Shown: one piece after another, positions 1-64,000 of the stretch
How the letters are laid out: each line of letters opens with the position of its first letter
Position numbering within the stretch: the first letter of the stretch is position 1
DNA from: Spirochaetota bacterium
GTDB lineage: Bacteria; Spirochaetota; UBA4802; JAFGJZ01
Direction of reading: 5' to 3'
DNA length: 64,000 bases
Assembly: GCA_029554345.1 (NCBI GenBank)
Contig: JAKPJF010000016.1
Coordinates: 1-64,000, forward strand
The notes under the pieces: generated by a model
What the model was told of the DNA's origin: nothing
Database searches by the model: none
What the model saw: only the letters and a program-made list of their open reading frames with translations
Translations under genes and position numbers: made by a program

Positions 1-785
1 CGGATGAAGAGAATTTGGTCAAAAAAAAGGTTTTGTCTGCTATTGATGAAGACCGTGTTCTTGTGAATTATCAGCCGATTATTTCTCTTGCTCACAAAAA
101 ATGCAGCGGTTTTGAGGCTCTATCCAGAATTATTTCCGAAAACGGTGAAATTATTCCTCCTGATCTTTTTATTCCGGTTGCTGAAAAAAGCGGAATAATC
201 GGAAAACTGACGCGGCATATGATAAAGAAAGTTTGTTCGGATATCGCCGAAGGAATAAAAACCGGATTTCCTGAAGAGTTCAGGATAAGCGTCAATATTT
301 CCGCCAAGGAGTTTCTTAATGAGGATATAGTCGACTATATCGAAAATGAGGTTAGGCGTAATTCGATTAAAACAAAATATCTGGCATTTGAAATTACTGA
401 AAGTGCATTCATGGAAGATATGGCAAAATCAAATATCACTTTGCTCCGCCTTAAAAAAGACGGTCATCTCATTTATATGGACGATTTCGGGACAGGTTAT
501 TCTTCGCTCAGCTATCTTCAGCACTTTCCTGTTGATGTCATTAAAATCGACAAATCATTTGTAAAATGGATGCATGTTGACGAGCAGAGTGAGCATATAG
601 TAAAATCAATTGTCGGTCTGGCTCACGGGCTTCAGATGAAAATTGTTGCAGAGGGAGCCGAGGACGCGGAGCATGTATCAATGCTTTCAGAATTCGGCTG
701 TGAATATTCACAGGGATATATTCATTCAAAGCCTATTCCGTTTGCCGAAGCTGCTGTTTTTATAAAGAATTATACTCTAGAATAA
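1..785 (+). CDS. EAL-domain cyclic-di-GMP phosphodiesterase (5' end outside window)
   Basis: The EAL domain hydrolyses cyclic di-GMP to linear pGpG in the cytoplasm and so lowers this second messenger. The frame is open from the first bases of the window, with no in-frame stop before the TTG at 15, so this is most likely the C-terminal part of a longer protein. Counting from that TTG, the EAL motif lies at 34-36, NxS at 94-96, FEITE at 125-129, DDFGTGYSSL at 156-165, KID at 177-179, EGAE at 213-216 and QGY at 233-235. The metal-binding and catalytic positions known for the family all appear intact, so it should be active. An upstream GGDEF or sensor domain is probable but not visible. A CheY-like gene follows 82 bases downstream on the same strand. 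Confidence 0.93.
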   Translation, partial: DEENLVKKKVLSAIDEDRVLVNYQPIISLAHKKCSGFEALSRIISENGEIIPPDLFIPVAEKSGIIGKLTRHMIKKVCSDIAEGIKTGFPEEFRISVNISAKEFLNEDIVDYIENEVRRNSIKTKYLAFEITESAFMEDMAKSNITLLRLKKDGHLIYMDDFGTGYSSLSYLQHFPVDVIKIDKSFVKWMHVDEQSEHIVKSIVGLAHGLQMKIVAEGAEDAEHVSMLSEFGCEYSQGYIHSKPIPFAEAAVFIKNYTLE

Positions 786-837
786 AATTGCAGACTTTGT
801 CACTTTGCTTTTTTCAGCTGATTGAAGGACTGTTTCT

Positions 838-845
838 GCCGATAA
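838..845 (+). promoter_or_regulatory. Possible sigma-28 (FliA) -10 element
   Basis: The octamer GCCGATAA is an exact match to the -10 consensus used by flagellar sigma-28. It lies 22 bases before the ATG of the CheY-like gene, with a ribosome binding site (AGAGGA) between them. The matching -35 (TAAAGTTT) is not clearly present 11 bases upstream, so this rests on one half-site and could be chance. Confidence 0.3.
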
Positions 846-867
846 TAACAATAAATAAGAGGACTTT

Positions 868-1224
868 ATGGCGAAAATTATGATAGTGGATGATTCAAAA
901 TTTATGAGAGGAATCATTCGTAATGCACTTGAAGATGGCGGACACACTGTTATCGCCGAAGCTGAAAACGGTAATGATGCAGTTGAATTTTATAAACAGC
1001 ATAAGCCCGATGTTGTCACAATGGACGTAACAATGTGGGGAAAGGACGGAGTTGAGGCTCTGGAAGATATTACCAAATTTGATGCTGATGCAAAGATTAT
1101 AATGGTTTCGGCTTTGAATGAGACTACCATGAAGGGCACGCGTACAAGTGTTAATGCCAAGGCCTATCTTACAAAACCTTTTACAAAAGAACAGCTCTTA
1201 TCGGCTGTAAACAGTCTTATATGA
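868..1224 (+). CDS. CheY-like single-domain response regulator
   Basis: A 118-residue stand-alone receiver domain that would be phosphorylated by a histidine kinase and signal through protein contacts. The acidic pair is D8-D9, the phospho-acceptor D53, the switch serine S81 and the conserved lysine K103 (TKPF). There is no output domain. The usual MP after the phospho-aspartate is replaced: the sequence reads MDVTMWGKDG, with tryptophan where proline is normal. The ATG is preceded by AGAGGA at good spacing. Its last four bases overlap the ATG of the following cNMP-binding gene, so the two are translationally coupled and probably act together. A role in chemotaxis is possible, but other stand-alone receivers look alike. 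Confidence 0.9.
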   Translation: MAKIMIVDDSKFMRGIIRNALEDGGHTVIAEAENGNDAVEFYKQHKPDVVTMDVTMWGKDGVEALEDITKFDADAKIIMVSALNETTMKGTRTSVNAKAYLTKPFTKEQLLSAVNSLI

Positions 1225-2288
1225 GTAGTGATTATTTACGGCTTTACGAAAAGGATTCGGATTCTGATGCCGCTTACTTTCTGAGTCACGGCGGAATTTA
1301 TTACTATATCTCAAACTCCGATAAATATTCCCTGAAAGGTCAGAATTTCATTATCGGAGCTTCTGAGCTGATTATGTCAAAGGCGATCGGTCAGCCTGTG
1401 CTCAGGCAGGAAACGGTTCTTCTGGACAAAGACGCCTGTGTAAAAAAAATTCCTGCGGATAAGTTTTACGAAAGTCTGAATCAGTTTTCATTTATAATGA
1501 ATCTTTCTATGGTAATAGCCCGCCAGGTGGTTCTGACGAATAAAATAATACAGGAAAACCGAAAGCTTCTGACTGCAGAATCGAAATCTCCCCAGCAGGT
1601 TTGTCTTGAATATTATAAAATAATATCCGTGATTCTGGAAGAGTATGAAAAGCGCAAGCTCCCGTGGCTGAAAGATATACTCTCGAAGTATCATGCCAGC
1701 CTTGTTTTTAAAAAGGGTGAAATATATTTTAAAACAGCACAGCCTGTGAAGATTGAGTCTGCGGCTTCGTTTTCGGATAAGATGATAGAGTATCCGAAAT
1801 CGGCTGTTATTTTTTCGCAGGGCGAACTCGGACGTGAAATGTTTATTCTTCAAAGAGGATCAGTTGAAGTTCTGATAGGGGAGAGCCGTGTTGCAGTTAT
1901 AGATGAACCGGGCAGCGCGATCGGTGAAATTGCCCTTCTTCTCGGCGAAAATAGAAGCGCGACACTTCGTGCAATGAATAATGTGGTTCTTACTAAGATT
2001 ACTCAGAATGATCTCAAGGATCTTTCCGGAAGCGACAGTTCGCTTTTTTTTGAAATTGCCAAATCGCTTTCGCAGAAACATATTAATAATATCGCGAATA
2101 TCCATTCGATAAATGAATCTGTAATTTCGCGAAATCTCGGTTTTGATGATGAAGAATTGCGCAAGAAAAAACAGAATGATCAGCGCGCGGAAATGGAGCT
2201 TTCGAGTCTGAAGAAAGTTGTATCCGATGCCTTTTTTAAAAAGGATGCTTTTTTTCTTAAGGAAAGGATTGGAGATCTGATTGATTAA
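1221..2288 (+). CDS. Protein with two cyclic-nucleotide-binding-like domains
   Basis: A 355-residue soluble protein. A good cNMP-binding fold spans about 185-285, with the phosphate-binding cassette signature IGEIALLLGENRSATL (GE at 235-236, RSAT at 245-248). An earlier stretch at about 20-105 has the same pattern in degenerate form (FIIGASELIM, ETVLLDKDA) and may be a second non-binding copy. A helical segment links the two and the C-terminus is charged and helical. I see no DNA-binding helix-turn-helix, so it is not a Crp-type transcription factor. It overlaps the CheY-like gene by four bases, which suggests a shared signalling job. The ligand is unknown. Confidence 0.8.
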   Translation: MSSDYLRLYEKDSDSDAAYFLSHGGIYYYISNSDKYSLKGQNFIIGASELIMSKAIGQPVLRQETVLLDKDACVKKIPADKFYESLNQFSFIMNLSMVIARQVVLTNKIIQENRKLLTAESKSPQQVCLEYYKIISVILEEYEKRKLPWLKDILSKYHASLVFKKGEIYFKTAQPVKIESAASFSDKMIEYPKSAVIFSQGELGREMFILQRGSVEVLIGESRVAVIDEPGSAIGEIALLLGENRSATLRAMNNVVLTKITQNDLKDLSGSDSSLFFEIAKSLSQKHINNIANIHSINESVISRNLGFDDEELRKKKQNDQRAEMELSSLKKVVSDAFFKKDAFFLKERIGDLID

Positions 2289-2292
2289 AAAA

Positions 2293-3219
2293 TCAGACCC
2301 AGTCTTTCCATTTGAAAATATAGTATGTTCCGACTCCGAGTCCTAGTAATCCGACTAGAAAAAGAAGGTATGATATAGGCCAGTTGTCCGGACCGCCTGT
2401 CATCATAGACCATTCACTCATTCCGCCGATTCCGGTAATCATTGTCAACGGCATGAAGATCGTTGTTATGACAGTGAGACGTCTCATTACAGAACTCAGT
2501 TTGTCGCTTGCGATTGAATTTCTGGCTGTAATCATGACGGATAGAATTTCTGAATATGTCCGTGAAAGATTTCTGCACTGATTGTTTTCAATGATCATAT
2601 CATCAAGAACTTCAATATTTTCTTCCGTGAACGAAAACTTGTTTGAATAGAACTTAATTTTTTCAATTACTGATGAGTTTGAATTTATTCCCGTGAGATA
2701 ATATACCAGGGACTTTTCGAGTGTGTATAGATGCATCATGTATTTGCTGTCTGTGCTGGATTCAATTTTCTGCTCAATCGAATCCGAAATCATATTGATG
2801 ACTTTGAGGTGACCTAGAAAATGAGAAATAGTCGCATAAATGAGTTTTAGAAAAGCTTCATTAAGCGAGTCGACTTTTTGAGATTGTTTGTCTTCAAACA
2901 TCTGAATTTCGTCCGGCTGGACTATTACAATTCTGTCTTTGAAATAAAAAACTCCGAATGATGTAACTTTAAAAAGAAGATTATCGTTTGTTGAATAATT
3001 TTTCGGTCTTTTGAAAATAACGACTGTATGGTCTTCTTCGAATTCGAGACGGCTTATTTCATCGGGGTCAAGGGCCGAATTGAGATTGTGTTCATCAATA
3101 TTGTGCTTGTTAAGCAGTTCTTCTTTTTCAGCATGATCGGGATTGAGGTAAATGATAATCTTGCCGTTTTCATCGGAAGGAGTGATTCTGCCTTCCGCAA
3201 TAGTCAAAAATTTTTTCAT
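2293..3219 (-). CDS. CorA-family divalent cation transporter, GMN motif variant
   Basis: A member of the CorA/Mrs2 superfamily of pentameric inner-membrane channels for Mg2+ or other divalent cations. The N-terminal part is a soluble alpha/beta domain followed by long helices, and two transmembrane segments lie at the C-terminus (around MPLTMITGIGG and LLFLVGLLGLGVG). The loop between them reads GIGGMSEW where classical CorA has the ion-selecting GMN; here the asparagine is serine. The protein ends with a positive KWKDWV tail, as in the family. I chose the ATG at 3219 (MKKFLTIAEG) because AAAGGG lies upstream; an upstream extension to 3300 is open but has no support. It is convergent with the cNMP-binding gene, four bases apart. 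Confidence 0.82.
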   Translation of the reverse strand: MKKFLTIAEGRITPSDENGKIIIYLNPDHAEKEELLNKHNIDEHNLNSALDPDEISRLEFEEDHTVVIFKRPKNYSTNDNLLFKVTSFGVFYFKDRIVIVQPDEIQMFEDKQSQKVDSLNEAFLKLIYATISHFLGHLKVINMISDSIEQKIESSTDSKYMMHLYTLEKSLVYYLTGINSNSSVIEKIKFYSNKFSFTEENIEVLDDMIIENNQCRNLSRTYSEILSVMITARNSIASDKLSSVMRRLTVITTIFMPLTMITGIGGMSEWSMMTGGPDNWPISYLLFLVGLLGLGVGTYYIFKWKDWV

Positions 3220-3437
3220 GCCTATACCCTTTGCCGGAAGTATGCCGTATTGCCTGTCTGCTAGTTTCGTAAGACTAAAGACAATGCTGTAATACGTCAA
3301 GGTTAATATTGTCGGTATTGTCTGAAAGCAGGCAGAAAAATTGATATTTATATTCAGCAGACGGTTTGATGAAAATATGCTTGTAAGGGCTTTCTGTACA
3401 TTGAATTGTGTCTATATTAGTATTTCCGGAGGTTATT

Positions 3438-3629
3438 GTGAAGATTTCACCTTTTTTAAGACGTATTATGCTGATTGTAATTGCTGTTGCTTTTATTTCT
3501 CTGGGTCTGGCCGGACATTTTTTCGGCATTCATCTGCCGGAAAGAATTGAAAGCACTGTTGATATTGTTCTTTTGATTGCGGCTTTTGTTATTTTTTTCA
3601 GCGGCCGGAGAAAGGCTGATGACAAGTAA
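3438..3629 (+). CDS. Small two-helix membrane protein, unknown function
   Basis: A 63-residue protein with two hydrophobic segments (about 10-28 and 37-55) separated by a short polar loop (GIHLPERIES), ending in a basic GRRKADDK tail. The start is a GTG with GGAGG placed at ideal spacing just upstream; a second in-frame GTG at 3408 has no such site. Its last 11 bases overlap the start of the DUF218 gene that follows, so the two are probably translated together. I recognise no family. It may be a partner of the neighbouring DUF218 membrane protein. Confidence 0.6.
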   Translation: MKISPFLRRIMLIVIAVAFISLGLAGHFFGIHLPERIESTVDIVLLIAAFVIFFSGRRKADDK

Positions 3630-4251
3630 ATCGATAAAAATACCGGTAATTTTTTTTATACCGGTTTTTTTTATGATTTTATTTCTTTGGTTTACTCCGG
3701 ATTTGTTTTCGTATGAAGACAGAATATTTGTTTCAGCCGATGCCGCTTCGTCTTATGATTTAATTGTTCTATTCGGTGCAAGAGTTTATTCTAACGGAGA
3801 ACTTTCACCGGTTGTGCGGCAAAGAGCAGATGCTGCATGTATCCTCTTTATGAAGAAGAATGCGGCAATTCTTGTAAGCGGAAACGGAAAGCATGAAGTT
3901 GATTCCATTTCAAAATATCTTGTATTAAGAAATATTCCTCATGAATTTATCATAAAGGATTATTCCGGCTGTGATACACATGACACACTGAGAACGCTTG
4001 AAAAATATAAAAATAAAAAAATAACAGCAGTATCACAGTTGTTTCATCTTTATAGAATAATCGATATGGCGCATGATCACGGTTATGATGTTTCCGGCTT
4101 TGCCGCAGATAAGGCTGTTAAGTATGAAGAAAATATTTCTTTTCATGAGAAGCTTTATATACGTGTACAAAGACGTTTCCGTAACGCACTTCTTTTCTGG
4201 ATTTATAGAATGAATTTGTATGACCGTGCTTCTTCTTTATATAATGGTTGA
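3619..4251 (+). CDS. DUF218 / SanA-YdcF-ElyC family membrane protein
   Basis: A 210-residue protein with one N-terminal transmembrane helix (roughly 8-24) and a DUF218 domain that would lie outside the cytoplasmic membrane. Family signatures are LIVLFGARVY, then SPVVRQRADAACILF, ILVSGNGKHEVDSI, a CDTHDTL turn and VSQLFHLYRIIDMA. Members such as SanA and ElyC are linked to envelope integrity and peptidoglycan precursor handling, but the biochemical activity is not settled. The ATG at 3619 is preferred over an upstream in-frame ATG at 3577 because GAGAAAGG precedes it; it overlaps the small membrane gene by 11 bases. Confidence 0.82.
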   Translation: MTSKSIKIPVIFFIPVFFMILFLWFTPDLFSYEDRIFVSADAASSYDLIVLFGARVYSNGELSPVVRQRADAACILFMKKNAAILVSGNGKHEVDSISKYLVLRNIPHEFIIKDYSGCDTHDTLRTLEKYKNKKITAVSQLFHLYRIIDMAHDHGYDVSGFAADKAVKYEENISFHEKLYIRVQRRFRNALLFWIYRMNLYDRASSLYNG

Positions 4252-4325
4252 GGTTTTAGCGCTTTTTTATTACAATGCCCAGATAAACATGAAATTTTCC
4301 GGAGACTTATTGACGGTTTAATAAT

Positions 4326-6707
4326 ATGAACATAAACGATTCACTCGATTTTAATGAGATTACTTCAAAGATATCCGAATTTATAAAAACAGAATACGGT
4401 TCAGCTGAACTCGATTCATTTGCACCTATGGCGCTGGATGAATCGCAAAAAAGAATGAACATGATAAAAGAGATCATGGATTTTAGAATTGAGTTTGAAC
4501 GTATGGCTGTTTCTGAAATTGAAAACATTGACAAAGCCGTAGCACGGATTTCAAAGGGAAGCGAAGTCGGTCTGGAAGATATATTTAAAATACGCCGCGC
4601 CGTAATCGCTTCGGAAATTTTAAGACGTCAGATTTCATCTCACCGAGAATCTCTTCCGCAAATATCTTCTGACGATGATCTTTCATTTTCCGATATTTCT
4701 TCTGTTAAGGATTATCTTTCTTCGGTACTAACTGATTCGGGTGAGCTTGTCGTTGATAAGTTCCCCGCGCTGAAGCGCCTTCAGCATGAAATAGATTCTT
4801 TGAAAAAACAGATTCTGTCACAGATTTCACGTATTATGAATTCGCCCGCATATGACAAGCATCTTCAGGAAAAGGTTCATGATACTAGAAGCGGAAGATT
4901 CGTGATTCTTCTAAAATCGAGTTCCAGAGGTGCACTCTCCGGTTCCATTCATGACGTATCAAATTCCATGCAGACTGTTTATTTTGAACCGGATGAAATA
5001 CGTGAACACAATTCCCTTTACGCTTCAAGGCAGTTTGAATACGGAATAGAAATATCAAAAGCCGTTGCGGAAATTGCACAGAAAATATGCGATAATGCCG
5101 ATGAGATAAAAACGAACGCGCATGTCTATGGAAAGATAGATTTTCTGAATTCACTCGCTGTTTTTTCTGAATTGATAAAAGCGGAGAAGCCGCAGATTTC
5201 AGATGAAAATGAAATTGTATTATATTCCGCGAGGCATCCTCTTCTTTATCTGATGAATAAGGACGGTGTCGTTGCGAACGATATTATTCTGGATAATTCA
5301 AACTGCGGCATGGTCATCTCGGGAGCTAATGCCGGGGGAAAAACAGTAGTTCTAAAAACGGCAGGTTTGTGCGCTCTCATGGTCCGGCACGGTTTGCTGA
5401 TACCTGCATCTCCTGATTCGAAAATATCTTTTTTCGACAATATATACGCCGACATAGGCGACGATCAGAGTATTTCCATGTCGCTTTCAACATATTCGGG
5501 TCAGATAAAAAATTTGACGGATATGATAAATTCACCATCTGGAAAAACTCTTATCCTTGTGGATGAGATTATTTCAGGGACCAATCCGCATTACGGAGCT
5601 GCTCTTGCAAGAAGCGTATTGGAAGAATTTGCCGGCAAAAATTTTAAATTTATAGTTACTACCCATTATCCCGAACTGAAAAAAATGGCGTCTGAAGATA
5701 CGCGTTTTATGAATGCCTCCGTTCTTTTTGATCCAGAATCGCTTAAGCCTACATTTATTTTGAAGCGTAATCTTCCTGGAATGAGCTATACTTTCGAAAT
5801 CGCCGATCTTATGAAAATGCCCGGTCATATTATTTCGCGAGCGAAGGAAGTTGCCGGATCGGATGATTTGAATGCTGATGCTCTGCTTGAGAAACTTCAC
5901 AGATACGAGACTGAGCTTGCAGTTGAACGTGATGCTGTGGCAGAAATCAGAAAGGAACTTCTTGAAAAGATTTCTTCCAATGAAGAACTTGAGACAAAAC
6001 TCAAACAGGCAGTTCGTGAGGCAAAGGAAGCAAAGGGAATAGAATTTATAGAAGAACTCAAAACTGCTCATGAGAGAATACAGAATAGAATCAGAGAGCT
6101 CAATCAGCTCACTTTAAAAGATGCCGAAAAAATAAGGGATGAAATTGTCTCTGAAAAGAAAAAAACAGAGGAGAGTATTCTTGATATCAGAAAGGATTTT
6201 TTTGAAGACAAGTATGAAAAGTTCAATCCGGAAAAATGCACTAAGGGTTCTTCTGTTTTTGTGATTCCTCTTGAGGCCGAAGGGATTGTCGAATCAATAG
6301 ATGTGAAGAACAAGAAACTCAATGTAATCTTCGGTAATTCAATCCGTTCGAAATATTCCTTCAAGGATGTTTTTGCCGTTAAGGATAGAAAAGAACCACG
6401 TCAGATTTTTCAGGCACGTCCGATAAATATTGAACCGAATGATATTCCTCTTACAATTCAGACATCCTATAATACAGTAGATCTCCGCGGAATGCGCGTA
6501 GACGAAGCTTTGTCAAAACTCGATTCTGATCTTGATTCAATGATGGCTAAAAGCATTAAGACTGCGGTTGTTATTCACGGTCACGGAACCGGTGCTTTAA
6601 AAGATGCAGTGCGCAGTCATCTCAAATTCAGTTATTATGTTTTGAGCTCAAGAAGCGGCCAGCAGGGTGAGGGCGGCGACGGAGTCACGATTGCTGCTTT
6701 AAAGTAA
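4326..6707 (+). CDS. mutS2: MutS2 (Smr-domain MutS homologue)
   Basis: A 793-residue ATPase, the normal length for MutS2. It lacks the mismatch-recognition domain of MutS and has an N-terminal core helical region, then an ABC-type ATPase with Walker A GANAGGKT at 333-340 (the usual GPN is GAN), Walker B LVDE at 411-414, the MutS2-type GTNPHYGAALA and the TTHY histidine. A coiled-coil clamp follows (about 510-640). The C-terminal Smr domain (about 715-793) carries VDLRGMRVDEA and IHGHGTGALK and ends in GGDGVTIAAL. Known roles are suppression of homologous recombination and, in some bacteria, splitting of collided ribosomes (RqcU). Single gene with no clear partner nearby. Confidence 0.96.
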   Translation: MNINDSLDFNEITSKISEFIKTEYGSAELDSFAPMALDESQKRMNMIKEIMDFRIEFERMAVSEIENIDKAVARISKGSEVGLEDIFKIRRAVIASEILRRQISSHRESLPQISSDDDLSFSDISSVKDYLSSVLTDSGELVVDKFPALKRLQHEIDSLKKQILSQISRIMNSPAYDKHLQEKVHDTRSGRFVILLKSSSRGALSGSIHDVSNSMQTVYFEPDEIREHNSLYASRQFEYGIEISKAVAEIAQKICDNADEIKTNAHVYGKIDFLNSLAVFSELIKAEKPQISDENEIVLYSARHPLLYLMNKDGVVANDIILDNSNCGMVISGANAGGKTVVLKTAGLCALMVRHGLLIPASPDSKISFFDNIYADIGDDQSISMSLSTYSGQIKNLTDMINSPSGKTLILVDEIISGTNPHYGAALARSVLEEFAGKNFKFIVTTHYPELKKMASEDTRFMNASVLFDPESLKPTFILKRNLPGMSYTFEIADLMKMPGHIISRAKEVAGSDDLNADALLEKLHRYETELAVERDAVAEIRKELLEKISSNEELETKLKQAVREAKEAKGIEFIEELKTAHERIQNRIRELNQLTLKDAEKIRDEIVSEKKKTEESILDIRKDFFEDKYEKFNPEKCTKGSSVFVIPLEAEGIVESIDVKNKKLNVIFGNSIRSKYSFKDVFAVKDRKEPRQIFQARPINIEPNDIPLTIQTSYNTVDLRGMRVDEALSKLDSDLDSMMAKSIKTAVVIHGHGTGALKDAVRSHLKFSYYVLSSRSGQQGEGGDGVTIAALK

Positions 6708-6802
6708 AAAAATATACTTTACAAATATTTAATAGACTTAAGAATATGTTAAGTTGATGGATTTGAAAATATGCCCAAGGGCGTTAAATAAAGGAGAGAA
6801 AT

Positions 6803-7846
6803 ATGGCTTATAAAATAGCTCTTTATCCCGGAGACGGAATCGGACCTGAGGTTGTTGCAGAAGCTGAAAAAGTAATCAAAAAAGTGAATCTTGACTGCAC
6901 TACGACAAAATTTGACTGGAATTCGTCGCTTTATGCCAAAATCGGCCATTGCGCGCCTGAAGATTTTATTGAACAGCTGAGAGGGTTCGATGCCATTCTT
7001 CTCGGAGCACTCGGTAATAAGGACAAGGCGCCTGAACATATTGCTGTTGAGCCTCTTCTTATGATGAGAAAAAATTTCGACCAGTATGTAAACATTCGTC
7101 CGTCAGTACTGCTTCCCGGCGTAGGCACGCCGCTGAAAGACAAAAAGGAATTTGATATTGACCTTGTATGTATCCGTGAAAACACGGAAGGCGAGTATAC
7201 TACTCTCGGCGGAAGACACTATGTCGGAACACAGCAGGAATGTGCGATGCAGATTAATTATTTCACGCGTATAGGCGTTGAAAGAATTATACGTTACGCT
7301 TTTGAAACTGCGAAAAAACGCGTTAAGAAACATGTAACAAGCATCACAAAATCGAATGTTCTCAAATACAGCATGGTTATGTGGGATGAAATTCTTGAAG
7401 AAGTTGCCGCTGATTATCCTGATATAAAATACACTAAAATGTATGTCGATGCGGCGGCGATGAATCTTGTGAGATGCCCTGAAACTTTTGACGTTATTGT
7501 TGCTTCTAATCTTTTCGGCGACATCCTGACAGATATTTCTGCGATTGTAACAGGCGGAATCGGTTTTGCCGGAAGCGCGAATCTTAATCCGACACGCGAA
7601 ATGCCTTCAATGTTTGAACCTGTTCACGGTTCTGCGCCGGATATAGCAGGTCAGCAGAAAGCGAATCCTATCGCGGCAATAATGAGCTGTGCCATGATGA
7701 TTGAATTTCTCGGTGAAAAAGAAATTGCAAAGAAAATCGAAGCTGCCGTAATAGAACACCTCAAGGATGACAAGATAAAGACTCCGGATAGAGGCGGAAA
7801 TAACAAGACAAGTGAAGTCGGTGATGATATCGTTGCCAGACTCTGA
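6803..7846 (+). CDS. D-malate/tartrate-type decarboxylating dehydrogenase (isopropylmalate dehydrogenase superfamily)
   Basis: A 347-residue beta-decarboxylating dehydrogenase that oxidises a 2-hydroxyacid with NAD and releases CO2. Substrate-site motifs are RENTEGEYTTLGGRHY (125-140), the catalytic lysine region TSITKSNVLKYS (179-190), D216, and DILTD with D240 and D244. The cofactor loop EPVHGSAPDIAG carries D280, the mark of NAD rather than NADP use. The RENTEGEY-x2-LGG stretch and the GVERIIRYAFETA segment resemble tartrate/D-malate dehydrogenases (TtuC, DmlA) more than LeuB, and no leucine genes are nearby. A second superfamily member, isocitrate dehydrogenase, lies at 31.7 kb. GGAGAG precedes the ATG. 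Substrate assignment is by motif only; isopropylmalate or homoisocitrate remain possible. Confidence 0.8.
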   Translation: MAYKIALYPGDGIGPEVVAEAEKVIKKVNLDCTTTKFDWNSSLYAKIGHCAPEDFIEQLRGFDAILLGALGNKDKAPEHIAVEPLLMMRKNFDQYVNIRPSVLLPGVGTPLKDKKEFDIDLVCIRENTEGEYTTLGGRHYVGTQQECAMQINYFTRIGVERIIRYAFETAKKRVKKHVTSITKSNVLKYSMVMWDEILEEVAADYPDIKYTKMYVDAAAMNLVRCPETFDVIVASNLFGDILTDISAIVTGGIGFAGSANLNPTREMPSMFEPVHGSAPDIAGQQKANPIAAIMSCAMMIEFLGEKEIAKKIEAAVIEHLKDDKIKTPDRGGNNKTSEVGDDIVARL

Positions 7847-7881
7847 TTGTTGTTTCGTTAATTTGAAAACAGAATGAGCAG

Positions 7882-7908
7882 AAGGGGCGGTTTAACCGTC
7901 CCTTTTTT
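7882..7908. terminator. Bidirectional rho-independent terminator
   Basis: AAGGGGCGG and CCGTCCCTT form a nine-pair stem with one G-T pair around a TTTAA loop, followed by six T. It lies between the dehydrogenase gene and the convergent hybrid kinase, whose TAA falls in the T run. Confidence 0.85.
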
Positions 7909-10900
7909 ATTTTAGATTTCCGGTCAGTTCGGCGGCAACTCGGCTCAGCTCATGACTTCTGAACGGTTTGTGTATAAATGCGTTAAGTCCGTTTTTCTGA
8001 AGTTCCGTTAAATCACGTGACTGAATAAATCCTGATGCAATTATGATTTTTGCCTCCGGATTTATTTTCTTTATTTCGAAGAAACAATCACGTCCGCTCA
8101 TAACAGGCATTATCATATCAAGAATAACAAGATCTATTTTGTCCTTTTCATTTTTATAAATTTCTGCCGCCTTTAATCCGTTCTCGGCGAGAATTACATT
8201 ATACCCGAATTTTTCAAGAAGTCCTCTGCCTACCAGCCGCATAACTTCTTCATCATCAGCAAGCAGAACAGTTCCGTGCCCCGTATATATTGTTTCATTA
8301 ATGCTGCTGCTTTCAGAGGGCTCTTCGCTTAAAGGAAGAATTATTTTAAAAGTTGTCCCTTCGTTAAGTTTACTTGAAACAGTTATTGCTCCGTTATGCT
8401 GCTGGATTGTAGCGTAAGCTGCGGCAAGTCCGAGTCCGGTACCTGAACCTTGCTTTTTTGTGGTGAAAAAAGGATCGAATATTTTATTGATGTCTTCCGG
8501 CTTTATTCCGCATCCTGTATCAGATACTGTGATTTCTATATACGCTCCGGGATTGAGTTCAAACGGGCTAGATTCGCATTCATCGCCGGACATATTTTTG
8601 AAACGTGTTGAAAAATAAAGAATACCGCCGTTCGGCATTGCATGAGATGCGTTTATTCCCAGATTGAGAAAGACGTTCTGAATCTGCGGCGGATCGCCCA
8701 TTATGACGCCTGATTCAGCATTAAATTCCGTCTGGATGACAATACGTTTATCTACGGTATTTTGAAGCAGCGATATCGCACCGATTATAGCCTGATGAAC
8801 ATCTGTGGGAACAGATGCTGCTGCCTGACGTCTTGAAAATGCAAGCAGTCTGTTGGAAAGTTCAGACGCGTGTGCTGCGGATTTTATTATGACATCGATA
8901 TCGCCGTTAAGTTTCGGATCATCAGTGAATTCCGATAAACGCATTTGAAGAAGTTCAGCGCCGCCGATTATGCCGGCGAGCATATTGTTGAAGTCGTGAG
9001 CAATGCCGCCGGCAAGACGGCCGATTGCATCCATCTTTCTTGAATGATTCAATTGTTCCTGAATAGAATATTCTCTGGTCATATCGCGGAAAACAAGAAC
9101 AGCACCAGTGATGATTCCGTCTTCATTTTTTATCGGTGCTCCCGAATCTGCAATGCGGTATTCCTTGCCGTCACGGCTTATTAAAAGTGTGCTGTCAGTG
9201 AATTCTATTATTTTGCCTGAAGATATTATTTCTTCCGCCGGGTTTGCTATTTCATTTCCGGTTCTGCTGTTTATGATTTTTAAAACATCAGAAAGCTGTT
9301 TCCCTTCTGCTTCCTGGCTTTTCCATCCCGTAAGTTTTTCTGCAACAGGATTAATTCTGGTGATTAATCCTTCCGTGTCGGTGGTGATTACGGCATCACC
9401 GATTGAATTTAAGGTGATTCTTAAGTTCTCCTCGTTTTCGCGGAGCATCCTGTGTGATTCGCGTATTTCATTTTCAGACCTTATTCTTTCTGTGATATCG
9501 CGCGCCGCGGCGAATATCACAGAACCGCGCGGGGCGGATTTCCATTCGATGTGACGGTATGAACCGTCTTTTGCCTTGTAACGGTTGACGAAATTTACCA
9601 CTTCTTTCTGTTCGGCAAGATCGGAAAGAACCGCCAGGGTTGATTCTATATCATCAGGATGAACAAAATCAAGAAACTGTCTGTTTTCCAGCTCTTCTAT
9701 CTTATAGCCGAGAACCTGCGACCATTGATTGTTTACTCGCAGAAAATTTCCTTTGGTATCGGCGATACAGAAAAGATCGAGTGCGAAGGAGAAATACTGT
9801 TTAAGCTCCTCTGATTTTTTTTTGAGTTCTATTTCTACGCGTTTTCGGGAAAGCAGAAGCTTTGTCAGCGTTATAATCAGAATTAAAAGAAGAAGAAATA
9901 CCGCCGCAGAAATCATAACAAGCAATGTATACCTTTCAAAAAAAGAATACTTTCTGTTTATAATTATACTGTCTTCGGGCAAAGCCGAAATGGGTATGGA
10001 AAATCTTTTTGCGGCATCTGCATCAAATATAAATTTATTTCTGCTTTCAGTCTGAACTTTTGTTTGAGAAGCGTCGATTCCGAATTTAATTAATTCAACA
10101 GCTTTCTCTGCCGCGTATGTTCCCTGAATAATGCCGCTGTTTGCTTTTCCTCCGAGTACACCGAGACCGATGTTTGAGGCGGATGTTGAAATTACGGGTA
10201 CAGGACAGTTTCCAGCAATAAGCGGATAACTTTCGGTGTTTAAATATGTTTTTCCGGTCTTGTCCATGTACCATGCCGGAGCAATTGCGATTGAATTTTT
10301 TGGAAGATTTTTCAATTCATAAATAAGTTCATCTGTTGAAAGATTCTCTCCGTTTAAATAAATGTATGATATATCAGGATTTGATTTTTCTGTCAGGGCT
10401 ATTTCCGCGCGTGTTCCGAGACCTGTCGGAGTTCCATCCGTTATTGCGGCGATATATTTTGTTTCAGGGAAAAGCTTTTTTATTAGATCAATGTTTCCGG
10501 GGATGTCGAGGTTTTCAATTATGCCGGAAAAATTTTGCGGAAGATCTTCGGTTGATTTGATGTCGTTAACACCGCAGAAAACAACAGGGACGCCCGGAAA
10601 AATTCTGCCGCCGAATTTTTTTAAAAGATCAAATGCCGCGTCGTCCGATACGATGATTACGCCGGGCGCGTTATTCGTGTATTTTGTTTCAAGACGTTTC
10701 AGAAAAGCGTTTATATTGGTATAATCCGGAAATCGTTTTGAATCCATGTATTCGATGTATATTTCAGCATCCGGAATTTTATTTTTGATTGCTGCTGCAG
10801 CGGAAGTTACAATTTCATCAGTCCAGTGAAAGGTCTGATGATAAGAATTTATTATTAGAATATGGTTGTGAGCCGCAGGAGTATCCCCGGCTGAAAGTGC

Positions 10901-10957
10901 CGGTACTGTGATAGAAAGCATTGCTGCTGTTATCAAAACCGTTAATTTGAGCTTCAT
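7907..10957 (-). CDS. Hybrid sensor histidine kinase with periplasmic ABC-substrate-binding-like domain
   Basis: A 1016-residue membrane hybrid kinase. In order: signal peptide (1-23), a periplasmic domain of the ABC_sub_bind type (about 30-310, starting ILIINSYHQTFHW), one transmembrane helix (about 345-372), two PAS domains, the HisKA H-box ([13 protein letters not shown]), a HATPase with DTGCGI and a GTGLGLA box, and a C-terminal receiver (LADDE, phosphorylated aspartate in ILDMIMPVMSG, KPF). All catalytic motifs are intact, so it should autophosphorylate and pass phosphate to its own receiver. The ligand is unknown. The ATG at 10957 is preferred over 10975 because CGGAG lies just upstream and the signal peptide then begins MKLKL. 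Its partner regulator is not nearby. Confidence 0.92.
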   Translation of the reverse strand: MKLKLTVLITAAMLSITVPALSAGDTPAAHNHILIINSYHQTFHWTDEIVTSAAAAIKNKIPDAEIYIEYMDSKRFPDYTNINAFLKRLETKYTNNAPGVIIVSDDAAFDLLKKFGGRIFPGVPVVFCGVNDIKSTEDLPQNFSGIIENLDIPGNIDLIKKLFPETKYIAAITDGTPTGLGTRAEIALTEKSNPDISYIYLNGENLSTDELIYELKNLPKNSIAIAPAWYMDKTGKTYLNTESYPLIAGNCPVPVISTSASNIGLGVLGGKANSGIIQGTYAAEKAVELIKFGIDASQTKVQTESRNKFIFDADAAKRFSIPISALPEDSIIINRKYSFFERYTLLVMISAAVFLLLLILIITLTKLLLSRKRVEIELKKKSEELKQYFSFALDLFCIADTKGNFLRVNNQWSQVLGYKIEELENRQFLDFVHPDDIESTLAVLSDLAEQKEVVNFVNRYKAKDGSYRHIEWKSAPRGSVIFAAARDITERIRSENEIRESHRMLRENEENLRITLNSIGDAVITTDTEGLITRINPVAEKLTGWKSQEAEGKQLSDVLKIINSRTGNEIANPAEEIISSGKIIEFTDSTLLISRDGKEYRIADSGAPIKNEDGIITGAVLVFRDMTREYSIQEQLNHSRKMDAIGRLAGGIAHDFNNMLAGIIGGAELLQMRLSEFTDDPKLNGDIDVIIKSAAHASELSNRLLAFSRRQAAASVPTDVHQAIIGAISLLQNTVDKRIVIQTEFNAESGVIMGDPPQIQNVFLNLGINASHAMPNGGILYFSTRFKNMSGDECESSPFELNPGAYIEITVSDTGCGIKPEDINKIFDPFFTTKKQGSGTGLGLAAAYATIQQHNGAITVSSKLNEGTTFKIILPLSEEPSESSSINETIYTGHGTVLLADDEEVMRLVGRGLLEKFGYNVILAENGLKAAEIYKNEKDKIDLVILDMIMPVMSGRDCFFEIKKINPEAKIIIASGFIQSRDLTELQKNGLNAFIHKPFRSHELSRVAAELTGNLK

Positions 10958-11146
10958 AATGCTCCGCAATAACATAGTTACAATCTATTATTTAAATAAA
11001 TACTGACTTTTTTAATTCTATCATGATTTAACTGCAGTATCAATAAAAATTATATCAGGATTATTGTTATCTATCTGAAGAATCATTAAGCAATAAAGGG
11101 TATTAATTTTATTGACTTCACTTAACATATATATAGCACTAGTTTT

Positions 11147-13426
11147 ATGAATATTGAACAGCTAATTGATTATCTGAAGTCCGACAGAGGCTTCAATGAA
11201 AATGTCGTATCGTGGAATACCGTTCCGGCAAAGGACGCGGTTTATTCTGAATTTCCGGATTATATTGATAGACGGCTCGTCGATTATTATGTATCAAAAG
11301 GAATATTGAAGCCTTATTCGCATCAGCGCGCGGCCTTTGATCATGCGCGGAAAAAAAATGATTTTGTGGTTGTGACTCCGACCGCGTCCGGAAAAACTCT
11401 ATGTTATAATGTACCTGTTATAGACGAGATAATCAAAAATCCCGAATCCCGCGCGCTCTATATTTTTCCGACTAAGGCGCTTGCTCAGGATCAGATGCAC
11501 GAGCTTAACCGCATTGTCGAATCGCTTGAATTAAAAATAAAAACTTATACTTTTGACGGAGATACTCCGGCAAACGCGAGAAAATCAATACGCGAGTCGG
11601 GTCATGTGGTTATTACAAATCCGGATATGCTTCATTCCGGTATTCTTCCTCATCATACCATCTGGGTAAAGCTCTTTGAAAATCTTAAATTTGTTGTCAT
11701 AGATGAGGTTCATACTTACAGAGGAATCTTCGGTTCGCATTTCTGCAATCTTCTCCGCAGGCTTGAACGTATATGTAACTTTTACGGATCGAATCCGAAG
11801 TTTATATTGTGCAGTGCGACAATTGCTAATCCGAAAGATCATGCCGAAGCTCTTACCGGGCGCAGTATGTTTCTCGTCAACGAGAGCGGTGCGCCTTCGG
11901 GTGAAAAGAATTTCATCATTTATAATCCGCCTGTGGTAAATGAAAACCTCGGAATACGCCAGTCGTCAGTAAAACTTTCAGCTGAAATCGCTTCAACATT
12001 TATACGCAATAAAATCACGACAATCGTTTTTGCAAAAAGCAGAATCCGCGCCGAAATAATTACAAACTATATCAAGGAAAAAACTCACGCGCGTCTTGCC
12101 GCCTACCGCGGCGGTTATCTTCCGGGAGAGCGCAGAGACATCGAACGCAAAATGCGCTCGGGCGAACTCGACGGAATTGTTTCGACGAACGCGCTTGAAC
12201 TCGGCATAGATATCGGTTCACTTGACGCTGTAATATCAGTCGGATATCCCGGTTCTGTTTCATCGCTTCTTCAGCAGTTCGGCCGCGCGGGACGGAGGAA
12301 CTCTTCATCGCTTTCGCTTCTTGTTGCTAATTCTTCCGCGCTCGACCAATACATAGCAGAGAATCCCGAATTTCTGACCGGCTTTCCGCCGGAAAACGCT
12401 GTAATAAATCCGGACAATCTATTGATTCTTTTGGATCATATCAAATGCGCGGCGTTTGAGCTTCCTTTTTCCGAAAACGAACGTTTCGCGCCGCACATTT
12501 CAACTACGAAGGAGATTCTCGATTATCTCGAATCTGAAGGAATACTCAAAAATGCATCAGGCAAATATCACTGGATGAATGCGATTTATCCCGCGAATGA
12601 AGTTTCACTTAGAAGCGCGTCGCATGATAATGTGGTTATTGTTGACGCGACTTCGGCAAACAAAGTGATAGGCGAGGTTGATCTTTCGAGCGCGCCGACA
12701 CTGATACATGACGAGGCGATTTATATTCATCAGGGCAGGCAGTTTTATATTGATAAGCTCGACTGGGAAAGAAGGACCGCTTTCTGTCACGAAACCGATT
12801 CTGATTATTATACCGACGCTGAATGCAAGACGGACATTCATGTTCTAGCCGACGACCGCAGTATAAAAAAAGCCTCTTTTGATTTATGTTATGGAGAAAT
12901 AAACATCCGTGAACAGGCGATGCTTTATAAAAAGATTAAATTCCGGACTCATGAAAATATCGGTTCCGGAAAAATCACGCTTCCTGAGATTGAAATGCAC
13001 ACGTCGAGTTTCTGGATTGATTTCGATGAAGAATATCTTGATTCATTCGGCGGAAAAGCGAACTCAGGCGCGCTTTTATATTCAGTCGGTTACATTCTCA
13101 AAAACATTGCGCCCGTGCATTTGTTCTGCGATCCTTCGGATATACGTTCAATAAACATGAGCAAATCTTCATTCAGCCTGAAGCCGGCACTGTTCATTGC
13201 CGATTCATCTCCGGGCGGAAGCGGACTCTCCGCAAAACTCTATGACATATTTGATCATGTCGCGCTTTGCGCCTCTGAGCATATCTCGCGCTGTTCATGT
13301 AAGGAAGGATGTCCGGGATGCATCGGACCTTCCGCCGGCGGCATCGACGGAGTCAAAAAAATTATATGCGCATTGCTCGGAGACCTTGCTTCGGCATCTT
13401 CTGAACAGGCGGATGTTCTTCACTAA
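11147..13426 (+). CDS. mrfA: MrfA/YprA-type DEAD-box helicase with DUF1998 zinc module
   Basis: A 759-residue superfamily 2 helicase. Walker A TPTASGKT is at 77-84, DEVH at 186-189, motif III CSATIANP follows, and motif VI is QQFGRAGRR. The C-terminal part is a DUF1998-like region with four cysteines, C716, C718, C722 and C725 (CSCKEGCPGC), as in Bacillus MrfA, where they bind zinc. In B. subtilis MrfA works with the MrfB exonuclease to repair mitomycin C damage independently of UvrABC. A MrfB-like gene lies at 15757, but five other reading frames separate them here. No clear Shine-Dalgarno sequence precedes the ATG. Confidence in the family is high; the repair role is inferred from the family. 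Confidence 0.9.
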   Translation: MNIEQLIDYLKSDRGFNENVVSWNTVPAKDAVYSEFPDYIDRRLVDYYVSKGILKPYSHQRAAFDHARKKNDFVVVTPTASGKTLCYNVPVIDEIIKNPESRALYIFPTKALAQDQMHELNRIVESLELKIKTYTFDGDTPANARKSIRESGHVVITNPDMLHSGILPHHTIWVKLFENLKFVVIDEVHTYRGIFGSHFCNLLRRLERICNFYGSNPKFILCSATIANPKDHAEALTGRSMFLVNESGAPSGEKNFIIYNPPVVNENLGIRQSSVKLSAEIASTFIRNKITTIVFAKSRIRAEIITNYIKEKTHARLAAYRGGYLPGERRDIERKMRSGELDGIVSTNALELGIDIGSLDAVISVGYPGSVSSLLQQFGRAGRRNSSSLSLLVANSSALDQYIAENPEFLTGFPPENAVINPDNLLILLDHIKCAAFELPFSENERFAPHISTTKEILDYLESEGILKNASGKYHWMNAIYPANEVSLRSASHDNVVIVDATSANKVIGEVDLSSAPTLIHDEAIYIHQGRQFYIDKLDWERRTAFCHETDSDYYTDAECKTDIHVLADDRSIKKASFDLCYGEINIREQAMLYKKIKFRTHENIGSGKITLPEIEMHTSSFWIDFDEEYLDSFGGKANSGALLYSVGYILKNIAPVHLFCDPSDIRSINMSKSSFSLKPALFIADSSPGGSGLSAKLYDIFDHVALCASEHISRCSCKEGCPGCIGPSAGGIDGVKKIICALLGDLASASSEQADVLH

Positions 13427-13501
13427 TTAATTATTGACGTATTTATGCAAATATGATTATTCTGCCGAAAATAAAAAATATTCAAGCGGGGTGATGACGG
13501 C

Positions 13502-13660
13502 ATGTTGTCTCATAATCCTGCTCATTTATACTGGGTATATCTAAAGCCGGTTGAAGGCAGAAAACATTTCTCGGAATATTATCTTAAAAATGAATTCATG
13601 GAAGATATATTCGCAAAAGCTAATTTTAAATATGAGAATGGGAGGTCTGTCAAAAAATGA
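13502..13660 (+). CDS. Possible 52-residue protein coupled to the lipoprotein genes
   Basis: A short frame of 52 codons, starting MLSHNPAHLYWVY and ending ENGRSVKK, with GGGGTG about nine bases before the ATG. Its TGA overlaps the ATG of the first lipoprotein gene (ATGA), the same arrangement as between the two lipoprotein genes, which argues that it is a real coupled leader gene. It has no signal peptide and no family I recognise. It could also be a decayed remnant of a larger gene. Confidence 0.35.
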   Translation: MLSHNPAHLYWVYLKPVEGRKHFSEYYLKNEFMEDIFAKANFKYENGRSVKK

Positions 13661-14031
13661 AAAAGAAATTATCTTTTATAATTCTGCAATTACTAATATT
13701 GATATTTGCCACATCGTGCACAGCGAAATGGAGCGGAGAAGTAAGCTTCGTTGTTGAGGGCACAATTTCAGATGTTGACATATCTTATCACACAAGAGAG
13801 TTTATTGATAATTTGGATTCGGTATCTTTACCATGGTATTCAGGTACTATTTCTGCTGAAGCGGATGATGAATCAACAAATTCATGTATGATTGAAGTAA
13901 CCAATAACACAACAGACACATCGCCGATAACTGTTAAAATATTTGTGGACGGCGAACTTCGCGCGGAAGAAACAGGTTCAGGTGCATATTGTACTGTTTC
14001 TACAGGTTATAGGATTGATGAAGAGGAATGA
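13657..14031 (+). CDS. Small MmpS-like lipoprotein, copy 1
   Basis: A 124-residue protein with a lipoprotein signal peptide (MKKKLSFIIL..., lipobox ATSC with the cysteine at about 21). The mature part is one beta-rich domain: WSGEVSFVVEGTISDVDISY, a VSLPWYSGTISA turn, then TVKIFVDGELRAEETGSG. The order VEGT - ISY - LPW - VDGE resembles the small MmpS accessory proteins of mycobacterial transporters, which is a pattern match by eye and not a proven relation. GGGAGG lies 11 bases before the ATG. The last four bases overlap copy 2. It probably sits in the periplasm, anchored to a membrane by lipid. Confidence 0.75.
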   Translation: MKKKLSFIILQLLILIFATSCTAKWSGEVSFVVEGTISDVDISYHTREFIDNLDSVSLPWYSGTISAEADDESTNSCMIEVTNNTTDTSPITVKIFVDGELRAEETGSGAYCTVSTGYRIDEEE

Positions 14032-14395
14032 TGAAGAAAAAATATGTGCTGGGAATCTTTCAATTTATATTGTTGTTATCAACATCCTCGTGTGAATGCA
14101 AATGGAATGGTGAAGTATCATTTGCTGTGGAGGGTACTATTTCTGATGTTGATATTGAGTATTCTACAAGCGAGGTTTATGAGAATTTGGTTTCTGCTTC
14201 ACTGCCGTGGTATTCTGAAAATATATCCGCGCATGCGGAAGATCAGGAATACGAAGATTGTTATATCAGCGTAAAGAATAACACAGCAGACACATCGCCG
14301 ATAACTGTTAAGATTTATGTGGACGGCGAGCTTCGCGCGGAAGAAACAGGTTCGGGCGCGAATTGTACGGTTTCTACAGGTTATACGATTGATGA
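13903..14395 (+). repeat. Imperfect direct repeat from tandem gene duplication
   Basis: The 119 bases at 13903-14021 recur at 14277-14395 with 11 differences by my count. The repeat covers the 3' third of both lipoprotein genes (the VDGELRAEETGSG region), while the 5' parts have diverged much more. This points to tandem duplication followed by constraint or gene conversion of the C-terminal part. Confidence 0.85.
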
Positions 14396-14405
14396 GTTTG
14401 AATAA
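14028..14405 (+). CDS. Small MmpS-like lipoprotein, copy 2
   Basis: A 125-residue paralogue of the preceding gene, with a lipoprotein signal peptide (lipobox TSSC) and the same domain: WNGEVSFAVEGTISDVDIEY, ASLPWYSENISA, then TVKIYVDGELRAEETGSG. Both copies keep two further cysteines in the mature part (around DCYISV and ANCTVS here), which may form a disulfide in the periplasm. The ATGA overlap with copy 1 indicates coupled translation. A secreted barrel-like protein gene follows 20 bases downstream. Function unknown; the MmpS-like comparison is tentative. Confidence 0.75.
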   Translation: MMKKKYVLGIFQFILLLSTSSCECKWNGEVSFAVEGTISDVDIEYSTSEVYENLVSASLPWYSENISAHAEDQEYEDCYISVKNNTADTSPITVKIYVDGELRAEETGSGANCTVSTGYTIDEFE

Positions 14406-14425
14406 TAAATAATGGAGTATTAATT

Positions 14426-15046
14426 ATGTCTCAGTTCTTAAAGAATATATTTAAATGTATGTTTGTTTTTATGTTATTGGTTCTCACCGTGCGAGATATC
14501 CGCGCGGAAGAGACTGCGGCGCCTGAAGAAAACAAAACTTTTTCATTTACGCTTTATCCGTGTCCTCTTCCGTTTCGATGGTTTTCTGCTGAGGCGGAAT
14601 ATGCTTTCAGTAATAACTTCACACTTGCTATAGAGGGCAAGTATTGGGATTACTACGAAACGGATGAAAGATATGACTGGAAATGGAAAAGACTCGAAAC
14701 GAGTTTGGGGATAAGAGGTTATGCGCAAAAAGCAATGGAAGGAATTTTTGCCGGTATATACCTGAATTATCTTTATCTTGATCTTGAGCTTGATGACCGT
14801 TATTTTGAAGAAATTAGCGGCCAAGCCAAGTTTAAAACATTCGGAGCAACAGGCTGGATAGGGTATAAATGGATTATATCAAACGCCGTTTTAGAAGTTT
14901 CAACCGGTGTTACTTATTATGCGTTGGGTAACGCAGAGCTTACTGTTAATGATTCATATACTAACGAAACATATAAAGAAACTTCTCCTTTGAAACTGGG
15001 ACTTTGCTGGTCGGGTATCGGTTTGGGATTAGGAATAGCTTTTTGA
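14426..15046 (+). CDS. Secreted beta-barrel-like outer-membrane protein, copy 1
   Basis: A 206-residue protein with a signal peptide ending near DIRAEE, followed by alternating hydrophobic/polar strands rich in Tyr, Trp and Gly (FSAEAEYAFSNNFTLAIEGK, WKWKRLETSLGIRGYA, GIFAGIYLNYLYLDLEL, ATGWIGYKW, VLEVSTGVTYYA, LGLGIAF). It ends in phenylalanine, as outer-membrane barrels usually do, and its length suits an eight-stranded barrel. The nearest comparison is small OmpW/DUF3575-type barrels, but I cannot assign a family. GGAGTATTAATT precedes the ATG. It follows the two lipoprotein genes in the same direction and probably shares their transcript. Confidence 0.7.
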   Translation: MSQFLKNIFKCMFVFMLLVLTVRDIRAEETAAPEENKTFSFTLYPCPLPFRWFSAEAEYAFSNNFTLAIEGKYWDYYETDERYDWKWKRLETSLGIRGYAQKAMEGIFAGIYLNYLYLDLELDDRYFEEISGQAKFKTFGATGWIGYKWIISNAVLEVSTGVTYYALGNAELTVNDSYTNETYKETSPLKLGLCWSGIGLGLGIAF

Positions 15047-15104
15047 CGGCTGCAGTCTTTTTAATAATGACTCCGAATAATGAAATTATAATGGAGCAAT
15101 AATT

Positions 15105-15734
15105 ATGCCGCAGATTTTTCGGAATATTATTAAGTGCGTGTTTGTTTTTGTGATTCTGTTTCTCTGCCCACGGGATATTTATGCTGAAGAGACTGCGTCG
15201 CCTGAAGAAACATATACTTTTTCGTTTACGGTTTATCCGTGTCTTCTTCCTATGTGGTGGTTATCTGCCGAAGGAGAATATGCTTTCAGTGAGAAGTTTT
15301 CAATTGCGCTTGAGGGCAAGTACTGGGACTATCACGATACCGACGGCAGAAATGAATGGAAATGGAAAAGACTTGAGACAAGCATAGGGATAAGAGGATA
15401 CTATAATAAAGTTCTTGAAGGGTTTTTTGTAGGCGCTTATCTGAATTATCTATACGTTGATGTAGAACTTGACGATCATTATTTTGATTCTATGAAAGGA
15501 CACCGTTCCTTTAAGACTTTAGGAACAACTGCCTGGATCGGTTATAAATGGAATATCTCCGGAGGTATCATTGAAGTTTCAACAGGCTTGTCCTATTATG
15601 TTCCGGTCAAAACACGGATCAATGTTTCGGATGAAATATACGGCAGAACATATACTAAAGAACTTCCAGAGCAGTTAGGTCTGCTGGGGCTTGTATGGCC
15701 GGGTGTAGGTTTGGGAATAGGAATGTACTTTTAA
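15105..15734 (+). CDS. Secreted beta-barrel-like outer-membrane protein, copy 2
   Basis: A 209-residue paralogue of the previous gene. The signal peptide ends near IYAEET, and matching strands include WLSAEGEYAFSEKFSIALEG, EWKWKRLETSIGIRGYY, FFVGAYLNYLYVDVELDDHY and TAWIGYKWNISGG. It ends GIGMYF with the terminal aromatic residue expected of an outer-membrane protein. GGAGCAATAATT lies directly before the ATG. The duplication parallels that of the lipoproteins just upstream. The 58-base gap between the two barrel genes holds no obvious terminator, so all four cassette genes could be one operon. The next gene, mrfB-like, starts 22 bases later. Confidence 0.7.
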   Translation: MPQIFRNIIKCVFVFVILFLCPRDIYAEETASPEETYTFSFTVYPCLLPMWWLSAEGEYAFSEKFSIALEGKYWDYHDTDGRNEWKWKRLETSIGIRGYYNKVLEGFFVGAYLNYLYVDVELDDHYFDSMKGHRSFKTLGTTAWIGYKWNISGGIIEVSTGLSYYVPVKTRINVSDEIYGRTYTKELPEQLGLLGLVWPGVGLGIGMYF

Positions 15735-15756
15735 AGGCGCGGAATTTTGCAATCTG

Positions 15757-16956
15757 ATGGACATAACACAAAAACTGAAACTTTACACTAAAACAGCTCA
15801 GCCGGCGCGCGAGAGCAAAGAATTCGACGCGTCTTCGATTGGTTTTCATGCCGTCAGCGGCGAGTCGGGAAATATTATCCGAAAAGAATCTTTCTTTTCT
15901 TTTGATGATATAAAGATAGAAGAAAATTCGTTCAAGAATTCATTGAAAGCTTATCTTTCGATGAACGGATTTGACGAATCGATTGAACTGCATGAAATTC
16001 TGTTTTTGGATCTCGAAACAACTTCTCTTTCAATTGCAGCCGGTTCTATACCGTTTCTTACGGGATTCGCTTACTTCGATTCGGACACGCTGATAGTCGA
16101 ACAGATTTTTATTGAAGATATTTCTAGAGAGAAAAATTATCTCGAATATCTTCTTCCTTTTTTTGCGAATGCGAAGGCTGTTGCAACTTTTAACGGCGCG
16201 TCATACGATGTGCCGTTAATAAAAAACCGTTACATGCTCAACCGCGTCTATGGATTTCCGATGAAGATACCGGTAATCGATATTCTGATTCCCGTACGGC
16301 GGATTTTTAAAAAGCTGTATGAATCGCTGTCTCTCGGTTCACTCGAAAAGAACATTTTAGGTTTTGAACGTATAGATGATATTCCGGGATTTCTGATTCC
16401 TGATGTTTATTTTTCGTTTCAAAGAACCGGCGAAACAGACCGCATCGCTTCTGTCGCCGAGCATAACGCGGTCGATATCGTTTCGATGATTCGCGTTTTC
16501 GGCATTGTCTCATCGATTTATGAATCCGCATCAAAACGCGAGTTTTCGATTATTGATGAAGCCCATATGAAAAATCTTGCGTCATCATTGTTTGCTAAAG
16601 ATATTGATTTGTTTCTCGATATGGCCGATTTTCTCGGAGACTCTATTCTTGATGATGAAAATCTTTTTAACAAGTTTTCGATCGCGCTCAAGCGCGAAAA
16701 TGATTATGAGAAAGCCGCCGAATACTGGAAGAGCCGTTTGACGCTTTTTTCTCTGAATGAGCTGGCGAAATACGAAGAGCATAGAACGGCGGATTTAACG
16801 AAGGCGCTTGAATATTCCGATACAGCAATGAGTCTTGTTAATAAAAATATATATTCCGAAAAGGGCGAAGAAATCAAAAATCCCCTGCGCTGGAAAGAAA
16901 ATTTTGAAAAACGCATAACAAGACTTAAAAAGAAAATAAGTAATCAGACTTCGTAG
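15757..16956 (+). CDS. mrfB: MrfB/YprB-type DEDDh exonuclease with C-terminal helical tail
   Basis: A 399-residue protein of the YprB/MrfB ribonuclease-H-like family. The 3'-5' exonuclease motifs are D85-x-E87 (FLDLETTS), D151 (FNGASYDVPL) and the H236-x3-D240 pair (EHNAVDIVSM), so it is a complete DEDDh active site. The C-terminal third is helical and may be TPR-like. In B. subtilis MrfB acts with the helicase MrfA, with which it is usually adjacent; here a cassette of about 2.2 kb lies between them. It overlaps the convergent Crp/FNR gene by 13 bases. Ribosome binding site is weak. The family call is strong; metal use and substrate follow from the family. Confidence 0.85.
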   Translation: MDITQKLKLYTKTAQPARESKEFDASSIGFHAVSGESGNIIRKESFFSFDDIKIEENSFKNSLKAYLSMNGFDESIELHEILFLDLETTSLSIAAGSIPFLTGFAYFDSDTLIVEQIFIEDISREKNYLEYLLPFFANAKAVATFNGASYDVPLIKNRYMLNRVYGFPMKIPVIDILIPVRRIFKKLYESLSLGSLEKNILGFERIDDIPGFLIPDVYFSFQRTGETDRIASVAEHNAVDIVSMIRVFGIVSSIYESASKREFSIIDEAHMKNLASSLFAKDIDLFLDMADFLGDSILDDENLFNKFSIALKRENDYEKAAEYWKSRLTLFSLNELAKYEEHRTADLTKALEYSDTAMSLVNKNIYSEKGEEIKNPLRWKENFEKRITRLKKKISNQTS

Positions 16957-17594
16957 ATTTCCCAGGCTTTTTTATCTATTACAAGATTGTCATCCCAATT
17001 CGCAAGCCCCGCTTTTTTTAAGCGGGCGAGCATCCTCGAAAATGTTTCGGGAATGGTGCCTATTGCCGAAGCCGCGTCTTTTTTGCTCATCGAAATTTCG
17101 TATTGTTCTTTTATGCCGTAGTTTTCTTTAATGAAACTGAAAAATCTTTCTTCGACGTCCATTGCCGAAAGAAAAAGAATTCTTTCATTCAGGTATCTGA
17201 GTTTTTTGATCAGAATTCCGAAAAAATCCGCCGAGAAATCGCTTTCGCGCAGAAGCAGAAGAAAATTTTCTTTTCTGATTGATATTACTTCGCACTCTTC
17301 AATAGCGACACAGCTCGCCGGATAAGCGCGGCTTTCAAAGATTATCACTTCGCCGAATATCTCGTCCTGAGATATAATTTTTACGGTAACTTCCTTCCCG
17401 TCGCGGCTGTTTTTGAATACGCGGGCTTTTCCGCTTTTCATAAGATAAAAAAAATCGCCTTCGTCGCCTTCATGAAAAACATATTCACCGGATTTGACTT
17501 TTTTGACGGTGCACGCGCCCGCGATACGCGATGCGGAAATTCCGGAAAGGCTTGAAAATAATTCTGTTTTTTTCAGTTCGTTTTCTATGCTCAT
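16944..17594 (-). CDS. Crp/FNR-family transcription regulator
   Basis: A protein of about 216 residues with an N-terminal cNMP-binding-type beta-barrel (GEYVFHEGDEGDFFYLMKSG, then DEIFGEVIIFESRAYPASC) and a C-terminal winged helix-turn-helix (SKKDAASAIGTIPETFSRML). The HTH follows the FNR/DNR pattern with E and S at the DNA-contacting positions. It lacks the N-terminal cysteine cluster of oxygen-sensing FNR, having only an isolated cysteine near residue 28, so it is not a 4Fe-4S FNR; a DNR-like NO or heme sensor or another ligand is possible. The ATG at 17594 is preferred over 17609 because an FNR-type operator at 17596-17609 covers the upstream codon. It is divergent from the ferredoxin gene. 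Confidence 0.85.
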   Translation of the reverse strand: MSIENELKKTELFSSLSGISASRIAGACTVKKVKSGEYVFHEGDEGDFFYLMKSGKARVFKNSRDGKEVTVKIISQDEIFGEVIIFESRAYPASCVAIEECEVISIRKENFLLLLRESDFSADFFGILIKKLRYLNERILFLSAMDVEERFFSFIKENYGIKEQYEISMSKKDAASAIGTIPETFSRMLARLKKAGLANWDDNLVIDKKAWEIYEV

Positions 17595-17595
17595 G

Positions 17596-17609
17596 TTGAC
17601 CTGAATCAA
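17596..17609. promoter_or_regulatory. FNR-type operator between the regulator and ferredoxin genes
   Basis: TTGAC-CTGA-ATCAA matches the FNR/DNR consensus TTGAT-N4-ATCAA at nine of ten positions. It lies directly in front of the regulator's ATG. For the divergent ferredoxin gene a TATATT at 17631-17636 would put its centre close to -41, the class II activator position. This suggests the regulator activates the ferredoxin gene and limits its own expression. Confidence 0.6.
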
Positions 17610-17681
17610 TTACGTTTTTTGAAAGAGTAGTATATTTAATTATAACAGGTTATACTTAATCAAGCAGAATACGGAGGAAAA

Positions 17682-18491
17682 ATGAAAAGAAATATTATCA
17701 GAATCGACAGGGAAAAATGTAACGGATGCGGCGTATGTGTTCCGGACTGCCCGGAAGGCGCGATTCAGCTGATTGACGGAAAAGCGGCGCTTGTGAGCGA
17801 TCTTTTCTGCGACGGTTTGGGAGCATGCATCAAGCAGTGTCCGCAGGGTGCCATAGAAATAGAAGAAAGAGAAGCTGAAGCATATAATGAAAAACTTGTA
17901 ATGGAAAACGTTGTAAAGCAGGGTGCAGGTGTAATAAAAGCGCACATGAAACATCTTAAAGACCATGCTCAGGATGATTTTCTTGCTGAGGCTGTAGAAT
18001 ATCTGAATGAACACAATATTCCGGTTCCTGATCTTTCAAATGAAGAAAAACCATGCTGTCCTGGATCAATGATGCGCGACAGACGCGGCGAAAAAGCTCC
18101 TTCTCAGGTTAATGTTTCAGCTTCTTCCGAGCTCAGACAATGGCCGGTTCAGCTTAAGCTTTTGAATCCGAACGCGCCTTTTTTCAAAAATGCCGATCTT
18201 GTCATCGCTGCCGACTGTGTTCCTTTTGCTTACAGCAATTTTCATTCCAGATTCCTTAAGGATAAAATTCTGGTTATATTATGCCCGAAGCTTGACCCGT
18301 ATCAGGAAGAATATCTTGATAAGCTTGCTTCTATAATAAAGAACAATGATATTAAGTCTATTACAGCTGTGCGCATGCAGGTTCCGTGCTGCGGAGGAAT
18401 AAACTATTATATTGAAAAGGCTCTTGAAAAAGCAGGACGGAGCATGGCAATCAGGGAATATGTGATTTCCCTGGAAGGTGAAATTCTTTAA
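17682..18491 (+). CDS. 4Fe-4S ferredoxin-domain protein with conserved C-terminal region
   Basis: A 269-residue cytoplasmic iron-sulfur protein. Cluster 1 uses C13, C16, C19 and C23 (CNGCGVCVPDCP). The second motif reads CDGLGACIKQCP with C43, C49 and C53 and leucine at the usual second-cysteine position; I recall this leucine as typical of the family and so not a defect. Further cysteines lie in KPCCPGS and VPCCGG in the C-terminal region. Proteins of this type often sit beside FNR-like regulators and hybrid-cluster or redox enzymes in anaerobes, and their exact reaction is not known. GGAGG precedes the ATG. It is divergent from the Crp/FNR gene and probably under its control. Confidence 0.85.
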   Translation: MKRNIIRIDREKCNGCGVCVPDCPEGAIQLIDGKAALVSDLFCDGLGACIKQCPQGAIEIEEREAEAYNEKLVMENVVKQGAGVIKAHMKHLKDHAQDDFLAEAVEYLNEHNIPVPDLSNEEKPCCPGSMMRDRRGEKAPSQVNVSASSELRQWPVQLKLLNPNAPFFKNADLVIAADCVPFAYSNFHSRFLKDKILVILCPKLDPYQEEYLDKLASIIKNNDIKSITAVRMQVPCCGGINYYIEKALEKAGRSMAIREYVISLEGEIL

Positions 18492-18524
18492 AAATTACCT
18501 GAATAAAGTGAAAATCGTTTATGT

Positions 18525-18553
18525 AAAGGGCAAAAATCAGGTTTTTGCCCTTT
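18525..18553 (+). terminator. Strong hairpin downstream of the ferredoxin gene
   Basis: AAAGGGCAAAAA and TTTTTGCCCTTT form a perfect 12-pair stem around TCAGG. There is no long T run after it beyond the TTT inside the stem. It starts 34 bases after the ferredoxin stop. Confidence 0.7.
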
Positions 18554-18589
18554 ATGATTAATTTAACATAAATTGAAAAGTTCTTGAAA

Positions 18590-18634
18590 ATTTTAGCCTC
18601 TAAAATAATAGAACGTTATAATAAATTTTAGAGG
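18590..18634 (+). promoter_or_regulatory. Inverted repeat covering the ribosome binding site of the channel gene
   Basis: CCTCTAAAAT (18597-18606) is the exact complement of ATTTTAGAGG (18625-18634), which contains the GAGG ribosome binding site seven bases before the ATG. The left arm can also pair with ATTTTAG at 18590-18596, giving two exclusive hairpins. A perfect TATAAT lies at 18617-18622 inside the loop, so the repeat could instead be an operator over the promoter. Confidence 0.5.
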
Positions 18635-18640
18635 TGAATT

Positions 18641-20590
18641 ATGAGCGCGTCCCGAAGAGGATTATTCGCGAAGCTGAAATACAGATTTGACAATTTTATG
18701 TCAAAAGGCGGTCTTTCGGTTTTTTCCGCACTTATGCTGGTTTTCTTTTTGTCGTTTCTTCTCATGGCAGCAGTCAGATTTCTTGTAAACTCGCTTTCGC
18801 CTGACAACGGTTTTGATTCATTCTGGGCGCAGGCATGGCGTTCATTTCTTCAGATTGCAGATGCCGGATGTCTCGGTGAAGATACTGATTACGGTGTTTT
18901 CAACAAGGGAGTCGGTGTTCTTACAATATTCGTCGGATTGATCTTGTTCTCGAGTTTGGTAGCTTTTATTACAAGTCAGTTTGAAGCTAAGCTTGACGAG
19001 CTCAAAAAAGGGAAAAGCTCCATAATCGAAAAAAATCATACTCTGATTTTAGGTTTCGGCGACAGAGTTCTTGAAATAATCAGGGAGCTTGTTATTGCCA
19101 ATGAATCCGAGCGTTCGGCTACTGTTGCGGTTCTCTCTGCAAGAGAAAAGGACGAAATGGATGATTTTTTCCGTGAGCGTTTAACCGATAGAAAAACTAC
19201 AAAGCTTGTAACACGTTCGGGATCGACTTCAAGCATCAGCACTCTTGACAGAATGGCTGTTAAGTATGCCAAGTCGGTCATTATTCTTAACGACGCTCAG
19301 GTCGATGACGACAGTCATTCAAAAGAACTTGCAGATTCACGTGTTCTTAAAACGATCATGGCAGTTGTTGCATGTACAGGTGAAGACAATATTCCTCCTA
19401 TTGCCGCAGAAATTCACTTAGAGTCAAAACGCGCTCTTGCAAAAAATATATCTCCGAATGTAACGATTATAGATGAGCATTCTTTGTTGGCAAAACTGAT
19501 GGTTCAGACATCAAGAATCTCCGGTCTTGCGCAGGTTTATGATAATCTTGTAGGATTTGACGGATGCGAATTCTATTTTTATCAGCCTGAAGGCGGCTTT
19601 TCCGGTATAACATATCGTGATCTGATTTTTCATTTCAGTGTATGTTCTGTTCTCGGTATCCGCAAAAAAGACGGTACGGTATGCCTGAATCCGCTTCCTT
19701 CTACTGTCCTCGAAGAAGGCGATGAAGCAATACTTGTGGCCGAAGACGATTCAACTATCAAGTATCTCAAGAAAAAGGTCGAGGTTCCTGCAGTTGATGC
19801 GAAACCTGCCGCTTCCCAGAAAAAGAATATTGAGAATCAGCTGATTGTCGGATGGAGTATCAAGACTCCGATTATCATAGACGAATACAGCAATTATCTT
19901 GTTGAAGGTTCTATGATAGATGTTGTTGTAGAGGAAATTTCTGATGAAATCAAATCGGAATTTGATGCAGTTAAGGAGAAACATTCTTCTATAAAAATGA
20001 ATCTTATCGAGGCAGATATTCATGATTCTAAGGTTATCGAAAATCTCCGTCCCGAGAATTATGATAACGTGATCTTGCTGTCAGGTGACGGCGGCGATGC
20101 GGAAGTAAGAGATTCGGAGACTATTGCCCAGCTTCTCGGTTTCAGACATTATTTTAAGAATCTTGCGAAAAAAGATATCAAAACTCAATTGATAACTGAA
20201 GTTGCGGATTCCGACAATATCGATCTCATAAAAGAAGTCGGAGTTAAGGACTTCCTCATTTCGAATCAGTTCATTTCGAAGATTTACGCTCAGATTTCTG
20301 AAGAACCGGCAGTTTATGATATCTATGATGATCTATTTAAAGCCGAAGGAAGTGAAGTCTATATTAAACCGGCTGATTATTTCTTTTCAAGCTTTCCGGT
20401 TGAAATTTCTTTTGCGGAAATTTGCGAAGCTGCGATCATGCGCAATGAAACATGTTTCGGTGTAAGACTCGCAAAAGAAGAAGATGATGCATCCAAGAAC
20501 TACGGAATATATGTGAATCCTGAGAAAAGCCAGAAGTTCACAATAACAAAAAATGACTGGCTAATAACTCTCGCTGAAGATGAGTCATGA
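18641..20590 (+). CDS. CASTOR/POLLUX-type ion channel with paired RCK domains
   Basis: A 649-residue inner-membrane channel subunit. Two transmembrane helices (about 27-49 and 91-112) flank a pore region with the ADAG signature (QIADAGCLGED, 71-81) known from plant CASTOR/POLLUX (DMI1). A first Rossmann-type RCK domain begins at HTLILGFGDRV (about 133) and a second at LIVGWSIKTP (about 399). The family conducts cations (K+ or Ca2+) across plant nuclear envelopes; bacterial members are less studied. It is a single gene, bounded by strong hairpins on both sides, with an unusual inverted repeat over its ribosome binding site. Ion selectivity cannot be read from the sequence. Confidence 0.85.
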   Translation: MSASRRGLFAKLKYRFDNFMSKGGLSVFSALMLVFFLSFLLMAAVRFLVNSLSPDNGFDSFWAQAWRSFLQIADAGCLGEDTDYGVFNKGVGVLTIFVGLILFSSLVAFITSQFEAKLDELKKGKSSIIEKNHTLILGFGDRVLEIIRELVIANESERSATVAVLSAREKDEMDDFFRERLTDRKTTKLVTRSGSTSSISTLDRMAVKYAKSVIILNDAQVDDDSHSKELADSRVLKTIMAVVACTGEDNIPPIAAEIHLESKRALAKNISPNVTIIDEHSLLAKLMVQTSRISGLAQVYDNLVGFDGCEFYFYQPEGGFSGITYRDLIFHFSVCSVLGIRKKDGTVCLNPLPSTVLEEGDEAILVAEDDSTIKYLKKKVEVPAVDAKPAASQKKNIENQLIVGWSIKTPIIIDEYSNYLVEGSMIDVVVEEISDEIKSEFDAVKEKHSSIKMNLIEADIHDSKVIENLRPENYDNVILLSGDGGDAEVRDSETIAQLLGFRHYFKNLAKKDIKTQLITEVADSDNIDLIKEVGVKDFLISNQFISKIYAQISEEPAVYDIYDDLFKAEGSEVYIKPADYFFSSFPVEISFAEICEAAIMRNETCFGVRLAKEEDDASKNYGIYVNPEKSQKFTITKNDWLITLAEDES

Positions 20591-20594
20591 TATT

Positions 20595-20625
20595 AAAGAA
20601 AGGCGGTCAGTGACCGCCTTTCTTT
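20595..20625 (+). terminator. Rho-independent-type terminator after the channel gene
   Basis: AAAGAAAGGCGGTCA and TGACCGCCTTTCTTT form a 15-base perfect inverted repeat around a single G, five bases after the stop codon. Confidence 0.85.
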
Positions 20626-20717
20626 ATGAAAAAAGTTCAAAAAAAAGTACTTGCCGATATTCAATTTAAAATCGACATATCCATTCAATATGACTGAATC
20701 TTTGACGGAGTGTTTTG

Positions 20718-23297
20718 ATGAAAGAAATTGGAAAGAAAAGAGATTCAGATTTCCGTTTTCAGGGAAGGCTTCAGCCTGAATTAAGCGGATTGCGCTGGAA
20801 ACTGGCAAAAATTCTCTTTTCACGTGCGGAACTTGACGAAGATGCTGTTTCTCTGCTGAATGAATATAGTGAAAAAGGCGCTGTAGTCATCGCGTCTCAT
20901 GAAAGTTCAAATTTTGCTCTGCTTATGATTCAATCCGTGCTCTCTAAAGCCGGAGTTAAAAATCTTGATTTTGCTCTCGAATATAATCCCATAGTACTGC
21001 AGTCGTTTTCCTATATTTTCGGAAGAATAATGATGTGGGTAAAACGTACTCTTTTCCGCAGAAAATATCCGAATGTTTATGAAACTGACTATATCAAAAA
21101 TCTTCTCCTTGAAAAAAGGGGAGTATTGTTTTCAATGCTTTCGAGGAAATTTTTCCTTAAACGTTATGTCGAATCCAAATATGATACCATCCTTTATCTG
21201 ATACGTCTTCAGCGCTCACTTCCTTTTCCTATATTTATTATGCCTGAAATCATTTTCTGGAACAGAAATCCCGAGCGTACAAATCAGTTTGTTCCGACAC
21301 CTCCGGCAACAGGCAACCGTTTCTTTTTTCTCAATCTTGTTTCGCAGGCAACTCCTTCCTATATTAAATTTTTGAAGCCGGTTTCTCTTGCCGAAGAACT
21401 TGAAAAGTTCAAAGAATTTTCAGACGAGAAATGCGCTAAAATGATCAGGCAGAATATTCTTGAATACATGCAGAAACATAAAAGAATAGTTCTAGGCCCC
21501 GTTCTGCGAAGCAGAAATGAAATTGCTGAAAAAGTTCTGTATCATGAAAACGTAATCAAAACGGCCGAAGAAGTTTCCAGAGAGGATAATATTCCACTTC
21601 GCCGTCTCAAGGGCAGGGCTTTTAAATATTTCAGCGAGATAGCTGCTGATTTTTCAATAGTTTATATTAAGATTTTTGAGCGCACAATCGATCTGATTTT
21701 CAAAAAAATATTTTCGGGCATTGTGTGCGATGCCGAATCCATTGCCCGTCTTAAAGAAGCCGCAGAGAGAGGCCCGCTTGTTCTGACGCCGTGTCATAAG
21801 AGTCACATGGATTATATGATTCTTTCATACATCTGCTACAAGAACAAGATTACGCTTCCTCATATAGCAGCAGGAGTTAATCTTTCATTTTTCCCTATGG
21901 GGACGATTTTCAGGCACTCCGGCGCATTTTTTATCAGACGAACGTTCAAAGGCAAAAAACTCTATACTTCGGTATTTAAGCAGTATCTCAAGACTCTTGT
22001 TGCAGATTCTTATCTTCTTGAATTTTTTGTTGAAGGCGGAAGAACAAGAACCGGCAGACTTGTTTTCCCTAAAATGGGAATCATCAATTATCTCGTTGAA
22101 GCGATTGATGAAAACTATAATAAGGATCTGATATTTCTTCCGATATCAATCAACTACGACAGGGTTCCCGAAGAATCTTCATATATAAAGGAACTGCGCG
22201 GCAAGACGAAAAAGAGAGAATCAGTCGGAAGTGTAATCAAGGGCGGTTCAATTCTTTCGAAAGATCATGGAAAAGTATATGTAAGTGTTGCAGAGGCTTT
22301 TACGCTTAAAGAGGTGGAGTCAGCAGGTTTTAAAGATGATCAGCGTGTCGAAGAAATCGGCTATAGAATTATCAGCGGAATATATTCCGTGACGTCGGTG
22401 ACTCCGGTTGCATTAGTTACCGCGCCTATGCTTATGATGGCTATACGCGGATTTACCCGAAAGGATCTTCTACGCAATGTATTTTTGTTCCATGAATATC
22501 TTGCTTTTACCGGGGCATTTTTTTCGGATACGACCCGCGACAAAAAAAATATAAATGAAATATTTGAGTATGCTGTTAATTTGTTTGTAAAAGAAAAATT
22601 CATAGATAAACTTCGCTATGATGAGCGAGAATCTTCCGAAGATTTTTTTGTAATTAAAACCGAAGCCCGAACCGCCTTGTCTTTTTATAAAAACAGCATT
22701 GCTCATTTTTCGCTGGATATTTCAATGATATGCGCCTCGCTTCTTGTGCTGAAGAACAAACTTCAGATTATTACAGTAGAGGATATTGAAGTTAAGATTG
22801 ATTTTTTAAAGAATCTTATATCAAAGGAATACCTTATCAGATACGGCTTTGATGAGATTTCGGAAAAGATAAACGGCATCATCGAAGGTTTTCTCATTCC
22901 CAAAAATTTCATTAAAGCGAAAGACGGCGGTTTTGTGATATCAGAGGAAAGTATTCAGGATATCGTGTTTTTTGCACGCGGAATTCAGGATGTTCTTGAA
23001 TCATATTTTGCTTCTTGCGGTGCGGTTGCCGATATTCCATCCGACGCAATTAGTTCAAAGGATATCATGACGGCTGTCAGAAAATACGGAATTTCTCTTT
23101 ATCATACGGAAAAAACGCGTGCACCGGAATCTCTGTCACAGCCGAATTATAATAATTCCCTGAAAAAGCTTTCGGAATACGGTTTTATAAAAGAATTTCA
23201 GGATGATAAAAAAGGTTCTTATTATAAAATAATGAAAAAAGCTTCTGTAAAAAATCTAAAAGATAAGATTGAACATTTTGTTAACGCTCTCAAGTAA
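20718..23297 (+). CDS. plsB: Glycerol-3-phosphate O-acyltransferase PlsB
   Basis: An 859-residue enzyme catalysing the first acyl transfer to sn-glycerol-3-phosphate in phospholipid synthesis at the inner membrane. Acyltransferase motifs are in order: PCHKSHMDY (HX4D catalytic), GAFFIRRTFKGKKLY, FVEGGRTRTG and LPISINYDRVPEE. The RRTFKGKKLY and EGGRTRTGR segments match the PlsB type closely. The length is near the 800-residue norm of PlsB, and the N-terminal region (about 1-320) and C-terminal tail follow the family layout. The ATG at 20718 has GGAG upstream; a TTG just before it is not needed. It stands alone after a terminator, with an AraC-type gene 25 bases downstream. Confidence 0.93.
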   Translation: MKEIGKKRDSDFRFQGRLQPELSGLRWKLAKILFSRAELDEDAVSLLNEYSEKGAVVIASHESSNFALLMIQSVLSKAGVKNLDFALEYNPIVLQSFSYIFGRIMMWVKRTLFRRKYPNVYETDYIKNLLLEKRGVLFSMLSRKFFLKRYVESKYDTILYLIRLQRSLPFPIFIMPEIIFWNRNPERTNQFVPTPPATGNRFFFLNLVSQATPSYIKFLKPVSLAEELEKFKEFSDEKCAKMIRQNILEYMQKHKRIVLGPVLRSRNEIAEKVLYHENVIKTAEEVSREDNIPLRRLKGRAFKYFSEIAADFSIVYIKIFERTIDLIFKKIFSGIVCDAESIARLKEAAERGPLVLTPCHKSHMDYMILSYICYKNKITLPHIAAGVNLSFFPMGTIFRHSGAFFIRRTFKGKKLYTSVFKQYLKTLVADSYLLEFFVEGGRTRTGRLVFPKMGIINYLVEAIDENYNKDLIFLPISINYDRVPEESSYIKELRGKTKKRESVGSVIKGGSILSKDHGKVYVSVAEAFTLKEVESAGFKDDQRVEEIGYRIISGIYSVTSVTPVALVTAPMLMMAIRGFTRKDLLRNVFLFHEYLAFTGAFFSDTTRDKKNINEIFEYAVNLFVKEKFIDKLRYDERESSEDFFVIKTEARTALSFYKNSIAHFSLDISMICASLLVLKNKLQIITVEDIEVKIDFLKNLISKEYLIRYGFDEISEKINGIIEGFLIPKNFIKAKDGGFVISEESIQDIVFFARGIQDVLESYFASCGAVADIPSDAISSKDIMTAVRKYGISLYHTEKTRAPESLSQPNYNNSLKKLSEYGFIKEFQDDKKGSYYKIMKKASVKNLKDKIEHFVNALK

Positions 23298-23322
23298 GCA
23301 TGTGCTGATATTGGAATAGAAT

Positions 23323-24447
23323 ATGAAAGGATTGGTGTATTTTAATCATTTTCTCGGGCTGTTTTTCTTTTCCGGTTCGCTTGCTTGTTTTTTTTACGGA
23401 TTGAAACTGATATTTTCGAATCCGCGAAACAGCGGGATATATTTTTGCGGAAGTATTTTTATAGTTTCCGCATTTCTTTTTTTTGAACACTACCTTTCAA
23501 GTTATATGAATATTCCTGCGAATTTTTCTGAGTTGAATTTTATAACCGTATTTAGTCTGTTTTCAAAGAATTTAAAGTATGTAATCGGACCTTTAAATTT
23601 TCTTTTTTATAAAAATATCACTTCAAAAAAATCAAATCTGCTTTCAAGTTTTTTTCATTTTATCCCTTTTATCATAATATTCATTTTGATATTATTTGCG
23701 ATGTATTATAATCCTTTTTTTTTAAAATACTTCATTGATTTTAACACACTTGTTAAGTTATCTGAAATTATTTCATTTATTCATATGGCGGTATATTTTG
23801 CCTATATCAGTATTGAAGTTTTCAGATGCCGTAAATATTATACCAGCAGTCTCAATAGGATTCTTGTTAATTTTTCTAAAATATTGATTATGATATTTGC
23901 TGTAATATGTTTTCTTCCTGTTTTTTGGTATTACGGAGCAAAGTTTGTTGAGGATGCTGTACTCTTTCTGATTGTATCGGTTTTGCTTATTATGATTTAT
24001 GTTCCCGCTTTTGATGTTTATGTTTTTGTTGCTGCCGGAAAGGAAATTGCCAAGGCTCAGTATTCCAAATCGCATCTTTCTTCGGTAAATCTCGAAGATC
24101 TTGGGAATAAACTCGAATCAATTATGCAGGATGAAAAAATATTTTGCGACGAAGATCTTACTCTTAAACGTCTTGCGGATAATCTCAATGTCACTTCACA
24201 TCAGCTTTCTGAATTCTTAAATGTTAAGATAGGCAAAAGCTTTAAATCTTATGTTAACGGGTATAGAATCCGCGAAGCTCTTTTTCTTATAGAATCCGGC
24301 AGAAATAGAAACATTCTGAATATCGCATTTTCATCAGGTTTTAATTCCAAGACGGCATTTTATAAGGCATTTATAGAAGAGACAGGCGTAACTCCGACTG
24401 AGTACCGTAAAAAACAAATAAAACTTAGTATAAATAAACTCATTTAA
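23323..24447 (+). CDS. AraC-family regulator with N-terminal multi-helix membrane domain
   Basis: A 374-residue protein whose N-terminal 245 residues contain about seven hydrophobic helices, followed by a cytoplasmic AraC-type DNA-binding domain (about 268-372). The two helix-turn-helix units are LTLKRLADNLNVTSHQLSEF and ILNIAFSSGFNSKTAFYKAF, with the family end TPTEYRK. Membrane-bound AraC regulators of this layout probably sense a signal in the membrane or outside it. Coding is very AT-rich, as expected for hydrophobic segments. It begins 25 bases after plsB and is followed by an acyltransferase gene, so membrane or surface lipid/glycan control is a guess from context. Confidence 0.85.
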   Translation: MKGLVYFNHFLGLFFFSGSLACFFYGLKLIFSNPRNSGIYFCGSIFIVSAFLFFEHYLSSYMNIPANFSELNFITVFSLFSKNLKYVIGPLNFLFYKNITSKKSNLLSSFFHFIPFIIIFILILFAMYYNPFFLKYFIDFNTLVKLSEIISFIHMAVYFAYISIEVFRCRKYYTSSLNRILVNFSKILIMIFAVICFLPVFWYYGAKFVEDAVLFLIVSVLLIMIYVPAFDVYVFVAAGKEIAKAQYSKSHLSSVNLEDLGNKLESIMQDEKIFCDEDLTLKRLADNLNVTSHQLSEFLNVKIGKSFKSYVNGYRIREALFLIESGRNRNILNIAFSSGFNSKTAFYKAFIEETGVTPTEYRKKQIKLSINKLI

Positions 24448-24520
24448 AAAGTCCGTGTTTATAAACGCGGTCGATTTTAGAAAGTTTGTATGATATTTTT
24501 CCTGATAAATAGGAGGATAA

Positions 24521-25672
24521 ATGAAACTTTTTAAAAGAGAATACTACCTTGATAATTTACGGGCAATGCTGGTTCTTCTCGTAATATTTCATCATTCGGC
24601 TGAGGCATATACATCTGGAAGTGAAGCCTGGCCTGTGCGGGATGCTTCTTCACTGATAAACGGAATAGAAATATTTTCAACAGTGAATGCAGCATTTTTC
24701 ATGGGGCTGCTTTTTTTTATTTCCGGATTTGTAATTCCCGGAGCATATAAAAAATACGGACCAAAACCATTTTTATTTTCAAAAATAAGGCGTCTGCTTA
24801 TTCCGTTTTGCGTGTTTGCGCTATTTGTCTTCATTCCTATAAATTACGCATTCGGCAGTTTTGATAATATCAGTTCTTATGCCTCATATCTTATAACAAG
24901 CGACGGAATTCAGTCATTTACCGGACATTTGTGGTTTGTCTTGCATCTTTTTATTTACAGTATTGCATATCTGTTTTATGAAATGATTGTTTCTCGTAAA
25001 AATAATTCGAAAATACAATGGGTAATCCCCAAGAAGAGAATACCGGCAAGAAAGTTTTTTGTTGGTGCGATGCTTTTTATCGGATTGATTTCGGCGGTGA
25101 CGTTTTTCGTAAGAATATATTTTCAGATTAATATGTGGATAGTGTTTCTTCATGCCGTTAGAGTTGAACCTGCTCATATTGTTCAATATCTGTCATTTTT
25201 TGTTGCAGGAGTTGTATTCTCGAAAAAGCAAATATTTGAAAGAATAAGCGATAAAACGTTCTTTGCATGTTCTGTTATAGGTTTTGCGCTATTTTCTCTA
25301 AGTTATGTGTTTAATTTTAGTTTTAATATTGCCGGTTTCGGAGTGTTCCGTTATACGATACTTAATATTTTTGGAGCTTTCTGGCATCCTATATGGGAAA
25401 ACTTACTAGCAGTTTTTTTCGGGATCGGATTAATATATATTTTTAAGCGTAAGATAAATTCTGATTCTAAAATATGGAAATATTTAAGCTTGAACTCTTA
25501 CGGAGTTTATATTCTTCATGTGATACCTTTGGTCGGAATCCAGATGGCGCTTATGAAAACCGGTTTTGATCCATTATTTAAATTTTTATTTGCTTCAACG
25601 GTTACGGCAGTAACATGTTATTTCGATATTTGGCTTTTAAGAAAAATCAGAATTATAAAGGATTACATTTGA
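24521..25672 (+). CDS. Acyltransferase family 3 membrane protein
   Basis: A 383-residue integral membrane O-acyltransferase with about ten hydrophobic helices. The N-terminus has the family signature YYLDNLRAMLVLLVIFHHSA, including the catalytic-type histidine pair, then LLFFISGFVIPGAY and RRLLIPF. The C-terminal NSYGVYILHVIPLV is typical for the OafA/MdoC group. Such enzymes acetylate or succinylate surface or periplasmic glycans. GGAGG lies before the ATG. The stop codon overlaps the start of the next secreted protein gene by one base (TGATG), which indicates coupling. Substrate not readable. Confidence 0.88.
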   Translation: MKLFKREYYLDNLRAMLVLLVIFHHSAEAYTSGSEAWPVRDASSLINGIEIFSTVNAAFFMGLLFFISGFVIPGAYKKYGPKPFLFSKIRRLLIPFCVFALFVFIPINYAFGSFDNISSYASYLITSDGIQSFTGHLWFVLHLFIYSIAYLFYEMIVSRKNNSKIQWVIPKKRIPARKFFVGAMLFIGLISAVTFFVRIYFQINMWIVFLHAVRVEPAHIVQYLSFFVAGVVFSKKQIFERISDKTFFACSVIGFALFSLSYVFNFSFNIAGFGVFRYTILNIFGAFWHPIWENLLAVFFGIGLIYIFKRKINSDSKIWKYLSLNSYGVYILHVIPLVGIQMALMKTGFDPLFKFLFASTVTAVTCYFDIWLLRKIRIIKDYI

Positions 25673-26613
25673 TGATTTTAGAAAATACGCGTCTTAAATT
25701 TTTTCATGCAGAAAAAATATTTATAGTTCTCTTTATTGTCTTTCTGCAATTGACGGATTCTCTTAACGCACAGGTCTTGCATTCGCAGGAAATGAATCTG
25801 ACTACAAGTACTGATGTTGAATTAAAAGCATCTTATTCGCATGAGATTACAGTTCCGTTTCTGAATTCGCCGAATGTTCTTTTTGAAAATAATGAAATCA
25901 ATTTTGATTTCAGCACATTTCTATCTCCTGTATCCGCTGGCTTGGAAATTGAAACTGTATTCAGACCGATTGCACTTTTAGAATTTTCTACCGGCATAGA
26001 AATTGGAAGCGGATGGAATTCGCGTTTTGTCAGAGGGCTTGCAATTAATGAGCCCTCCGGCTCTTATGATAATTATTTTAATAATAAAACACTAAAGGGA
26101 ATTGTTCATAAGGAAAAGGCCGGTGCGGCATTTCAATTCGATGTCGGTGCTGTTATTCCGGGAGAATGGACACATGTTGTTTTTAGATCATATCATCAAT
26201 ATTATTATAAGGCGTTTACCGCTGCGTCAAAAAATGAATCATGGCTGTGGGAAGCCGATGATGGTGAGAACAGAAACGGGACTCACTATTATATACAGAA
26301 TGTTCTTGGATACAAGATGCCGTTGATGATGGAGTTTTTCGGATTGATGATTGAGGCTGAACGAAGTTATTACGATACCGCAAATGGTGATCCATCAGGT
26401 GAAAATATTTGGAACTATACCGCGTCATGTATTATGGGTTTTCGCTCCGGCGAAAACACGAAATTTAATCTTATAACTCAATTCAGGAGTGTACGTAACT
26501 ATACCGAAGAAACAGAAGAATATGATTACTATCGGTCACGTGTAATCAATCCGGACAAATCTCGCAAATGGGAATTTTACAGGATTATTTTAAATATGAC
26601 TTATGAATTTTAA
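25672..26613 (+). CDS. Secreted protein, probable outer-membrane barrel, unknown family
   Basis: A 313-residue protein with a signal peptide ending near LNAQ (about 31-34). The mature part shows alternating strands rich in aromatic residues and Ser/Thr (PVSAGLEIETVFRPIALLEF, AAFQFDVGAVIPGEWTHVVF, FFGLMIEAERSYYD, KFNLITQFRSVRNY) and ends RIILNMTYEF, with a terminal aromatic residue. That is typical of an outer-membrane barrel, but I recognise no family. The ATG at 25672 overlaps the acyltransferase stop. An upstream in-frame start at 25615 would lie inside that gene and has no support. It overlaps the convergent AraC gene by four bases. Confidence 0.7.
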   Translation: MILENTRLKFFHAEKIFIVLFIVFLQLTDSLNAQVLHSQEMNLTTSTDVELKASYSHEITVPFLNSPNVLFENNEINFDFSTFLSPVSAGLEIETVFRPIALLEFSTGIEIGSGWNSRFVRGLAINEPSGSYDNYFNNKTLKGIVHKEKAGAAFQFDVGAVIPGEWTHVVFRSYHQYYYKAFTAASKNESWLWEADDGENRNGTHYYIQNVLGYKMPLMMEFFGLMIEAERSYYDTANGDPSGENIWNYTASCIMGFRSGENTKFNLITQFRSVRNYTEETEEYDYYRSRVINPDKSRKWEFYRIILNMTYEF

Positions 26614-27713
26614 TTTTTACGGTGTTTTTTTCTATAATCTTTCGGCGAGATCTTTTCGGAAGATTTAAAGCATCTGTTGAAGTGTGAAAGATTTCCGAAT
26701 CCGACGGCGAAGGATATTTCAATTATCTTGGCGTCTGTTTCTGCGAGCAGACGCTTAGCTTCCGTCATTCTTAAGGCATTAAGATATTGCGGAAATGATA
26801 ATCCGGAAATATTCTTTATATTTTTTGATATCTTAGTTACGTCCGTGTTTGATAATTCAGCTGTTTTTTCGACAGAGAGTTCCGGATTGGTGTAATTATC
26901 TGCGATGATGCGGAAAATATTTCCGTGATCGGTTGAAATGTTTTTCTTAAATTCAATTTTCTTATAGTCGATAAAAACGGGTTTTATTTTTTTAGAAAAT
27001 ACTGTTTTGCGGATAACAGCGACAATGATGAAATAAATTATTACAGATAATGAAAATATAAACCACATTTTTTTAGCGGATTTATAGAATGTAATTCCGC
27101 TAATTTTTATTTCATCCCACCGGTTGAATCCGAAACTCTCAGCATTTTCGATATTCACTGCCGAAACTTTTCCGAAATCCGGTATAATTTTTTTGTCAAA
27201 AGGCTCCAAGCCGTTAACTTCATACCACCATTTTTCAATACGGAATTCTGACAAAGGTATATTAAATGATTTTAGACCCGGTGTAACCGGAATTTCTTTA
27301 ATCAGATAAATGCTAGATAGAGGGTTTGTACTGTAGCTGAAATTGTCGATGAAGCAGATAAGAATAAAACGGATTTTTTCGGACTTTGCAGAACTGATTT
27401 TTATTTTCACTAAGTTATAATCAGAAAGATTTAAATATTCGCCTGATGAAATCTGCAGTCCCGCGTAAGGAGTTCTGAATCCTTCGCGCAGAGTATATTT
27501 CATGGAAATTGAACCGGTGACAGAAGAAAAGGAATCAATGGAAGAATTACCTTTTTCCGCATAATCAGAAAACGCAGCATGCCGGAACTTGTCATTCGGG
27601 AAAATTGTAAGCGGAGAAATCTTGAGAGAATAAAATAATAAAATGCCGGCTGAAATTATCGGCAAAGATGCAATCGCTGAAATTTTAATTAATCCGGATT
27701 TCATTGATGTCAT
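26610..27713 (-). CDS. Membrane-anchored AraC regulator with extracytoplasmic jelly-roll domain
   Basis: A 367-residue regulator. After an N-terminal transmembrane helix (about 8-30) comes a beta-rich extracytoplasmic domain of about 170 residues (YTLREGFRTPYAGLQISSGE, LSDYNLVKIKISSAKSEKIRF) that looks like a CIA30/carbohydrate-binding jelly roll, then a second transmembrane helix (about 222-242) and a cytoplasmic AraC domain (about 265-365; LSVEKTAELSNTDVTKISKN, EISFAVGFGNLSHFNRCF, SPKDYRKKH). This layout would let it sense a sugar outside the cell and switch genes directly. The likely target is the divergent glycosidase lipoprotein gene, 120 bases away, whose upstream region carries a direct repeat. 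Start uncertain between 27713 and 27704. Confidence 0.8.
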   Translation of the reverse strand: MTSMKSGLIKISAIASLPIISAGILLFYSLKISPLTIFPNDKFRHAAFSDYAEKGNSSIDSFSSVTGSISMKYTLREGFRTPYAGLQISSGEYLNLSDYNLVKIKISSAKSEKIRFILICFIDNFSYSTNPLSSIYLIKEIPVTPGLKSFNIPLSEFRIEKWWYEVNGLEPFDKKIIPDFGKVSAVNIENAESFGFNRWDEIKISGITFYKSAKKMWFIFSLSVIIYFIIVAVIRKTVFSKKIKPVFIDYKKIEFKKNISTDHGNIFRIIADNYTNPELSVEKTAELSNTDVTKISKNIKNISGLSFPQYLNALRMTEAKRLLAETDAKIIEISFAVGFGNLSHFNRCFKSSEKISPKDYRKKHRKN

Positions 27714-27743
27714 TGATGTTCTATTTGTCGGGATTTGAAAGCA

Positions 27744-27784
27744 TTTTTTGAAAAATTATAAATGCAAAGTTTTTTTTGAAAAAT
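27744..27784. promoter_or_regulatory. Direct repeat in the AraC / glycosidase divergent promoter region
   Basis: TTTTTTGAAAAAT occurs at 27744-27756 and again at 27772-27784, 28 bases apart, both followed within ten bases by ATGC. AraC-type regulators bind direct repeats, so these are candidate half-sites. The sequence is AT-rich, so chance is a real alternative. A small hairpin (CGGAGA/TCTCCG, 27786-27803) lies next to it. Confidence 0.3.
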
Positions 27785-27833
27785 GCGGAGAAATAAATCT
27801 CCGGAATCTGAGAATTAAGCAAAGGAGAAAACA

Positions 27834-29531
27834 ATGAATAAGACAAAAATTGTTTTTATTGTATCAATGCTTTTTATCTGCTGCAATGCATCTGACGATA
27901 AGAGAGATCCGGATACTGATATATCCCGAAACGGGCCGTATGATGTAAGCGGCGACCCTTCGCCAAAAATGGATCTGTCATCGAAAAGTATTTACGGTTT
28001 TTCTCAAACTGCAAACGGCAGTGAGGACTCGCAGGTTTACAGTCTATCTCCGGATATAAATATGAGGGCATGGCAGAAATGGGAAACAGCCGGTATAAAA
28101 GAGTCTCAATTTAACAAAGTATATATTGCCAAATGCCGTTCGAAGAAAATATTATTTGTCGCCGGAGGAACAGCTTCTGTTGTTTTTGAGACTGAAGCTG
28201 CGGATAGAAATACTTTTTTAGACTGGATAACTCGTGATTCATACGGAAAACCGGTTCTTCACAGTGAAATAGTACCTAATGCCTACCGGGTGTCGATGGC
28301 CAATCCGTCATACCGTGAATATCTTGTTAAAGTAATGAAAGTTCAGATTGATGCAGGAGTTGACGGACTGTTTCTAGATGAGGCCAATTCCGGCGGATAT
28401 AACGGGGGGCCTTCGCATAATTTCAATGGAAATGAAGGGTATGACGACTATTCCATTGCCGATTTTAACCGTTATCTCATAAATAAATATCCTTCATACA
28501 GTGAAGCAGACTGGAAAAAAAAGTTCGGAATGACTGATGATAATATAATCCGAAGAGATATTGCCTATGATGATCTGGAATATAATTTCAATTACAGGAA
28601 GTATTTGTCTCAAAAAGGATTCTCAGATTATCCGCGTGATTCTGCTAATCCTCTTGCGAAGGAATGGGGCTTCCCTTTGGCAAACCGAATTGATGTTGCT
28701 GATGATTCATTTTCTTCATCCTATATGGTGCTTTACTGGAAAGAGATAGTAATTGCTCTCAGGGAGTATGCGCGGAGCAGATATTCAAAAGAAATAATTA
28801 TTACTTCAAACGGCATTTTCCCTTTCACGGATTTCAACAGTCTGGGTCTTTATAATTATAATAATGACGATAATGGAAAAGAGGCTGATTATGTTCCGTT
28901 TGCGTCAGGTAAGCTGAATGGTTCAAAATCGCTGAAGAGCGTTTATCTCGGCATGTATGAAAGAAGCAGAAAGACTTCGGGAAATGTTCCTCTTGTTCTT
29001 TTTATCGACTGGCCGTGTGAGATGATGAGTAATTACTACAAGCTTTCCATGGAACAGAAAAAGGACTATTGGCGGATATACGCCGCGGAAGCATATTCAT
29101 GCGGATTATATTTCGCCTTTCACCTGCGGACGGTTATGCCGGGAGATCCGACATCAACGGATTCCGGAATTCTTGATTTTCTTAAAGATTATTCATCATT
29201 TTACAGAACGAATCATGCGGTATATGAGAAAAGTGTAAATACTTCTTTGAGTGCGGATATTGATAGAAAGGGAGTAATGTATAATGTTACTGAAAGTTCC
29301 GATAAGAATAAATACTACGTTCATCTTGTTAATCATAACTATTCCTCGACGATTTCTGAACAGAAAAACATTGCCGTGTCATTTGATCCGGGTTTTGTCC
29401 CGTCTAAAATTAGTTCGCTGAGCCCGGACGGAAACGCGGATGTTTCAATTCCGTTTACGAAATCGGGCGGATCTATTTCTCTTACAGTGCCTGAACTTCA
29501 GCATTATAAAGTTATAGTTGTTGAGAAATGA
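27834..29531 (+). CDS. Lipoprotein with glycoside-hydrolase-like TIM barrel
   Basis: A 565-residue protein with a lipoprotein signal peptide (MNKTKIVFIV..., lipobox LFIC/FICC near residue 16-17). A polar linker is followed by a probable (beta/alpha)8 barrel: YREYLVKVMKVQIDAGVDGL, then FLDEANSGGY with a candidate catalytic acidic pair, EIIITSNGIFPF and VPLVLFIDWPCE. The C-terminal 100 residues form a beta domain (KNKYYVHLVNHNYSS) like those closing retaining glycosidases. I cannot name the GH family. GGAG precedes the ATG. It is divergent from the membrane AraC regulator and is probably its target. A terminator follows at 29538. Confidence 0.68.
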   Translation: MNKTKIVFIVSMLFICCNASDDKRDPDTDISRNGPYDVSGDPSPKMDLSSKSIYGFSQTANGSEDSQVYSLSPDINMRAWQKWETAGIKESQFNKVYIAKCRSKKILFVAGGTASVVFETEAADRNTFLDWITRDSYGKPVLHSEIVPNAYRVSMANPSYREYLVKVMKVQIDAGVDGLFLDEANSGGYNGGPSHNFNGNEGYDDYSIADFNRYLINKYPSYSEADWKKKFGMTDDNIIRRDIAYDDLEYNFNYRKYLSQKGFSDYPRDSANPLAKEWGFPLANRIDVADDSFSSSYMVLYWKEIVIALREYARSRYSKEIIITSNGIFPFTDFNSLGLYNYNNDDNGKEADYVPFASGKLNGSKSLKSVYLGMYERSRKTSGNVPLVLFIDWPCEMMSNYYKLSMEQKKDYWRIYAAEAYSCGLYFAFHLRTVMPGDPTSTDSGILDFLKDYSSFYRTNHAVYEKSVNTSLSADIDRKGVMYNVTESSDKNKYYVHLVNHNYSSTISEQKNIAVSFDPGFVPSKISSLSPDGNADVSIPFTKSGGSISLTVPELQHYKVIVVEK

Positions 29532-29537
29532 TTATGG

Positions 29538-29576
29538 ACGGGGAGGTTTCTGAATGAATCTCCCCCCGTTTTCTTC
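29538..29576 (+). terminator. Terminator after the glycosidase gene
   Basis: ACGGGGAGGTTTC pairs with GAATCTCCCCCCGT, with a small bulge, followed by TTTTC. It also faces the end of the convergent YkgJ gene. Confidence 0.7.
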
Positions 29577-29577
29577 C

Positions 29578-30063
29578 TTAATTTGCTTGTTCGAAAATTT
29601 CATAAAGATAATATCTTTCTTTAAGTGCAGGATTTTCTTTAAGTGCAAGCATGTTCAGAATTGCGAGTTTTTCGTTAATGGAATCAATGTCAATGGTATT
29701 GGATTCGTTCATAGTAATAGGGGAATTTTTACCGCACGAAGAATATTCTACGCTTCCGTCATCTACTGCGAATCTAACCGGTAAACCGTGTGTACGGCAT
29801 ATTACGGGGCGGAATTCATAAATTGAACACAGACCGCTTTTTAAGAAAAAGCAGCTTCCGCGGTCTTTGTTTGCGCTGCATTCCGGAAGATTTAATATTT
29901 TTCCTTTAAGAGCGGCAAATTCCCCCGCGCCGATTGTGAAATTGACACAGCATTCATCGCAGCCCGCACGGCAGACTATTGAATCTCCGTGAATACTTTT
30001 GACATGAGTGCAGAGAACTTCAATCTGCGCAATAAGTGTCTGATAAAGATGTGAAATATCCAT
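29578..30063 (-). CDS. YkgJ-family cysteine-cluster protein
   Basis: A 161-residue cytoplasmic protein with the YkgJ (UPF0153) cysteine pattern: CRAGCDECCVNF, then GSCFFLKSGLCSIYEFRPVIC followed by RTHG. These cysteines bind a metal, either zinc or an iron-sulfur cluster; the function of the family is not settled. The ATG at 30063 has AGAAG at good spacing; a GTG at 30084 is an alternative. It converges on the glycosidase gene, with a shared terminator between. The nearest upstream gene, oadB, is divergent, with about 120 bases between them. Confidence 0.8.
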   Translation of the reverse strand: MDISHLYQTLIAQIEVLCTHVKSIHGDSIVCRAGCDECCVNFTIGAGEFAALKGKILNLPECSANKDRGSCFFLKSGLCSIYEFRPVICRTHGLPVRFAVDDGSVEYSSCGKNSPITMNESNTIDIDSINEKLAILNMLALKENPALKERYYLYEIFEQAN

Positions 30064-30185
30064 ATAATACTTCTGAAATAACACCGTTAATTTACAAGAA
30101 ATTAAAAAAATGCCGTAAAACTGTTTGACTTAAAATCTCTGAAAACTGTTCATAAATTAGTAAAATCAAATTTCGGAGCAATCTT

Positions 30186-31481
30186 ATGGATTCTAGTATG
30201 ATTCTCAACATTTTCCAGGGTATAAAAACAATGGGAATGTCTTTTTCTCACGATCCGCAGATGGCAATTGCCAGAATCGGATTGATACTTCTCGGTATGC
30301 TTCTGATATACCTCGGTAAAAAAGGTATACTTGAGCCTCTTTTGATGATTCCAATGGGTCTTGGTATGGCCACTGTTAATGCGGCGGTTATGATGTTTGA
30401 TCCGCTTGGACTTCACGGCGGAATGGGAACTTTGTTTCTTGAGCCTCAGGCCGGAAGCGCTCTATCAAGTACTTTTCAGGCTGCCGGAGACACCGCAGCT
30501 CTTGCGGCGAATGCCGCTGCCAGTTCAGATATAATGTATATTATGGGTATCGACTGGCTTCAGCCGATTTACACTTTTACATTCGGTAATGGTCTTATCG
30601 CGTGTCTGGTTTTCATGGGTATAGGCTCTTTACTTGATGTAGGATTTATCCTCAGAAGACCTTTCTTGAGCATGCTTATAGCTCTTTTCGCTGAGCTAGG
30701 TACGATTATGACTCTTCCGATTGCCCAGGCATTCGGATTTACTGCGAAAGAAGCTGCTGCGATATCAATTGTAGGCGGTGCAGACGGACCGATGGTTCTT
30801 TTCACATCGCTACAGCTCGCTCCTCATCTTTTTGTTCCGATTGCTGTTGTAGCTTATCTCTATCTGGGACTTGCCTATGGAGGATATCCGTATCTAGTGA
30901 AGCTTCTTATTCCTAAAAAGCTTATGCAGGTTCCTGTCGGTCAGCTCAAAAAGGAAAGAGAAATATCATCCGGCGAAAAACTTCTTTTTGCTGTTGTTAT
31001 ATGTATTCTTCTTTCGTTCCTTCTTCCGGTTGCGGCGCCTCTTATATTCTCGCTTTTCTTCGGTGTAGTAATAAGAGAATCCGGAATCAAAGTTTTCCAT
31101 GATCTTTTAAGCGGTCCGGTTCTTTATATTGCGACAATGTTCCTTGGAATGATTCTCGGAATTCTTTGCGAAGCAAATACCATTATGGATAAGAAAGTTC
31201 TTCCTCTTCTTCTTCTTGGTATGCTTTCTCTTCTTATTTCCGGTGTGGGCGGAATTATCGGCGGTTATGTTGCTTATTTCATTTCAGGTAAAAAATATAA
31301 TCCTGTCATCGGTATTGCCGGAGTCAGCTGTGTTCCGACAACCGCTAAAGTTGCCCAGAAGATTGTTTCTAAGGCAAAACCCGGTCTCATCGTTATGCCT
31401 GAAGCTCTCGGTGCGAACGTCAGCGGTGTAATAACAACTGCCATTATTGCAGGTATATTCTGCAGTATGCTGAGCAAGTGA
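30186..31481 (+). CDS. Sodium-ion-translocating decarboxylase beta subunit (OadB/GcdB/MmdB type)
   Basis: A 431-residue polytopic inner-membrane protein. In this family the beta subunit decarboxylates carboxybiotin and pumps Na+ outwards. Functional motifs known from Klebsiella OadB can be placed: the aspartate in GGADGP (D203), the tyrosine 26 residues later in AYLYLGL (Y229), and NPVIGIAGVSCVP with N373, G377 and S382. The position of R389 is lysine here. GGAG lies before the ATG. The gamma-like gene follows after seven bases and isocitrate dehydrogenase after that; no alpha carboxyltransferase or biotin carrier gene is in the window. Substrate class (oxaloacetate, methylmalonyl-CoA, glutaconyl-CoA or other) cannot be told from this subunit. 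Confidence 0.88.
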   Translation: MDSSMILNIFQGIKTMGMSFSHDPQMAIARIGLILLGMLLIYLGKKGILEPLLMIPMGLGMATVNAAVMMFDPLGLHGGMGTLFLEPQAGSALSSTFQAAGDTAALAANAAASSDIMYIMGIDWLQPIYTFTFGNGLIACLVFMGIGSLLDVGFILRRPFLSMLIALFAELGTIMTLPIAQAFGFTAKEAAAISIVGGADGPMVLFTSLQLAPHLFVPIAVVAYLYLGLAYGGYPYLVKLLIPKKLMQVPVGQLKKEREISSGEKLLFAVVICILLSFLLPVAAPLIFSLFFGVVIRESGIKVFHDLLSGPVLYIATMFLGMILGILCEANTIMDKKVLPLLLLGMLSLLISGVGGIIGGYVAYFISGKKYNPVIGIAGVSCVPTTAKVAQKIVSKAKPGLIVMPEALGANVSGVITTAIIAGIFCSMLSK

Positions 31482-31488
31482 GGTAAAT

Positions 31489-31710
31489 ATGAAAGGTTTA
31501 GACATATCATTGATGACATATCTTATCACTATTATCATAGCGATGAGTGTTGCTGTTCTTCTTAAGGGACTTGATAATCTTCTTGTTCTCTTTTCAAAAT
31601 GGTTTCCTCATGAAGAGCATCATTCGGATGATGATGCTCCTGTTCAGGCTGATGAATCTCTTGCAGAGCAGGCAATAGCCATTGCCGCGGCTCACGCGAA
31701 GGAGAAATAA
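31489..31710 (+). CDS. OadG-like gamma subunit of a decarboxylase pump
   Basis: A 73-residue protein with one transmembrane helix (about 8-30, [18 protein letters not shown]), then a polar His/Asp-rich segment ([11 protein letters not shown]) and an Ala/Glu-rich tail. That is the layout of the small gamma subunit, which anchors the alpha subunit to beta and binds zinc. It sits seven bases after oadB, and its TAA overlaps the ATG of the isocitrate dehydrogenase gene by one base (TAATG). The family call rests on layout and position, as sequence conservation in OadG is low. Confidence 0.7.
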
Positions 31711-32921
31711 TGGCCGAAAAGATCAAGTTTGAAAACGGAAAAGTAACCGTTCCTGATAATCCCGTACTTCTTTTTATTGAGGGCGATGGAATAGGTCCCG
31801 ACATCTGGCGCGCGTCGAAACTAGTTTTTGACGCCGCTGTTGAAAAAGCTTACGGCGGAAAACGCAAAGTCGAATGGATGGAAGTTCTTGCAGGTGAAAA
31901 AGCCTTCAACACAAAAGGTGAATGGCTTCCTGCCGAGACTCTTGAAAAGATAAAGGAGTATAAGGTTGCTATAAAAGGACCTCTTACTACTCCGGTCGGC
32001 GGCGGAATCAGAAGCATTAACGTTGCTCTTCGCCAGGAACTTTCGCTTTTTGCGTGTGTTCGGCCGGTAAGGTATTTTAAAGGAGTTCCTTCTCCCGTAA
32101 AAGAACCCGAAAAAGTAGACATGATTATTTACCGCGAAAATCTTGAAGATCTTTATGCCGGTATCGAATTCAAGCAGGGAACTCCTGAAGCTGCGAAACT
32201 TATCAAATTTCTCAAAGATGAACTAGGTAAAACGGTGCTTGCTGACAGCGGTGTAGGAATAAAACCTATTTCTGTTACAAACACTAAAAACATAGTACGC
32301 GCGGCTATTCAGTACGCCATTGCAAATAAAAAATCCTCAGTTACTTTGATGCATAAGGGGAACATAATGAAGTTCACCGAAGGTTCATTTAAGGAATGGG
32401 GATACGAACTTGCCAAGGAAGAATTTGCCGACCAGACAATCACAGAGAAAGATCTTTGGGATAATCACGGCGGAAAAATTCCTGCAGGAAAGATCGTTAT
32501 AAAAGACAGAATTGCCGATGCTATGTTTCAGCAGATTATTCTCCGTCCTGAAGAGTATGAGGTCATCGCGACTCCGAATCTCAACGGTGATTATATTTCC
32601 GACGCTCTCGCGGCTCAGGTCGGCGGTCTTGGAATTGCTCCGGGTGCTAATATCGGAGCAAGTGAAGCCGTGTTCGAAGCGACTCACGGAACTGCACCGA
32701 AGTATGCCGATCAGGATAAGGTTAATCCGGGTTCATTGATCCTTTCAGGAGAGATGATGTTCCGTTTCATGGGTTGGACAGAAGCGGCTGATCTGATTAT
32801 TTCATCGCTTGAAAAGACCATTCTTCAGAAGACAGTTACATATGATCTTGAGCGTCAGATGGAAGGAGCAAAACTTCTTAAGTGCTCGGAATTTGCCAAG
32901 GCAATCGCGTCTAATATGTAG
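31710..32921 (+). CDS. icd: NADP-dependent isocitrate dehydrogenase
   Basis: A 403-residue enzyme oxidising isocitrate to 2-oxoglutarate with NADP and CO2 release. It follows the E. coli Icd type closely: [15 protein letters not shown] with the active-site serine, [13 protein letters not shown], the lysine in [27 protein letters not shown], and the end [18 protein letters not shown]. The NADP determinants are visible as [13 protein letters not shown] (K and Y after HGTAP, V six residues on) and the Y-x3-R pair of VTYDLER. It overlaps the OadG-like gene by one base, so the three genes form one tight operon. It is unusual to see it coupled to a Na+ pump subunit. Confidence 0.95.
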
Positions 32922-32941
32922 TTTAAGTATTCAATACAGAT

Positions 32942-32972
32942 AAAAAAAACCGGCTTTATGCCGGTTTTTTTT
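32942..32972. terminator. Bidirectional terminator between icd and ligA
   Basis: A-run plus CCGGC pairs with GCCGG plus T-run around TTTAT, giving a 13-pair symmetric stem. It serves both the icd operon and the convergent ligase gene. Confidence 0.9.
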
Positions 32973-34806
32973 ATGCACTGAAGAATTCATCATAAGTCAT
33001 AATTTTAATGCCTAGCTTTCTGGCTTTTGCAATTTTTGAGCTCGAAGAATTAACGTCATCGCACAGAAGAATTGAAAGATCCTTTGTTACGGCATCTGAG
33101 AATTCATAACCGGCATCGGCAATTTTCTTTGCAAGCTCATTGCGCGGGAGAGGCCCTTTTCCGGTTGCGCATATTTTTCCAAGGGTTTCTTTTTCTTCAG
33201 ATGCTTCGATTTCAATTGCTGAAAGAATTTCATTGAAATAGTTTATGTTGGCCGGATCGTTTTTCCATTCTATGATATTCCTGCCGACAACATATGTTTC
33301 GTCATTAAACGAAAGAAAATCATCAATTGAACGAATAGAAAGTTTTGAAAGTGTTTTGGACTGAACGAGAGGTATACCGAGCTTAGATATAAATTCCGAT
33401 GCTGTCATTTTTCGGCTTTTTGAAATTTCCGAGATGAAGTTTGATGTTTTCTTTTCAGCAAAACCAGGAATGTCAAGAGATTCAGCTTTGAGTGAATAGA
33501 GATCTGATATTGATTTAACGAGACCGAGTTCATAGAGTTTTCTGATTGTGGCTTCGGAAATGTTTTCGACTGCTGATTCTTTAACCCAGAAGAGAATCTT
33601 CTGAATATTTACCTCGGGGCATATTGGATTGATGCATTTTATATGGACTCCCGAATCGATTAATTCCGAAGAACATGAAGGACATTTTGATATGATTAAG
33701 TCGGTTTCATCTTCATTTTTTGAGAGGTTTTCTTTGACGTAAGGAATTACATCATTCGCGCGTTCTACGAGAAGTCTGCTTCCTTCTTTAAGTCTCATTG
33801 ATCTTACCGTTGAAGCATTAGCAAGTGATGCGCGTTCAATCTTTGCGCCGCCTATTATGACCGGAGAAAAAACAGCAACAGGAACGACATTCCCCTGACG
33901 CGAAACCTGCCATTCTATTCGTTCAAGTGAAGTTTCCCTGGACTCCGAAGGCGGTTTAAGTGCAATAGAATAATGATGGTGATGGTCAATCACCCAGCGG
34001 GAATCGATTTCATCGAAAAGGGAAGCATCATTTACGGTTATTATCAATCCGTCAGTTTCAAATTCCCATTCACTTCTTAGCATATCTAAATATTTCTGAT
34101 AAATGTTTTCAATATCCGAAATATTTTCAGCAATAAAGTAATCTACCGAGTTGAAACCCTCATTTTTTAAGATGTCTATTTTGGAATTTTCATTATCAAA
34201 TTTGATTCCTTCAATCTGATAGGCAACAAAGCGGACATATTTTAAATCTGAAATATTCTCTTTTCTGTTGATGAGGCCGACGCAGTTATTTCTTAACGGT
34301 CTATTTCCTGTATCAAAAGGAGTGTTTTTAGGAAGATAAAGTTCACCGCGTATTTCGATGTTTCCGTTTGAAAAAGATATGTTTTTCTTGATGTCGGAAA
34401 CATAATCTGCTATATGAGTAATGATTTGACCGGTTTCTCCGTCGCCGCGGGTCGCGATGTATTTGATGCGGCCGTTCTCATAAGCTAAGGATGCAGAAAG
34501 TCCGTCAATTTTCGGCTGTATGCAGAAACCGGTATTTTCAATAGAAAGTTTTTCAATCCATTTTAAGATATCGGAAATTGTTTTTCCTTTCTGCATTGAG
34601 AGCATGGGATATACGTGTTTTATTTTTTCTCCATGGACAAAATCAGTTCCGACTATTGAGAAGTATGAATTATCGGGATCAATTTTCCTGAGCTTATCCT
34701 CAAGAGCGTCAAATTCCGCGTCAGTCATAAGTGATGACTCTGAATTATAATAGGCTTCTTTTGCAGAAAGGAGACGGTCTACAATATCATTAATATTTTT
34801 ATTCAT
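32971..34806 (-). CDS. NAD-dependent DNA ligase, divergent type
   Basis: A 611-residue protein with the LigA domain order: adenylation domain with catalytic K99 in IQPKIDGLSASLAYENG, an OB region, a four-cysteine zinc finger (CPSC ... CINPIC), helix-hairpin-helix segments and a BRCT domain at the C-terminus (KARKLGIKIMTYDEF). It is about 60 residues shorter than most LigA, and many usually fixed motifs are changed: the KFP motif reads ALKPPSES, the VGRTG motif reads VSRQG, and the RN-x3-G motif reads RNNCVGLINRKE. It may be a second, specialised ligase or simply a fast-evolving LigA. No clear ribosome binding site precedes the ATG. Confidence 0.85.
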   Translation of the reverse strand: MNKNINDIVDRLLSAKEAYYNSESSLMTDAEFDALEDKLRKIDPDNSYFSIVGTDFVHGEKIKHVYPMLSMQKGKTISDILKWIEKLSIENTGFCIQPKIDGLSASLAYENGRIKYIATRGDGETGQIITHIADYVSDIKKNISFSNGNIEIRGELYLPKNTPFDTGNRPLRNNCVGLINRKENISDLKYVRFVAYQIEGIKFDNENSKIDILKNEGFNSVDYFIAENISDIENIYQKYLDMLRSEWEFETDGLIITVNDASLFDEIDSRWVIDHHHHYSIALKPPSESRETSLERIEWQVSRQGNVVPVAVFSPVIIGGAKIERASLANASTVRSMRLKEGSRLLVERANDVIPYVKENLSKNEDETDLIISKCPSCSSELIDSGVHIKCINPICPEVNIQKILFWVKESAVENISEATIRKLYELGLVKSISDLYSLKAESLDIPGFAEKKTSNFISEISKSRKMTASEFISKLGIPLVQSKTLSKLSIRSIDDFLSFNDETYVVGRNIIEWKNDPANINYFNEILSAIEIEASEEKETLGKICATGKGPLPRNELAKKIADAGYEFSDAVTKDLSILLCDDVNSSSSKIAKARKLGIKIMTYDEFFSA

Positions 34807-34864
34807 GGATTTAAGATTGCTAAATATTTATTTACAAGGTCAAGCATAAATGATCGGATAAGTC

Positions 34865-35407
34865 ATGGAAAAGTTGCAATCTTATTCATTCGATATAAAA
34901 ACTTCAGGCATATATTTTACTCTTAATTGCTCTGATGAAAAAATAAAAAGCATTACCTTAAATTACGGAATTGCTGAAAAACCAGATGCTGTTCCCGTTA
35001 AGTTTGAAATAGCAGCTGACAAGCTCATTACTTCATTATATTATTCTACAGAACACAATCTTTCAGATTATGATTTTGATTCATTCAGCACAAATGAAAT
35101 GAAAATATACTCTGTTTTGATGGGCATTCCTGCAGGCAAAGTTATAAGTTATGGAAATCTTGCTCTCATGGCCGGTATACCTCGCGGAGGCAGATATGCC
35201 GGCAATCTTATGGCAAAAAACCGTTTTCCGATTCTTATACCATGTCATAGAGTCATAAAATCTGATCTGGCACCTGGAAAATTTTCAGCCGCAAATGGTA
35301 TTGATATGAAGATTAATCTTTTAAAGATAGAGGGGATTGCACTGAAAAACGGAAAGATCGATCCTTCATTTCTTTTCAGATTTAATGGGCAAAAAATATT
35401 GATTTAA
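34865..35407 (+). CDS. ogt: Methylated-DNA--protein-cysteine methyltransferase (Ogt/MGMT type)
   Basis: A 180-residue suicide DNA-repair protein that takes the alkyl group from O6-alkylguanine onto its own cysteine. The active site is C127 in IPCHRVIKSD, preceded by the DNA-binding helix region GKVISYGNLALMAGIPRGGR and AGNLMAKNRFP. The C-terminal GKFSAANGIDMKINLLKIEG replaces the more usual GGFGxGLxxKRxLLxxEG, so the closing loop is unusual. It is divergent from the ligase gene, with 58 bases between, and ends ten bases before the Bmp lipoprotein gene. Confidence 0.9.
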   Translation: MEKLQSYSFDIKTSGIYFTLNCSDEKIKSITLNYGIAEKPDAVPVKFEIAADKLITSLYYSTEHNLSDYDFDSFSTNEMKIYSVLMGIPAGKVISYGNLALMAGIPRGGRYAGNLMAKNRFPILIPCHRVIKSDLAPGKFSAANGIDMKINLLKIEGIALKNGKIDPSFLFRFNGQKILI

Positions 35408-35417
35408 TTAACACGGC

Positions 35418-36368
35418 ATGTTATTGTTAAATATGCTGAAAAAATTATTAATATGTCTATCGCCGCTTTTCATTTTTAGCGTATGCGGTCACGATTCTCT
35501 GCCGCAAAAGACAGCGCCGATTGAAATCGGGGCGGTTTTTACCAACAGCGGAAATTATTCGATGAAACCTCAGTATGAAAAGGCAACTGAATTTACTAAA
35601 AGATCACTAAATGTTAACTTTGATTTTATGTACGCGGATAATGGTCCGGATTATATATCAGCAATAAAACACATGGCAACATTACCCAAGGATATAATAA
35701 TCGTTGAAGCTTACGGGAGATTTGATGAGGTCGCAGAAATTGCAAAAAACAGTCCTAAAATATTTTTCATAGCATTCGGCGACAAGGATTATAATTCGGT
35801 TAATCTGCGTGTTGTGAGGTTCAACTTTAATCAGATAGCATATATTTCGGGATACGCTGCGGCGATACGCTCAAAAACAAACTGTGTGTCAATTATCTGT
35901 CCCAAAAATAATCCTGAACTTTTGGAATATTTCACATTTGGAGTAAAAAAATACAGTCCTGAAACGAAAATTTTAAGTTTGAATATGGATGATGCTAACA
36001 CCCGGGATAAAAATCCCATCGATTTGATTTCCGAAAAAGAATGCGATATCGTATTTCTTCCTGCGAGTGTCTTTCAGCAGACGCTTGTTGAGGAAGCCTA
36101 TTCAAAATCAATATCGGTTATAGCATTTACTTATTCAGATATATATGATTACGGAAATCTCATTATGACATTCAAACCCAGAACGGAGATTTTAGCTATT
36201 AGTATAATTAGCCGTGTAATTCTTGGCGGGGCGAACAAGAGCTCAATGAATTTTGGTATTGATGACGGAATTTTTATTCACAATTATAACGGAAATGAAT
36301 GGAATGATGTATCTATTAATTCCGTTGAGAATATCATAGCAGAAGTGATGAAAAAGAGAATGAGATGA
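35418..36368 (+). CDS. Bmp/Med-family substrate-binding lipoprotein
   Basis: A 316-residue protein with a lipoprotein signal peptide (lipobox FSVC, cysteine near residue 23) and a BMP-type periplasmic-binding fold: IEIGAVFTNSGNYSMKPQYE, IIIVEAYGRFDEVAEIAKNS, KIFFIAFGDKDYNSVNLRV and NQIAYISGYAAAIRSK. Family members bind nucleosides for ABC importers, but no permease or ATPase is nearby. Instead its end overlaps the next gene, a membrane hybrid kinase-like protein, by four bases (ATGA). That suggests it delivers a ligand signal to that protein. The start could also be the ATG at 35433. Confidence 0.82.
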   Translation: MLLLNMLKKLLICLSPLFIFSVCGHDSLPQKTAPIEIGAVFTNSGNYSMKPQYEKATEFTKRSLNVNFDFMYADNGPDYISAIKHMATLPKDIIIVEAYGRFDEVAEIAKNSPKIFFIAFGDKDYNSVNLRVVRFNFNQIAYISGYAAAIRSKTNCVSIICPKNNPELLEYFTFGVKKYSPETKILSLNMDDANTRDKNPIDLISEKECDIVFLPASVFQQTLVEEAYSKSISVIAFTYSDIYDYGNLIMTFKPRTEILAISIISRVILGGANKSSMNFGIDDGIFIHNYNGNEWNDVSINSVENIIAEVMKKRMR

Positions 36369-39307
36369 ATATAAATTCTTCTAAGTCCAAAACAAGATCA
36401 ATGTCTTATTATGCAAACCTTGCTGCAATTATATTTTGCGGTATTATCATTCTGTTTACACTGATTATTGCAGCATTTCATGGTGTTTCTAAAAAAATGT
36501 CTTCATACAAAGAGGCCTTTTATGAAGTAAGAAATTGTGCTGATAGAATTGATTTTGTTTTGTTGTTCATTTTGGATGAATCTAAGGATTTTACTCAAAG
36601 ACTCCAACTGATTCCGGAATCAAATCACAGAAATAGTGCGTTGGAATTTTTAGATAAAAACTATTTTTTGCAGGGTATTCTTTCATTTTCTCCTGAAGGC
36701 AATCTTGTAGAAAGTTTTTACAAACAGGGTGTAGCAGAACCCGGACAGGAAGAATATGAAGAGCTTAAATTGTTGGTAAAAAATTCCAATGAGAACTTTA
36801 TTACGGGATTTTATAAAAATAAAAATGGAGATGAGTATTTTTATATCGGAATGCCTCCGGTTGATAAAAAGGATCTTTCATTTTTCGTAAGATATGACGC
36901 GAAAATTGTAACAAACATTCTAAGAGCTTCATTCGGTTATTTTTATATAATTTCTCCAACTGACGGAATAATTGCCTCGAACTTCGAAATGGATGAAAAG
37001 AAACGAAGGGAGTTTAATTTTACTGATTTTGTAAGCTCTGATGCTATGAAGCTCACAACAGACAGCATTTTTATAAACAATTCTGACGGATACAGAAGCA
37101 TTATCAGAATGATGAAATGTTTTGTCGTTTACGAAGTGCCTCGTAAAGGCTTTTTCTTTTTTAATCCCGTTTCTGTAAGTGCGTTAATATTTTCTTTAGT
37201 AATGATATTTTACGTTATTTTGCTAAGACGGAAATTTTATCGGCATATTATAGTTTCTTCATACAGCTTTCTGGAGGCTTGTTCTCGTTCTTACCGCGGA
37301 TTGCCTGTTAAGAGTGATTCAAATAATATATATGAATATTCTTCATTGTTGGCTTTTTTCCAAAAAATTTCTGCAAAAATAAAGGAAAAGGAAGAAGCGA
37401 TAGAAATATCACGTGAAGAAAACCACGAATTGTTTTTTTCTATGAATATCGCGGTAATTGAAGAATCTTTTGATTCATTATTTGAAAAAAATATGATGAC
37501 GGAAATTTCCAATGAAGACTTCACCTCGTTACTGAATAAAATAACCGTAATCAGGGCTAATCAGAAGGCGCTTGATTTGTTTTCTTCAATTGGTTTTCCG
37601 GATTTTAAAAATTCTTACGATGCGTTCCGGCTATCGGAAGGGTTGAGCTTGTATCGGAAAATATGCGGGGCTGAAAATTCTTATGATAAAGTTATAGATT
37701 TCACCTGCGCAAACGGAATCAGAAAGAAAGCCGTCTTCCATATTTCAAGGCATAATATGAATGGAAATATGAGAAGATTTTTGATTTCGGCAATCGATAT
37801 AACTGAAACCATACGTCAGGGTGAAGAAATTAAAAATAATCAGTTAATGTGGAATTATATTGCTGACTCAGTTGAAACTCCTCTTGTGGTTGTAAATTCT
37901 CTGGGCGAAATAATTAAACTTAATCAATGTGCTTTTTCATTATTTAAGATTTCTGAATTATCCGAATCGAAAAAATTTATTGATGATGTTTTTCAGATAA
38001 CCAGTAAAGACGGCAAAAATATATCAAATAGAATACGTGCGGCCATGCTTTTGGGAAAACCTGTAAAGTATTCTGAAACATCTTATGTTAGTGTTAATAG
38101 TTCTAAGATACCTGTTTCGTTTTCTGTCATGCCCTACAAGGATATAATGGATAAAACTGCAGGTTCAATAGTCGTATTTTCTGATTTGTCCAATCAGGCA
38201 AAAATTAAATCTGATATCAGGCGTTATCAGAATGTTGAAATATTATATGATACGATGGGCGGAGTTATAAATGATTTTAATAATATTCTGGCTTCACTTT
38301 CTGTGAAAATTTCTATGGCAAAGATGATATCAGAGGATGGATCTTCTTTTTCGGAATCGCTTTCTGATTCGGAAATACTTGTAAATAAAGCCAAAGATAT
38401 AATGATGAATGTGTTTAGGATGCTTAAACCGTTTGGTTCCGGAGTATCATGTGATATGGGTGCAGTGCTTCTGAAAACTTCTGCAATTTATGAAACGCGA
38501 CCGCAAAAAATTATTATTGATAAACTTCCGGAATTATATGTAATGATGGATGAAGAAAGTACTGAAAAAATATTGTATGATGCAGCTTCTTTCGCTGTTG
38601 ATCGATCATTTCAGGGGAAAGATATAACTGTTGATATAGAAAAAAGAGCTGGAGACATTAACAATTCAGCATATGTCGATGTTATTTTTTCAAAGATTGA
38701 CTTAACTGATGAAGAATATGCTGCATTTTCCGAGATCGGAATTTTTATTGGAGAGAAATATTCTCAAATACGTAACTTGCGGGATTATGAAGATTCCGCA
38801 ATAGGATATAATGTAAAAGTTAAAGCTGAACGGCTTTCAGATTCTTTTTCATTAAGAATATCTTTTCCTGCAAAAAGCAATGAAGTTGAACTTGTTGAAA
38901 TAGAAACCAGACAGGATCATACTGATAGAAAGGCCAAGATTCTCGTAATGGATGATGATGATATTTTGAGAAAAACTTTAAAAAGAATGCTCGAATATAT
39001 GGGTCATACCGTGGTGGCCGTGACAGAGGGAGGCGAAGCCGTTGAGCTTTACAGGCTTGCTCAGATTGACGGAAAGCCGTTTGATCTTACCATACTGGAT
39101 CTTAATGTTAAGAAGGGAATGGGGGGAGAGGAAGCCGCAGTTGAAATAATAAAGACAAATTCATCCGCGAAAATAATAGCATCAAGCGGTTATATTGATA
39201 AAAATGAGTCTGATTTCGGCCGCGGAAATTTCTGCGCTTTTCTTTCTAAACCTTTTATGTCAAAGAAGATTGCAGCCGTGATAAACAAAGTGCTCACAGT
39301 ATCCTGA
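36365..39307 (+). CDS. Hybrid histidine-kinase-like protein with degenerate kinase core and intact receiver
   Basis: A 980-residue membrane protein. Two transmembrane helices (about 14-37 and 270-290) flank an extracytoplasmic sensor of the Cache kind. Cytoplasmic PAS-like domains lie at about 390-490 and 495-620. The H-box equivalent reads GGVINDFNNIL, with N636 where the phosphorylated histidine should be. The ATPase region (about 700-850) shows neither the N-box asparagines nor a DxGxGI motif. The C-terminal receiver is intact (VMDDDD, D912 in ILDLNVKKGMGG, SKPF). It is therefore probably a pseudokinase whose receiver is phosphorylated by another kinase. It overlaps the Bmp lipoprotein gene by four bases. 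Confidence 0.85.
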   Translation: MNINSSKSKTRSMSYYANLAAIIFCGIIILFTLIIAAFHGVSKKMSSYKEAFYEVRNCADRIDFVLLFILDESKDFTQRLQLIPESNHRNSALEFLDKNYFLQGILSFSPEGNLVESFYKQGVAEPGQEEYEELKLLVKNSNENFITGFYKNKNGDEYFYIGMPPVDKKDLSFFVRYDAKIVTNILRASFGYFYIISPTDGIIASNFEMDEKKRREFNFTDFVSSDAMKLTTDSIFINNSDGYRSIIRMMKCFVVYEVPRKGFFFFNPVSVSALIFSLVMIFYVILLRRKFYRHIIVSSYSFLEACSRSYRGLPVKSDSNNIYEYSSLLAFFQKISAKIKEKEEAIEISREENHELFFSMNIAVIEESFDSLFEKNMMTEISNEDFTSLLNKITVIRANQKALDLFSSIGFPDFKNSYDAFRLSEGLSLYRKICGAENSYDKVIDFTCANGIRKKAVFHISRHNMNGNMRRFLISAIDITETIRQGEEIKNNQLMWNYIADSVETPLVVVNSLGEIIKLNQCAFSLFKISELSESKKFIDDVFQITSKDGKNISNRIRAAMLLGKPVKYSETSYVSVNSSKIPVSFSVMPYKDIMDKTAGSIVVFSDLSNQAKIKSDIRRYQNVEILYDTMGGVINDFNNILASLSVKISMAKMISEDGSSFSESLSDSEILVNKAKDIMMNVFRMLKPFGSGVSCDMGAVLLKTSAIYETRPQKIIIDKLPELYVMMDEESTEKILYDAASFAVDRSFQGKDITVDIEKRAGDINNSAYVDVIFSKIDLTDEEYAAFSEIGIFIGEKYSQIRNLRDYEDSAIGYNVKVKAERLSDSFSLRISFPAKSNEVELVEIETRQDHTDRKAKILVMDDDDILRKTLKRMLEYMGHTVVAVTEGGEAVELYRLAQIDGKPFDLTILDLNVKKGMGGEEAAVEIIKTNSSAKIIASSGYIDKNESDFGRGNFCAFLSKPFMSKKIAAVINKVLTVS

Positions 39308-39359
39308 AACGTGTTAACGGACGTCTTCTGGATACTGTTGAAATAAATGTGAAAATATG

Positions 39360-40016
39360 TTAAGGTAGAAAGTTTTTTATAACTTCAAGTTCTTTCTGAT
39401 TAAAAAGTCTGAATTTATAATCTTTTAGTTCGTTAATGATATCCTTGCTGAAATAAATGATTTTGCGGCTGTATGGTTTCTTTTCATATTCATCAACCCA
39501 TATCACTACAGAAGTTTTTTCCGAGTCCCAATAAACGGCTCCTTTATTCCGTTTAACATTTTCACCAACGGGTTCACCATATTTTTCTTTAACTTTATTC
39601 TTGACTTCATCCAATGCTATGTATGGAAATTCTATTACGCAATAAAATAGACGTGCAGGATTTCCTGCATTCGGCATATCCTTTACTTTTTCCGGATCAA
39701 TGTAGAAAAAACCGTATTTATATGTAAGACCGTTTTCTTTGCTGATAATAATTCGGTCTTCATCAGAGTAGACAATTTTGCCCTTAATTTTATCTTTTAC
39801 AGTTTTATATTCTTCATTCCATGCCGTTTCTGCATATCCTGACGGCAGAGAATTTGTTGTTTTCTCATTTTCCTTTTTATCCGGTTCAACAGTTGATACA
39901 GGTGCTTCGGTTTTTGGACCATCAGCAGGTTTTGTCGGAGTTTCAGCTGCATTTTGAGCATTAGAACGGATAAAACAAGATAATAGCAATGCAGCGGCTA
40001 TGAATATTTTCTTCAT
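39360..40016 (-). CDS. Secreted protein with Pro/Thr linker, unknown function
   Basis: A 218-residue protein with a signal peptide ending near SNAQ (residues 18-21). A low-complexity linker rich in Pro, Thr, Lys and Glu (about 22-60) is followed by a folded domain of about 155 residues (GYAETAWNEEYKTVKDKIKG, YKYGFFYIDPEKV, NPARLFYCVIEFPYIALDEV, EKYGEPV, GAVYWDSEKTSVVIWVDEYE). The alternation of strands and the EKYGEP turn suggest a small alpha/beta domain that compares or scores something, but I do not recognise the family. It lies convergent to the pseudokinase and divergent from thioredoxin. Confidence 0.7.
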   Translation of the reverse strand: MKKIFIAAALLLSCFIRSNAQNAAETPTKPADGPKTEAPVSTVEPDKKENEKTTNSLPSGYAETAWNEEYKTVKDKIKGKIVYSDEDRIIISKENGLTYKYGFFYIDPEKVKDMPNAGNPARLFYCVIEFPYIALDEVKNKVKEKYGEPVGENVKRNKGAVYWDSEKTSVVIWVDEYEKKPYSRKIIYFSKDIINELKDYKFRLFNQKELEVIKNFLP

Positions 40017-40109
40017 TGGATACCTCGATAATAATATGCACTCATCTGATTGTCGGCATAAAATCTCATAGCTGAAAGAAAAATTAAGTAAGCTTTACGT
40101 CAAGTTTTA

Positions 40110-40137
40110 TTGACAAATTGTCTTTATATGCTAAATT
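40110..40137 (+). promoter_or_regulatory. Sigma-70-type promoter of trxA
   Basis: TTGACA at 40110-40115 and TAAATT at 40132-40137 with a 16-base spacer, 27 bases before the thioredoxin ATG; AGAAGGAG is the ribosome binding site. Confidence 0.6.
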
Positions 40138-40164
40138 ATTAAATATTGATAGAAGGAGAAACAA

Positions 40165-40473
40165 ATGGGAAATGTTACTGAAATAAAGTCGTCTGATTTT
40201 GAAAGCGCAGTACTGAAAGCGGAAGGAAAAGTCTTAGTGGATTTTTGGGCGCCATGGTGCGGACCTTGCCGTATGCAGGGGCCTATTCTGGAAAAAGTAG
40301 CTCCTTCGGTAAAAGCTAAAATTGTAAAAGTTAATACCGATGAGTCGCCGGATATTGCTGAGAAATACTCAATATCTTCGATTCCGACATTAATATTATT
40401 TGAAAAGGGACAGGTTGTTGAAAAAATGGTTGGAGTACAGCCTGAGCCTGTTTTAATTCAGAAACTCTCATAA
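40165..40473 (+). CDS. trxA: Thioredoxin
   Basis: A 102-residue thioredoxin, standard length for a cytoplasmic disulfide reductase. The redox motif is WCGPC in VDFWAPWCGPCRMQGP, followed by the cis-proline region SISSIPTLILFEKGQ and VEKMVGVQP. GAAGGAG lies before the ATG, a good promoter lies upstream, and a terminator follows directly, so it is monocistronic. No thioredoxin reductase gene is in the window. In this context it would support anaerobic or oxidative-stress thiol chemistry. Confidence 0.96.
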   Translation: MGNVTEIKSSDFESAVLKAEGKVLVDFWAPWCGPCRMQGPILEKVAPSVKAKIVKVNTDESPDIAEKYSISSIPTLILFEKGQVVEKMVGVQPEPVLIQKLS

Positions 40474-40489
40474 GTATGAATTGATTATA

Positions 40490-40520
40490 AACAAAAACCG
40501 GGTAATGCCGGTTTTTGTTT
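40490..40520 (+). terminator. Terminator of trxA
   Basis: AACAAAAACCGG and CCGGTTTTTGTT form a 12-pair stem around GTAATG, followed by T residues, 17 bases after the stop codon. Confidence 0.85.
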
Positions 40521-40643
40521 CTTTGTTCGTCGGTATAAGGCAGCCGATCACGAATTTAAATGCCCTTTTTAAATTCTTCTAGAGTATAAATACTTTTTAA
40601 AAAAACAAGTTGACTTTGCTAAAAAATAAAATTAGCTGATAAA

Positions 40644-40720
40644 AGATATTTGAAATCCGCAAGGATTGAAATACATAAATAAATATCTGTTCGGCATTCT
40701 GCTTTTGCAGTATGCTTTTT
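40644..40720 (+). promoter_or_regulatory. Structured leader upstream of the chemoreceptor gene, possible attenuator
   Basis: AGATATTT (40644-40651) pairs with AAATATCT (40681-40688) and encloses AATCC-GCAA-GGATT (40654-40667), a five-pair stem with a GNRA-type tetraloop. It is followed by GCATTCTGC-TTTT-GCAGTATGC with one mismatch and then TTTTT (40694-40720), which looks like a terminator placed 40 bases before the ATG. I do not match it to a known riboswitch class. Confidence 0.4.
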
Positions 40721-40760
40721 CTAGGGTGAGGGGATAACTATTGCGAAAAGGTGAACTGAT

Positions 40761-42794
40761 ATGCCCGAAAAAAAAAGCAATTTTGATATTGGCGTTTTTT
40801 CAAAAATCATAAGAATTGCTGCTTTATGTCTTTTTCTTTCTGTAATTATAACAGGTGTTCTCAATTATACTGCTGCCAGAACTATCATCCTCGGGCGCAT
40901 GGAGGACACCGAGCTTAAGAATTTTGCAATAATGAAAGCTGAAATAGCAGAGATCAGAATACTTAAAGCTATCGAAACTTCTATACTACTTGCAGACGAT
41001 CCGGTTCTTATAAGCTGGTTTAAAGGCGGAGAAAAGAATCAAAACGAAGGAAAGTTTGTAAAACAGCGTCTTACGGATGTTGTCGATAAAGCGAACTATT
41101 TTACAGTATTTGCTGTAAGCCTTTCAACAAATAATTACTATATTAACAACGGCAAAATTCTTCAAACTGTGGATAAAAATAAACCTGATGATTCTTGGTT
41201 TTTTGATTTTTTCCCGAAAAAAGTTAAAATTGATCTGAATGTTGATTGGAATGATAATCTCAAGGATACTTTTCTCTTTGTTAATGCCCGGGTTGGAGAA
41301 GAAAATTCACCTCTCGGCGTTGCAGGCGTGGGAGTAAGTCTTAAAGAAGTTTCCGAAATGATTTCTAATAAAAACGGATTTGAAGGTAATACAACTTATA
41401 TAATTGATCCAAACGGCGTCATTCAGCTTGCAAGCGATATGAGTTTATCAAACAAGAAATTCTCTGAATTTTCAGGTGATGACGTGTATGAAAAGATTAA
41501 ATCGAGCAAAACAGAAATATTTTCAGAAATATGCAAAGTAAATAACAGTGAATGTGAAATTGTATCGGTTCCTCTTAAGCGCATAGGATACAGGCTTATT
41601 GATATTACACCTAAGAAAGATATTGTCGCTCCGCTTTACAGGCTTGCCTTTCTTTCTCTTGCCGGCGCATTAGTCGTGATGATCATATTCCCTCTTATTC
41701 TTTATGTTTTCGGTACCAGAAAAGCAAAGACGCAGTTTTCCGGTCTTATTTCTTTTTTCAAAAAGATGAAGTCGGGTGATTTGACAAGTGATTCATCATT
41801 AGAATTAAAAAAAACTATGGGTGATCTTGGTTCTGAACTTTCAGAATACCGTGTATTTCTTGCTGATATAATATCTCGTTTGCGAAGAATCTCGAATTCA
41901 GTCGGAACTTCATCGAAAATTCTTTCTGAAAGTATGATCCATTATTCGGATACCGCCCAAAACCAAGCCGCTTCTGTGGAGGAAATAGCTGCTACTTTTG
42001 AGGAAATATCCGCTAAAATGGATGATGTTACAAAAGAGGCAGAATCTCAGGAAAAACTTTTAAAAGGTTTTATTGAGACAATCAAGCAGCTTGCTTCGTT
42101 TATTGAAAAATCTGAATCAATTGTTTCTGACAATGATGTTATTGCAAAAGGTATGAGCTCCGAAACGGATGATGGAAATAATTCTCTGATATCTATGGAG
42201 AAATCTATGGATGAAATCGTAAAAAGCTCAAATGATATGATGAATATCATCGGAATAATTACAGACATATCTGAGCAAACGAATCTTCTTTCCCTTAATG
42301 CTTCAATTGAAGCGGCACGTGCAGGGGAGCACGGCAGAGGATTCGCTGTAGTCGCTGAAGAAATCTCTAAACTTGCTGATCAGACTTCTCAGAGTACCAA
42401 GGATATTGGAAATCTTATTCAGAGAAATAATGAACTGATAACTGCAAGCCGTCATTTGATTGATGATACACAGAGAAAAATGACTAATATTATGAAATTT
42501 GTTTCGAGTATTGTTTCAAGTTCAAGAAGTATTGCCGAAATCAATGATTCAGAAAAAGATATGAAAGAGACAATCATGTCTCAAGTCGGTCTGCTTTCAA
42601 AAGGATCTTCGGAAATACAGCAAGCGATGGAACAGCAGAAAGACGCAATTTCTGAAGTTATGACTGTTTTAAACAGTTTTTCCGGAAAGCATTCTGAAGA
42701 TTCGGAAAATGCTGTGAAAATCGCGGAAAGTTCAGAGAATCTTGTTAGAATTACAGAAGAACTTCAGCAGATGATATCTTTGTTTAAGGTTTAG
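40761..42794 (+). CDS. Methyl-accepting chemotaxis protein
   Basis: A 677-residue chemoreceptor. One transmembrane helix near the N-terminus (about 12-34), an extracytoplasmic sensor of about 250 residues with a dCache-like look ([36 protein letters not shown]), a second transmembrane helix (about 290-312), a HAMP-like segment, and a long cytoplasmic coiled coil. The signalling tip is classical: [20 protein letters not shown], then [15 protein letters not shown] and KLADQT. There is no CheR/CheB-tethering pentapeptide at the end. AAGGTG precedes the ATG. Its last 11 bases overlap the end of the convergent hybrid kinase gene. Confidence 0.95.
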
Positions 42795-45435
42795 CTGATT
42801 CCGGATTCATATATTTTTGTAAAAGATCCATGAGTTCAGATTTTTTAAAAGGCTTGGCTATGCTTGCCGAAAATCCGAATTCTTTAGGTCTTGAAATGAC
42901 CACATCCTCGGAATTGCCGCTTGTAGCGAGAAAAACAGTTTCTGGACTTATCTCTTTAAGTAAAGAAACAGCTTCTTTTCCGCCCATGCTTCCTGGAATA
43001 GTCAAGTCTAGTATTGCTCCGGCAATACTTTTTCCACTTTCTATTTCATTCTTGAAAAAATCAATTGTTGTATTGCCGTTATGACAAAGTTCTATAGTGT
43101 AACCCAATGACTTAACCATATCGCCGATAACTTCTCTCATAATTTCTTCGTCATCCATAATAACAAAAATTCCTTGTCCTTTAAATGAAACGGTTTGCTT
43201 ATTCTCGGGTTCGATAGCAACTCCAGTTGCAGCAGGCAGAAGGATATGAAATGTGCTTCCTTCATTTATTTTAGACTCAACATCAATTGAACCGCCGTGT
43301 TTTTTTATTATTGAATAACATGTAGAGAGACCGAGACCGTGACCAGTCTGCTTGGTAGTAAAAAACGGATCAAATATGCGCTGTATAACATCTTTGCTAA
43401 TTCCGCTTCCGTTATCTTTTATTGAGATATTAACATATTTGCCTGATTTTAAAATGGGGTGCTCGTTTTCAGATAATTCGGCATTTTTTGCTGAAACTAT
43501 AAGTTTTCCGCCTTCCGGCATGGCTTGTTTTGCATTAATAACTATATTGTCAATGATCTGCCCAATCTGATTCTTGTCAAAATAACTCATCCACAAATCA
43601 TTTGCAATGTCGAATTCGAATGATACGTTTGAACCGCTTAGCGCGAATTTAACGGTATCAGCTAAATATGGAAACAGGTGTCCTACCGATTGTTTCGGAG
43701 TTCCTCCTTTTGCAAATGTAATCATCTGCCGTGATAAGTCGCGTGCCCTTTCGATAGCAGATATTGATTTATGTAAATAATCTTTAAGTTGATGGTCGGT
43801 TGCCATTTCTTCCGCTAATTCAATATATCCGAAAATTCCGCCGAGAAGATTGTTGAAATCGTGAGCAATGCCTCCGGCGAGAGATGCAAGGGATTCGAGT
43901 TTTTGTGAACGCTGCATCTCTTCTTCCATTTTTTTACGCTCGGTTATATCGCGAATTGTTCCGAGAATGAACTTCTCGCCATGCAGTTCAATGAGTTCTG
44001 CAGATAAAAGTGAATTTACAATATCCCCAGTTTTTGTAATAAAGTTAGCATCAAAATCATGTATGCTTCCTTTCTTACGTATTTGTTCAATATATTTATC
44101 TCGAAGTGAAAGGTCTTCCCATAGGTTTAGTTCTTTTGGAGATTTGCCGACAATTTCATCTCTGTTATATCCGAGTATTTTTTCTGTTCTTTCGTTTATC
44201 TCAGTTATAATTCCATTTTCAAGAGAAGTTATAAATAATATATCCGGACTGGCAAGAAACGCTTTTGCAAATTTTTCTTCTGAATTTTTCAAAGCAGTCT
44301 CAGACATTTTCCTTTCAGTTATATCTCTGACAATGCCGACAGAATATTTTTCTCCATTCAATTCATACATCCCGACGTTTACTTCAAAAGGGAATTCTGT
44401 GCCGTTAATACGAAGTCCTATGGATTCATAATAATACGGTGCTTCAAGACCAGAGTATCTTCTGGCAATAAAATCTTTAATCTTGTTCACTTCGCTGGGC
44501 GCTATATTCGTGAGAATCGATCTTCCGATTATTTCATCGGGTTTAGAATAACCGAACAATTCGAGATAGGAATTGTTAACTAATACGACAATACCTTTTT
44601 TTGAAATGACAATTGCGTCTTTTGAGTTGTTAAAAATGGCACGTAGCTGTTCTTCGTTTTCTTCCGCTCTATCTTTTGCTTCAATTAGTGCACGTTCCAT
44701 CTTTTTTCTGTCCGATATTTCCGTGAAATCAACTGCTATTGAATTCGGACCTGTTTTGAAAGCTGTTACGTCGTATTCTCCCTGAAAGCGGCCGTCACTG
44801 TAAGGAACTTCAAAATGCTGAGTGCTCAATTCACCTTTCGCTATTTTGCGGTACATTTCCGGTATTTCGGTATTTGCTAAAGCCGGAAATGCTTCCTCAA
44901 TTGTTTTTCCGATAAGGCTCTTGTGGCTGATGCCGATAATCCGGTCTGCTGAAGGATTTGCTCCTGTTAGAATGAGTTTATTATTTTCAAGTCTGTAAAA
45001 ATACTTTGCAATCGGTGAAGATTCTACAATACAGCGGAATTTATCTTCGCTTTCAATCAATGCTGATTCGGATTTCTTGCGTTCTGTTATATCATGAATG
45101 ATTGAATGAAGGTAATTCTTTCCGTTAAGTGTAATCGAGCCGCTCCAGATTTCTACATCCTTAATAGATCCGTCAGCGCAACGATGTTTGAATTCAAATT
45201 GAACTTGCCTATTTTCTGATGCTTTTATCATTGAATTGAAAATTTCATCTTTGGTGAGAGTATTTATTTCCAGAATATTCATATTCTGTAATAATTCTTT
45301 TGACCAGCCGTAAAATTGTACAGCCGCACGATTTGCATCCGCGATATTTCCAGTTGCAGAATCAATAATGAGCATAACTGCAGGATGGTTTTCAAATAGA
45401 AAACCGCAAATCGAAAGATCTTTCTTTATGCTCAA
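42784..45435 (-). CDS. Cytoplasmic multi-PAS hybrid histidine kinase
   Basis: An 883-residue soluble hybrid kinase without transmembrane segments. Four PAS domains (about 10-120, 130-250, 255-375, 385-500), each ending with the DITERK-type PAC signature, are followed by HisKA with an intact H-box ([13 protein letters not shown]), a complete HATPase ([32 protein letters not shown]) and a C-terminal receiver ([23 protein letters not shown]). The start is a TTG at 45435, supported by GGAGG seven bases upstream; no ATG fits. Unlike the membrane pseudokinase 3.5 kb upstream, all catalytic residues are present, so it could be the kinase that phosphorylates that protein's receiver (speculative). Confidence 0.92.
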
Positions 45436-45700
45436 ATACTTTCCTCCATATCAGAAAAATTAACTTCGGAAATACAGTGATTTATCGGAACTAAAGTTTT
45501 TTAATTTCTTAGTTGATATATTATAAATCATATAATGAATTATTTCAAGTCCGGATTTTAATGCGGATTTACATGCGAAAGAGAGCGTTGACTTGGGGAT
45601 GTTGTAATAATTCGGTTATGAGAACATTAGTTGAACTGTTAAAAAATAAATTATATCCGTGTTGACTTATAATCTATTTGTGATTAAAAAAATTATTAAT

Positions 45701-47146
45701 ATGAAAAGTTATTTAAATATAATTATTATTGTTCTTTGTGCTATTTGCTTAGCCTGTTCAAAAATTAAGGATGAATCAGAAAGGGAAGAGTTGAATGATA
45801 TCATAACTTATATTATTACTTACGGTGATGTGATTCGCTCAGAAGAAAACAATCTTGTTGAGTCTGTGACGTCAGGAAAAGCAGGCTTCACCGTTAGGAC
45901 ATCTGAGACGAAGCAGGTGATATCTGGTTTTGGCGGGGCATTTAATGAACATGGTTGGGAAACTTTATGCGTTCTTGATAAAAGTGACAGAGACAAAATT
46001 CTTAAATCGGTTTTCAGCACGGATGAAGCTAATCTTTCTTATGGTAGAATTCCCATTGGTGCGAGCGATTACGCGCTCGAACGATACACGCTTGCACCAA
46101 TCAAAGACGATTTCGAAATGAAAAATTTTACTTTGAAGCGCGATAAAAAATATCTGATTCCATTTATTAAGGCGGTACAGTCTATACGCCCTGACATTAA
46201 GCTTTGGGGATCTGCTTGGACTCCTCCGATCTGGATGAAAGATAACAACAATTATGAGGCCGGAAATTTTATTGATCATCCCGAATATTACAAAGCTTAT
46301 GCTCTTTACTTGGCAAAGTTTGCTGAAGAGTATGGAAGGCTGGGTATGGAAATTACATCAGTTGCCGTTCAAAATGAACCTGTGGTTGTAACAGGTTATC
46401 CCAACGGCGGATGGACGCCTGAACAATTCCGAACTTTTATCAAAGACTTTATGGGCCCGACCTTTGCAGAACGTAAACTATCAACACGGATCATGCTCGG
46501 CACATTTAATGATAATAGGTATAATACTTTTGTTAAAACTGTACTGGACGATGCTGATGCCAAAAAGTACGTCGGAATTATCGGACTTCAATGGGATGCT
46601 GATCAGCAGATGCCGGATATTATAAAAAATCATCCTGGTATTCCTATCATGCAGACGGAAACTGATTGCGGTAACTGGCATTGGAAGCCTGGTTTCGATC
46701 CGGAACATGCTGCTAATGATTTTGACTACGCTGCGTATACTTGGATGCGTATGAAAAGTTATTTTTCAAATGGAGCTGAAAGTTATATGCTATGGAATAT
46801 TATTCTTGATCAGCATGGAAAGAATAATGATAAAATAAAGCGTTGGCCTCAGAATAGTGCCGTTGTTATAAATACGAAAACCAAAGAGATCATATACACT
46901 CCTATGTTCAGAGCGTTTGAACATTTCAGCCGTTATATACCGACAGGATCAAAATATCTAGAGCCAGAGGGTTCTTTTGATGAGGTAGTCAGCTTTTTGC
47001 AGCCCGATGGTACCATTGTAGTCGAACTTTTAAATGATAGTTCAAATAAACGTATAGTTATAGGAAATATTGAAGGTAAGTTGTATTCAATTGTGATGCT
47101 GCCAAAAAGCTTTGCGACTCTTATAATAAAAAAAGGAAAGAAATAA
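45701..47146 (+). CDS. GH30-family glycoside hydrolase lipoprotein
   Basis: A protein of about 481 residues with a lipoprotein-like signal peptide (CLAC near residue 19). The mature part is a GH30 (glucosylceramidase/xylanase clan A) enzyme: QVISGFGGAFNEHGW, RIPIGASDYAL, KLWGSAWTPPIWMKDNN, the acid/base glutamate in VAVQNEP, the nucleophile glutamate in MQTETDCGNW, and a C-terminal beta-sandwich ending VMLPKSFATLIIKK. It would cleave beta-linked glucosides or related sugars at the cell surface. The ATG at 45701 is preferred, since a TTGACT-17-TAAAAA promoter-like pair lies within the upstream extension to 45659. A tRNA gene follows on the other strand. Confidence 0.9.
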   Translation: MKSYLNIIIIVLCAICLACSKIKDESEREELNDIITYIITYGDVIRSEENNLVESVTSGKAGFTVRTSETKQVISGFGGAFNEHGWETLCVLDKSDRDKILKSVFSTDEANLSYGRIPIGASDYALERYTLAPIKDDFEMKNFTLKRDKKYLIPFIKAVQSIRPDIKLWGSAWTPPIWMKDNNNYEAGNFIDHPEYYKAYALYLAKFAEEYGRLGMEITSVAVQNEPVVVTGYPNGGWTPEQFRTFIKDFMGPTFAERKLSTRIMLGTFNDNRYNTFVKTVLDDADAKKYVGIIGLQWDADQQMPDIIKNHPGIPIMQTETDCGNWHWKPGFDPEHAANDFDYAAYTWMRMKSYFSNGAESYMLWNIILDQHGKNNDKIKRWPQNSAVVINTKTKEIIYTPMFRAFEHFSRYIPTGSKYLEPEGSFDEVVSFLQPDGTIVVELLNDSSNKRIVIGNIEGKLYSIVMLPKSFATLIIKKGKK

Positions 47147-47148
47147 AA

Positions 47149-47169
47149 AAACCCCGAAGTCCGGGGTTT
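47149..47169 (-). terminator. Terminator downstream of tRNA-Asn (also faces GH30)
   Basis: AAACCCCG and CGGGGTTT form an eight-pair stem around AAGTC. On the minus strand it is followed by a run of T (the A-run at 47144-47151), as expected for termination of the tRNA transcript eight bases after the tRNA 3' end. It also lies three bases after the GH30 stop. Confidence 0.75.
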
Positions 47170-47176
47170 AAAGCTG

Positions 47177-47249
47177 CTCCCCCGGCAAGACTCGAACTTG
47201 CGACCAATTGATTAACAGTCAACTGCTCTACCGACTGAGCTACAGGGGA
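47177..47249 (-). tRNA. tRNA-Asn (GTT)
   Basis: A 73-nucleotide cloverleaf on the minus strand. The acceptor stem is TCCCCTG paired with CGGGGGA, the D arm GCTCAGTCGGTAGAGC, the anticodon loop CTGTTAA with GTT in the centre, and the T arm carries GTTCGAGTC. The discriminator base is G, normal for tRNA-Asn. The 3' CCA is not encoded (the next bases are CAGC). Confidence 0.95.
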
Positions 47250-47266
47250 ATGTAACTTATAAAAAC

Positions 47267-47295
47267 AATAAAAACGACAGCCGGAAAACTGTCAA
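47267..47295 (-). promoter_or_regulatory. Promoter of tRNA-Asn
   Basis: On the minus strand TTGACA (47290-47295) and TTTATT (47267-47272) are separated by 17 bases, putting transcription start about 10 bases before the tRNA. The -35 overlaps a hairpin formed by GCCGGAAAA and TTTTCCGGC (about 47279-47307). Confidence 0.55.
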
Positions 47296-47317
47296 TAATT
47301 TTCCGGCAGATGAAATT

Positions 47318-47345
47318 AAAAAAAACGGCTTAAGCCGTTTTTTTT
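47318..47345. terminator. Terminator of the flavodiiron gene
   Basis: A 28-base perfect palindrome, A8-CGGCTTAAGCCG-T8, directly after the stop codon of the minus-strand flavodiiron gene. Confidence 0.85.
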
Positions 47346-48504
47346 AGATAAGGGAAGCCGTTTCTTCAGTAATATTTTTAAGCTGGCTTTCGTCAGGGAT
47401 ATACTGAATCTTATGTTGCTTAAGTATTTCGAATTTACACGAAGCAAGTATTTCTTCAACTATTCCGACGCTCTGACCTCCCCAGCCGAATGAACCGAAT
47501 GCCATTGCTTTTCTTCCTTTTGGAGCAAGTCCCTTCATGTATGTGAGAAATGCTGAAACTGTCGGTAGTATGTTATTGTTAAGTGTAGGGCTTCCGACAC
47601 AGATATACTCAGCTTCTATTATATCAGTCATGATATCGGAAATATGAGTAAGTTTGAGGTCGTACATGGAAAAGGCTATTCCCTTCTGCTCAAAAGCGTC
47701 GGAAATCGCGTATGCCATCTTTTTGGTTGAACCCCACATTGAATCATATACTATGACTGCTTTTTTTGACGTTTTATTGGAAGACCAGGCCGTATAAAGT
47801 TTAAGAATTTCCGGGATATGCGTTCTCCAGATTATACCATGACTTGGAGCGATTACTTCAATCGGTAGTGCTCCGGCAATTTCCAGAGCTTTCTGTACCT
47901 GAATCCCGTAAGGAAGAACAATATTGGCATAATACTTTTTTGCTTCTTCTTTTATTGTATCAAGAGGATATTCGTCATCAAAGCGTTCGCTAGAGGATAT
48001 GTGCTGGCCGAAAGCGTCATTTGAAAACAGTATTTTCTCATTTTCAAGATATGTAAGCATATTGTCCGGCCAATGAACCATCGGAGTTAATACAAATTTA
48101 AGTTTGTTTTTCCCTGTTGAAATTTCGCTGTTTCCGTCGACGATTTTGAAGTTCCAGTCTTTTTTGTAGTGCATCCGGAGGCCTTTTTCTCCGGCGGCGG
48201 AGGTGTAAACAGTTGCGTTGGGAATAAGGTCCATAAGTTCGGGCATGCTTCCCGAATGATCCATTTCAACATGGTTTGCGATAACGTAATCGATTTTTGC
48301 GGGATCGATTATTGATGATATTCTTTTTGTCATTTCAGGATACAGATACGATTTTACTGTATCAATCAGCGTTATTTTTTCATCAATTATAAGATAGGCG
48401 TTGTATGTAGATCCTCTCTGGGTCATATAGCCGTGAAAGTTTCTGAGATCCCAGTCAATTCCTCCAACCCAGTATATGTTTTCTCTTATTTTTACAGCTT
48501 TCAT
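47344..48504 (-). CDS. fprA: FprA-type flavodiiron protein
   Basis: A 386-residue A-type flavoprotein that reduces O2 to water or NO to N2O, protecting anaerobes. The N-terminal metallo-beta-lactamase fold has the di-iron ligands H78, E80, D82 and H83 (NHVEMDHSG), H144 (MVHWPDN), D163 (FSNDAFGQH) and the later PSHGIIW histidine. The C-terminal flavodoxin domain begins VIVYDSMWGSTKKMAYAI, holding FMN. The ATG at 48504 (MKAVKIRENIYWVGG) follows AAGGAG at good spacing; an upstream in-frame ATG at 48627 has no support. A rubredoxin partner is not in the window. Confidence 0.95.
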   Translation of the reverse strand: MKAVKIRENIYWVGGIDWDLRNFHGYMTQRGSTYNAYLIIDEKITLIDTVKSYLYPEMTKRISSIIDPAKIDYVIANHVEMDHSGSMPELMDLIPNATVYTSAAGEKGLRMHYKKDWNFKIVDGNSEISTGKNKLKFVLTPMVHWPDNMLTYLENEKILFSNDAFGQHISSSERFDDEYPLDTIKEEAKKYYANIVLPYGIQVQKALEIAGALPIEVIAPSHGIIWRTHIPEILKLYTAWSSNKTSKKAVIVYDSMWGSTKKMAYAISDAFEQKGIAFSMYDLKLTHISDIMTDIIEAEYICVGSPTLNNNILPTVSAFLTYMKGLAPKGRKAMAFGSFGWGGQSVGIVEEILASCKFEILKQHKIQYIPDESQLKNITEETASLI

Positions 48505-48764
48505 CGTATTCTCCTTTAATTGAATTTTTATGAAATTGAACCAAGATATTTTAATTAACTGTTTATATGATATCACTATGGCTAAATGAGTCGATAATTT
48601 TTTAATAAGTTTTTGATTTTTTAACATCTTCGTATTTTGCGGAAAAGGTGAATTATTAGGGAGGATAAATATTATTTAAAATCAATAAGAGCAATAACAT
48701 GATAATTTTTTGATGAATCTGTGAAAAAAAATATTAAAAAAACGTATTAATCTTTGAGGTTAGT

Positions 48765-49559
48765 ATGAAGTTATTTTTATTATTTTCTTTGATTTTCATT
48801 TCATGTTCAGGGGACGAAATTCAGGACAAAATTCCTGATGATGTATGCGGAATAATGCTGATAATTCCTTCGGATGTTGCTGAGGGAGAGTCTTTTGATC
48901 TGAAAAGTGTTATTCTGAAAAGAGACGGAACACGGACTATTGCCGAAGATGTGAATTATACAGTGTCTGATGAACTTCTGGTTTCTATTTTGCATGGCAA
49001 GGCTGTATTCCTAAAACCTGGTAATGTAGTAGTAACTGCATCAGTTAACGGATATACTGACAGCTGCGATGTTCAGATTAATAAAAAAATAAATTATTAT
49101 GCAGTTAAAATATATAGCGTTATGTATAATCCGTCAGGAGCAGATTCCGGAAAAGAATTTATTTCTATAAAAAATACATGGGATGGGAAAATAAGCCTTA
49201 AAGGTTTTGCTCTTGGTGCGGGTGCATCATCCTGCGCTTTGGGAGATGCGGAGATTGCACCTGGAGAAATATTATATTATTGCCAGGATGGAGTATCTGC
49301 AATGAGTTTGCATTCAATTAATTCATCGGGTGAACTTAAGTTTACAATGCGAAATTCGGGTGAAACTGTAAAACTTTTCAGAAATGATTTGGTGATAGAC
49401 TGTGTTTATATTGCCGGCGGTTCAAAGGAAGAAGCTGCCGGGGCAGAATGGGGAAGTGCGGGATTGCCTGTTGCCAAAGAAGGAAATTGTATAAAAAGAC
49501 AAATGGATACTGATACTGACACATTTGCAGACTGGATTGAAAGTTCGGATCCTTTTTGA
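48765..49559 (+). CDS. Lipoprotein with Ig-like and lamin-tail (LTD) domains
   Basis: A 264-residue protein with a lipoprotein signal peptide (FISC, cysteine near residue 14). Residues about 25-105 look like a bacterial Ig-like (Big) domain (VSDELLVSILHGKAVFLKPG, NVVVTASVNG). Residues about 112-225 resemble a lamin-tail domain: VKIYSVMYNPSGADSGKEFI, ISLKGFALGAG, IAPGEILYYC, FTMRNSGETVKLFRND. It ends DADTDTFADW-like (TDTDTFADWIESSDPF). Such domains are found in secreted nucleases and surface adhesins; no catalytic domain is present here. GAGG lies before the ATG. It converges on the DUF4015 gene, ten bases apart. Confidence 0.75.
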   Translation: MKLFLLFSLIFISCSGDEIQDKIPDDVCGIMLIIPSDVAEGESFDLKSVILKRDGTRTIAEDVNYTVSDELLVSILHGKAVFLKPGNVVVTASVNGYTDSCDVQINKKINYYAVKIYSVMYNPSGADSGKEFISIKNTWDGKISLKGFALGAGASSCALGDAEIAPGEILYYCQDGVSAMSLHSINSSGELKFTMRNSGETVKLFRNDLVIDCVYIAGGSKEEAAGAEWGSAGLPVAKEGNCIKRQMDTDTDTFADWIESSDPF

Positions 49560-49569
49560 TGATAACGGT

Positions 49570-50967
49570 TTATTTTTGACTGCTGTAGGCGTTATAGACT
49601 TTTTTGTAATCGCTTGATGCGTTCCAGAAAAGGTAACCCTTTGCTCCTGATGCATCAGATGCTTTCACCTGGGCTTTTATATACGCTTCATTATAATTTG
49701 ATACACGCCATCCGAAAGCCTGAAGCCATGGCCTTACAATCTTTCCGCCGGCGTCTTTTTTAACGAGTTCAACACCCTTGGCAATGAAATATTCGGGATT
49801 GTCCCCGGGTTTTTGATATCCGTCAAATCTGTCATTGAAGTGTGAAGGATAAAGCATCGGTGAAATAGCATCGCAGTACGGAGCAAGAAGTTTGATGCGC
49901 TGACCTGTGCTGTTGATGTCGCCTTCGTATCCCCAGGCAACAACTCCGAAAATATCTATTGAGAGATTTGTGTTTCTAATATTCATTTCATGGTAAATCT
50001 TTTTGAGAAAAGCGGTGATTACCTCTTCTTTTTTCATTGAACCGAAGTGCCATGCAAAGGAAGCGTCTTCGATATTTGAGGCTGTGGGAAAACGTATATA
50101 ATCAAGCTGAATCTCGTCAACACCGTATTCTGCTACTTCTACGGCGAGACTTATAATGTATTCCTGAACATATTTGTTCGTAGGATCAATCCAGAGTTCG
50201 CTTGATGATTCGTTCCAAATGCCGCCGCGTGATTTTGATCTAACGGCAAGTTCCGGGCATTTCTTAGCAATGATATGATCTCTGAAGCAAGCTATTCTTG
50301 CAATTGTATAAATGTTGCGCTTCTTAAGTTCAGAGATTAGCTTGGGAAGACTGTTTATTGTTCTGTTTTTATCAAGTTCAAGAGAACGTGCGATCGGATT
50401 TTTAGAATAAAAAGAAAGAGTACCTTCAACATCCTTGATGTCGAATACTACAGTATTGATTCCGATTTCTGAAAATTTATCAATTGTTGATATGATGGAA
50501 TTGCGGCCTGCAGAAGAAGCTGTGAAGTAAAGACCTTTTGTGAAAGGAATCTTGGCTTTGGCTTTGTTCCGTTGATCGATTTCAAAAGCCGAGAGCGAAT
50601 TCGGAATCAAGAGAACCAATCCAGGCTTTGCGGAAGTTCCTGAAAAGGCGTTTGTTTTTCTTATAGCATCTTCAAGCTCTTTTGATGAATAAAACCTTGT
50701 GAAAGGCAGAGCTTTTTTGGCAATTGCTGAAATATTTTCAGAAGAATTTGTTTTGTAGATAAGAGTATTGAATGAAAAAATGAAGTTTGAAGGAAGTGTT
50801 TGAAAGCGGCTTTCTTTTAGAGAATTTCCCGGGATATAGTTTTTCGTATTATGAATCTGCGGTGAAACCGACTTAATGAATGAAGATAAGGAATCCGACG
50901 CACCTAAAAAAGTAAGCAATGCTGAAATCAGAATAAGAGGAGTAAGTAGAATAAGCGCCCGTTTCAT
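49570..50967 (-). CDS. DUF4015 putative glycoside hydrolase
   Basis: A 465-residue protein with an N-terminal signal anchor (about 5-24) and a DUF4015 (GH13-like TIM-barrel) domain from about 140: TKGLYFTASSAGR, INTVVFDIKDVEGTLSFYS, NIYTIARIACFRD, GVDEIQLDYIRFPT and LSIDIFGVVAWGYEGDINST. The DYIRFP motif and the following VVAWG are family marks. Members are predicted to act on polysaccharides but the activity is not established. It is read after the PHP-glycosyltransferase gene on the same strand, 36 bases apart, so the two probably form an operon that makes and trims a glycan. Confidence 0.85.
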   Translation of the reverse strand: MKRALILLTPLILISALLTFLGASDSLSSFIKSVSPQIHNTKNYIPGNSLKESRFQTLPSNFIFSFNTLIYKTNSSENISAIAKKALPFTRFYSSKELEDAIRKTNAFSGTSAKPGLVLLIPNSLSAFEIDQRNKAKAKIPFTKGLYFTASSAGRNSIISTIDKFSEIGINTVVFDIKDVEGTLSFYSKNPIARSLELDKNRTINSLPKLISELKKRNIYTIARIACFRDHIIAKKCPELAVRSKSRGGIWNESSSELWIDPTNKYVQEYIISLAVEVAEYGVDEIQLDYIRFPTASNIEDASFAWHFGSMKKEEVITAFLKKIYHEMNIRNTNLSIDIFGVVAWGYEGDINSTGQRIKLLAPYCDAISPMLYPSHFNDRFDGYQKPGDNPEYFIAKGVELVKKDAGGKIVRPWLQAFGWRVSNYNEAYIKAQVKASDASGAKGYLFWNASSDYKKVYNAYSSQK

Positions 50968-51003
50968 GAATTCATGAAATTAACGGGTGCTTATTCTGGC
51001 AAG

Positions 51004-53631
51004 TCAAATATCTACTGCTTTAAGGAATTCGTCAAGAATCCGATTTTTCGAGAAGTATGCCGCGCGTTTAATCGCTTCACTTTTGAATTTTTTCTGTTTG
51101 TCGCTTGAGGAGAAAAATTCGATTACTCTGTCGGCAAGTTCTTTTCTAGAATTTTCAATATAACCGCATTTTCCGTGAAGTATTATTTCTTTAGGACCTT
51201 TTGTTTTGTACGAAGCTACCGGAAGACCGCAGGAAAGAGCTTCGAGTACTACACATCCGAAAGTATCAAAGCGTGAAGGCAGGATAAGCATGTCGGCAGA
51301 TGAGTATATTTCAGGCAAGGATGCATGGTCAACCCAGCCAAGAAAAACTGCATCAGGAATTTGTTCTTTAAGAAGTTTTTCCTCCGGGCCGATGCCGGCA
51401 AAAACCATTTTAAGGTTTGGAATTTTTTTCTTAGCTTCTGAATAAATGAACGGTACTTCATCGACTCCTTTTTCCTTGGAAATTCTTCCGGTGAAAAGAA
51501 GAACCGGATCAGATGAATTGTATCCGAAGAACTTTTGTTTATTGGATTTTTTCGGATTGAAAGCATCCTCCACCCAATGAGCCGTAAGAAAAACTTTATT
51601 TTCATTAAATCCGATGTTCGGACCTGTAAGCCAGTTTTTCTGATCAGTGTTTAGTACAAAAAGTTTGTCATATTGGCCGTAGAAAAACCTCAGAAGACGT
51701 TTGAGTTTTGCGTTTTTATCTTTATCAAAATCGAGAACCTTTTTAGCGAAAGTCATCCAGTCAGTATGAACATAGAAATATGCCGGAACAGAATAAGCTT
51801 TTTTCAGGAATATCGAAGCAAGACCCATGAAACCTTCAGTTGATGAAATTATCCTGTCATAACCGTTTTCAAGAAAAAGATTCTGAAGCTCAATTATGTC
51901 AGGAATTCTTATTTTCTGGTTCTCGTAGAAAGGAAGTGTGAATTCCGCAAGAGGCTTTAGGACAATCAGGTTTTTTTGGCTTTTAAGTTTAGATGAAACG
52001 ACACAAAGGTCTATCGGCAGGTTTCTGCTTTGAATTTCTAAGAGAAATGATTTTAAAACCATAGCGACACCGTTTGTATCTTCCAGAGTGTCAGTAAGCC
52101 AGAGCACCCGTTTCGGATGACGGAAAATGCCCATTTCATTGCTGAATTTTTCTAGAAGCGGGCGAGTATTGTACATCACTCTTGCGCTTGTGAATGAAGC
52201 GGCTGTAATTATAGACGAGGCAAGCGCAGGGAAGGGTAATCCATCGATGAATTCACCGATGTCAATTTTTGATTTTCTTCCTGATGCTGATAAATCCCTG
52301 ACATGACTTGGAATTTCAATGGAATCGATTATGTCTTTATAATTGAATTCGCCGGAATTGCCGTCGGATAAGTTTTCAAGTTTTTCGATAATCCGGTTTA
52401 AAAAAAGCAATTGAAGCTTAGAGTAAATTCCTTCGATTGCTTTTTTATAAATGACGGGTCTGATTCCCGGATTGCGTTTTCTTGCTGAAGCTATTTTTCT
52501 GACTTCTTCAAGTATAGGTTTGTATGGTTTCTTTAAGAATAATGAGAGGAATCTTGAAGGAGGTTTGCCTTCAAATGCTTCATGAAATATTTTTAAAAAA
52601 CGCATTGTCATTTTGTGACGGCGTAGTTCGGCAAAACCATTTGAAATCAAGAAGGCAAGAAGTTTTTCCGAAGAATCACCTTTGTGAAGAAGTATATGTA
52701 AAAGCCCCGGATCTTTCATGTTTATGCCGATTTGGCAAAAGTAATCGATGAATGCAACCATCATCTTTTCGCTGTTGTTGTGAGAACCAAAGACAGACGT
52801 CCTGCAGCTCCTAAGTGCTTCTAGTGCGAGATCGGACGATCTCTCTGTTTTCAACCGTTCGGTAAGTTTCGGTACATGGAGGCATGTTCCCGTAAGCCCC
52901 GCGAAAATTCCCATGTGTTCATCGCTTCCGCCCGTGTAAGCTTTTGAATAGGGATCATCAGTGTATTTTTTCCAATCAATTTTATACTTTTTTATAAATT
53001 GATTGATCTTTTCTTTAGAAAGAGAATCGAGCCAGTTCTTTATGAGCATATTCTGCCATGTATCTCGTTGGCCATTGACTACTTCGAAGCGCTTAAAAAT
53101 TACTGCGAGCTTTTCGAATAGTTCAAGCGATGGAATTGAGGATTTCTTATAGTGGTAAAGCGGATGAGCCCAAACAGTCGGAATGTTTTTAGAATAAGCA
53201 TATTCGAGGAAATCATATAAATTGTCTCTAAGCTTGTTCAGCTTTTTTTCATCATTTTCAGAAAAGCCGTAGGCTAAAACATGAATTCCAGTTGAAAAAT
53301 CGGGAACTTTTACCGAAAACTCGCCTCCGATTAGAATGTCGTATCCCTTTTCCCGAAGTGCAAAACAGGAACGAGCATTATTATGATTTGTTATGGTAAA
53401 AGCAGTGCACTTATGCTCTTCAAGAGTATTGATGAGACTTTCAGGTTCAAGCCATGTTTCTGGAAGACCAAGCATTCTTCCAAGCTGTTCATCGGGAATA
53501 TTGCTGTTTTTATCGTGACAATGAAGATCGATTCTCAAAGTGTCTTTTATGGGGAATTTATTTTTTTCTTTTAAAAGATAAGTTTTAAGATTGGTTTCTA
53601 TTTCATCATGAAGCGCTATTTGTTTTTTCAT
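51004..53631 (-). CDS. Fusion of PHP-family phosphoesterase and GT4 glycosyltransferase
   Basis: An 875-residue fusion. The N-terminal PHP domain has the metal-binding DLHCHDKNS (35-43), ITNHNNARS, GGEFSVKV and AHPLYH motifs, and GGSDEHMG later, so the phosphoesterase site looks complete. A helical middle region (about 280-490) follows. The C-terminal 380 residues are a GT-B family 4 glycosyltransferase: VLWLTDTLEDTNGVAMV, LLFTGRISKEKGVD, LGWVDHASLPEIYSSADMLI, and the donor-binding PSRFDTFGCVVLEALSCGLP. It probably builds a surface glycan or glycolipid; the substrate of the PHP part is unknown. It is followed on the strand by the DUF4015 gene. Confidence 0.88.
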   Translation of the reverse strand: MKKQIALHDEIETNLKTYLLKEKNKFPIKDTLRIDLHCHDKNSNIPDEQLGRMLGLPETWLEPESLINTLEEHKCTAFTITNHNNARSCFALREKGYDILIGGEFSVKVPDFSTGIHVLAYGFSENDEKKLNKLRDNLYDFLEYAYSKNIPTVWAHPLYHYKKSSIPSLELFEKLAVIFKRFEVVNGQRDTWQNMLIKNWLDSLSKEKINQFIKKYKIDWKKYTDDPYSKAYTGGSDEHMGIFAGLTGTCLHVPKLTERLKTERSSDLALEALRSCRTSVFGSHNNSEKMMVAFIDYFCQIGINMKDPGLLHILLHKGDSSEKLLAFLISNGFAELRRHKMTMRFLKIFHEAFEGKPPSRFLSLFLKKPYKPILEEVRKIASARKRNPGIRPVIYKKAIEGIYSKLQLLFLNRIIEKLENLSDGNSGEFNYKDIIDSIEIPSHVRDLSASGRKSKIDIGEFIDGLPFPALASSIITAASFTSARVMYNTRPLLEKFSNEMGIFRHPKRVLWLTDTLEDTNGVAMVLKSFLLEIQSRNLPIDLCVVSSKLKSQKNLIVLKPLAEFTLPFYENQKIRIPDIIELQNLFLENGYDRIISSTEGFMGLASIFLKKAYSVPAYFYVHTDWMTFAKKVLDFDKDKNAKLKRLLRFFYGQYDKLFVLNTDQKNWLTGPNIGFNENKVFLTAHWVEDAFNPKKSNKQKFFGYNSSDPVLLFTGRISKEKGVDEVPFIYSEAKKKIPNLKMVFAGIGPEEKLLKEQIPDAVFLGWVDHASLPEIYSSADMLILPSRFDTFGCVVLEALSCGLPVASYKTKGPKEIILHGKCGYIENSRKELADRVIEFFSSSDKQKKFKSEAIKRAAYFSKNRILDEFLKAVDI

Positions 53632-53664
53632 GGAACCCCGCTTTTAGTAATGAAATTATCAATA

Positions 53665-54198
53665 TCATGTAAATAAATCATTATGAAAATGTAAAGAAAT
53701 TGTTTGTATTGGGAAAGGCGGTGTTTTGGCTTGTATTATTGTTGTTAGAATAGATTTTTGATTATCAAATTTTGATGAAAAATTGTATTCAATTGGATAG
53801 TTATCCAAAAACTGAAATGGACTATTTGAATAGTCTAAATGATTTTGATTTGTTTTGATTTCCAATGAAAGAATCGAATGCAAAAATTCTTTAATTCCAT
53901 CATTTATCATTTTTGAAACTGATAATTTATTTGATTTTCTTAAATCTAGACATGCTTCATAAATATCGGTATTAATTTCATAATGAATAATGCATGAATT
54001 ATCTATTAGTGACTGATATTTTACACTTGTTCTAACTAGTGGTTTGTTTTCTGAATTGAATTTCCCTAGAACAGCTTTCAAAATCAATGATATAATCTCA
54101 TTTCTTTGATTTTCTCTTACTATTCCTGCTTGTTTAAGCATTGTGTATGAGGTTTCATCAATAAGAGCTGTTGTTCGAATATAATTTGTATTACTCAT
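53665..54198 (-). CDS. Putative tandem ribbon-helix-helix DNA-binding protein
   Basis: A 177-residue protein. Two segments have the strand-helix-helix pattern of ribbon-helix-helix regulators: IRTTALIDETSYTMLKQAGI with the following NQRNEIISLILKAVL (about 4-42), and IIHYEINTDIYEACLDLRKS with NKLSVSKMINDGIKEFL (about 70-112). The C-terminal 60 residues are Asn/Ser/Phe-rich and of unknown fold. The start at 54198 has a perfectly placed GGAGG. The gene is more AT-rich than its neighbours, which hints at recent acquisition. An 18-base sequence containing a palindrome occurs 63 bases upstream of the start and again inside its own 3' end. No toxin-like partner is adjacent. Confidence 0.6.
   Translation of the reverse strand: MSNTNYIRTTALIDETSYTMLKQAGIVRENQRNEIISLILKAVLGKFNSENKPLVRTSVKYQSLIDNSCIIHYEINTDIYEACLDLRKSNKLSVSKMINDGIKEFLHSILSLEIKTNQNHLDYSNSPFQFLDNYPIEYNFSSKFDNQKSILTTIIQAKTPPFPIQTISLHFHNDLFT
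53793..53808. repeat. Palindrome copy inside the ribbon-helix-helix gene
   Basis: TTGGATAGTTATCCAA, a 16-base inverted repeat (TTGGATA/TATCCAA around GT), lies in codons for LDNY near the 3' end. TGGATAGTTATCC plus five A (18 bases) is identical to the copy upstream of the same gene at 54261. Confidence 0.7.
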
Positions 54199-54260
54199 GG
54201 TATCCTCCATGAAATTAATACGTAAGAACTAATAAATATTTTTTCTTGTTTTTGAATTTA

Positions 54261-54274
54261 TGGATAGTTATCCA
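54261..54274. repeat. Palindrome copy upstream of the ribbon-helix-helix gene
   Basis: TGGATAGTTATCCA, the same palindrome core as at 53793-53808, placed 63 bases upstream of the start codon. It is a good candidate operator for autoregulation by the ribbon-helix-helix protein. Confidence 0.6.
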
Positions 54275-54310
54275 AAAAAGTGACATAATGCTGAAGTATG
54301 TAATAGTAAA

Positions 54311-54341
54311 ATAATAGACGGGCGTAGAACCCGTCCATTAT
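54311..54341 (-). terminator. Terminator of glnN
   Basis: ATAATAGACGGG pairs with CCCGTCCATTAT with one mismatch, around CGTAGAA, 11 bases after the glnN stop on the minus strand, followed by T-rich sequence. Confidence 0.75.
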
Positions 54342-54351
54342 AATCAAACTC

Positions 54352-56472
54352 TTAGTTTAAAAAAAGCATTTCCCAATATTTAGGAAGCGGCCAGAGATCA
54401 TTGTCAGCAATCTTTTCAAGAGAATCGATACTGTCTCTGAGTGAATTCATTGCTTCTTTTACTTTTGAGCAATAGAATTCAGCATGAGCCTGTTCGTCTT
54501 CAACCTTGTGAGCTTCTTTTGTTGCGGAGTTAAGTTTTTCAGCGCCTTTTTTGATTTCGCCGATATATGCCGCAACAGATGCAAGAAGATCTTTCTGATC
54601 TTTCACTGCATCATCACCGAGAATGTCTGAAGTCTTCTTGATTGAAGAAGCGAGATCATTCTGATATTTCACAGCTGCAGGAAGAATCTGGCTGATTGCC
54701 ATGTTGTAAAGCGATACAGCTTCGATATCAACAATCTTAGCATATCTTTCAAGATGGATGAAATATCTCGCAGTAAGCTCTTTTTCAGAAAGTATTTTGT
54801 ATTTTGAAAAAAGCTTCTTTGCTTTATCAGTGTTGAAGGCTTTGAGAGCTTCAGGAGAAGTTTTATAGTTCGGAAGACCGCGTTTAGCAGCTTCTTTCTG
54901 CCATTCATCCGAATAACCGTCACCCATAAAGAGTACATTTTTAGAATCATTAAGAACATCTTTCATTACATCGAAAGCGGCCTGTTTTACGTCTCCGCCT
55001 TTAGCCTTGATAGCGTCATACATAAAATCGATGCTTTCTGCTACCATTGCGTTGATTGCTGTCGCAGGGAAAGAGATCGACATGTTAGAACCAACGGCTC
55101 TAAACTCGAATTTGTTTCCTGTGAACGCGAACGGAGAAGTTCTGTTTCTGTCTGTGTTATCTTTGCTGAGAATCGGAAGCGAAGAAACGCCGAGATCAAG
55201 AATTGCCTGGTCAGTTGCTTTTGCTACTTTGCCGGCCATGATACTTTCTACAATAGAAGTCAGCTGATCGCCCAAGAAAATTGAAATTATCGCAGGAGGA
55301 GCTTCGTTTGCGCCGAGACGGTGGTCATTGCCCGGAGAGGCAACAGTTGCACGGAGAATGTCGGCATTTTTGTAAACTGCTCTGATAACTGCTGTAAGAA
55401 CAACAAGGAACTGGAGATTGTCATGAGGAGTATTTCCCGGATTAAGGAGATTGTTTCCTTCATTGTCAGACATTGACCAGTTAAGGTGTTTTCCTGAACC
55501 GTTGATGCCTGCGAATGGTTTTTCATGAAGAAGAAGAGCCATGTCGTATTTTGCAGCGATGATTTTCAAAGTTTCCATAACGATGTGGTTGTGATCAACC
55601 GCAACGTTTGCTTCTTCAAAAACAGGTGCAAGCTCAAACTGGCTTGGCGCAACTTCATTGTGTCTTGTTTTTGCCGGAACACCGAGTCTGTAAAGTTCTT
55701 CTTCAACGTCGTTCATGTAGCTTACGATCTTTTCTTTGATTGAACCGAAGTAATGATCTTCGAGCTGCTGGCCTCTTGAAGGCGCAGATCCGATAAGAGT
55801 TCTGCCGCTCATAACAAGGTCTTCTCTTGCCATGAAGTAGTTTTTATCGATTAAGAAATATTCCTGCTCAGGTCCAACTGTTGTGATAACTTTTTTGGCA
55901 GTGCTACCAAGAAGGTTAAGTAGCTTCACTGAAGATTCACTGAGAGCCTTAACTGATCTCAAAAGAGGAGTCTTTTTGTCGAGAGCTTCTCCTGTGTAAG
56001 ATATGAATGCAGTCGGAATGCAAAGAGTAGTTGCAGTACCGCTTCTCTGGATGAATGCAGGACTTGTAATGTCCCATGCAGTGTAGCCGCGTGCTTCAAA
56101 CGTTGCTCTGATTCCGCCGCTTGGAAAGCTTGATGCATCAGGCTCGCCTTGTACAAGCTGCTTGCCCGAAAATCTTTCGATAACTTCGCCAGGACCAACA
56201 GGATCAACGAATGCGTCATGTTTTTCAGCTGTTGAGCCGGTCATAGGCTGAAACCAGTGGCAGTAATGAGTTGCACCTTTATCGAGAGCCCATTCTTTCA
56301 TTGCATGCGCGACAGTATTTGCAGTGTCGGCATCGAGTTTTTCATCATCATTGATGATTTTTAAAAGCTTTTTGTATGTCTCGCGAGGAAGTTTTTCTTC
56401 CATTACCTTGAAATTGAAGGTATCGCAGCCATAATACTCAGAAATTCTTATTGGTTTATCTTCTTTCGCCAT
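54352..56472 (-). CDS. glnN: Type III glutamine synthetase
   Basis: A 706-residue GSIII enzyme making glutamine from glutamate, ammonia and ATP, as a large double-ring oligomer. Characteristic stretches are YYGCDTFNFKVM, ATHYCHWFQPMTGSTAEKHD, FPSGGIRATFEARGYTAWD, GPEQEYFLID (metal-binding glutamates), ETLKIIAAKYDMALLLHEKP, INGSGKHLNWSM with the active-site histidine, and RNRTSPFAFTGNKFEFRAVG. Length and motifs are normal for GSIII, which is found in Bacteroidota, spirochaetes and cyanobacteria among others. GAGGTG precedes the ATG; promoter TTGACA-17-TACTTT lies upstream. No PII or amt gene is in the window. Confidence 0.96.
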   Translation of the reverse strand: MAKEDKPIRISEYYGCDTFNFKVMEEKLPRETYKKLLKIINDDEKLDADTANTVAHAMKEWALDKGATHYCHWFQPMTGSTAEKHDAFVDPVGPGEVIERFSGKQLVQGEPDASSFPSGGIRATFEARGYTAWDITSPAFIQRSGTATTLCIPTAFISYTGEALDKKTPLLRSVKALSESSVKLLNLLGSTAKKVITTVGPEQEYFLIDKNYFMAREDLVMSGRTLIGSAPSRGQQLEDHYFGSIKEKIVSYMNDVEEELYRLGVPAKTRHNEVAPSQFELAPVFEEANVAVDHNHIVMETLKIIAAKYDMALLLHEKPFAGINGSGKHLNWSMSDNEGNNLLNPGNTPHDNLQFLVVLTAVIRAVYKNADILRATVASPGNDHRLGANEAPPAIISIFLGDQLTSIVESIMAGKVAKATDQAILDLGVSSLPILSKDNTDRNRTSPFAFTGNKFEFRAVGSNMSISFPATAINAMVAESIDFMYDAIKAKGGDVKQAAFDVMKDVLNDSKNVLFMGDGYSDEWQKEAAKRGLPNYKTSPEALKAFNTDKAKKLFSKYKILSEKELTARYFIHLERYAKIVDIEAVSLYNMAISQILPAAVKYQNDLASSIKKTSDILGDDAVKDQKDLLASVAAYIGEIKKGAEKLNSATKEAHKVEDEQAHAEFYCSKVKEAMNSLRDSIDSLEKIADNDLWPLPKYWEMLFLN

Positions 56473-56504
56473 TTTTCACCTCTTTGACTGAATAATATGG
56501 TGTC

Positions 56505-56533
56505 AAAGTAGAACCGCTGTCCGGCTTTGTCAA
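56505..56533 (-). promoter_or_regulatory. Promoter of glnN
   Basis: On the minus strand TTGACA (56528-56533) and TACTTT (56505-56510) are 17 bases apart. This gives a leader of about 26 bases. The rest of the gap up to 56700 shows nothing I can name. Confidence 0.45.
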
Positions 56534-56700
56534 TATAGAGAAGGTAAAAACGGCTGTTTGTATTATTAATTTAACAAATCAGTAATATTGATTCATAGCT
56601 TGAATTTGGGATAAAAATTGCTTTATTCAATATAAAGCTTTGATCTGCCGGGCGGTAATTGAACTGAAAATGATTTTAAAGCTGAAATGAAACTGTTTTT

Positions 56701-56723
56701 CTGTCCGCGGAAAACGCGGACAG
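56701..56723. other. Perfect hairpin after a small gene
   Basis: CTGTCCGCG-GAAAA-CGCGGACAG, nine G/C-rich pairs, ending 14 bases beyond the stop of the 47-residue minus-strand gene. There is no T run on the minus side, so it may be a weak terminator or an RNA-stabilising hairpin. Confidence 0.6.
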
Positions 56724-56737
56724 AAAGTTATCCGGCG

Positions 56738-56881
56738 TTATACCAGAGTTTTTTCGAGATCTTCGATTCCTTTTCTGAAGAGCTCATAATCGATTGAAGA
56801 AGCATCAATTGTCTTAAGATATGCTTTGTAGTGATTGATAGTGTCGTTTTTCCACTTCTTCATGTCAAAACCGTTTTCCAT
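56738..56881 (-). CDS. Small 47-residue protein, unknown function
   Basis: A short charged, helical protein starting MENGFDMKKWKNDTINHYKA and ending IEDLEKTLV. AGGTGG lies seven bases before the ATG, and a strong hairpin follows the stop, which supports a real short gene. It is read after the FecR lipoprotein gene on the same strand with a 74-base gap. An in-frame extension to 56974 would overlap the FecR gene and has no good start. No family recognised. Confidence 0.5.
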   Translation of the reverse strand: MENGFDMKKWKNDTINHYKAYLKTIDASSIDYELFRKGIEDLEKTLV

Positions 56882-56955
56882 ATGAAAACCACCTTTTGAA
56901 AATTTACGGAATCCCGCTCTATAATTGTCGGAATTAATGCCGTAAAACAAAAGGT

Positions 56956-57573
56956 TTAATAGGCATTGTTCCAATTGATTTTTTCTCCTATTTTAACAGC
57001 TAGTTCATCAATATCAGCATCAGTGTGATAAAGCAGAGGAACGTTATTATCTGAAGTTATTTTATTATCAGGTTTTTTCGTGATGCGCCTAGCTTTATGA
57101 TGATTGGATGTGATTGTTTCTTCAGTTTCGCCTTTTATTGCAACAGTTCCATTGCAGACACAAAAGTATGTATTGTCGGGTGATTCGATATGAATGAAAT
57201 ATGCCGTTCCCCTTATGGCGGCTATGCCTGTCGGAGTTTTTATATAATATGTGCCCTGTTTGGTAAATTTTTTGCGGGTTAATCCTGCGAGACTTCCGCT
57301 ATGCAGTTCGAACGAATTTTCTGTTTCAGAAATATTAAAAACGAATTCGGTATTTTGAGAAAGTTTTATGATACTGAGTTTATTAAGTTTTATTTCGCAA
57401 AATGAATTTTGCCCAGTTTTGATGATGTCGCCGTATTTTAACAGGGTTCCGGTTTTGGATGAATTTCCGTTTACTGTCAGTTCCCCAGCGAAGGCTGAAA
57501 TTACCGGATTTTCGGTTAAACTGCCTTTCGTGCACGATAGAAGAAGTAGTAATAAAATTGCTGAGATTTTCAT
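56956..57573 (-). CDS. FecR-domain lipoprotein
   Basis: A 205-residue protein with a lipoprotein signal peptide (MKISAILLLLLLSC, cysteine 14). The mature part is a FecR domain: GTLLKYGDIIKTGQNSFCEI, KLSIIKLSQNTEFVF, FELHSGSLAGLTRKK, then YYIKTPTGIAAIRGTAYFIH. The TPTGIAAIRGT turn is the family signature. Unlike iron-uptake FecR it has no N-terminal cytoplasmic tail, and there is no ECF sigma factor gene nearby, so it is a surface or periplasmic FecR-domain protein rather than a sigma regulator. GGAGG precedes the ATG. Confidence 0.85.
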   Translation of the reverse strand: MKISAILLLLLLSCTKGSLTENPVISAFAGELTVNGNSSKTGTLLKYGDIIKTGQNSFCEIKLNKLSIIKLSQNTEFVFNISETENSFELHSGSLAGLTRKKFTKQGTYYIKTPTGIAAIRGTAYFIHIESPDNTYFCVCNGTVAIKGETEETITSNHHKARRITKKPDNKITSDNNVPLLYHTDADIDELAVKIGEKINWNNAY

Positions 57574-57733
57574 TGATAACCTCCAGGAATTATAAACATA
57601 TCACTGATCGGCATTAAAATCAACAAATAGACTTCCTAAAATGATCGAATATTATATGAAAACAGGTGAAAAGATGAGTCTGGGCTGATCGGACAATATT
57701 TATCACCAAGAATTGTTTCAAAAAGCAAAACTG

Positions 57734-57766
57734 ATTCCGGTATGCTTAAAAACTGCATGCCGGAAT
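57734..57766. other. Long hairpin upstream of the ABC-F gene
   Basis: ATTCCGGTATGC and GCATGCCGGAAT form a 12-pair stem (one G-T pair) around TTAAAAACT. It lies between two divergent genes, 56 bases before the ABC-F ATG, and a TTGACA at 57775-57780 follows it. It has no clear T tail on either strand. It could be an operator, or a leader structure if transcription starts further upstream. Confidence 0.45.
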
Positions 57767-57821
57767 TAAATTATTTGACACATATGCTTGTTTTGCTTTT
57801 TGAATTATCTGCGGTGATATC

Positions 57822-59636
57822 ATGGTACGTATTAATAATATTTCAAAGTCGTTCGGAGCAAAATCGCTTTTTTCGGAGATAAGCTTCAATATAAATTCAG
57901 AAGAAAGAGTAGGACTCGTCGGAAAAAACGGTCATGGAAAAACAACTCTAATGCGCATTCTTTGCGGGCTCGATTCTCCCGACGAGGGAACTATCGAGTT
58001 TCCCAAGGATTACACCTACGGTTATGTTAAGCAGCATCTGACTTTTTCTAAAAATACACTTCTCGAGGAAGCATCATCGGAAATTTCATCCGAAACCGGT
58101 CAGTGGATGGTCGAAAAGATTCTTTTCGGTCTCGGCTTTAGTAAAGAAGATATGAACAAAAAACCTGAACTTTTTTCAGGCGGTTTCCAAGTGAGGATTA
58201 ATCTTGCCAAGGTTCTGATAGCTGAGCCGAATCTTCTGCTTCTTGACGAGCCGACGAACTACCTCGATATTTCATCGATAAGATGGCTTGCTTCTTTTCT
58301 GCGCGAATGGAAGGGCGAGATTCTTCTGATTACGCATGACAGAAGCTTTATGGATAATATCGTAACTCATACGGCGGCGATTCACCGGCAGAGTTTGCGC
58401 AAGATTGAAGGCAATACCGAAAAGCTTTATGAGCAGATAGCGAAAGAAGAAGAGATATATGAAAAGACCAGAATAAATGACGAGAAGAAAAGGCGCGATG
58501 CCGAACTTTTCATACGCCGCTTCCGTGCCAAGGCGCGTCTTGCCGGAATGGTTCAGTCAAGAATCAAGATGCTTGATAAGATGGAAAAGCGCGACAAGCT
58601 CGCTTCGATTGAAAACCTTGATTTTACTTTTTCAAGTGCGCCTTTTTCAGGAAAGCTTCTATCAACAGCGGAAGATCTTTCTTTCGGATACGAAGATGGA
58701 AATCTTCTCTTTGAAAAACTCTCGTTTAACATTATCAAAGGCGAGAAGATCTGCATCATCGGAAAAAACGGAAAAGGAAAATCAACTTTATTAAAAACAA
58801 TTGCTGGTGAACTTACTCCTACATCCGGCAAGATATCTATTCATCCGAATGTCAAGGCCGGCTATTTTGCCCAGACGAATATTTCAAGCCTTGATCCCGG
58901 AAAAACAGTCGAAGACGAAATAGGCGCAGTCATAAATTTTTCCGACCGTCAGGCGGCGCGTAACATCGCCGGATCCATGATGTTCGAAGGCGACGACGCG
59001 CTCAAAAAGATCAATGTTCTCTCGGGCGGTGAAAAAGCGCGCGTAATGATAGGCAAGATTCTCATTCAGCCTGTAAACATGCTTCTTCTTGACGAGCCGA
59101 CAAATCACCTCGATATGCAGTCGTGCGATTCGCTTCTTGAGGCTATTGATGCCTTTGACGGCGCGTGCGTCATAGTTACGCATAATGAAATGTTTCTTCA
59201 CGCGCTTGCTGACAAGCTGATTGTCTTCAGAAACGGCAGTGTGTTTTTTTTCGACGGAGATTACCGTTCGTTTCTCGACAAATACGGCTGGGACGAAGAA
59301 GAAAAACGCGAAGAGAAAAAAGTTTCAGTCAGAAAGGAAAACCGCCGCGAACGCGCGGATGTAATTAACCGCAGATCAAAGACTCTTTCTCCTTTGCAGA
59401 AAAAAATAACTGATCTTGAAAAGCAAATCGAATCAAACGAGGCAAAGCTTCGCGAACTCGATAACGAAATGCTTGAAGCGAGTTCAGTAAACGACGGCAA
59501 ACTTATTGCCGAAACCGCGAAGAGAAAAGCCGCGCTTTCGGCAGAAACCGATTCTCTTTACAGTGAATTCGATTCCGTCTACTCGGACTTTGACCGGCTT
59601 TCCCGTGAGTTTGAAGCAGAGCTTGAATCTTTGTAG
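57822..59636 (+). CDS. ABC-F family ATPase
   Basis: A 604-residue soluble protein with two ABC ATPase domains and no membrane part. Walker A motifs are GKNGHGKTT and GKNGKGKST; signature motifs are FSGGFQVRINLAKVL and LSGGEKARVMIGKIL; Walker B motifs are LLLLDEPTNYLD and LLLLDEPTNHLD. The two domains are joined by the charged helical P-site tRNA-interaction linker (about 195-270), and a C-terminal coiled coil follows (about 510-600). ABC-F proteins act on the ribosome in translation factor or antibiotic-protection roles; subgroup cannot be fixed by eye. GGTGAT precedes the ATG. Confidence 0.93.
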   Translation: MVRINNISKSFGAKSLFSEISFNINSEERVGLVGKNGHGKTTLMRILCGLDSPDEGTIEFPKDYTYGYVKQHLTFSKNTLLEEASSEISSETGQWMVEKILFGLGFSKEDMNKKPELFSGGFQVRINLAKVLIAEPNLLLLDEPTNYLDISSIRWLASFLREWKGEILLITHDRSFMDNIVTHTAAIHRQSLRKIEGNTEKLYEQIAKEEEIYEKTRINDEKKRRDAELFIRRFRAKARLAGMVQSRIKMLDKMEKRDKLASIENLDFTFSSAPFSGKLLSTAEDLSFGYEDGNLLFEKLSFNIIKGEKICIIGKNGKGKSTLLKTIAGELTPTSGKISIHPNVKAGYFAQTNISSLDPGKTVEDEIGAVINFSDRQAARNIAGSMMFEGDDALKKINVLSGGEKARVMIGKILIQPVNMLLLDEPTNHLDMQSCDSLLEAIDAFDGACVIVTHNEMFLHALADKLIVFRNGSVFFFDGDYRSFLDKYGWDEEEKREEKKVSVRKENRRERADVINRRSKTLSPLQKKITDLEKQIESNEAKLRELDNEMLEASSVNDGKLIAETAKRKAALSAETDSLYSEFDSVYSDFDRLSREFEAELESL

Positions 59637-59765
59637 TAGAACCGCAAAGATTCAAATTTCACATCTGTTTTACATAATTTCAAACAGCGGCAAAAATATT
59701 CTTGCCGAAAAGCTTTAGATGTGCATCAATAGCACGTCGATTATTCTGCCCGTTAAGGATTTGTT

Positions 59766-60110
59766 ATGCGCCCGAATGTGTCTATAAGTGATGTTGTTGC
59801 CGCCGTTGAAGGCGAAATGATTTTTGAGGGTGAATCCAATACCGTTCAGTGGGTTGTTTCAAGCGGTTTGATGAGCGATATTCTCACCACCGAAGAAGAA
59901 GAGATTCTGCTTCTCAGCAATCTCAACACGACCCAGCTTGTACGTACCGCGGACATGGTCGGAGCCAATGCCATGATGGTAACTTCAGGCAAACCTATTC
60001 CTGATGACACCGTTGAACTCGCAAAAGAACTCGGCATCACGCTCATCAGAACAAAATACCCAGTTTTTGAGGCATGTCACAAACTCTCCCGCCTCTTTTT
60101 TAAAGAGTAA
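59766..60110 (+). CDS. DRTGG-domain protein, first copy
   Basis: A 114-residue protein with a single DRTGG-type domain (SDVVAAVEGEMIFEGESNTV, then LLLLSNLNTTQLVRTADMVG, VTSGKPIPDDTVELAKELGI). DRTGG domains bind small ligands and commonly occur with CBS domains and hydrogenase or Fe-S operons in anaerobes. It begins a tight run of genes: the CBS-HATPase gene starts three bases after its stop, so they are almost certainly co-transcribed. A ribosome binding site GGATTTGTT is weak. A role in redox or energy signalling is inferred from context. Confidence 0.75.
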   Translation: MRPNVSISDVVAAVEGEMIFEGESNTVQWVVSSGLMSDILTTEEEEILLLSNLNTTQLVRTADMVGANAMMVTSGKPIPDDTVELAKELGITLIRTKYPVFEACHKLSRLFFKE

Positions 60111-60113
60111 ACG

Positions 60114-61040
60114 ATGCCGCATCGTTTTCCGCTCAATACCGATAAGGCGCCCAATGCGGTTCTTGAGGTTATCCTGAGACTTAAGGTTAAGGATGCGATG
60201 AGCAAAACGATATTCAGCGCGAAGAAAAACGACAATCTCCGTCAGATTCAGCACATAATGAGAGACAAAGGCGTTACGGGAATTCCCATTCTCGAGGATG
60301 ACCGTCTCATCGGAATGATCAGCGTCAATGACATCATCAGTGCTCTCGATTACGGCTACATAAACGAACCGGCAGACAATTATATGACGAAGTCTCTTAT
60401 CGTCCTGGAGGATGATATGCCTCTGTCCTTTGCTGTTTCGTATTTTGATAAGTATCCGTACAGACGGTTTCCTGTAATAAATAAAGAAAAAAAATTCGTA
60501 GGAATGATTTCAAGCCGCGACGTTCTTTCAGCTTTGCTTCATGAGCTCAATAATGAAATTACCGAACTCGAAAATAAGCTTAATAATGGAAGAAATGATG
60601 TTCCCGGAAGCATCACGCGCGAATATTCGATTCAGAAATTCGATTTTGAAAATGCCGGAAAGGCGTCTTTTGAACTCAAAAAAATCCTGAAGGGACTCAA
60701 TGCTTCACGTCAGGTCGTCAGAAGGGCATCTGTTGCGAGTTATGAGCTTGAAATAAATATCGCCATTCATTCAAACGGCGGAAAGATGCGATTTGAGATT
60801 GATGAATCAAATATAATAATCGAGGCGGTAGATTTCGGTCCGGGCATCGAGGATGTAGACCTTGTTGTTCAGGAAGGATATTCGACTGCAAACGAATGGA
60901 TACGTTCGATGGGTTTCGGTGCCGGCATGGGACTTTCAAACACGAAGCGCGTTGCTGATGAATTTGAGATACAAAGCGAACTTGGAAAAGGCACTCATAT
61001 AAAATCAATAATTTACCTTGGAGGCAGAGATGAAGCTTAG
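60114..61040 (+). CDS. CBS-pair protein fused to an anti-sigma-type HATPase
   Basis: A 308-residue soluble protein. Two CBS domains (about 23-80 and 88-143: VTGIPILEDDRLIGMISVND, FPVINKEKKFVGMISSRDVL) would bind adenine nucleotides. They are followed by a linker and a RsbW-like HATPase (about 180-305) with an N-box-like ASYELEINIAIHS, G1 DFGPGI and G2 GFGAGMGLSNTK. It has no phosphorylated histidine domain, so it is a serine-kinase or anti-sigma-type ATPase. It overlaps the next gene by 11 bases. No target anti-anti-sigma factor is in the window. Confidence 0.85.
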   Translation: MPHRFPLNTDKAPNAVLEVILRLKVKDAMSKTIFSAKKNDNLRQIQHIMRDKGVTGIPILEDDRLIGMISVNDIISALDYGYINEPADNYMTKSLIVLEDDMPLSFAVSYFDKYPYRRFPVINKEKKFVGMISSRDVLSALLHELNNEITELENKLNNGRNDVPGSITREYSIQKFDFENAGKASFELKKILKGLNASRQVVRRASVASYELEINIAIHSNGGKMRFEIDESNIIIEAVDFGPGIEDVDLVVQEGYSTANEWIRSMGFGAGMGLSNTKRVADEFEIQSELGKGTHIKSIIYLGGRDEA

Positions 61041-61371
61041 TTCTCTTGCTGAAAAAACGGGATTAAAAATTCTGACTAATAGTGAAACGGATCCTGAAAT
61101 AGAATCGGGATATACGTCTGATCTTTTAAGCGATGTTATGGCAAATGCTGAAGAGGGTTCAGTTCTTGTTACCATTCAGGCGCATAAGAATTCTGTCGCC
61201 GTTGCTTCGCAGTTTGATCTTCCTGCAATTGTAATATGCAACGGCCGGAGTGTTCCGCAGGAGGTAATCGATACCGCCGAAGGCGAGGGTATTGCAATCG
61301 CTCAGACAAAAGATAATCAGTTTGAAATTTCCTATAAAATAAAAAAAGCAATTATGGAAAATGCTCTTTAA
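61030..61371 (+). CDS. DRTGG-like protein, second copy
   Basis: A 113-residue protein: MKLSSLAEKTGLKILTNSET, GYTSDLLSDVMANAEEGSVL, TIQAHKNSVAVASQFDLPAI, VICNGRSVPQEVIDTAEGEG. It has the DRTGG-type ligand-binding alpha/beta fold, distantly related to the first copy at 59766. The ATG at 61030 follows GGAGG at perfect spacing; a TTG 12 bases upstream overlaps that site and is unlikely. It overlaps the CBS-HATPase gene by 11 bases and the PHP gene by 11, so all four are tightly coupled. Confidence 0.72.
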   Translation: MKLSSLAEKTGLKILTNSETDPEIESGYTSDLLSDVMANAEEGSVLVTIQAHKNSVAVASQFDLPAIVICNGRSVPQEVIDTAEGEGIAIAQTKDNQFEISYKIKKAIMENAL

Positions 61372-62092
61372 AGCAGATCTTCATATTCATTCATGTCTTT
61401 CGCCGTGCGCCTCGCTTGAAATGAGTCCGTCTGCGATTGCAGAAAAAGCGAAATCCGCAGGGCTTGATCTTATCGCTATTACCGATCACAATTCGGCATT
61501 AAACGCTCCGGCTCTTCGGGATGCATGCGTCAGAACCGGCGGCATTCACGCTCTATTCGGAATGGAAGTCACCACCGCTGAAGAAATTCACTGCCTTGCT
61601 CTTTTTGATCATCCGGACAAGGCGCTTGAGCTCGGTGAATATATTTACTCTCTATTGCCCGAAGTTAAGAACAAGGCGGATAAATACGGCGATCAGGTCT
61701 ACGTTGACGCGGATGAAAATATTTTGGGCGAGGTTGAAAAATTTCTCGGAGTAGCCGCTGATATTTCTTATGAACGGCTCGGAAATACCGTCCATGAGCG
61801 CGGCGGACTTTTCATTCCTGCTCATATCGACCGGGAAATCTTCGGTCTGATTCATCAGGTGGGTTATCTTCCTGATTTTCCTTTTGATGCGGTTGAAATT
61901 TCGCGTCATTATCTCAAGCGCGGATATGATCCGAACGCGATTTCCGGCAAATACAGTTATCTTTCTTCCTCCGATTCTCATTATCTCGATGGAGTTGGAT
62001 CTGTTATCAATTATATAGAAGCTGAAGACTTTTCCATAGAAGCCTTACGTGCGGCAATCAGCAAAAAGGGGATCGTTACGGAGTTTAAATGA
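61361..62092 (+). CDS. PHP-domain metal-dependent phosphoesterase
   Basis: A 243-residue PHP protein. Metal-binding motifs are DLHIHSCLSPC (6-16), AITDHNSA, LFGMEVTTAEE, FIPAHIDRE and SSSDSHYLDG near the C-terminus. The set looks complete. Stand-alone PHP proteins of this kind include 5'-3' exonucleases/nucleoside 3',5'-bisphosphate phosphatases (RNase AM type), and their hydrogenase-linked group has no assigned substrate. It overlaps the DRTGG-like gene by 11 bases and ends the regulatory run before the NuoE promoter. Confidence 0.85.
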   Translation: MLFKADLHIHSCLSPCASLEMSPSAIAEKAKSAGLDLIAITDHNSALNAPALRDACVRTGGIHALFGMEVTTAEEIHCLALFDHPDKALELGEYIYSLLPEVKNKADKYGDQVYVDADENILGEVEKFLGVAADISYERLGNTVHERGGLFIPAHIDREIFGLIHQVGYLPDFPFDAVEISRHYLKRGYDPNAISGKYSYLSSSDSHYLDGVGSVINYIEAEDFSIEALRAAISKKGIVTEFK

Positions 62093-62097
62093 TTCCT

Positions 62098-62113
62098 TGT
62101 GATTAAATTCACA
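62098..62113. promoter_or_regulatory. TGTGA-N6-TCACA operator upstream of the NuoE operon
   Basis: TGTGA-TTAAAT-TCACA is an exact match to the CRP half-site consensus and also resembles the Rex box TTGTGAA-N4-TTCACAA (with the preceding T, 12 of 14 fixed positions). It lies just upstream of the -35 of the next promoter, centred about 55 bases before the predicted start. Confidence 0.55.
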
Positions 62114-62125
62114 CTTTTTGATGTT

Positions 62126-62154
62126 TTGGCGAATTAATATCTTGCAAATATACT
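62126..62154 (+). promoter_or_regulatory. Promoter of the NuoE-HATPase-2Fe2S-NuoF operon
   Basis: TTGGCG (62126-62131) and TATACT (62149-62154), 17 bases apart, predict a start near 62161 and a leader of about 96 bases. Confidence 0.55.
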
Positions 62155-62194
62155 CCGAATTTTTACGATGGAACTGAATTATGACAATTTATGT

Positions 62195-62225
62195 CTGTGT
62201 GAACAGTTTTTGTTTTTTCACGCAG
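62195..62225 (+). other. Leader hairpin in the NuoE 5' untranslated region
   Basis: CTGTGTGAA pairs with TTCACGCAG with one G-T or mismatch pair around a 13-base T-rich loop. It lies in the predicted leader, 31 bases before the NuoE ATG. The GTGAA/TTCAC arms repeat the half-sites of the upstream box, so it might also be a second operator. Confidence 0.35.
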
Positions 62226-62256
62226 TACAGGGAATAATTAACAGGAGGGAATAAAT

Positions 62257-62742
62257 ATGTTTGAAAAGGAAGGAACTGCTGTAAAGCTTCCTGACACTCT
62301 TTTGAAGTTTATCGAGGAGTGGAAAGACAAGCCGGGCAATCTCATCATGATTCTTCACCAGATTCAGGAAGAGTACGGCTATATTCCGCGTGAGGTTGCG
62401 ATTGAGCTTTCGAGACTCATCGATACTCCTCTTGCGAAAATTTACGGTGTTGTGACATTTTATCATTTCTTTAAGCAGAAAAAACCTGGAAAATACATGA
62501 TTTCTGTCTGTATGGGTACCGCATGTTATTTGAAAGGCGGCGAGGATATTATCCTTGAATTCGAAAGACTTCTCGGTCTTCCTGTAAACGGAATAACCGA
62601 AGACGGACTATTCTCCCTTCAGGCCGTAAGATGTATCGGATGCTGCGGACTTGCTCCTGTAATAACTGTTAATAAAGAAGTTTTCGGAAAACTTACAAAA
62701 GATATGCTTCCGGGCATTATTGCGAAGTTTAAAGGTAACTGA
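62257..62742 (+). CDS. NuoE-type 2Fe-2S subunit (HydC/HndA-like)
   Basis: A 161-residue thioredoxin-fold subunit with one [2Fe-2S] cluster. The ligands are the cysteines of CMGTACYLKG and CIGCCGLAP. The N-terminal helical part with NLIMILHQIQEEYGYIP and IYGVVTFYHFF is the NuoE signature. With the NuoF-like subunit downstream it would form the NAD(H)-reacting module of a bifurcating [FeFe]-hydrogenase or NADH-dependent formate dehydrogenase. GGAGG precedes the ATG. Its TGA overlaps the next ATG (ATG at 62742), so translation is coupled. The catalytic subunit lies beyond the window. Confidence 0.92.
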   Translation: MFEKEGTAVKLPDTLLKFIEEWKDKPGNLIMILHQIQEEYGYIPREVAIELSRLIDTPLAKIYGVVTFYHFFKQKKPGKYMISVCMGTACYLKGGEDIILEFERLLGLPVNGITEDGLFSLQAVRCIGCCGLAPVITVNKEVFGKLTKDMLPGIIAKFKGN

Positions 62743-63293
62743 TGCAGTACTCCGTATCTGATTTTTTAACCGATATTGTTCAGAACTCAATCGAAGCTGA
62801 AGCTTCCGTTATTACAGTCGACTACATTGAAGAATTTCCAATGCTGAATATCATGGTAGGCGATAACGGAAAGGGAATGGATGAGGAAACTCTTGCCAAG
62901 GCAAAGGATCCTTTCTTTACCGACGGAGAAAAGCACAAGAACAGAAAAGTTGGACTGGGTATTCCTTTTCTCATTCAGGCTGTTGAAGCGGCCGGCGGAG
63001 AATTTGACATCAAGTCTGATGTCGAAATGGGAACTGCCATTGAGTTTTCATTTAATCTTGAAAACGTCGACTGTCCGACCGAGGGCGATCTTGCCTCGGC
63101 TTTCAGATCATTGCTGCTTTTCAGCGGAGACTACGAGATTCTGATCAACAGAATTAAAAACGGAAAATCTTACAGGGTAACTAAAAGCGAACTCAAGGAA
63201 GCGCTGGGAGATCTCGAATCAGCTGATTCGCTGAATCTTGCCAAGGCGTATTTCGAATCGCATGAAAACGAATTATCCGGCAAGGGGGAATAA
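62742..63293 (+). CDS. Stand-alone HATPase-domain protein inside the NuoE/NuoF operon
   Basis: A 183-residue soluble ATP-binding protein of the GHKL type. Visible motifs are the N-box DFLTDIVQNSIEAEAS, G1 DNGKGMDEE and GLGIPFLIQAVEAAGG. The C-terminal 60 residues are helical and unassigned. There is no histidine phosphotransfer domain, so it is not a normal sensor kinase. Small HATPases of this kind are often encoded between NuoE and NuoF homologues in hydrogenase operons of anaerobes, and their job is not known. It is coupled to NuoE by a one-base overlap. Confidence 0.85.
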   Translation: MQYSVSDFLTDIVQNSIEAEASVITVDYIEEFPMLNIMVGDNGKGMDEETLAKAKDPFFTDGEKHKNRKVGLGIPFLIQAVEAAGGEFDIKSDVEMGTAIEFSFNLENVDCPTEGDLASAFRSLLLFSGDYEILINRIKNGKSYRVTKSELKEALGDLESADSLNLAKAYFESHENELSGKGE

Positions 63294-63294
63294 T

Positions 63295-63687
63295 ATGCCA
63301 AAACTTACTCTTGATGATCTCAGAAAACTGAGAGAAGAAAAGAAACATGAAATTGAAAAAAGAGAAACCGAAGGCAAGGATATCGAAATAGTAATCGGTA
63401 TGGGTACCTGCGGTATAGCTGCAGGGGCAAAAGACAGCCTCGAAGCTTTTCTCAAAGAAATAGACAAGCAGAAACTTAAAAACGTAATTGTGCGTCAGAC
63501 AGGATGCATGGGCTACTGCTCGAACGAACCGACTGTTGAGATAAAGATGGCTGATATGCCTGCAACTATCTACGGCAATGTCAACGCGGACGTGGCTTCA
63601 AAAATCGTTACAGATCATATTATGAACAAGAAGCTGGTCAGCGATCACGTATTCGACAAGCCTTCTGTTGATATTATCAAGAAATAA
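63295..63687 (+). CDS. 2Fe-2S thioredoxin-fold ferredoxin (HndB-like)
   Basis: A 130-residue protein with a charged helical N-terminus (LDDLRKLREEKKHEIEKRE) and a thioredoxin-fold [2Fe-2S] domain. The cysteines lie in GMGTCGIAAGAKD and QTGCMGYCSNEP; the first motif keeps one cysteine where NuoE has two, leaving three visible ligand cysteines (C in GTCG, GCMG and YCSN). The ATG at 63295 follows AGGGGGAA; an upstream extension to 63238 lies inside the HATPase gene. The NuoF gene begins 14 bases downstream. Confidence 0.85.
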   Translation: MPKLTLDDLRKLREEKKHEIEKRETEGKDIEIVIGMGTCGIAAGAKDSLEAFLKEIDKQKLKNVIVRQTGCMGYCSNEPTVEIKMADMPATIYGNVNADVASKIVTDHIMNKKLVSDHVFDKPSVDIIKK

Positions 63688-63701
63688 TTACGGGGGAAAA
63701 T

Positions 63702-64000
63702 ATGGCTTTAAAAAACTATGTACTTGTTTGCGGCGGAACCGGCTGCGAATCCAGTAAAGCCGATGAAATATTTCAGAACATCAAAAAGGAAATCGAGGCT
63801 CACAAGCTTCAGGATGATGTTCAGGTTATCAAAACCGGTTGCTTCGGTTTCTGCGAACAGGGGCCTATTGTAAAGATTCTTCCGGAAGAATCTTTTTATG
63901 TTCAGGTCGTTCCAGAAGATGCGAAAGAAATTGTAGCAGAACATATTGTAAAAGGGCGCGAAGTTAAAAGACTTCTTTATGTCGGCAAAGACGACAAAAG
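63702..64000 (+). CDS. NuoF/HydB-type flavoprotein subunit (3' end outside window)
   Basis: The first 99 codons of a larger protein, open at the window end. The start MALKNYVLVCGGTGCESSKA begins the N-terminal [2Fe-2S] thioredoxin-fold domain typical of HydB/HndC, with cysteines in VCGGTGCESS and KTGCFGFCEQGP. The last visible part, VKRLLYVGKDDK, leads into where the FMN/NADH domain is expected. CGGGGG precedes the ATG. It would oxidise or reduce NAD(H) with the NuoE subunit. Full identity (hydrogenase versus formate dehydrogenase or other) depends on sequence beyond the window. Confidence 0.85.
   Translation, partial: MALKNYVLVCGGTGCESSKADEIFQNIKKEIEAHKLQDDVQVIKTGCFGFCEQGPIVKILPEESFYVQVVPEDAKEIVAEHIVKGREVKRLLYVGKDDK

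Follow-up and report, generated by a model that had tools for sequence, protein, structure and literature searches.

What can a membrane-bound sensor do that has a complete receiver domain, and asparagine in place of the histidine that its kinase core should phosphorylate? The question is raised by two genes on the forward strand of the window (by which we mean the whole stretch of 64,000 nucleotides that was analysed). The upstream gene (35418..36368) is an ORF encoding a binding protein of the Bmp/PnrA fold (Pfam PF02608, E 1.7e-13), and the downstream gene (36365..39307), recognised from the ORF, Pfam, alignment and structural model, encodes a hybrid sensor pseudokinase of 980 aa. An O6-methylguanine-DNA methyltransferase-like gene (ORF 34865..35407, forward strand; Pfam DNA_binding_1, E 3.3e-22) runs in the same direction, ends 10 bp upstream of the Bmp gene and may be where the unit begins, as its first gene. 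An earlier note on this DNA had described the Bmp and hybrid genes as overlapping and as lacking a transporter, and both points hold: the end of the first ORF and the start of the second share the sequence ATGA, and neither the ORF list nor Pfam places a transporter gene next to the pair. No Bmp-type permease pair was found in the genome, a Spirochaetota MAG that is 96% complete; the PF02653 permeases found there belong to a sugar-type operon that includes a binding protein of its own, apart from one 402-aa ORF, and the only other Bmp-domain protein has no signal peptide.

The hybrid protein is organised in the order TM helix, periplasmic region, TM helix, PAS, PAS, DHp, degenerate CA domain and receiver. 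Hydropathy peaks mark the first TM helix at 36410..36484 (residues ~16-40) and the second at 37169..37234 (residues ~269-290), and the flanked periplasmic region (36485..37168, residues ~41-268) comprises ~228 residues, in which hhalign gave no match to dCache and the model has low pLDDT. The PAS domain adjoining the DHp (37871..38185, residues 503-607) matches PAS_9 with an E value of 5e-4 and is modelled with pLDDT ~80, the DHp itself (38189..38425, residues 609-687) forms a two-helix hairpin in the model (helices 609-655 and 661-687), and an ATPase-like CA domain (38438..38878) precedes the receiver (38933..39292, pLDDT ~90). Pfam recognised Response_reg (E 5.4e-11) and weak PAS matches in the hybrid protein, with no match to HisKA or HATPase_c. 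The AlphaFold model is poor in its N-terminal half and confident over the receiver (858-978); the CA domain is modelled with low confidence as an ATPase-like sandwich (692-838), in which a helix (782-804) covers the region of the lost G1 and F boxes. The best Foldseek matches of the model are histidine kinases and NifL, with the NifL-NifA complex structure ranking second, and a search of a viral structure library returned generic kinases alone. Two features of a HisKA hybrid are present, namely the DHp hairpin fold and a C-terminal receiver with the acidic pair, Asp, Ser/Thr and Lys.

To compare the catalytic residues, 21 homologues were aligned from PAS/DHp through the receiver. Residue 636, encoded by AAT (38270-38272) within GGVINDFNNIL (H-box GVINDFNNIL, 38261..38290), is Asn in the hybrid protein and His in every one of the 21 relatives, as the earlier note had claimed from the window alone. 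Its further claim, that recognisable ATP-binding boxes are lacking, is likewise borne out across the N, G1, F and G2 boxes: N743 is replaced by F, G784 by E, G786 by A, F796 by G, D797 by E, F800 by S, G808 by Y and G810 by D, and N739, L811, H821 and G827 are also replaced, all at positions nearly or fully invariant in the other homologues. Retained are D637, N639 and N640 in the H-box and D782 of the G1 box, and the receiver is complete, again in agreement with the note, with the acidic pair D863/D864, the phosphoacceptor D912 (39098-39100), S941 and K962. On these grounds the sequence rules out autokinase activity, and the hybrid protein would be kinase-dead. Among 393 Spirochaetota genomes the NDFNN pattern occurs here, in a congener and in one further ORF (G327), which we rejected as a third case since it is unrelated; in a kinase, this form is confined to one genus. 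The HDFNN pattern, by comparison, occurs 296 times in total in 59 relatives. The N636 substitution is therefore a rare replacement that belongs to a wholesale loss and not a point error.

Orthologues of the hybrid protein were sought in the 59 relatives and in 84,980 species genomes, and a single one was found, in the congener (G001). It covers residues 142-980, being truncated before the Bmp gene, and has Asn at position 636 as well; the earlier note had proposed a search for orthologous pairs, and there is no Bmp orthologue that would speak for conservation of the pair, a point against the reading favoured below. A block of 1,412 bp (37427..38838) is 100% identical in the DNA of the two genomes, inside flanks that are ~10% divergent. 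Identity between the orthologous contigs sampled is for the most part 82-91%, and a few further long stretches are free of differences. The block is either a recent recombination tract or a MAG assembly mosaic. Given this identity inside divergent flanks, and similar runs at other loci, we rejected the congener as independent confirmation of N636. Identical DNA runs were also seen between L111 and L117 (1,117 bp) and between L107 and L116, the two species being otherwise ~88% identical. A control search over 20 kb of G001 yielded little. Comparison of dN and dS is usable outside the identical block, and the DHp-CA part falls inside it and is identical in the sole orthologue. Between the congeners, the receiver has a dN of 0.003 against a dS of 0.44 (dN/dS ~0.007), and residues 142-480 have a dN of 0.043 against a dS of 0.28 (dN/dS ~0.16). 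The receiver is under very strong purifying selection, and the values of both parts indicate that the gene is maintained. The receiver has hardly changed at the amino-acid level, a further argument for its chemistry being in use.

These data bear on two rival explanations of the unusual sequence. An H-box misread in sequencing or garbled in assembly could be invoked because the block of the sole orthologue is identical and hence non-independent, and because MAG contigs are mosaic elsewhere too; one wrong base would not suffice, however, since a dozen catalytic residues are changed over about 190 residues in an unbroken frame, which rules out a single-base error and leaves an error of any kind hardly credible. 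Decay of the pair, with both partners drifting after the loss of their chemistry in pocket and kinase, would be in keeping with the degenerate state of the Bmp pocket as well as of the kinase core, and with the restriction to one genus. Against this, the frames of 316 and 980 codons are intact, the overlap is retained, and dN/dS is 0.16 in residues 142-480 and 0.007 in the receiver, so that we consider decay quite unlikely.

The binding protein has changed as well. It begins with an N-terminal signal helix (the true start may be the Met at 35433) and continues in an intact frame. Its AlphaFold model (pLDDT 84) matches AtzT and Lbp and, at TM-scores of 0.7-0.8, PnrA, BmpD and the comK activator 2hqb, and Pfam and Foldseek agree in assigning it the PnrA fold. 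In BmpA, F27 and F176 stack the nucleobase and are essential (PMC13325309). The corresponding positions in the window protein hold Met and a gap, and those of BmpA D225 and K242 hold Thr and Pro, with some uncertainty on single positions at the 14-20% identity of this alignment; all other aligned Bmp proteins have F, W or Y at both aromatic positions. With both base-stacking aromatics missing, a nucleoside is an unlikely ligand. PnrA, BmpA and BmpD have the same fold as the window protein, which differs in conserving neither the stacking aromatics nor D225 and K242, and a nucleoside receptor of that type would be expected in an ABC transporter operon, which this gene lacks; 2hqb also has the Bmp fold and is annotated as a regulator. 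Lipidation is uncertain because the candidate lipobox, FSVC, is atypical in having Val at -1. Of the nucleoside-type binding lipoprotein of the earlier note, the fold stands, the nucleoside type is not supported by the pocket and the lipoprotein part is left in doubt.

A comparison of Bmp gene neighbourhoods in 16 genomes places the pair in a wider context. Bmp genes adjoin ABC genes in G036, G007, G051, G050 (C23), G053 and G048. Transporter-less Bmp genes accompany a GGDEF (diguanylate cyclase) gene in the sister genus (G002 and G003), a hybrid kinase with intact HDFNN at two loci of G050 (C36 and C20, genes overlapping or adjacent), dCache-HK-REC-HPt kinases in G052 (C53, C32), and, following the Bmp gene, a HAMP-SpoIIE (PP2C-type phosphatase) membrane protein, also in G052 (C46; L085:6492-9268). 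The window pair belongs to this theme of Bmp signalling, recurrent in the phylum, and the transporter-less pairs support a coupling of the binding protein to its sensor here. Like the window pair, the two G050 loci combine a Bmp protein with an adjacent membrane hybrid protein, there a kinase of the HisKA (HDFNN) type; in G050, G052 and G002/G003, however, the partners keep their catalytic residues and the Bmp proteins keep both aromatics, and the window pair keeps neither. Literature searches for Bmp-kinase pairs found none. Three other arrangements were noted during this survey. Between the Bmp and GGDEF genes of G002 lies a gene for a 419-aa protein without a Pfam match (L071:3933-5192). 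Proteins of 640-712 aa without a signal peptide (L073:5004-6926 in G000:C89, L074, L075 and L076) join an unnamed N-terminal domain, conserved in the family, to a C-terminal Bmp domain and are probably cytoplasmic. In the window itself, an intact hybrid kinase of 1,022 aa (7907-10975, reverse strand) has a weak N-terminal match to ABC_sub_bind (E 5e-4, below the cut-off) and may represent the fusion of a kinase with a binding-protein domain.

Since the hybrid protein is not expected to phosphorylate itself, it is left with three outputs: a gated receiver loaded in trans, a DHp phosphatase, or a binding module. We tentatively favour, at a likelihood somewhat short of even, a pseudokinase gated by the binding protein, in which the receiver obtains its phosphate in trans and the DHp may gate or dephosphorylate a receiver. 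The Bmp-fold protein would bind a ligand in the periplasm, a nucleoside being improbable, and would contact the periplasmic region of the hybrid protein; the resulting change may pass through the two TM helices and the tandem PAS domains to the DHp, providing the gating. The DHp hairpin could not be phosphorylated, and the CA domain is not expected to bind ATP. Phosphate for the receiver would come from an HPt protein or from a second hybrid kinase; the DHp with its N640 would gate access to the receiver or act as a phosphatase on its own or a partner receiver. Loading in trans and gating by the binding protein are reasonable given the dead kinase, the conserved receiver and the Bmp-sensor pairs elsewhere. 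The ligand-gated phosphate acceptor of the earlier note survives to this extent, the dead kinase, the complete and selected receiver and Bmp coupling in other genomes being in its favour; its nucleoside ligand and its choice of donor find no support. The retained N640 and protein-protein roles as in DivL or NifL go beyond what the earlier note considered.

A phosphatase role for the DHp has precedents. The H139N variant of NtrB is known as a phosphatase without kinase activity. N640 lies at H+4, where HisKA phosphatases have Asn or Thr, and by position equals N375 of CrdS, the one residue that CrdS and its relatives require for the HisKA phosphatase activity and for nothing else (PMC3510030). 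The DHp of NtrB or EnvZ is active as a phosphatase by itself, with strong enhancement by the CA domain (PMC3510030), and the catalytic His may assist the HisKA phosphatase reaction (PMC7005713). That role of the His, the enhancement by the CA domain and the example of DivL, another pseudokinase, which has neither activity, count against the reading we favour. A bolder reading, which we find rather doubtful, is a kinase-free hybrid gated by its binding protein: Bmp-hybrid kinase pairs would have given rise to a periplasmic sensor dedicated, under ligand control, to draining or removing the phosphate of a receiver, as sink or phosphatase, while the binding protein adapted to a different ligand.

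The main rival is a protein-protein regulator without phosphate chemistry on the DHp, comparable to DivL or NifL, in which the Bmp protein and the PAS domains would tune affinity for a phosphorylated response regulator, an intact kinase or a transcription factor, or, in a variant, the protein would form a heterodimer with an intact hybrid kinase. DivL, with Tyr for His, senses a phosphorylated regulator without kinase or phosphatase activity (PMC4211667), a ChrS pseudokinase heterodimerises with HrrS (PMC9491836), and the second rank of the NifL-NifA complex in the Foldseek search points the same way. This explanation alone does not account for a fused receiver that has retained every catalytic residue and that shows the strongest conservation of all parts beyond the identical block, and DivL has all the ATP boxes that the window protein has lost; we regard it as somewhat unlikely. 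We rank loading in trans, combined with a DHp that gates or dephosphorylates, first and binding alone second, because so little change in the receiver speaks for a chemistry in use. Which kinase would supply the phosphate is a separate matter. The earlier note had named as a possible donor the intact four-PAS hybrid histidine kinase at 42784..45435 (reverse strand; ORF, Pfam), which is in the same neighbourhood, is also a hybrid and has the best DHp match among sampled paralogues, yet a weak one (27%, E 7e-7). It lies on the opposite strand and has a receiver of its own, which ranks only 7th in similarity among the sampled receivers of the genome; at least 11 other kinases have an intact H-box (exact HDFNN pattern), and there is a free-standing HPt protein of 117 residues (G000:C153). 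Receiver and DHp similarity among sampled paralogues within the genome singles out no donor, and we regard it as very improbable that the hybrid protein is a relay acceptor served by the four-PAS kinase in particular.

Among known systems, LuxP-LuxQ and TorT-TorS are transporter-less pairs of a binding protein and a hybrid sensor. As in the window, the binding-protein gene adjoins that of a two-TM hybrid sensor and there is no transporter; their sensors are active kinases, whereas the window hybrid is dead and its binding protein has the Bmp fold. NifL of Azotobacter is a kinase-like PAS protein acting without phosphotransfer; it ranks high in structural similarity to the window hybrid but is soluble, paired with NifA and devoid of a receiver. 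DivL of Caulobacter likewise has a PAS-DHp-CA arrangement with the phosphorylatable His replaced, by Tyr where the window protein has Asn, but it keeps all ATP-binding boxes and has neither a fused receiver nor a binding-protein partner (PMC4211667). Across the phylum the pairing of Bmp proteins with sensors is recurrent, and the version with a dead kinase is found in one genus only. To our knowledge, pseudokinases among bacterial two-component proteins comprise few cases, mostly soluble or cell-cycle proteins.

A destroyed kinase core beside an intact receiver suggests a sensor that functions although it generates no signal itself. If our reading is true, this would be a receptor in the membrane, equipped with a binding protein, that has lost all kinase chemistry and kept a strictly conserved receiver, and it would show that sensory input can act where a relay is gated or dephosphorylated. 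Proteins of the Bmp fold usually go by the name of ABC transporter subunits; in the Spirochaetota surveyed here they often serve as sensor subunits, which affects how they should be annotated.
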